From IMG/VR virus record IMGVR_UViG_3300013099_000608, positions 1 through 24,678 of that record: DNA of 24,678 nucleotides. The stretch is one strand, 5' to 3'. Below are positions 1-24,678 of the stretch, piece by piece. The notes below the pieces were generated by a model. The model was not told the DNA's origin. It did not search any database and was given only the letters and a program-made list of their open reading frames with translations. The translations under genes were made by a program, and so were the position numbers. How positions within the stretch are numbered: position 1 is the stretch's first letter; every line of letters starts with the position of its first letter. The DNA comes from a virus.

Positions 1-11
1 ACCCGAAGCCT

Positions 12-20
12 GAAAGGAAG
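12..20 (+). promoter_or_regulatory. Ribosome binding site of the first gene
   Basis: An AAAGGAAGG purine tract lies 8 bases before the ATG at 29. It supports that start for the Acb2-like gene. The 28 bases before the start hold no other recognisable signal. Confidence 0.6.
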
Positions 21-28
21 GCGTAAAC

Positions 29-406
29 ATGGGACACAGACAGAGCGAGACACAGGTGAAGTCGAGCTTCACCACGGATGAGCACGGGAATCCGACGGGT
101 GGAGTGACGACGATGGCTGCTCCGGGGATTGCTCCGGGTTCGGTTTCACCGAATGAGACTGCCATCGTCATCTACTATCAGGACGGCATCGTTGGTGACA
201 GTGGGCAGAACGGGGCGTTCGTTGAGGACGTGATTGAGGCTGCACGTCAGCGCCTCATGTTCTTCAACAGCAACCCGAAGTTCCGGTGCCGAGAGAACTC
301 TCTCGCGATCACCAAGCTCGAGGAAGCACTCCAGTGGTTGGATTGGCGAACACGTCAGCGTGACCTTCAGGGTGTCGAGAACACCTACGAGACTCATACC
401 GAGTAG
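29..406 (+). CDS. Acb2/Tad1 hairpin-domain-like protein (putative cyclic-nucleotide sponge)
   Basis: This is a 125-residue soluble protein with no signal peptide or membrane segment. Residues 1-60 are polar and probably disordered. The C-terminal half carries a helical region ending in a motif of the form ENSLAITKLEEALQWL followed by RTRQRDLQGVE (about residues 91-118). That pattern, a basic residue, S-L-A-x-T/I-K-L-E-E-A, an aromatic helix and a R-rich G-V-E tail, is what I remember of the Acb2/Tad1 hairpin family in phages. Characterised members bind cyclic oligonucleotides or other nucleotide signals and so block CBASS or Thoeris defence. The family assignment is by memory of the motif. 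Function as a sponge is inference, since many family members are untested. The start has a good ribosome site, and a terminator follows the stop, so this is the last gene of its transcript. Confidence 0.6.
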   Translation: MGHRQSETQVKSSFTTDEHGNPTGGVTTMAAPGIAPGSVSPNETAIVIYYQDGIVGDSGQNGAFVEDVIEAARQRLMFFNSNPKFRCRENSLAITKLEEALQWLDWRTRQRDLQGVENTYETHTE

Positions 407-458
407 GCTGACGGTCTGGGGTTGGAAGCTATCTATCCTGGGAAACCCCCAGTACAGC

Positions 459-487
459 GGACTCCCTTCACGGGGAGTCCGTCTTTT
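459..487 (+). terminator. Rho-independent terminator after the Acb2-like gene
   Basis: An 8-bp perfect stem (459-466 with 473-480, GGACTCCC/GGGAGTCC) with a 6-base loop is followed by GTCTTTT. A smaller 5-bp hairpin (438-452) lies just before it. The last T of the tract is also the first base of the tRNA. Confidence 0.7.
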
Positions 488-558
488 CGGGGGTCGTCTA
501 TGTGGCAAGACCCGTGGTTTTGGACCACGCAAGCGGGGTTCGAGTCCCTGTCCCCGAG
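487..558 (+). tRNA. tRNA-Gln (anticodon UUG)
   Basis: A complete 72-base cloverleaf can be folded by hand. The acceptor stem is 487-493 with 551-557 (seven pairs, one G-T). The D stem is 496-499 with 508-511. The anticodon stem 513-517/525-529 encloses the loop TTTTGGA, giving anticodon TTG. The variable region is 530-533. The T stem 534-538/546-550 encloses TTCGAGT. The weak U1-A72 pair and G73 discriminator are the usual tRNA-Gln identity elements. The CCA end is not encoded. Positions 8-9 are TC rather than the usual TA, and position 37 is G. It would decode CAA, and CAG by wobble. Confidence 0.9.
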
Positions 559-612
559 CTTTCCTTCCTTCGTGTGATAGGGTTGTGATATCCGATCCCG
601 AAGGAGTACTCA

Positions 613-732
613 ATGGGTGCCAAGATTGAAGGCGGCAAGCGGACCAGTTCGTCTGGTGTCGCAACTGCCCTGAACACGGCCGGACAGCGCACGTCGTCCG
701 GCAAGATCAAGCTCGAAGGCGGTAAGTGCTGA
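613..732 (+). CDS. Small hypothetical protein (39 aa)
   Basis: A short reading frame begins at an ATG 7 bases after a strong AAGGAG (601-606). That signal is the main reason to believe it. The product is 39 residues, basic and Gly/Ser/Lys-rich, and carries an approximate internal repeat: KIEGGKRTSSSG near the start and TSSGKIKLEGGK near the end. No family is recognised. Its stop (TGA 730-732) overlaps the next ATG by one base, so the two small genes are probably translated together just ahead of the terminase gene. It could be a small virion or regulatory peptide; the sequence does not say which. Confidence 0.55.
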   Translation: MGAKIEGGKRTSSSGVATALNTAGQRTSSGKIKLEGGKC

Positions 733-911
733 TGGATGTTCTCGTCAACCTTCCAGGGTCTGCCGTCACGGAGAACCCGAACCCTGCTCGCTCGAGCTAT
801 CACCGACCTGAAGTCAAGAGAGCTGTCGAAGCTCTCGACCCGTACGTCTCTGACAAGACCCGGGCCCGTGATGCGAAGACGCCACCACGCTCCAAGGGTG
901 GCCCTGCCTAG
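732..911 (+). CDS. Small hypothetical protein (59 aa)
   Basis: This 59-residue frame starts at the ATG formed by the TGATG junction with the preceding tiny gene. A weak GAAGGCGG lies 10-17 bases upstream. The product is Pro-, Arg- and Lys-rich (21 charged residues or so) with a short helical centre (PEVKRAVEALDPYV) and a basic tail. It has no recognisable domain. It ends 11 bases before the terminase start. This is the place where a small terminase gene often lies, but the protein is too short and lacks the coiled-coil oligomerisation and N-terminal HTH expected of one. Evidence for coding is its position, coupling and open frame; it is less certain than its neighbours. Confidence 0.45.
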   Translation: MDVLVNLPGSAVTENPNPARSSYHRPEVKRAVEALDPYVSDKTRARDAKTPPRSKGGPA

Positions 912-922
912 CAGGACAGCCC

Positions 923-3496
923 ATGGTCGATCACTCAACGATGGATTGGGGAGAGAAGGAATGCCCTGAATGTGGCGTCTCCTTCTCTCCGACCCATCCC
1001 AGCCGTATTCGTTGCCTTGACTGCCGTCCACCCGTTCCGTCAGGGAAAGCTGCTCCGTTGGAAAAGGTCTGCGTCAAGTGTGACGCCGACTTCACCGCGT
1101 CCGGCACCGGAGCCCATTACCGGAAGTACTGCGAGCCCTGTCAGGAGATCCGGCTCGTGGAGATCGCTGCTGAGAAGGTCGTCAAGGACGAAGCCACCCA
1201 GCGCAGACGTGAGCGTGAGCCCACCAAGGACTGGACGCCCATGGACGGGCTCAAGGATGTCGGCAACCGGATCTATGAGGGCGATTGCGTCAAGTGCGGC
1301 ACCCACTGGATGGGCAAGGGGACATCCGGCGCCAACCGGAAGTTCTGCTACGAGTGCAAGCCACTCCGCGACCACGGCGCCAGACAGCAGCGCGAGCGTC
1401 CATACTGCCAGCTCGAAGGGTGCCAGAAGCAGATCCCGAAGAGCAGGGGCGTGAACGCCAAGTACTGCACCGAGCAGCACCGCAAGAAGTCCGGCAAGCT
1501 CAGATATGCGGCGAAGCTGCAAGCGAAGAAGGACGGTGAGAACACCGTCAACATGTTCCGTAATCCGAACACGACCAGCCCTGTCAAGCAGGAGCGTCAG
1601 GGTCATGTGATGAAGGTCATCAAGGACGACCCGATAAAGCTCGAGATGCTGCTCAACGGCGACATCACGGCGAGCGCTCTCGCCATCCAGCTCGATGTGT
1701 CCGTGCCGGCTGTGACCAGGGCGATGCATGCCATCCTTGCCGAGATGGCTGTCGAGAACGAACGGGCCAAGTGGAAACAGTCGTCACGGGTCAAGGCGAT
1801 GCTGCCCAAGGCCAAGATGGACAGGGCTCGTGTGCTCGGGCTCTCCGGCCAGACCGACACCACCGAGTACACCCTGCTCATCGAAGAGCTCGTGCGTGCG
1901 TACTCAGTCTTCTCTCGCCGGTACTTCAACCTTGAAGGCAAGCGCCCCATCATCAAGGAGTTCCATCTCAGATGGATTCGCTCCATCATCGAAGCCTACG
2001 CAACAGGGGGGAAACAACTCATCCTGTCGCCCCCGCGCCACGGGAAGTCCGAGACCCTGATCCGGTTCGTCATCTGGCTCGTCATGATGGACCCGAACAT
2101 CCGTATCGGTTGGTTCTGCGCTTCGAGAGACATCGCCGAACTGATGCTCGGTTCGGTGAAGGACATCCTCGAGAGCGATGAAACGCTCATCAGGGACGTG
2201 CTGCCACCTGGTGAGATATTCGACCCTGGGCTGAAGTCGAACAAGCCATGGTCGAAGAAAGAGATCAAGGTCGCCCAGCAGACCCACATCGGTGCCAAGT
2301 CATCGACCATGATCGCCATTGGGCGCACATCGAAGTTCCTGTCAAGGGACATGGATCTCGTCATCATCGACGACCTTGAAGACTTCGACTCGACCCGTGA
2401 AGAAGGTCAGCGACTCTATTCCAAGAACAAGCTCGCAGAGATCGGGACACGCAAGGTCGAAGAGACGGCCGAAGTCTACATCGGCTCACGCCAGCACCCT
2501 GATGACATCCCGAACTCGATTCTCGATCTCGAAGACACCATCCTGCAATGGAAGATAATCGTCGACTCGGCCCACGACGAAGAGTGCGGTGAAGACCCTG
2601 ACGACCTGACCGTCCATACCGACTGCATGCTGTTCCCCGAAGTCCGGTCGTACCGGTATCTGATGGAGAAGAAGCTCGAGATGGAAACGCTCGGTCTCGG
2701 ACACATGTACCCGTTGCGCTACCTGAACAACCCGATACCCGAAGATGGGCAGGTCTTCGATGTGAAGCTCATCCGTGACGTCGGCCTGAACCGTGAGCGC
2801 GGTCTCGGGCTCGAAGGTCTGCCGTTGGGCTGGCTCGTCGGTGGGCTCGACCCGTCGGCGCGCGGTATCCAGGCATCGTACCTGTGGCACTACCGTGCAG
2901 CCGACACGCCCCAAAAGGTGAAGCTGTCGATGGTCGACATCGACACCCTTCAGTCCGGTGGCTCGCAGGGTGCGCTCAAGATAATCCGTGAGTGGTACCA
3001 CACATACGGGCTCGAGCTCTGGTACTTCGAGACGAACTCCACGCAGGTTGACTGGTTCGACACCATCAAGCGTGAGCTACGGACACGCCCGTGCCACATC
3101 TGCGAAGAGACCCACCCTGAGATCGTCATCAAGGATCACAACACCGGTAAGAACAAGAAGGACGCTGAGCTGGGCATCTCGTCCATGGCTCCGCTGTTCC
3201 ACTCAGGCTCTGTTGACCTGCCGTTCGGAACCAACGAAGCTCGGCGCAAGACCAACATGCTGCTGCGCCAGCTCGAGCTGTGGACAACCGACGGGGTCGT
3301 CAGGAAGAAAGCCAAGACCGACATCAAGATGGCGATGTGGTTCCCGTGGGCAGGCAAGATCCAGAGCTTCACCAAAGAGCAGCGTGCCACACAAGTTGAA
3401 GTCGCGGTGGAGTCGTCGTACCCTATGTTCGGCGATGTGGGTGGTCATGCACCCTGGGGTGTGACAGATGCGAACGTTTACGGACTAGGGAGTTGA
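923..3496 (+). CDS. terL: Terminase large subunit with N-terminal zinc modules and HTH
   Basis: This 857-residue protein is the ATP-driven DNA packaging motor and nuclease. The ATPase shows a Walker A SPPRHGKS at residues 369-376 and a Walker B ending VIIDD with acidic residues 483-484. The RNase H-like nuclease has D643 (GGLDPS), E703 (WYFETNS) and D765 (SGSVDLP) as likely metal ligands. The N-terminal 190 residues are unusual: four zinc-binding modules at C14/C17/C31/C34, C50/C53/C70/C73, C122/C125/C142/C145 and C162/C167/C182/H186. A putative helix-turn-helix follows at about 239-273 (KLEMLLNGDITASALAIQLD onwards). Typical large terminases are 450-600 residues and lack these parts. ATG 923 is preferred to ATG 941 because neither has a strong ribosome site and 923 lies nearer the previous stop. 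It acts at the portal during head filling. Confidence 0.95.
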   Translation: MVDHSTMDWGEKECPECGVSFSPTHPSRIRCLDCRPPVPSGKAAPLEKVCVKCDADFTASGTGAHYRKYCEPCQEIRLVEIAAEKVVKDEATQRRREREPTKDWTPMDGLKDVGNRIYEGDCVKCGTHWMGKGTSGANRKFCYECKPLRDHGARQQRERPYCQLEGCQKQIPKSRGVNAKYCTEQHRKKSGKLRYAAKLQAKKDGENTVNMFRNPNTTSPVKQERQGHVMKVIKDDPIKLEMLLNGDITASALAIQLDVSVPAVTRAMHAILAEMAVENERAKWKQSSRVKAMLPKAKMDRARVLGLSGQTDTTEYTLLIEELVRAYSVFSRRYFNLEGKRPIIKEFHLRWIRSIIEAYATGGKQLILSPPRHGKSETLIRFVIWLVMMDPNIRIGWFCASRDIAELMLGSVKDILESDETLIRDVLPPGEIFDPGLKSNKPWSKKEIKVAQQTHIGAKSSTMIAIGRTSKFLSRDMDLVIIDDLEDFDSTREEGQRLYSKNKLAEIGTRKVEETAEVYIGSRQHPDDIPNSILDLEDTILQWKIIVDSAHDEECGEDPDDLTVHTDCMLFPEVRSYRYLMEKKLEMETLGLGHMYPLRYLNNPIPEDGQVFDVKLIRDVGLNRERGLGLEGLPLGWLVGGLDPSARGIQASYLWHYRAADTPQKVKLSMVDIDTLQSGGSQGALKIIREWYHTYGLELWYFETNSTQVDWFDTIKRELRTRPCHICEETHPEIVIKDHNTGKNKKDAELGISSMAPLFHSGSVDLPFGTNEARRKTNMLLRQLELWTTDGVVRKKAKTDIKMAMWFPWAGKIQSFTKEQRATQVEVAVESSYPMFGDVGGHAPWGVTDANVYGLGS

Positions 3497-3497
3497 C

Positions 3498-4040
3498 ATG
3501 CAGCTGAAGGATATAGACGTTCACCACCTTCACATCGGTGACGTTTCGGTGGACTTCCACAACAACATGGAATGTGACAACCGCGGTGACGACCGCATCA
3601 TCTTCTTCTCGGCTGCCGGTCGGGAAGACTTCCTGAAGATCAAGGCGAAGTTGGACAAGGAAGCAGCGAAGAGAGTCGCCAACTACCCCGACACGGCCAC
3701 CTTCCAGGGTCAGCCGATCTATCTCGTCAAGACCCCACTCGACGAAGATGAAGAAGCGTGGCTCTCGTTCTTCCTGGATAAGAACGACACGGAAGCACGC
3801 TTCGATGAAGACATCATGGAGTTCCTGATGGAGCTCGGTGAGCAGGAAGCCCGTGACCTGTTCCTGCTCATGTGGATGGACAACGCTGGACACTGCGGTA
3901 CCTGCGGAGCGCTCGAGGGCAAGTGTCTCAACTCGACCTGCACGCGGACACGGGTAACCAACAAGCTCTTCCTGTTCAGCGGTGGCGTGGTCGCTGATGG
4001 CTGGAAGGCTGACCAGATGAAGGCGATGGAACGGGTATGA
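3498..4040 (+). CDS. Hypothetical zinc-binding protein between terminase and portal
   Basis: This 180-residue acidic protein starts one base after the terminase stop, with AGGGAG 3487-3492 upstream. A C-x2-C-x6-C-x4-C cluster at residues 133, 136, 143 and 148 looks like a small zinc ribbon. The N-terminal part alternates hydrophobic and charged residues (predicted strands), and the middle (about 80-128) is helical and strongly acidic. No family is recognised. Its stop overlaps the portal start in an ATGA junction, so its translation is tied to that of the portal. Position suggests a role in packaging or head assembly, but nothing in the sequence proves it. Confidence 0.85.
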   Translation: MQLKDIDVHHLHIGDVSVDFHNNMECDNRGDDRIIFFSAAGREDFLKIKAKLDKEAAKRVANYPDTATFQGQPIYLVKTPLDEDEEAWLSFFLDKNDTEARFDEDIMEFLMELGEQEARDLFLLMWMDNAGHCGTCGALEGKCLNSTCTRTRVTNKLFLFSGGVVADGWKADQMKAMERV

Positions 4041-5830
4041 AAACTCTCGAACATGTGCTCGATCGATCACGCATCCTGAAGAACCTTGCGAACATCACCG
4101 ACCGCGAGCGCATCCGTGCCGTGATGAACGGTGGCGCCGAAGGGGTGCAGGCCGTGATGAACTCGGCAGCGATGAGTCAACAGCTCTCCTTGCCGGCCGG
4201 ATTCTCGGTCGACCTGCCCACGGCGAACATCATGCACTCAGGTATGGAGCGCCAGTCGCAGAAGATCGGGCGCCCACCGACGCTCAAGACCGACATGATC
4301 CCGACCCGTGACACGAACAAGGCCAGGGAAGCTGCCGAGAAGCGTGCCAGAATCGTGACCGGTTGGGACGAGACGGCCAGCTTCGACATGCAGTTCCCCC
4401 AGATCGCTCGCTGGCTCATCGGCTACGGCTACACGCTGCACGTCATCAGGGAACGTACGTTCGGTGGCGAAACCTATCCGGTCGCCGAGCTCCGTGACCC
4501 GTTCAATGTCTACCCCGGCCAGTGGGGCGTCGACCAACAGCCGTCCGAAGTGGCCATCTATCGCAGGGTCACACGCAGGGACATGAAGAACATCTTCCCC
4601 CATGTGCGAGAGAAGATGGCTTCGATTGACAACGCTCGCAAGGGCAACGCCATTCAGGGGTACGCCCAGATCTCAGGATGGGAAGGCAAGGGCTCGGACA
4701 CCGTCACGGTCATCGAGTACATGTGCGACGACGGCACCTACATCGTCTGCCCTGAGTACTCCATGATGTGCAGCTTCATCCCGAACCCGCTCACTTCCGG
4801 CCCAGCGTTCGTGATGATAAAGAAGTACTCCTTCGACCAACTCCAAGGCCAGTTCCATCACGCCTTCGGGCTGATGGCGATGATGGCCAAGCTCAACATT
4901 CTCGGGCTCATCGGCGTCGAGGATTCCACATTCCGTGAGACCAACGTCATCGGCGAGATGAAGGGGAACACCTACAAGCGTGGACGGTTCTCCTACAACG
5001 AGTTCGAACCTGGCACCCGTATCGAGAAGCCGACATCCGACCAGCTCCAGCAAACGTGGCAGGCCATCAACATCCTGGAACGCCAGTTCCGTGTCGTGTC
5101 GGGTTACGACGTGGCGCAGGACGGGCAGTCCCCGAACTCCTTCGCGACAGGTCAGGGCATCCGTGAGCTCGGCTCTTCGGCTGACCTTGCCGTCAGGGAA
5201 TATCAGACAGCCATCGGGCATGGCGTCGAACTCATCGACCGGAAGCGGTTGGAATGGGAAGAGAAGATGCACCCCGAGACAGAGAAGAGAGTGATCTGGT
5301 ATGAAGGTGGCACTCAGTTCGAAGAGAAGTACACCCCGTCGAAGGACATCGACCAGGACTACCGGACCCAGCGCATCTACGGAGCTATGGCGACCTTCGA
5401 TGAGAACTCGAAGATCGTGGCAGGACTCCAACTGGTGCAGGCGCGGATCATGGACAGACGCACGATGCAGGAGAACCTTGACGGATTCCACAACGTGAGT
5501 CTCATCAACCAGCGCATCGACGAAGACCAGGCGCGCGAGATGCTGCTCCAGTCACTCGGCATGCGAGCCCAGCAGGGCGACCCGACGGCCGATATGGCGC
5601 TCGTCGAGATCATGGATAGCCCCGAAGACATCACCAAGATTCTGAAGAAGCTGTTCACCCCAGAAGCCCCAGAGCCATCGGCAGAAGAGATGGCGATGAT
5701 GGCCGGACAGGGACAACCGGGTATGCCGGGCGAAGAAGGGCTCGAGGGTGGACCACCACCGGGCGTACAGACGATACTCTCCCAGATGGAATCGGCCGGT
5801 GGCGGTGTCCAAATGGTCGGACAGATGTAG
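4037..5830 (+). CDS. Portal protein
   Basis: This 597-residue protein is the likely dodecameric portal at the head vertex, through which DNA enters and leaves. The assignment rests on position after the large terminase, length and composition. The N-terminal helical region is followed by a wing-like segment with aromatic and acidic motifs (YGYTLHVIRER, AELRDPFNVYPG at about 135-165). A long helical stretch follows (about 260-480), with a segment rich in Q/E resembling the portal crown and barrel (REYQTAIGHGVELIDRKRLE near 390). The C-terminal 50 residues are Gly/Pro/Met-rich and probably disordered. The size is at the upper end for long-tailed phages and usual for podovirus portals. It overlaps the previous gene by 4 bases. 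A weak AAGGCGATGG is the only upstream purine tract, so translational coupling is likely. Confidence 0.88.
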   Translation: MKTLEHVLDRSRILKNLANITDRERIRAVMNGGAEGVQAVMNSAAMSQQLSLPAGFSVDLPTANIMHSGMERQSQKIGRPPTLKTDMIPTRDTNKAREAAEKRARIVTGWDETASFDMQFPQIARWLIGYGYTLHVIRERTFGGETYPVAELRDPFNVYPGQWGVDQQPSEVAIYRRVTRRDMKNIFPHVREKMASIDNARKGNAIQGYAQISGWEGKGSDTVTVIEYMCDDGTYIVCPEYSMMCSFIPNPLTSGPAFVMIKKYSFDQLQGQFHHAFGLMAMMAKLNILGLIGVEDSTFRETNVIGEMKGNTYKRGRFSYNEFEPGTRIEKPTSDQLQQTWQAINILERQFRVVSGYDVAQDGQSPNSFATGQGIRELGSSADLAVREYQTAIGHGVELIDRKRLEWEEKMHPETEKRVIWYEGGTQFEEKYTPSKDIDQDYRTQRIYGAMATFDENSKIVAGLQLVQARIMDRRTMQENLDGFHNVSLINQRIDEDQAREMLLQSLGMRAQQGDPTADMALVEIMDSPEDITKILKKLFTPEAPEPSAEEMAMMAGQGQPGMPGEEGLEGGPPPGVQTILSQMESAGGGVQMVGQM

Positions 5831-5842
5831 AAGGAGCACAAC

Positions 5843-6127
5843 ATGCCACTGATCGACTTCACCAAGAAAGACAAGCTCGGGCGACCGACGATTGTCGACC
5901 CATCCAAGCAGCCCGCGACGGCTCAGGACATCCTTGAAGAGATTCCTGAGATCGACACGGTGCCAACACCGGTCATCGACTGCTCGAGCATCCCTGACGG
6001 CAGGTACGGCAAGGACAAGGTTGTGGCATGGTTCATGGACAATGGGCTCTATGTCGACCCCAACGCCACCAAGATCGATCTCATCAGAGTAGCGAGGGCG
6101 CTCTGCGCCGAACAGGAGACATCATGA
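5843..6127 (+). CDS. Hypothetical protein (94 aa)
   Basis: A strong AGAAGGAG (5829-5836) lies 6 bases before the ATG. The 94-residue product has a polar N-terminal half and a compact C-terminal helical half, GKDKVVAWFMDNGLYVDPNA followed by TKIDLIRVARALC (about 58-89). The pattern of two short helices with a conserved loop resembles small SAP/HeH/LEM-like or Ish1-like helix-extended modules that bind nucleic acid, but the likeness is weak. The stop overlaps the next ATG (ATGA at 6124-6127). The role is unknown; position between portal and virion genes suggests a structural or assembly accessory. Confidence 0.8.
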   Translation: MPLIDFTKKDKLGRPTIVDPSKQPATAQDILEEIPEIDTVPTPVIDCSSIPDGRYGKDKVVAWFMDNGLYVDPNATKIDLIRVARALCAEQETS

Positions 6128-7362
6128 GCATTACTGACACCCGACCTTTCTGTGGACAATGTGGATGGAAGCCTGACAACTCAGGGCTTGGAGACATCGG
6201 TGACGACAAGATCTGTGACTCGTGTGGCGCTGACCTGGCATTGTACGGGTTCGCTCTTGAAGGTCCGGAGAATCCTCCATCAGTACCGAATGCGAATGCT
6301 GGTGTCGAACAGGTCACGTTCCAGTGGACAGCATCACCAGCGTCATTTCCTGGTGGATATGACTTCCGGTACAACCTTGACGGTGGGGCATACACCATCG
6401 TTTCGAACGCAACATCGCCACAGGTCATTCCGGCAGCAGCTGGCGTCGAGGTGTGCGGGTCGTTGCGTGGTTACAAGAATGCCATCGCATCGGACTGGTC
6501 AGCAGATGATTGCGCCACGGCAGAAGCAGCAGCAGCTACAGGAGCAGATGCAGGAATCCCCGGAGTGTTCACACCTTCAGGTTCAACGATCCCTGCCGAT
6601 TTTGCTGGTATGGCAGGTATCATTGCCAATCCGTTAACACTGTGGACCGTAGGTCAGCATGTCGTCCTTGGTGACACTTCGCAAGCCTATTGGGATGGTG
6701 TAGCTTGGCAAGTCGGAGAAGTACCAGAGCCAGGGCCAACAGGGTTCTTCACGTTCACGGAGGCAAATGACCACTTGTCAACACCCTGGACGGCAGATCT
6801 AGAGGTTTCCGAACAGTACGGTTTCGAAGTAGATGTAGAGCTTATTGATTGGACTCCAACGACAAAGGCTATCTTGTTTGACAACTTCGACATAAACAAC
6901 AATCGAGGGCAACGATGCAATATCGAAACTACTGGAAGCTACAAGGTCGAATGGAACAATGACGCCTTCCAGTTTCTCTCCTTGGTACCTTCGGCTCCGT
7001 TGTTGAACAGGAATGTCATCCGGTTCGATTACGACAATCTTGCAGCTGTTGACACCATAAGCGTCATGCTCAACGGAGCGCCTGACGTTCAAGGAGATAA
7101 AGCTCTCAACGGAGCGAACAAGTCCAATCAAGGAGAATCCCTCCTGTTGGGGATGCACCGAGCTCAAGCAACGTGGAACATACGTGGCGACGTTTACAAG
7201 GGAACGGTCCTTGATGCCGGCGTAGCGGTTGCTGTGATGGATGCTGATGATGGAGGATTCCCTGCCGGCCCTGTCGCTGACGGATCAACCTTCACGTCGA
7301 ACGGTCGGGTATGGACAGTGCACGGCATAGGTGTTTCTTACACCCCACCACCACCAGCCTGA
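6124..7362 (+). CDS. Zinc-ribbon / FN3-like / LamG-like virion protein
   Basis: This 412-residue protein starts at the ATG within the ATGA overlap; an upstream in-frame extension to 6028 would run through the previous gene and is rejected. It shows a zinc ribbon at C10/C13/C31/C34, an FN3/Ig-like segment at about 50-135 (VTFQWTASPASFPGGYDFRY), an Ala-rich linker, and a short motif typical of phage fibres, TLWTVGQHVVLGDTSQAYWD, near 175-195. A jelly-roll or LamG-like region follows at about 215-410, ending in GPVADGSTF...GRVWTVHG. Such parts usually make surface-exposed, carbohydrate-binding virion proteins. The C-terminal motif recurs in the protein encoded at 21413-22534. The DNA is clearly poorer in GC than its neighbours (79 of 180 bases at 6781-6960 are G or C), a sign of separate origin. 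Cargo, fibre or head decoration are all possible. Confidence 0.8.
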   Translation: MSITDTRPFCGQCGWKPDNSGLGDIGDDKICDSCGADLALYGFALEGPENPPSVPNANAGVEQVTFQWTASPASFPGGYDFRYNLDGGAYTIVSNATSPQVIPAAAGVEVCGSLRGYKNAIASDWSADDCATAEAAAATGADAGIPGVFTPSGSTIPADFAGMAGIIANPLTLWTVGQHVVLGDTSQAYWDGVAWQVGEVPEPGPTGFFTFTEANDHLSTPWTADLEVSEQYGFEVDVELIDWTPTTKAILFDNFDINNNRGQRCNIETTGSYKVEWNNDAFQFLSLVPSAPLLNRNVIRFDYDNLAAVDTISVMLNGAPDVQGDKALNGANKSNQGESLLLGMHRAQATWNIRGDVYKGTVLDAGVAVAVMDADDGGFPAGPVADGSTFTSNGRVWTVHGIGVSYTPPPPA

Positions 7363-7366
7363 GAGG
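7361..7366 (+). promoter_or_regulatory. Ribosome binding site deciding a TTG start
   Basis: GAGAGG overlaps the stop of the LamG-like gene and lies 6 bases before TTG 7373. No ATG or GTG in the same frame exists near it, and the next ATG (7550) would remove 59 residues and has no ribosome site. This makes TTG the best start. Confidence 0.5.
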
Positions 7367-7372
7367 TGAACC

Positions 7373-7795
7373 TTGACAACGCGACAACACGGCGGTAACA
7401 GGCCACCACAACGGCCGGCTGCGGTATCAACACCGCAGTCCGGTCGACGAACAGACGGCGGGCCAGGGGCGAAGCAGCCCATACGGGTACCGGCTGGTGG
7501 TGAATACGGAGCTCGGAAGGCAGCCGAAGCGCAACAGGGCGCCGCGCCTATGGCGTCTGGTGGGCCGGGCGCGCTGGGTCAAGGGGCTTCTGGCGGTTCC
7601 CCTGGCCCAGCAGCCCCCACGCAGGACATGTTCCGGCCTTCGGAAGTCCCAGGGCAGTCGATAGGTGGCCCAGTCCCGGGTGGCCCCGGGCAGATGATGA
7701 AGGAAGACCCGCGCATGCTCCTGCGCGAGCTCTACAAGAAGTTCCCGACGCCGGCCATCGCGGCCCTACTGAAGCACAGTGGCGCCAATGGCTAA
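7373..7795 (+). CDS. Gly/Pro/Gln-rich low-complexity protein with C-terminal helix
   Basis: This 140-residue protein begins with TTG. Residues 1-105 are rich in Gly, Pro, Gln, Ala and Arg and must be largely disordered. The last 30 residues form an amphipathic helical region (PRMLLRELYKKFPTPAIAAL). Its end overlaps the giant gene by 8 bases. I recall similar linkers with a short C-terminal helix next to portal genes, where they may tether or chaperone virion components. That comparison is from memory and no domain is recognised. The frame is real because the coding region continues into a coupled gene and its composition is far from random. Confidence 0.7.
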   Translation: MTTRQHGGNRPPQRPAAVSTPQSGRRTDGGPGAKQPIRVPAGGEYGARKAAEAQQGAAPMASGGPGALGQGASGGSPGPAAPTQDMFRPSEVPGQSIGGPVPGGPGQMMKEDPRMLLRELYKKFPTPAIAALLKHSGANG

Positions 7796-10700
7796 TATCG
7801 GCTTTTCTGATATCGAATCAGAGCGCACGGCGATCAACGAGAACACGGGTCGCTATCGGGCGTCAGCTGTATTCGCGACCCTGTCGACTCCGACGCTCGC
7901 CATCAACGTATCTGCTGCTGCGAGCCTGTACCCGAATCTCCCACCATCTCTAGTGCTGTCTGGTGCTGTCGCGGGCATGGACCCACTCAACCCCATGTGG
8001 AAGGATCTGGACACTCAGGAGCGCGCTCGCCGCGAGCAGGAGTACTCCAACTACGACTTCAACCCATTGAGCTACGCAGCCGATGTGGTGCAAGGCACCT
8101 ACGGGATCTCGGTGGCAGCAGTGCGCGGTGGGATGATCGCCTTCGACACGATATGGGAAGAAGGCATCTCTCACCCATTGCGTACGGGTGTGCTGCTCTA
8201 CCAGGACGACGATCAGGACATGAACTGGGGCTCGGCGTGGGCCGAAGCGTCTCCATCGTCTGGCGTGCGTGGTCTCGGACAGTTCTTCGGTGACCCGTTC
8301 GGGAACGTGGCGTCAGCAGCTGCGAACTACATGAACCTGTTCACGCCGTTCTCTGACCCGTTCGAAGCATCCACGGAGTCGAGAGTCAATCTTGGTTCTG
8401 GCTACTTCGCCAACTCGGACATCCTTGGTGCTGACGACCGACGAGTACAGGTGCTCATAGACCAGGGCTGGGACGAAGCCGAAGCCATGAAGGCTGTGAC
8501 CGGTGAGGTCTACGGGACGCCGGTCACCCAACTGTTCCGCGAAGGCGCTGACGCTGTCCATATCACGGGCAGGAACGGTGGCGTCTCAGGAGTCTCCCCA
8601 GGGCGTCTTGCTGCTATAGCGTTCACTGAGCCGGGCACTCAGCCATTCAATCTCCTATCGGGGACGATGGATCTCGGTGCTCAGATTTTCCTTGACCCGT
8701 CCAACCTTGCCACGGCAGGGCTCTCCAAGGCTCGCCTTGCATCGAAGGGGCTGCGAACCTTCGAGAACTCGAGCGGTCTCGTCAACGGCATACGCCGAAC
8801 GGTGCTTCAGCAGGATGTGAATAAGGCGCTCAATACCGGCATCGGCCGTGGTGCTCTCAAGTTCCTGTCGGACACCGACGACCTTGCGCTCATCGACTCG
8901 ATCCTTTCGCCGGCAACGAGAACCGGACAGACGTCACCGGAACTTCTCCGACAGGTGGCTGCCACGAACGATGTCGACGAGATGTACAAACTGGTCCACA
9001 ACGCTGTCTCCGGTGAAGGCGCTGAGATCAACAAGAAGTTCTGGAAGACATCCATGTTCGGGCAAGCCCTCGACTCCCCAGCGTCGATGACGGGCAGACA
9101 GGTGAGCGGTGCAAACCTACGAGCTCGTTCCCGTGTCCTTCTCAACCGGAGAGAGTCCGGCCTCGTCGTCGTGAATCGTGAAGTCGACGACATCGTCCAG
9201 AGTGCGATGCCCGACTACGGTGGTTTCCGTCCATCGTTCCGCGCACGCAGGATGGATTCGTCCATCATCTACGACGCTGCGACAGGGCGACTCGGTCGTC
9301 GTGCGTCTGGCAGAAATGCTCGAGCAACGTCACGGCTGTTCTCTCAAATGTCCGGTGAACGCATCGACATCTCGAACATTGGTGCCGGTTTCACTCAGGT
9401 GCGACGACTCGCTCGCTCGCTCGACCTGACACCGGAAGAGACACAGAAGGCGTTGGAGAGATGGGTCGAACTGGGCGACGACAACGTGAACGGTGCCCTT
9501 GCTGTCGTCGAAGGTATGATGGGCAGCTATCGCAAGAAGCTCTACAACGCTGGCGTCTCTGAAGAAGTCGTTGACAGCATGACAGCCATCTACAAGAACC
9601 AGGACGAGATGCGCCGGTACTTCGTTGATGAAGCTGCGAACCCGCAAGATCCCGGAGTGTTCACGATGCTGCTCGGCAACGGTGAATCCGTGCCGGTGCC
9701 CTTGGCTCACATCGTATCGGAGATGGCCGGAACCTTCATTCCGGTTCCGGGCGACCCACGCCAGATTCGCAGGATGACCGACTTCATCAAGCGCTCCGAT
9801 GGCGTGTTGAACCAGCTCAGACTGGGGAAAGGCGATCCGTCGAAGGGCTCCATCTGGTACAACAAGCAGTTCCAGGACAGGATGGGGCTGCGCCTTGCCG
9901 ACAACTTCATGAGTATCTGGAAGCCAGCGATCCTTCTGCGCCCAGCGTGGACTATCCGTGTTGTCGGAGAAGAGCAGGCCCGTCTCGCGGCAGCAGGGCT
10001 GTCCGAGTTCAACCACCCGTTCCGTGCCATGGTCGTCTCGATGACAGACAAGAACCTGAAGTTGGGGATGACCACACGCAAGAAGCTCCTTGACTCGGAC
10101 GTGTACGGAGATTCGCTTTCGCTCGCCACGGACTATCAGAACGCCATGTCTCGCCGTGGTGGGACATGGTTCGACTCCCCGGGTGGATACGGCGGTGAGC
10201 GCTGGATCAAGGTCGAGATGCAGGACAAGAACTACGACAAGTGGTGGTTCCGCGAGCTCAACCAGCTTCAGTCAGACAGAACGTCGTCAGCCGTGGCTAA
10301 GGCCATGGTCGACCCGGGCGATGCCCGTGGGCTCGATGCCGTCAAGGAGTCGTTCTTCGACGGGGACTTGGCGTCTCAGCGTCTCGAGTTGATGGGTTCA
10401 GCGAGGTCCCCGCGGCACAAGTCTCTGAACACTCGCGCTGGCTCTGATGCTTACATCGAGTCCGTGTACGCACGTCTGCACCTGAAGACGGGTGGGCGCT
10501 ACGAGACCCTGAGAGACGACGGATACTGGTACAACGACCTTGGCGAGCGTCTGCGTGCTGCCGACGCTGCCGATCAGGGCGTTCTTCGGCAGGCGAACTC
10601 GCTCGTTCCTAAAGGCAAGGGTACCGGACAGGGCACGCGGATACAGACAAGAAGCCTTGACCAACACCGCAGTGCGCTGTCTCGCTCAGGGCTGCCCGAT

Positions 10701-13700
10701 GCTGATGTCGACCGCAAGATGAACTACCTAAGCTCGAGGGGCACCGTTGACGACGCATCGTTCGTCAAGCTGGACCCAGACGCTCGCACCGTACTGATCG
10801 AAGAAGGCAGCCTTCTGGGTGACGACATTGTGGCCGAAGCTCGCACGGTTCAGTTCCGTGTCACCGAGAGTGGGGAGACCGAGCTGCTTGAAGCTGTGAG
10901 TTCTGGGAACCTTCGTGGCGTCAACTTCAGCGGAGAGATCAACGCCAGCATCGAACGACAGGCGACCAAGGCGCTGAAGGGGTTCCGTGATGATGGGCTG
11001 CGTGCGCCACAGGCTGTCAAGGGTGTCGACGAGTCTGATGTAGGGAAGCTCGACAACGCCATGAACAAGGGTTTCGACCTGTTCATGGGGAAGCCAACGA
11101 ACAGGTTCTCCCGTTCGCCAGCGTTCACACGCTCGTACTGGAACACCGTCACGGACCTTGCCGATCAGGGGCTCATAGACACGAACACCGTGAACAAGCT
11201 CCAGCGCCTAATGAGCTCTTCCAAGAAGAGCGTCACAACAGAAGCGACGAGGAAGGCTCTGCGCTACTCGGAACGCATGGACGAGCAGGTCAGGACAACA
11301 GAGCGCCTGTACGCAGATCTCAACGATGAGCTCGTTGGAGCCCCAGCCCAGGTGAAGGAAGCCCTCGAGCCGACCGTGAAAAGGCTCAAGTCTCTGATGG
11401 AAGGCGACTCCTACGATGTCGGTCGCTACAACCGCATCATCCAGGATATGGGTACTGATCTCAAGACGCTCGACGCCGACCTTGCTGAAGGGCTTGAAAG
11501 GGCTCGGGCGCTCAAGAAGGCCCAAGCTGCTGAAAGTGCTCAGGTCAGTGCTGCTGAGAGAGCCGATGTCGACAAGCTGATAAACCAGCTTGAGAGCCAT
11601 CGTGACGATATTGGGCGCAGGCTCAAGTCGATGGAAGACGAGTTCGACGCAGAAGCCGTCGAAGACCTCGACATTCTCTACGGAGCCATGGACGAGATGC
11701 CCGACACCTATGTCGACGGGCTCGACCCGTCGCCCCACATGGACGGCTCCCCGTCCGATGTCGAAGACGCTATCCGTGCCGAGATGAGAGCTCAGCAAGA
11801 ATCTGCGCTCGAGCCCATTCCAACCGACCTTGACGAACAGATCGAGAATCTGGCGACCCGTGTCGGCCAAGACGAAGACTTCGTCCGTAGGGGTATCGAA
11901 TCTGAAGAGCCTGTGCGTCGAGCTGCTGGTGATTACGAGTACCCGAACGGTGACTCCATCGAGCGCACCGGCAAGAACTGGACGGTCACGGCGCAGAAGG
12001 GTGACTTCGAAGAGTCGTACCCAACACTGAAGGCAGCGAGAGCTGCATACAGGGAAGCACGGCTGGGAGACCAGGCGTCGATGGCTGCTGATATCCCCAA
12101 GGACCAGCAACGACTCGCAGAGTTCGCGAGGCGGCGGTCTGAAGGCGAAGCCGTCCCCGAAGCTGTCAGGATGGGCCAACCGGTCGGTGAGCTCGAGAAG
12201 ATCGCCGACGGTGCTTATGTCGTCAAGACAGAGCGTGGCACCTTCCGTATCGAGAAGACCGGCGACAGGTGGCGCATCACGGAGCCAGACACTCCCCGCG
12301 TCGAACAGCTCCAGGTCGAAAGCAAGAGAGCAGCGGACATCGAGGTCGAACCTGAGCGCATGATGCCTGGTGCGGCCCGTTCGGCTGACTACGCTGCCGG
12401 CAAGGCGAAGATGGAACGCTTCACCGACGCTGAGAACGAAGAGACGTTCAGGTCGGCCAAGGCTGCTCGAGAGAGTCTTCAGGAACGCATCGCTCCCGAC
12501 ATCTCGAAGATCGAAGAAGGAAAGCTGAGCCCTGAGCAGATCAGGAAGCTCAAGGACGACTTCGATGCCACTGACGACGAGATCGCTCGTCTGGCGAACC
12601 AGGAATCCGAAGCGTCATCCATGCGTGTTGAAGTGGAAGACGACAAGGCTGTGGCGCACGCCTTCAACGAGATGCTGCCGAACCGTCCGAACCAGTTGCT
12701 CTCGATTGAAGAAGTCGACCGCATCGCCAAGGCAGCAGCGCTCACCGAGACGCAAGAGCTGCTGTATGACCTGTCGAGAAGGTCGAACTTCTCAGACATG
12801 TTCCGTATCGTGATGCCGTTCGCTGAAGCGTGGTTCGAGATCATCTCCACATGGTCAAGGCTGGTGCAGGGGAACCCTGCAACACTCCAGCGCTTCCAGC
12901 AGGCATACAAGGGTCTCCAGGAAGATGTGCAGTTCGGAGAAGGTGCATTCACCGTTGAAGGTCATGACGGCTCTGGGTTCTTCTATGTGGACCCACGCAC
13001 GAAGCAGGAGATGTTCGCCATCCCCCACCTGACGTCGATGCTTCAGGGCAACGAGATTGCTGGTGGGCTCATCGGCGGTGCTGCTGGTGCCGGAATCGGT
13101 GGATTGCTCGGTGGCGGTCTTCCAGGTGCTATCAAGGGCGCTGCCGTCGGAGCTGTCGGTGGTGTCGCTCTAGCGAAGCAGGAGATCCTTGCCGAAGGGG
13201 AATCGGTCGACCTTGGGTTCAACGTCCAGGGTGTGAACATGGCTGCCGGCTCTGCGATCCCGGGTATCGGACCACTCGCGGCTGTTCCCATCTCGTGGGT
13301 GCTCTCCAAGTTCGACGGCGAATCGGCCGAGATGGCTGAAGACCTGCTCCTTCCGTTCGGCGAACCGAACGTGTCGTCTGTCGGTGACTTCGTCGACTCG
13401 CTCATCCCTTCATGGGCGAACAAGTTCTTGATGGCTGCTGACAAAGGCTTAACACCAGACCAGCAGCGTATCCGTGCCAACACGACCATCGAAGTCGCTG
13501 GCATGATGGTCCGGCGCGGTGAAGGGTCGTTCTCCACACCAGAAGAGATGAAAGAAACGCTTGCTCAGGCGTCCAAGAAGTCAGGGTGGCTGTACGCCAT
13601 CCGTGGGCTCGCTGCTGCTGCTGGCCCTACGGCTCCATCGTTCACCTACAACACGGAAGACAAGAACGGCTCGTGGTTCTTCACTTCCACGATGGCTAAT

Positions 13701-14507
13701 CAGTGGAATGAAACGCTGAAGAAGCACGATGGTGACGAGCCGTCGGCCTTCGACGAGTTCACAGGGATGTACGGCCTGATGCCACAGACCTTCATGGTTG
13801 GCAAGACGCAGGCTCTCACGAACGCCCCACTGACGAAGAACGCTTACTCGTGGAAGAAGGAGAACGAAGAGATCTATCAGAACTTCCCGGGCACTGCCTA
13901 TCTCCTGAACCCGACCGATCTCGCCAACGACGAGTTCGATTACGACGCCTACATTGCGACCTTGAAAGAGGGCACGAGAGTGTCTTTCACTCCTGAGCAG
14001 TGGGCTCAGAAGTCGAACTCGCTGGCTGCGAACGTCATCATGGAGCGGTTCCGAAAGTCGGCCAGCGCCTTCCTTGCAGAGTCGCCGCACAGATCGGTCG
14101 ATCAGCAGAAGGTGAGCGAACAGCTCTACTCGCTCCAGATGGCTCTCATGAAGGACTACCCAGGGTATAACCGAGAGATAACAGGCACGGCGAACCCGAT
14201 GTCACCGGAAGAGAAGCTGGACGAGATTTCTAGATGGACACCAGAGATGAAGAGCTCTGCCATCGGTACTGCTGTCGTCTCCTACCTTGCTGCTCGCGAT
14301 AACGCTGAAGCCATCTCGTTGAGGTCGGGCAACAGCAAGGACTGGTGGAAGATTTCCAACGAGCCCGAAGCTGTGCAGATCCGTGACGAACTCATCGCCA
14401 TTGCTACGATGCTGAAGGTGAAAGAGCCCAGCTTCATCTCTGCATGGACGACGCTGTTCTCGAGCGACATGAGGGACCATATTGAAATGAGGAGTCAGAA
14501 TGGGTGA
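7788..14507 (+). CDS. Giant internal/ejection-type virion protein (2239 aa)
   Basis: This is by far the largest gene in the window. Start ATG 7788 is chosen; GTG 7779, three codons upstream, is possible, and neither has a strong ribosome site. Visible parts: an N-terminal region with short hydrophobic helices (1-330); a motif IWKPAILLRPAWTIRVVGEE at about 711-730; a long charged, probably coiled-coil region at about 1142-1305; a duplicated small beta motif near 1384 and 1480; a conserved-looking segment LLYDLSRRSNFSDMFRIVMP with FAEAWFEIISTW after it near 1655-1690; and a glycine zipper (GGLIGGAAGAGIGG onwards, about 1757-1795) able to insert into membrane. Large proteins with such zippers are DNA-ejection or internal virion proteins in podoviruses (compare T7 gp16 in role, not in sequence). 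No protease, transglycosylase or polymerase motif is evident. It lies between portal and capsid genes. A tape-measure role is less likely given this position and composition. Confidence 0.85.
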   Translation: MANIGFSDIESERTAINENTGRYRASAVFATLSTPTLAINVSAAASLYPNLPPSLVLSGAVAGMDPLNPMWKDLDTQERARREQEYSNYDFNPLSYAADVVQGTYGISVAAVRGGMIAFDTIWEEGISHPLRTGVLLYQDDDQDMNWGSAWAEASPSSGVRGLGQFFGDPFGNVASAAANYMNLFTPFSDPFEASTESRVNLGSGYFANSDILGADDRRVQVLIDQGWDEAEAMKAVTGEVYGTPVTQLFREGADAVHITGRNGGVSGVSPGRLAAIAFTEPGTQPFNLLSGTMDLGAQIFLDPSNLATAGLSKARLASKGLRTFENSSGLVNGIRRTVLQQDVNKALNTGIGRGALKFLSDTDDLALIDSILSPATRTGQTSPELLRQVAATNDVDEMYKLVHNAVSGEGAEINKKFWKTSMFGQALDSPASMTGRQVSGANLRARSRVLLNRRESGLVVVNREVDDIVQSAMPDYGGFRPSFRARRMDSSIIYDAATGRLGRRASGRNARATSRLFSQMSGERIDISNIGAGFTQVRRLARSLDLTPEETQKALERWVELGDDNVNGALAVVEGMMGSYRKKLYNAGVSEEVVDSMTAIYKNQDEMRRYFVDEAANPQDPGVFTMLLGNGESVPVPLAHIVSEMAGTFIPVPGDPRQIRRMTDFIKRSDGVLNQLRLGKGDPSKGSIWYNKQFQDRMGLRLADNFMSIWKPAILLRPAWTIRVVGEEQARLAAAGLSEFNHPFRAMVVSMTDKNLKLGMTTRKKLLDSDVYGDSLSLATDYQNAMSRRGGTWFDSPGGYGGERWIKVEMQDKNYDKWWFRELNQLQSDRTSSAVAKAMVDPGDARGLDAVKESFFDGDLASQRLELMGSARSPRHKSLNTRAGSDAYIESVYARLHLKTGGRYETLRDDGYWYNDLGERLRAADAADQGVLRQANSLVPKGKGTGQGTRIQTRSLDQHRSALSRSGLPDADVDRKMNYLSSRGTVDDASFVKLDPDARTVLIEEGSLLGDDIVAEARTVQFRVTESGETELLEAVSSGNLRGVNFSGEINASIERQATKALKGFRDDGLRAPQAVKGVDESDVGKLDNAMNKGFDLFMGKPTNRFSRSPAFTRSYWNTVTDLADQGLIDTNTVNKLQRLMSSSKKSVTTEATRKALRYSERMDEQVRTTERLYADLNDELVGAPAQVKEALEPTVKRLKSLMEGDSYDVGRYNRIIQDMGTDLKTLDADLAEGLERARALKKAQAAESAQVSAAERADVDKLINQLESHRDDIGRRLKSMEDEFDAEAVEDLDILYGAMDEMPDTYVDGLDPSPHMDGSPSDVEDAIRAEMRAQQESALEPIPTDLDEQIENLATRVGQDEDFVRRGIESEEPVRRAAGDYEYPNGDSIERTGKNWTVTAQKGDFEESYPTLKAARAAYREARLGDQASMAADIPKDQQRLAEFARRRSEGEAVPEAVRMGQPVGELEKIADGAYVVKTERGTFRIEKTGDRWRITEPDTPRVEQLQVESKRAADIEVEPERMMPGAARSADYAAGKAKMERFTDAENEETFRSAKAARESLQERIAPDISKIEEGKLSPEQIRKLKDDFDATDDEIARLANQESEASSMRVEVEDDKAVAHAFNEMLPNRPNQLLSIEEVDRIAKAAALTETQELLYDLSRRSNFSDMFRIVMPFAEAWFEIISTWSRLVQGNPATLQRFQQAYKGLQEDVQFGEGAFTVEGHDGSGFFYVDPRTKQEMFAIPHLTSMLQGNEIAGGLIGGAAGAGIGGLLGGGLPGAIKGAAVGAVGGVALAKQEILAEGESVDLGFNVQGVNMAAGSAIPGIGPLAAVPISWVLSKFDGESAEMAEDLLLPFGEPNVSSVGDFVDSLIPSWANKFLMAADKGLTPDQQRIRANTTIEVAGMMVRRGEGSFSTPEEMKETLAQASKKSGWLYAIRGLAAAAGPTAPSFTYNTEDKNGSWFFTSTMANQWNETLKKHDGDEPSAFDEFTGMYGLMPQTFMVGKTQALTNAPLTKNAYSWKKENEEIYQNFPGTAYLLNPTDLANDEFDYDAYIATLKEGTRVSFTPEQWAQKSNSLAANVIMERFRKSASAFLAESPHRSVDQQKVSEQLYSLQMALMKDYPGYNREITGTANPMSPEEKLDEISRWTPEMKSSAIGTAVVSYLAARDNAEAISLRSGNSKDWWKISNEPEAVQIRDELIAIATMLKVKEPSFISAWTTLFSSDMRDHIEMRSQNG
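11938..12290 (+). repeat. Duplicated small beta motif inside the giant protein
   Basis: Two short segments about 285 bases apart encode related motifs: NGDSIERTGKNWTVTAQ (near 11943) and RGTFRIEKTGDRWRITEP (near 12234). Shared pattern is G-x-x-I-E-[RK]-T-G-x-x-W-x-[VI]-T. This suggests two copies of a small beta hairpin or WW-like fold. No nucleotide-level direct repeat is obvious, so the duplication is old. Confidence 0.5.
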
Positions 14508-16191
14508 AACCACGTCGCTAACGAAGGCGCGGGACAATGCTCTCGCCTACATCGACCCAGGCAACGTCGTTCAACGGGGCAGGATCGAAGCAGCCGAGAC
14601 AGAAGAAGAGATCCAGGAGATTCTTGCTGAAGTCGTCGGCGAGACGGCTGCTGAAAGCGTCGTGCGGGCCGACAAAGGCGAAGTCGAAGAGATCGTCGCC
14701 GAGCAGGGTGGCTCTGCCTACATCGGGCAGGAAGAAGCCGAAGGGATAGCGATCAAGTCCGGTGCTGACCCACACATCGAGAAGATAGTGGATCGTGCCC
14801 TCGAGAACAAAGATCTCGACCTGACCCACGAAGACCTTGCTGCTGCATATCTCACGACGAACACGGCCGATGCTGTCCAGGCGATTCTGGCTGCCGTGGA
14901 GCCATCTGATCTCGACTCTCGAGAGATCATCGGTGAGATGTTCCCCGAACAGATGTCTTCACTGAGAGCGAACCTGACCTACGGTGGGCAGGACGAAGAT
15001 GGCAACTGGAACGCCAGCAAGGAAAAGCTGGCCATCGTCTATGACGGCGAGTTCGCTGACAACCACGACACTCTGGTTGAGAACGGCTGGCTGGTCAAGT
15101 TCGACCTGAGCGACAACATCTTCTACATCGAGCCGGGTGACGGACGCACCGTGGACATCAACGGCAACGACATCGGCCAGTTCGACAAGTTCACTGGCGA
15201 GATCAGGTTCCTTGACAGTCTCCCCGACAGCAGAAGACCGTACTTCGTTGAAGATGGGGCGTTCATCCCCGAAGGCGCGAACGTCAACGTGGTCGCTGCG
15301 ACCCCCACCATCAGCCTGAAGGACTGGCACGACCTTTACGGTGGCACGGCGACCGGTGGCGGTTTCGCTGACTCGGTGACACGCAAAACGTACGAAGATG
15401 TGCTCAAGGACGACCTGAGCCTGTCGTCGGGTATGAGGGATCTCATCCAGCGTGGACTGTTCCCGTTCGAAGAAGAGTACAGCATCGAGACCATCCAGGT
15501 TCCGTTGCACTTCCAGTATCTCAAGGGCGATGCGACGAACATGCTCATCGACATGCCGAGAGAAGACCTGTCAGCTCTCCAGCAGCGTGCGTCGGACCTT
15601 GGTGTCTACAAGATCGGAACCCTTGGGTTGATCGATCCCCAGATTCTCAAGTTCACCGAGACCGGAATGTCGGCAGGGAACGAGAACTACGAAGGAGACC
15701 CGCAAGGGTTCGTGAAGAGCCTCCATGACTTCGAAGCGTCCCAAGAGTACACCTACAACTGGTTCGGTGGCAGGCCGTCCGGTGGCGGCAGTAGGAGTAG
15801 TGGTGGTGGGACGACTCGCATCTGGCGCCCACCGGCGTATCTCGCTCCCGACTACGCAGAGCTCTCGCAGGCCGTGAAGGCTACCTTCGAGCAGAAGCTC
15901 GGTCGTGCTCCTTCTGACGCCGAGGTCAAGTTGCTCTCCGTGAAGATGGGCACCGACCACCGCGGTGAGTTCGATGCTCAGGCTGCTGCTCAGAAGCTCC
16001 AGTTCTTTGCGTCTGGTGGCACCAGTGCTGGTACGGTTCAGGACGTGAACTACGCAGCACGCTTCCAGGAAGACTTCGGGTCCAAGTACCAGGACGAGCT
16101 CGGGACGCTTGACAAGATTCAGATGTCCAGGGGCGTGACACAGGCCGCACTTGGTTCCATCCTTGCTGCCGACCGAGCGATTGGGGGCTGA
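14500..16191 (+). CDS. Virion structural protein (563 aa) with C-terminal LGR-motif helical domain
   Basis: ATG 14500 follows GAGGAG (14489-14494) and overlaps the giant gene by 8 bases. The N-terminal 110 residues are very acidic and helical (many EE and AE pairs). Residues about 160-300 are beta-rich with a D-G-R-T-V-D-I-N-G-N-D motif. A Gly/Ser-rich linker lies near 425-440. The C-terminal 120 residues carry LGRAPSDAEVKLLSVKM, a pattern I remember from helical domains of phage virion proteins in actinobacterial phages. No enzyme motif is seen. Given its position between the giant protein and the transglycosylase-like protein, it is probably part of the same internal or neck assembly. The specific role is not known. 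Confidence 0.8.
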   Translation: MGETTSLTKARDNALAYIDPGNVVQRGRIEAAETEEEIQEILAEVVGETAAESVVRADKGEVEEIVAEQGGSAYIGQEEAEGIAIKSGADPHIEKIVDRALENKDLDLTHEDLAAAYLTTNTADAVQAILAAVEPSDLDSREIIGEMFPEQMSSLRANLTYGGQDEDGNWNASKEKLAIVYDGEFADNHDTLVENGWLVKFDLSDNIFYIEPGDGRTVDINGNDIGQFDKFTGEIRFLDSLPDSRRPYFVEDGAFIPEGANVNVVAATPTISLKDWHDLYGGTATGGGFADSVTRKTYEDVLKDDLSLSSGMRDLIQRGLFPFEEEYSIETIQVPLHFQYLKGDATNMLIDMPREDLSALQQRASDLGVYKIGTLGLIDPQILKFTETGMSAGNENYEGDPQGFVKSLHDFEASQEYTYNWFGGRPSGGGSRSSGGGTTRIWRPPAYLAPDYAELSQAVKATFEQKLGRAPSDAEVKLLSVKMGTDHRGEFDAQAAAQKLQFFASGGTSAGTVQDVNYAARFQEDFGSKYQDELGTLDKIQMSRGVTQAALGSILAADRAIGG

Positions 16192-16192
16192 C

Positions 16193-17044
16193 ATGGCACT
16201 TCTAAGACCAGACGCAGGCGGTGTTCTCACCGAGAACGAGAGCATCAGGGAGTCCCAGAATGAAGCGACCAAAGTCGGTGGGGCAGACACTCCCGTTTTC
16301 GACCGTTCGCAAGACCTGCGTAACTTCATGTACGCCGTGCATCGGTATGGTGGCGGTGGGTGGGGTGGCTCTAAGGGTGGCTACATGTTCCAGCCAGGCG
16401 ATTGGGGCAATCTCTCCAAGGGCGCTGGGCTCACGAACGCTCGTATGGCAGACACGGCAGCGCAGACCTATGTGGCTGCGTACTGGATGGACAATCTCTA
16501 TCAGCGGTATCGCAACTGGGGTCTCGTGGCTGTCGCCTGGAAGGAAGGCGCTGGAGCAGCCAACGCCATCATCAAGCAGGCTCGTAAGGAGCCGGCTGAG
16601 ATCACGGGCGCTGACATCGAAGCCCTTTCACCCGGTATGATGGGGTTCGTCGGTGAAGTTACCAAGTGGTCGGCGTGGGCTCAGGACAAGGGTGGGATCC
16701 CAGAAGACATCGACCCGAATCAGTCGACACAGGGGCGACGCATCCTGGTGGGTGGCGGTGGGACATACACCACCATCACGGGCTCGGGCTACCCGACCGT
16801 GGAAGGCCCATACGCAGCCACCATCCGACAGCTCTACGACGAATCGCAGACAGAGAAAGCTGCCCGTACCCCGTCGGGTGCCGAAATGCTCTTTGCTCAA
16901 CTCGGCTCGCTGTCGAATGTCGTCACTGGTGGTGAAGGTCGGGTCGACTGGAGACATGACCCTGAAGGGATCGAAGCCGGTGGAAGGGCCGAGCTCCTTG
17001 GCTTGATAGGTGAAGAAGAAGAGAACGAAGGGGAGATGACCTGA
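16193..17044 (+). CDS. Transglycosylase-fold (SLT-like) virion protein, apparent loss of catalytic Glu
   Basis: ATG 16193 follows a GGGGG tract at 16183-16187; a longer in-frame version would start inside the previous gene. The 283-residue product has a soluble-lytic-transglycosylase-like core at about 40-130: FMYAVHRYGGGGW, then GGYMFQPGDW (compare SGAYQFMPSTW), then AAQTYVAAYWMDNLYQRY and NWGLVAVAWKEGAGAAN, all in the usual order. Active family members have ESGG after the first helix; here the equivalent positions read GGGG (G53 where the catalytic Glu is expected). The fold seems kept while the catalytic residue is gone. Either this copy no longer cuts peptidoglycan and serves as a binding or structural domain, or another acidic residue has taken over. 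The C-terminal half is polar with no known domain. It probably forms part of the virion cell-entry apparatus. It overlaps the next gene by one base. Confidence 0.75.
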   Translation: MALLRPDAGGVLTENESIRESQNEATKVGGADTPVFDRSQDLRNFMYAVHRYGGGGWGGSKGGYMFQPGDWGNLSKGAGLTNARMADTAAQTYVAAYWMDNLYQRYRNWGLVAVAWKEGAGAANAIIKQARKEPAEITGADIEALSPGMMGFVGEVTKWSAWAQDKGGIPEDIDPNQSTQGRRILVGGGGTYTTITGSGYPTVEGPYAATIRQLYDESQTEKAARTPSGAEMLFAQLGSLSNVVTGGEGRVDWRHDPEGIEAGGRAELLGLIGEEEENEGEMT

Positions 17045-18240
17045 TGGCGATTAACGTTGACACGACGAACGTCAAGGACTTCCCAGACTACACGCCGGAC
17101 AACAACCAGGGACGGTTCAACGTCATCGGTGGGAACCCCGCGATGTGGTGGAACTCAGACACGAAGACGACCCTTGTCGTCTACTTCGTCCCCGACTCCG
17201 ACCCACCGCTTCCCATCTACTGGGAGATCCCGGACAGCTCAACCGTGCAGGCGTACTACGGCCCTGACGTGAAGAGCCCGCAAGCCGACAGGCATGTAAC
17301 GAACGCCCAACTGCTCTCGTATGGGGCTCTCGGGCAGGGCTCGTCGCTCGAGATACCGCAGACCGAACAAGACCCATTGCTCTCGTGGGCTGAGATCTAT
17401 GAGAGACAGGCTCAGGTTCGCCCTTATCTGCTCGAGCCAGATGTTGTCGGCCTGATTATGGGTGCTGCCATCGAAGGCCGCGCCGTCACGCAGCCAGAAC
17501 TCGAGACCACGGAATGGTGGCAGACGCACACAGAAGGCGAGCGAGAATGGCTCATCAAGGTCGAAGCCGACCCCTTGACAGCAGAGATTACGATGGAGTC
17601 CAACATGGCTCGTGTCACAGACGATCTCTCAAAGGCTGGCATGGCAGGGGCTCCTGAAGATTTGGTTGAGTTCCTGTCCACTCAGTACACGACCGGTAAA
17701 TGGACTGAGAACATGCTCATCTCTCAGGTCGCTGCTGTGTCAGACCCGTACAGTGTTCACCAGATGACCACCGAGACAAGCGCTTTCATGAGCGGCCTTG
17801 GCACAGTTGACACGTCGCGCAAGGACGAGGATACCGTTCGGAGCCTTCTCGCGAAGTGGTTGGGACCACAGTTCGGTGACTGGTCGAGTGGCGACATAGA
17901 GAGTGCGGCAGGAAGGATACGCAACGACCCCGACGGTGAGATGGAGTTCGTCGAGTCACTGAAGGACCAGCGTGTGACCCTGTTCTCGAACTACACCGAC
18001 AGGAATCAGTCGTACGAGTCCATCATGCGGCCGTGGAAGAATTACGCAGAGAGCCGCTGGGGTGCGCCTGCCGACGAGACGGACACGGCCATCCAGCAGG
18101 CGATGGCTTTCAACGACCCGAAGCAGGCGTCGGACACCATCATGAAGGCAGGGTTCGACCGTGGCTACGACAAGGTTGTCAGAGAAGTAGGGAACGCCAT
18201 CTCAACTGGCATGAGCAAGAACGTAAGGGGTGTCGTATGA
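17044..18240 (+). CDS. Virion structural protein with WW-x-R-W motif (398 aa)
   Basis: It starts at the TGATG junction with the preceding gene, after GGGGAG near 17031. The first 100 residues are beta-rich with many aromatics (IGGNPAMWWNSD, VYFVPDSDPPLPIYWEIPD). The rest is helical: TTEWWQTHTEGEREWL at about 157-172, then RVTLFSNYTDRNQSYESIMR with PWKNYAESRWGAPADE after it near 304-345. These two helical signatures recur, as I recall, in structural proteins of actinobacterial phages, in the same order. No catalytic motif or membrane segment is present. It forms one cluster with its neighbours and ends in an ATGA overlap with the next gene. A role as internal virion or neck protein is inferred from context only. 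Confidence 0.8.
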   Translation: MAINVDTTNVKDFPDYTPDNNQGRFNVIGGNPAMWWNSDTKTTLVVYFVPDSDPPLPIYWEIPDSSTVQAYYGPDVKSPQADRHVTNAQLLSYGALGQGSSLEIPQTEQDPLLSWAEIYERQAQVRPYLLEPDVVGLIMGAAIEGRAVTQPELETTEWWQTHTEGEREWLIKVEADPLTAEITMESNMARVTDDLSKAGMAGAPEDLVEFLSTQYTTGKWTENMLISQVAAVSDPYSVHQMTTETSAFMSGLGTVDTSRKDEDTVRSLLAKWLGPQFGDWSSGDIESAAGRIRNDPDGEMEFVESLKDQRVTLFSNYTDRNQSYESIMRPWKNYAESRWGAPADETDTAIQQAMAFNDPKQASDTIMKAGFDRGYDKVVREVGNAISTGMSKNVRGVV

Positions 18241-19064
18241 GTTTGGGCACAGACAAGCTGCGAGAGATCTATGGGTGGCTCGAGACAGCCACGCTGGATG
18301 TATTCATCGGTGCCTATCTCGTCAGCGAGGACCCCGTCGAGGCGTGGGCTGCTGTGAGAGCCGACGCTCGGTATGGGACGTGGTTCCCTGGCAACATGAC
18401 CGATGACGGTCGACCCCGATACCAGGAAGACGATTACGCCACAGCCATCGCTGGTTATGACGAAGTCTTTATCAATGTGGGCATTGATCCGAGCGTGTTC
18501 AGGGACAGGTACGGTGAGTTCATCGAAGGTGACGTGACCCCACAGGAACTCGAACTGAATAGGGTTAACCCGATGTACGACCGCATCGTTTCTCGCTCTC
18601 TGGCGTTGAGGAACGTCTACTCGGAGTACTTCGGGGTAGAGCTCACCGATAGCGCTCTTCTTGCATCTGCTCTTTCGCCCGACCTTGGGGAGCGCATTCT
18701 TGCCAAGCAAATCTCTGTCGCTGAGATTGGTGGGTCTGGCAAGCAGCACGGCTTCGACATAGCGAAGGAGTTCTCATCCATGCTTCAAGATCAAGGCATG
18801 GACCAAGCGCGGGCCGACACCATCTTCGGTTCGGCGCAAGGTCTTCTCCCCGTTCTGAACGTTCTTGCCCAACGGCACGGCGACCCCGACGACACGTTCG
18901 ACATCGAAGAGTTTGTTGGTGGCGTTGAGCTCGGCGACCAGGAACAACGGCTCCGCATAGACAGATTGAGAGCGCAGGAAGACTCAACGTTCACAGGCGG
19001 CAAGCAGGTCGACTACGCACTCTCGCAGAAGACCGGTGGCGTTTCTGGTCTGGATGAGCTATGA
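18237..19064 (+). CDS. Helical virion structural protein with WFPGN motif (275 aa)
   Basis: ATG 18237 overlaps the preceding stop by 4 bases and follows AAGGGG at 18225-18230; an in-frame extension to 18033 runs antiparallel to no signal and is rejected. The product is mostly helical. It has YGTWFPGNMTDDGRPRYQED at about 44-63, VTPQELELNRV near 100-111 and a C-terminal block GDQEQRLRIDRLRAQEDSTF near 236-255. These match, from memory, a family of actinobacterial-phage virion proteins lying next to the WW-motif family. The C-terminal arginine-rich helix resembles those that contact DNA or other virion proteins. It is the last gene before a 175-base gap and the scaffold gene, so it ends the block between portal and capsid. 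Confidence 0.8.
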   Translation: MSLGTDKLREIYGWLETATLDVFIGAYLVSEDPVEAWAAVRADARYGTWFPGNMTDDGRPRYQEDDYATAIAGYDEVFINVGIDPSVFRDRYGEFIEGDVTPQELELNRVNPMYDRIVSRSLALRNVYSEYFGVELTDSALLASALSPDLGERILAKQISVAEIGGSGKQHGFDIAKEFSSMLQDQGMDQARADTIFGSAQGLLPVLNVLAQRHGDPDDTFDIEEFVGGVELGDQEQRLRIDRLRAQEDSTFTGGKQVDYALSQKTGGVSGLDEL

Positions 19065-19121
19065 TGACATTCTCAGGTGGTGACCGCCCTAACCAACTGA
19101 CGTAATTTGGGCAGATACAAC

Positions 19122-19150
19122 TGAAGGTCTCAGAGCGGGAGCTCCCTTCA
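19122..19150 (+). other. Imperfect hairpin in the gap before the scaffold gene
   Basis: TGAAGG (19122-19127) pairs with CCTTCA (19145-19150), and an inner CTC/GAG pair extends the stem. No T tract follows. The gap 19065-19239 (175 bases) holds this hairpin and a ribosome site at its end. I see no convincing -35/-10 pair or gene in it. It is the longest non-coding stretch after the tRNA region and a likely place for a promoter or RNA element controlling capsid genes. Confidence 0.35.
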
Positions 19151-19227
19151 TGTATTCTGTTCCCAAAGCTCCCCTCGGCTGGCAAGCCCCACCGCTTTGC
19201 CACGAACCGTTAATCGGTGGAGTCGAC

Positions 19228-19234
19228 AAGGGAG
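19228..19234 (+). promoter_or_regulatory. Ribosome binding site fixing the scaffold start
   Basis: AAGGGAG lies 5 bases before ATG 19240. It favours this start over the in-frame ATG at 19150, which has CTCCCTTC just before it and no ribosome site. Confidence 0.65.
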
Positions 19235-19239
19235 ACAAC

Positions 19240-19704
19240 ATGACCACGCAAGAAGCCCCGACCACAGAAGAAGCCACGGAAGAAACATCCGGTGGTGGAC
19301 TTCGTAAAAAGCTCACGGAAGCCAATGCGAAGGTGAAGGATCTGGAAGCCAAGGAACGCAAGCGTGCGTTCGCGGATGCTGGATTCGACGTTGAGACAGG
19401 CATGGGAAAGGCCGTTGCGCGGACCTACGATGGAGACCCAGAGAAGGACTCCATCCTGAAGTTCGCACTCGACGAGTATGGCTATCAGCCAGCGCCTGCC
19501 CCAGAAGTCACTCATCCACAGGCTGAACAGATCAGCCTGGGCCAAGCTCAGCTCGATCAGGTCGGGAATGTTGCTGGTTCTGAAGTCCGAACCACACGCG
19601 AAGAACGTCTCGTGAAAGCGAGACAGGACGGCGACTACGGGGCTGAAGGGGCGATCATGGCTGCTCAGATGCAGGACATGATGGACCGCCAGGCCCGTCC
19701 ATAG
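19240..19704 (+). CDS. Capsid scaffolding protein
   Basis: The 154-residue acidic, helical protein lies directly before the capsid gene, the usual place of a scaffold. The N-terminal 25 residues are Thr/Glu-rich and disordered. A coiled-coil segment follows (about 28-48, RKKLTEANAKVKDLEAKE). Next comes a region DAGFDVETGMGKAVARTYDG at about 50-69 and ILKFALDEYGY at about 76-86, a pattern I recall from scaffolds of actinobacterial phages. The C-terminal part is rich in Gln, Ala and Arg and ends with a Met-rich helix that could bind the capsid protein. It acts inside the procapsid during assembly and is removed before or during packaging. No protease domain is present. Confidence 0.85.
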   Translation: MTTQEAPTTEEATEETSGGGLRKKLTEANAKVKDLEAKERKRAFADAGFDVETGMGKAVARTYDGDPEKDSILKFALDEYGYQPAPAPEVTHPQAEQISLGQAQLDQVGNVAGSEVRTTREERLVKARQDGDYGAEGAIMAAQMQDMMDRQARP

Positions 19705-19722
19705 ATTTAGGAGTCAACTCAC

Positions 19723-20955
19723 ATGGCAATCGCACCGGCACCACCTTTTGGAGAGACGGGCCTAGCAGCCACAGACGTCTATCCAGCTGACGGAGTAGAC
19801 GCAGGCGCAGCAGCGTCTTCGCAGCCCGTCAACGAAGCAATGGCTTCGACGCTCAACTATCCCCAATGGCAAGGCCAGATGTACTATCTCACCCGTGAGA
19901 TCGTGCCTTGGCTGTCAGCCATCGGTGGAATGGGGAACGGCAGAACCCTTCGGACGAAGGACTTCGTCTTCCAGATCGAGCAGGGCGAAGAGTCGTCCAA
20001 CAACAACGCGCGCCCTGAGGGTTGGACCCCTGAGGACGAGCGAGTGCTCTTCGGAGCCCAGCGCGTAGGCGTGACTGAGATTCATCAGCACTCCATCGCT
20101 CTCACCTACACCCGTGATGCGGTGTCCGGCCAGATCGGTGCTGGTGGAGACGCCCGTACCGGTGCTCTCGTCCCGAACGATGGTTCCATCGTCGAAGCCG
20201 AAGGCACGCCGATGCAGAAGGCCATCAACCAGAAGCTCCGCAAGATTGCCCGTGACTTGCAGAAGACTTCCCTGTACGGAACGTACTTGAATCCAGAGAC
20301 TCAGCCGGCAGGCTCGGGGACATCTGGGTTCGGTGGAACCTACGACCCTGCGCTCGTTCGCAAGGCTCAGGGTTTCCTTGACTATCTGCTCATTGGGGCC
20401 GGTCAGACGAACCCGACACCGTTGGTCCCTGGTAGCAACATCACGGTCGCAGCGATGGACGCTGCTGCTGCTCAGGACACGGAAGACCCGTTCTTCGGTG
20501 CCAAGATCGACACGGGCGCCGGTGGCGACCTGTGGCGTGACGGACTGGATGCTCTCCTTGTTGCGCTGTTCGAAGCCGACACGGAAGCTCCGATGATGAC
20601 ACCGGTTCTCTGGATGAACGCTTCCACGAAGGTTGCGCTGTCCAAGGAGTACACCAACAACTTCGGGCTGGCCGACAGGTCGCGCTCTGTTGGTGGTGTG
20701 AACATCGAGACCATCATCACGGACTTCGGTACGTTTGGTGTGGCGCTCGACCGGTACCTGCCGAAGAACATCATCCTGCTTGCGGACATGAGCTACATCA
20801 ATCCGGTGACGCTCCCCATCCCAGGCAAGGGCGTGTTCTTCACGGAACCACTCGCCAAGACCGGTGCCTATGAACGGCTCCAGATCTACGGCGAGATCGG
20901 CTTCGAGTACGGACCACGTTCGTATCACGGCATCGTTACCGATACACCTACCTGA
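19723..20955 (+). CDS. Major capsid protein (HK97 fold, SU10-like)
   Basis: The 410-residue product starts 18 bases after the scaffold stop, behind TAGGAG (19707-19712). It has no recognisable delta domain or protease site. Features typical of SU10-type capsid proteins are visible: RTLRTKDFVFQIEQGEE (about 74-90, N-arm/E-loop area), then TEIHQHSIALTYTRDAVSG (about 117-135), then the long spine-like helix MQKAINQKLRKIARDLQKTS (about 165-184). The C-terminal A-domain contains ITDFGTFGVALDRYLPKN and ends with YERLQIYGEIGFEYGPRSYH, resembling the end of this family. Family assignment is from memory of motif order; the capsid role is firmly supported by the scaffold in front. I count 2 CAA and 15 CAG glutamine codons. 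A perfect hairpin follows the stop. Confidence 0.9.
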   Translation: MAIAPAPPFGETGLAATDVYPADGVDAGAAASSQPVNEAMASTLNYPQWQGQMYYLTREIVPWLSAIGGMGNGRTLRTKDFVFQIEQGEESSNNNARPEGWTPEDERVLFGAQRVGVTEIHQHSIALTYTRDAVSGQIGAGGDARTGALVPNDGSIVEAEGTPMQKAINQKLRKIARDLQKTSLYGTYLNPETQPAGSGTSGFGGTYDPALVRKAQGFLDYLLIGAGQTNPTPLVPGSNITVAAMDAAAAQDTEDPFFGAKIDTGAGGDLWRDGLDALLVALFEADTEAPMMTPVLWMNASTKVALSKEYTNNFGLADRSRSVGGVNIETIITDFGTFGVALDRYLPKNIILLADMSYINPVTLPIPGKGVFFTEPLAKTGAYERLQIYGEIGFEYGPRSYHGIVTDTPT

Positions 20956-20969
20956 CAAACTGTGCTGGA

Positions 20970-20996
20970 GGGCAGGGGACGGCAAATCCCCTGCCC
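20970..20996 (+). terminator. Perfect 10-bp hairpin after the capsid gene
   Basis: GGGCAGGGGA (20970-20979) pairs perfectly with TCCCCTGCCC (20987-20996) around a 7-base loop. No T tract follows (GATAGTGCGG), and the next gene has its own ribosome site. It may attenuate transcription or protect the 3' end of the capsid mRNA rather than fully terminate. Confidence 0.65.
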
Positions 20997-21016
20997 GATA
21001 GTGCGGAAAGGACATC

Positions 21017-21409
21017 ATGGATTTCACAGACCTAGGTGCGTCGGTGACGGCAGAGTTCGTGCTCGGCAAGCTCTTGTCGGTTCCGGCACCGTCGGCGTTG
21101 TACATCAAGTTGCATATCGGTGACCCCGGCAAGGACGCTGTTGCGAACCCTGCTGCAGAGACGACAAGGGCGTTGGTTGTCTTCGATGATCCGATACCTG
21201 CATCGACTGATGGTCGTGCTCAGGCGTTGACTGCTGCTGATGTGATATGGACTGCTGTTGCAGCGACGGAGACGTACAGCCACATGAGTATTTGGGACGA
21301 CCTGACGGCAGGTAACCCTTGGTACAAGGGTGCTATTGTTGCTCCGATCGCGGTGACTGCTGGTTCCAACTTCAAGTTCAACGCAGGCTCCAAGCTCGAT
21401 CACACATAG
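21017..21409 (+). CDS. Phage fibre/decoration-like protein (LHxGDPG family)
   Basis: The start follows AAAGGA (21006-21011). This 130-residue beta-rich protein has ALYIKLHIGDPG at about 27-38, then AAETTRALVVFDDP, VIWTAVAATETYSHMSIWD near 75-93, a G-N-P-W-Y-K-G turn and AVTAGSNFKFNAG near the end. This order matches a widespread small family usually annotated as phage tail-fibre or minor structural protein. It consists of a single beta sandwich. Its place right after the capsid gene makes a head decoration or head-fibre role as likely as a tail one. The family is clear to me; the exact location in the virion is inference. Confidence 0.8.
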   Translation: MDFTDLGASVTAEFVLGKLLSVPAPSALYIKLHIGDPGKDAVANPAAETTRALVVFDDPIPASTDGRAQALTAADVIWTAVAATETYSHMSIWDDLTAGNPWYKGAIVAPIAVTAGSNFKFNAGSKLDHT

Positions 21410-21412
21410 CTC

Positions 21413-22534
21413 ATGGCTGCTGATGCGTTCTTCACGCTTGATGGGTCCGCAGGGTCTTATCTCAGTACGCCCCATACGGCGAACCTTGAGTTCACTGCTG
21501 CTTGGCAGGTCCAGGCTTCGGTATCTGTTGCTGACGTTCTGGATCCTGTCGGGTTCAGGGTGCTGTACTCGAACAGGAGTGCAGTAGGCAACGGGGAAGA
21601 CCTGTTGTGGGCTTGGGATACAGCAACACAGAAGATGCGGGCGAGCACCCGTGACCAGAGTGCTATCCAAGATCAGGTGAGTGATCCGTTCGTTGTCGCC
21701 AACGATGAGCGACACAGTTATCTAGCTGAAGCTGATAGCTCTGGATGGACGTACCGTTTGGACTTCGGTTTGGTCAGTAGCCACGTCTTTGCTTTCAGTA
21801 TGCCGTTCGTTCCCAACACGGACCATGAAGTGCGTATTGGGGGCAGTCATCTTGGTGGTGCACCGTGGAAGGGCAACGTGTGGACGGTGTTCGTTGCTGC
21901 TGGTGTTGGTCCTGATCTGGACGACCTGTTGAACTTCGACGCCGGTAACGCTTCGTTGCCGAACGGACCTGTCTCTGACGGATCTACATTCTCGTCTGGT
22001 GGCAGGGTGTGGACGGTTCATGGTGATGGTGTATCGTTCACCAACGCTATCCAAGACTTCGATGGCAACTTCCAGTTGGAAGCTACAGCAGACATCGAGT
22101 TCGATGGCACGTTCACTGCGGTGTTCGATGGTTCCTTCGGACTCGAAGCCACAGCTGAGACACAGTTCGATGGGGTGCATCTGCCACCAGCATCGGGTGA
22201 CTTCGGGCTGGTCGGAGAAGCAGACCTTACGCTCGATGGCACCGTGTTCTTCACTGGTGACTTCGGACTGGAAGTAGAGTCTTTGCTCGAGTTCGATGGC
22301 GACGGATGGGTAGAACGTGACTTCGCCTTGGTCGGGTCCGCGGAGCTGGGATTCACCGGACAGGCCGAGATGGAAGGCACGTTTGCGCTCGAGGGGCAGG
22401 CACACACCCGTATGGAATGGGTGCCATTCTTGTGTCCTGGTACGTCGGCCGTTGGGTGTGCCGTTGGGCCGGCGTCAGTCACTGATACGCTACACCCAGC
22501 AGAAGCGTGCACTTGTCAACGAGAGGGATGCTGA
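21413..22534 (+). CDS. LamG-like virion protein with tandem FDG repeat and Cys-rich tail
   Basis: ATG 21413 lies 4 bases after the previous stop, with no clear ribosome site, so coupling is likely. Residues 1-210 form a LamG/jelly-roll-like domain (FTLDGSAGSYLSTPHTANLE at the start; GPVSDGSTF...GRVWTVHG at 185-204). Residues about 216-335 are six units of 19-24 residues with the pattern [DS]F-x-L-E-x-x-A-x-x-x-FDG. The last 35 residues contain five or more cysteines (CPGTSAVGC, ACTCQREGC). The first part is clearly related to the C-terminal region of the protein encoded at 6124-7362: 21 of 26 residues match in the shared motif. Likely surface-exposed and carbohydrate- or host-binding. It ends in a TGATG overlap with the next gene. 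Confidence 0.8.
   Translation: MAADAFFTLDGSAGSYLSTPHTANLEFTAAWQVQASVSVADVLDPVGFRVLYSNRSAVGNGEDLLWAWDTATQKMRASTRDQSAIQDQVSDPFVVANDERHSYLAEADSSGWTYRLDFGLVSSHVFAFSMPFVPNTDHEVRIGGSHLGGAPWKGNVWTVFVAAGVGPDLDDLLNFDAGNASLPNGPVSDGSTFSSGGRVWTVHGDGVSFTNAIQDFDGNFQLEATADIEFDGTFTAVFDGSFGLEATAETQFDGVHLPPASGDFGLVGEADLTLDGTVFFTGDFGLEVESLLEFDGDGWVERDFALVGSAELGFTGQAEMEGTFALEGQAHTRMEWVPFLCPGTSAVGCAVGPASVTDTLHPAEACTCQREGC
22057..22416 (+). repeat. Six degenerate tandem FDG repeats (coding)
   Basis: Six protein units of 19-24 residues (about 57-72 bases each) follow one another: FDGNFQLEATADIEFDG, FDGSFGLEATAETQFDG, GDFGLVGEADLTLDG, GDFGLEVESLLEFDG, RDFALVGSAELGFTG and EGTFALEGQAHTRM. The bases are less alike than the residues, so they are not recent copies. 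The alternating pattern predicts a stacked beta structure. Confidence 0.75.
22521..22527 (+). promoter_or_regulatory. Ribosome binding site choosing between three starts
   Basis: GAGAGGG lies 6 bases before ATG 22534. The ATG at 22528 would sit directly on it and the GTG at 22507 has no such site, so 22534 is preferred. Confidence 0.55.
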
Positions 22535-22995
22535 TGCCAGCACAACTGAACCAGAATCAAACCCAGTACTACGCGCGCCTTGACACCGCGCCCCCATTGA
22601 CACGCTGCCTGAAGGACGGGTCAGGGAACCCAATCAATCTCACCGGTGCGTCGGTCACGATCTCGATCTCGTATGCAATGCGGAAGGGCGGCTTCGTGTT
22701 GTTCCCTCGGGATCTCATCGTACGAGAATCGCCTTGCATCGTCGAAGACCAGGATGGAGACCTTGAAGGGTGGGTCCGATGGTCCCCATTTGAAGGGGCT
22801 CTCACCCCGTCTGGGCGATACCAGTACACGTTCGAAGTGACGTTCCAGGACGGCACCCACATGACGGTGCCACCGAACACATGGCTGCCGATGGTGATTC
22901 AACCCAAGATCGGTGGACCGCTTGTCCAGGGCGATGGTGGCTCATCTCAGACGAACGCCGAACAGGTGTTCCCACCAGCATCAGGGGGTTCGTGA
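22534..22995 (+). CDS. BppU-N-like small tail/baseplate-type protein
   Basis: This 153-residue beta-rich protein has PPLTRCLKDGSGNPINLTGA at about 20-39 followed by strands up to residue 60, then a central D-G-D-L-E-G-W-V-R-W segment and PSGRYQYTFEVTFQDGTHMT at about 90-109, and VPPNTWLPMVI. Order and spacing match the N-terminal domain of BppU-like phage proteins: L-x-D-x-x-G-x-P-[IV]-[DN]-L-T-G-A, then G-x-Y-x-x-x-F-x-V-T-[FT]-x-D-G. In siphoviruses that domain anchors receptor-binding parts in the baseplate; stand-alone copies are common in many phages with unproven role. The C-terminal 25 residues are Gly/Ser-rich. The stop overlaps the next ATG by one base. Confidence 0.7.
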   Translation: MPAQLNQNQTQYYARLDTAPPLTRCLKDGSGNPINLTGASVTISISYAMRKGGFVLFPRDLIVRESPCIVEDQDGDLEGWVRWSPFEGALTPSGRYQYTFEVTFQDGTHMTVPPNTWLPMVIQPKIGGPLVQGDGGSSQTNAEQVFPPASGGS

Positions 22996-23966
22996 TGGTA
23001 GGTCAAGGCACTTCGGCGTACACGGTTAGCTCGATCATCGACCGACTGTTGCAGCAGATTCTCACGCCACCCGACTCTCAGCCTGCACAGGTGCAGCTGC
23101 TCGAGAGCATCGGCGCTACAGACACGCTGGTAAAGGTGGGTTCGTTCACCGTTCCTGAAGACGAGAACCTTCTGCGTCAGGGCTCTCTTCTCGAGTCCGG
23201 TCAGGAGCTCATGAGAGTCGTTGCGTATGACTCCCAGCCGAAAGAAGTAATCGTGACCCGTGGTGAGTACGGGACCGTGCCGGCGCAGCATACGGCACCG
23301 TCCTTGCTCACCATGAACCCCGTCTACACGAGAGCAGCAATCTTCGAGTCGGTGGCTGACAATCTCATCACCTTGTACCCGAAGTTGTTCACCACGTCGA
23401 GCGAATTGCTCTCTTCCGTGACGGACGGGGTCTTCCCTATCGGCGACGATCTCGCCGTCGAAGTCCTGAGCGTGAAGCCAGGTGACTTCGTGACCGACAT
23501 CGACATTCATGGGGAGATAGTGGACTTCCACCCGATGACCGGTGGGCGCTCGCTTGTTCTCAATCCACATCCCGGGCATGGGGGCCGCAACTCGCTGGCA
23601 ACGGGTCAGATGGTGTCGAACTCGGCTGCGTTCGGCACTGTCTGGCTTCGGTACCGTCGGCGCATGGCCAAGGCCCAATGGGAAACAGATCTGCTCGACG
23701 ACCTTGGTGTCGACGAGCGCTGGGCTCGTATTGTGATGTTCGGCGCGGCAGCTGACCTGTTCGCAGGCCGTGACGTACCGGCATCTCAGACAGAGTGGGT
23801 CAAGAGCGTGCTGGAAGCCCAGAACATTCGCGTTGGCTCTCGCATGTCGATTGCCGGCGGTCTCTATCAGTTGCGTAACATGCTGCTGGCTGACGCCGAG
23901 AAAGAGATGAAGACGGAGTACAAGACACGGGTCATGATGATGCCGACGTTCAATCAGGTGCCTTGA
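22995..23966 (+). CDS. Putative head-tail connector or neck protein (323 aa)
   Basis: The start is ATG 22995 in a TGATG junction, with a GGGGG tract at 22984-22988; an in-frame extension to 22881 would lie inside the previous gene. The N-terminal part has helices (VSSIIDRLLQQIL, about 11-23) and a beta region with VIVTRGEYGTVPAQH near 85-99. The middle is beta-rich (VLSVKPGDFVTDIDIHGEIV). The C-terminal helical region contains WLRYRRRMAKAQWETDLLDD and LGVDERWARIVMFGAAADLF, then GGLYQLRNMLLADAEKEMK. The helical C-terminal pattern resembles gp6/adaptor-type connector proteins, as I remember them from actinobacterial phages, but the likeness is not decisive. Position after the capsid and decoration genes and before tail genes fits a head-completion role. 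Confidence 0.75.
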   Translation: MVGQGTSAYTVSSIIDRLLQQILTPPDSQPAQVQLLESIGATDTLVKVGSFTVPEDENLLRQGSLLESGQELMRVVAYDSQPKEVIVTRGEYGTVPAQHTAPSLLTMNPVYTRAAIFESVADNLITLYPKLFTTSSELLSSVTDGVFPIGDDLAVEVLSVKPGDFVTDIDIHGEIVDFHPMTGGRSLVLNPHPGHGGRNSLATGQMVSNSAAFGTVWLRYRRRMAKAQWETDLLDDLGVDERWARIVMFGAAADLFAGRDVPASQTEWVKSVLEAQNIRVGSRMSIAGGLYQLRNMLLADAEKEMKTEYKTRVMMMPTFNQVP

Positions 23967-24678
23967 TGCCCACCATACTCAGCGCAGGAACAAGGGGTAC
24001 GAACCCCCTCGGGCAGCCCGTAGACCACCCGAAGGCGCAGGGCTACAACCTGAAGATCGGGGACACCTGGTTCCGCACCATCGCGAACCCATCTGCGCCG
24101 CTCACCATCGGTACCCGTGACTCTTTAGCCGAAAGACAAGACCGTGCCGGCTCTATCTATGAGAACGTTTTGGACATCGGTTATGCATGGTCACGCACCG
24201 ACCTGTCCGGTGGCGAAGGTTTGGATTGGGATCCAAGAGAGCTTGCCCTGTTCCAGGATCAGGCAGCGTTGGATCAGATGCGGTTCTTCTCATCGAACGG
24301 TATCGACGTGTCCCGTCCTCGCAACAACGGTGAACAGTACGCTTTGAGATTGTCGCACAGTCATAGGGAATGGGAACCGGTGTTCGGTGACCCTCGTGAC
24401 CTTGGTGTTTCCTCAGACAGCATTTTCGTAGCTGATGGCGACCTTGTTGCTCAGTACCAGTCATGGGAAAACACCACGCCCCTCGACTCGTGGACAGTGC
24501 TGTCACCTGTGTTTGCGATGGCAGTGTCGCCCAACGGTACGGTCATGGTCACATGTGAAAATGGCAACGGTTACGTCAAAGGCCCAGAGGACACTGCCTT
24601 CGTTGAGTTCTACAAAGATGCTGGTGCCAAGCTGATCGCTCGTGGCATCTGGTTCGTTCACGGCAGATTCATGATGTC
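23966..24678 (+). CDS. Tail protein, partial (runs off the window)
   Basis: An open frame of 237 codons starts at ATG 23966 (TGATG overlap with the preceding stop) and is still open at the last base, so the C-terminal end lies beyond the window. The protein has many short beta strands with Trp, Gly and Asp. A segment of the form YAWSRTDLSGGEGLDWDPRE lies at about 73-92, followed by RFFSSNGIDVSRPRNNGEQY near 105-124. Repeated F-V-x-D-G, M-A-V-S-P-N-G-T and R-G-I-W-F-V-H-G strands near the end suggest the beginning of a beta-propeller. Such proteins in phages are usually tail or receptor-binding components. No catalytic residues are seen. It may be long, judging by the domain being incomplete. 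Confidence 0.75.
   Translation, partial: MPTILSAGTRGTNPLGQPVDHPKAQGYNLKIGDTWFRTIANPSAPLTIGTRDSLAERQDRAGSIYENVLDIGYAWSRTDLSGGEGLDWDPRELALFQDQAALDQMRFFSSNGIDVSRPRNNGEQYALRLSHSHREWEPVFGDPRDLGVSSDSIFVADGDLVAQYQSWENTTPLDSWTVLSPVFAMAVSPNGTVMVTCENGNGYVKGPEDTAFVEFYKDAGAKLIARGIWFVHGRFMM

Follow-up and report, generated by a model that had tools for sequence, protein, structure and literature searches.

A T7-type large terminase carrying a putative zinc-module and helix-turn-helix arm, a candidate for packaging-site recognition in an uncultivated phage

The window analysed here (the whole IMG/VR virus record, 24,678 bases, without stated completeness) encodes a functional-looking large terminase of the T7 type, judged by homology and intact motifs, in which an arm of putative zinc modules followed by a helix-turn-helix (HTH) precedes the ATPase. 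In most tailed phages, packaging is the work of two proteins: the small terminase (TerS) chooses the DNA, and the large terminase (TerL) cuts and pumps it. The arm of the window protein most likely acts in cis for the motor, recognising the end or the packaging site of the phage's own genome, as TerS does elsewhere; the probability of this reading is put at about 0.45. Viral-contig scans returned about 20 near relatives with TerL identities of 49-68% and many distant ones at about 24%, which are cited below by their labels where needed.

Terminase core and N-terminal arm

The following features were located in the ORF (amino acid numbering from its first codon).

923-3496, plus strand: large terminase (TerL), T7-type, with N-terminal Zn/HTH extension, 857 aa (phrog_38, T7 gp19 profile)
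962-1024, plus strand: putative Zn module 1, CPEC-x13-CLDC, aa 14-34; among the relatives fetched, only in the window protein
1070-1141, plus strand: putative Zn module 2, CVKC-x16-CEPC, aa 50-73
1286-1357, plus strand: putative Zn module 3, CVKC-x16-CYEC, aa 122-145; counterparts in L017, L002, L003, L004 and L023
1406-1480, plus strand: putative Zn module 4, C-x4-C-x14-C-x3-H (CQLEGC..CTEQH), treble-clef-like, aa 162-186
1604-1771, plus strand: predicted HTH region, aa ~228-283; recognition helix VSVPAVTRAMHAIL
2027-2053, plus strand: Walker A, SPPRHGKSE, aa 369-377
2360-2380, plus strand: Walker B region, VIIDDLE, aa 480-486
2843-3337, plus strand: RNase H-type nuclease domain motifs, with D643, E703, D747 and D800 invariant

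The ORF is a single uninterrupted frame of 857 codons, of which positions 923-1750 encode aa 1-276. Using PHROGs, phrog_38 was matched over aa 169-826 (E = 3.4e-45). As a single sequence the protein matched NCBIfam NF033889 (termin_lrg_T7) at E = 8.6e-12, below the cut-off, and whole-protein phmmer against the PDB gave no match. A profile of 27 relatives matched T7 gp19 (4bij) at E = 8.2e-13 and the TerL of 8dgc at E = 3.8e-10. Walker A, Walker B and the coupling segment GSRQHPDD are conserved in the family and the four acidic nuclease residues are invariant across the 27-sequence alignment; both motor and nuclease therefore look active. The Walker A/B, coupling and nuclease motifs are shared with T7-type TerLs (T7 gp19; PHROG 38; NF033889), whereas the clade of the window protein adds ~285 residues, holding one to four zinc modules and an HTH, ahead of the ATPase. 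The preliminary description of a large terminase fused to four zinc modules and an HTH was thus correct in coordinates and architecture.

Fifteen of the 20 cysteines lie within aa 1-200. The four-module Cys/His array exceeds chance: shuffling aa 1-200 20,000 times never produced four modules and produced three in five cases, and 5,000 shuffles of the whole protein never gave more than two. All four four-ligand modules that had been proposed, three CxxC...CxxC ribbons and one C-x4-C...C-x3-H finger, are present. Each contains two Cys/His knuckles, conserved in relatives, as in zinc ribbons and treble clefs, and the modules are predicted to bind zinc; the AlphaFold model itself carries no metal. 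Module 4 is the best-modelled part of the arm (pLDDT 91-97) and is present in every relative with an intact N-terminus.

For the putative HTH, AlphaFold placed helices at residues 228-235, 237-245, 250-257 and 261-283, with a pLDDT of about 90 for the block. A profile of 14 arms matched the HTH of the MarR-family repressor AdcR (E = 0.0014) and, more weakly, TrfB/KorA (E = 0.04) and other zinc-responsive MarR regulators. Both results support the HTH that had been suspected ahead of the ATPase, and they point to a DNA-recognition HTH of the kind expected of a fused small terminase; the arm would accordingly bind DNA. Foldseek of the arm against the PDB returned only small, non-significant HTH and zinc-knuckle matches. 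Because the single-sequence Pfam scores, both for the HTH (HTH_11, E = 0.02-0.06) and for all zinc families, were below the curated cut-offs, the fold assignments are supported and not certain.

The terL upstream region and the search for a small terminase

Upstream of terL, the window holds the following.

29-406, plus strand: 125-aa ORF, homologue of Tad1 (Thoeris anti-defence 1); PDB Tad1 8kbb, E = 1.5e-13
487-559, plus strand: tRNA-Gln (anticodon TTG), lying after the Tad1-like ORF and before the terL operon
574-584, plus strand: GTGATAGGGTT element, a single copy in the window, ahead of the terL operon
613-732, plus strand: 39-aa ORF, conserved (68-78%) in L017 and G007
732-911, plus strand: 59-aa ORF, with counterparts in L017 and G007 at 66-71%; no match to any family and no recognisable HTH

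The 125-aa ORF shares 50% identity over 74 aa with Tad1 of Bacillus phage SBSphiJ7 and was rejected as a TerS, being a Tad1 homologue. It lies near the left end of a phage whose host is probably an actinobacterium. A tRNA-Gln (TTG) is likewise found just upstream of terL in G007 (L100 14049-14123, minus strand).

The motif GTGWTAGGGTT recurs in L003, L006/L018, L023 and L093, where it directly precedes terL or a small ORF ahead of terL. The actinobacterial -10 box reads TANNNT. The TAGGGT of the element would fit such a box, with a leaderless or short-leader start. In these four contig groups the element and the start of terL, or of the 43-aa ORF preceding it, are 6-8 nt apart, so that a terS ahead of them would not fit in that transcript; in L003, L006/L018 and L023 no gene separates the element from terL. 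The motif had also been considered as a packaging-site signal and was dropped, since its distance to the start codon better fits a -10 box with a short or no leader. No candidate packaging-site motif was identified.

All 11 near-clade contigs in which the N-terminus of terL is complete (4-48 kb long) stop 165-1243 nt ahead of terL, a pattern suggestive of a fixed genome end. In L006, 4.6 copies of a 57-bp unit are arrayed in tandem at positions 77-335, near the contig end and about 570 nt before terL, possibly representing origin or packaging-related repeats; an array of this type is absent from the window.

No TerS family was matched by the window proteins scanned, the window being a fragment, or by the arm itself. 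When 37 proteins of G007, a 47.6-kb contig not certified complete, were compared with PHROGs, no TerS was present among the best 25 of 44 families, nor was one found when nine proteins otherwise without family were checked singly at E values up to 1. The TerS families PF11123, PF03592, PF20901, PF05119 and PF16677 had no match in G000, G001, G002 or G007, and no TerS-like gene adjoining terL on either side was recognised in relatives. As a control, the annotated TerS of Pam1 and of Piluca were both missed by the same five Pfam families. TerS sequences show little conservation and are easily overlooked by in silico searches (PMC6854486). For these two reasons the absence of a TerS is only suggestive. 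The original statement that no small terminase is in view holds in that none was recognised in the window, in G007 or immediately upstream of terL in relatives; absence as such is not established, given a fragmentary window and searches that missed both control proteins. The TerS of Piluca and Pam1, the TerLs of which are distant relatives, were also considered as ancestors of the fused HTH and dropped, neither resembling the arm on inspection.

The same difficulty of recognition favours a serious if tentative contender, in which the arm is an accessory DNA-binding tether that raises the affinity of TerL for DNA or the genome end, and a separate, highly diverged TerS is encoded elsewhere, or by the 59-aa or another small ORF. 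Several G007 proteins lack any family match and could accommodate such a TerS, and the two ORFs nearest to terL, of 39 and 59 codons as first reported, are conserved upstream of terL in three genomes. Against a TerS in this position, the 59-aa ORF was not detected in L003, L006/L018, L022 and L093, each with 400-1000 nt upstream of terL (the 39-aa ORF was likewise not found in the other relatives holding that much sequence), and nothing TerS-like was recognised beside terL.

Variation of the arm and comparison with other proteins

The arm was compared with those of ten other distinct intact proteins, all from uncultivated viruses. The last zinc module and the HTH are kept in 10 of 10, and the ligand positions of the last module are conserved although the arms are only 28-53% identical. 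The number of modules varies: four in the window, three in L017 and L002, two plus an orphan half in L003 (read from the alignment), two in L004, L021, L022 and L023, and one in L018/L006, L093 and G007. The idea that four zinc modules are needed was not supported, since relatives carry one to four. A small separate Cys-rich ORF stands directly before terL in G007 (51 aa) and L093 (43 aa). At the level of sequence comparison, the architecture, its conservation and its variability are all established.

L003 and L004 have a 3.1-kb stretch in common with 98.7% DNA identity. From the recognition helix of the HTH onward the identity is 100%. Ahead of it, blocks of 30 bases agree at 18-27 positions around the beginning of the HTH and at 5-15 positions (ungapped) in the zinc part. 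This pattern looks like an exchange of the zinc part. It was not counted as proof of recombination, because the names of the contigs point to related samples and a chimeric assembly could also have produced the breakpoint. As the two contigs differ in the zinc part and share an identical recognition helix, the specificity of the HTH need not follow that of the zinc modules.

The zinc modules are peculiar to the clade of the window. When the arm by itself was used as a query against isolate phages, nothing was matched even at E = 1, so no isolate in the collection searched carries the arm by sequence. Among prokaryotes, scanned as one genome per species for 84,980 species, no relatives were found. 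The nearest isolates by TerL are Streptomyces podophages of the subfamily Beephvirinae (Immanuel3, Abafar), at 25% identity over 54% of the query. In these phages no gene precedes terL, which lies ~0.65-0.68 kb from the end of the genome, and no TerS is annotated in Immanuel3. Their TerL has an HTH at the same place; it differs from the window protein in lacking zinc modules and in an extension of only ~115 aa.

The HTH of these distant TerLs resembles TerS weakly. It matched the Sf6_terminase profile at E = 0.012 and 0.055, and the structures of PaP3, Sf6 and phBC6A51 were among its 30 weak Foldseek matches. In the Immanuel3 genome, the five Pfam TerS families gave a single match, to the Sf6 TerS profile, and it falls inside the terL N-terminus (nt 793-948, E = 0.004, below the cut-off). 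The TerS of Sf6, PaP3 and phBC6A51 share HTH-based packaging recognition with the proposed arm but are separate, ring-forming proteins without zinc modules, and the HTH of the window is closer to the MarR/KorA type. The HTHs of the window clade and of the distant TerLs do not align by hhalign; instead of a single shared TerS-derived origin, there may have been two separate fusions at the same place. Such a coincidence, if real, would speak for a function in recognising DNA.

G007 was also compared with the window at the genome level. The major capsid protein (19723-20955 in the window) is 90% identical in the two, against 67% for the portal and only about 35-37% for TerL, a sign of strong mosaicism. 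In G007 the late genes run away from the terL end and replication-type genes lie at the opposite end, a layout resembled by that of Streptomyces phage Immanuel3 (genome of 46.1 kb; gene 1 is terL, at nt 679). The window further encodes a 2242-aa protein (7779-14507, plus strand) without significant PHROG match; G007 has a counterpart of 2757 aa, and in Immanuel3 a 1648-aa protein is encoded at a similar place. Directly after terL, a 180-aa ORF (3498-4040, plus strand) ends in a C-terminal Cys cluster, CGTCGALEGKC..C, and has a partial match in G007 (41% over 92 aa) and no match in L017.

The rapid change in module number would also suit an origin of the zinc modules in mobile HNH-type nucleases, with a regulatory or defence-related function, such as masking TerL from host sensors, in place of packaging-site choice. 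The best structural match of the modelled arm in BFVD is a Microbacterium phage HNH endonuclease (E = 1.5e-4); phage HNH endonucleases contain a C-x2/4-C ... KYC-x2/3-C/H module like that of the arm. The G007 counterpart of module 4 weakly matches both DUF2116, a 'probable treble clef', and HNH-endonuclease PHROGs (E = 0.001-0.006). Terminases are known targets of Avs sensors, and 8dgc, listed only as terminase in the profile search, is presumably an Avs3-TerL complex. This account is considered improbable. The BFVD match is a long alignment of low TM score, driven by small zinc knuckles; family searches of the arm found no HNH catalytic domain, the window protein differing from these nucleases in this respect and in its fusion to TerL; and the last zinc module and the HTH are retained as a pair in every case. 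That the zinc region is merely decaying, non-functional sequence carried along by an upstream start is very improbable: it could explain the orphan half-module of L003 where L002 has a whole one, but not the ligands of the last module maintained across such divergent arms, nor the promoter-like element of L003, L006/L018 and L023, which fits a start that includes the zinc modules.

A recognition arm in cis

In the preferred reading, recognition of the genome end in cis, the first ~285 residues of the window protein form an added DNA-binding arm, composed of a zinc-module array with a constant last module, followed by the HTH. The arm would dock the ATPase and nuclease on the concatemer, close to the genome end that lies directly upstream of terL; cutting by the nuclease would follow, and translocation would begin. 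The zinc array, which is gained, lost and apparently exchanged between relatives, may tune or strengthen the contact with DNA.

Recognition in cis is supported by a four-module array beyond chance, by an HTH found with both profile and model, by intact ATPase and nuclease motifs, and by the retention of the last module and HTH in 10 of 10 proteins. Further support comes from the lack of room for terS after the promoter-like element, the contig ends upstream of terL, the lack of a TerS family match in G000, G001, G002 and G007, and the presence in distant TerLs of a correspondingly placed, weakly TerS-like HTH. Herpesviruses offer a precedent by analogy only. Their TerS-equivalents pUL28 and pUL56 contain zinc fingers, and pUL56 binds pac DNA (PMC9611059); these are separate subunits and a functional parallel, not relatives. 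The reading is weakened by the control TerS that were missed, the HTHs that could not be aligned, the non-significant PDB Foldseek result, the failure to find a candidate packaging-site motif and the conserved 59-aa ORF preceding terL in three genomes.

From the same observations we infer that genome-end recognition may proceed independently of a TerS. A one-protein terminase in the full sense, in which the zinc/HTH arm reads the packaging site in cis, no TerS is present in the genome and the zinc array is exchanged as a specificity module, is more tentative still: plausible but unproven.

No paper describing such fused TerLs was found in the open-access literature, and the paper on Abafar mentions only a terminase large subunit (PMC11536984); the fusion of an HTH to TerL is apparently a broader theme that has gone unremarked. 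If recognition is indeed built into TerL together with variable zinc modules, the division of labour between TerS and TerL would not be universal, and site choice would become open to study on one polypeptide. Streptomyces podophages, along with many related uncultivated phages, have an N-terminal HTH in their TerL, and its role could be tested in the cultivable Beephvirinae.
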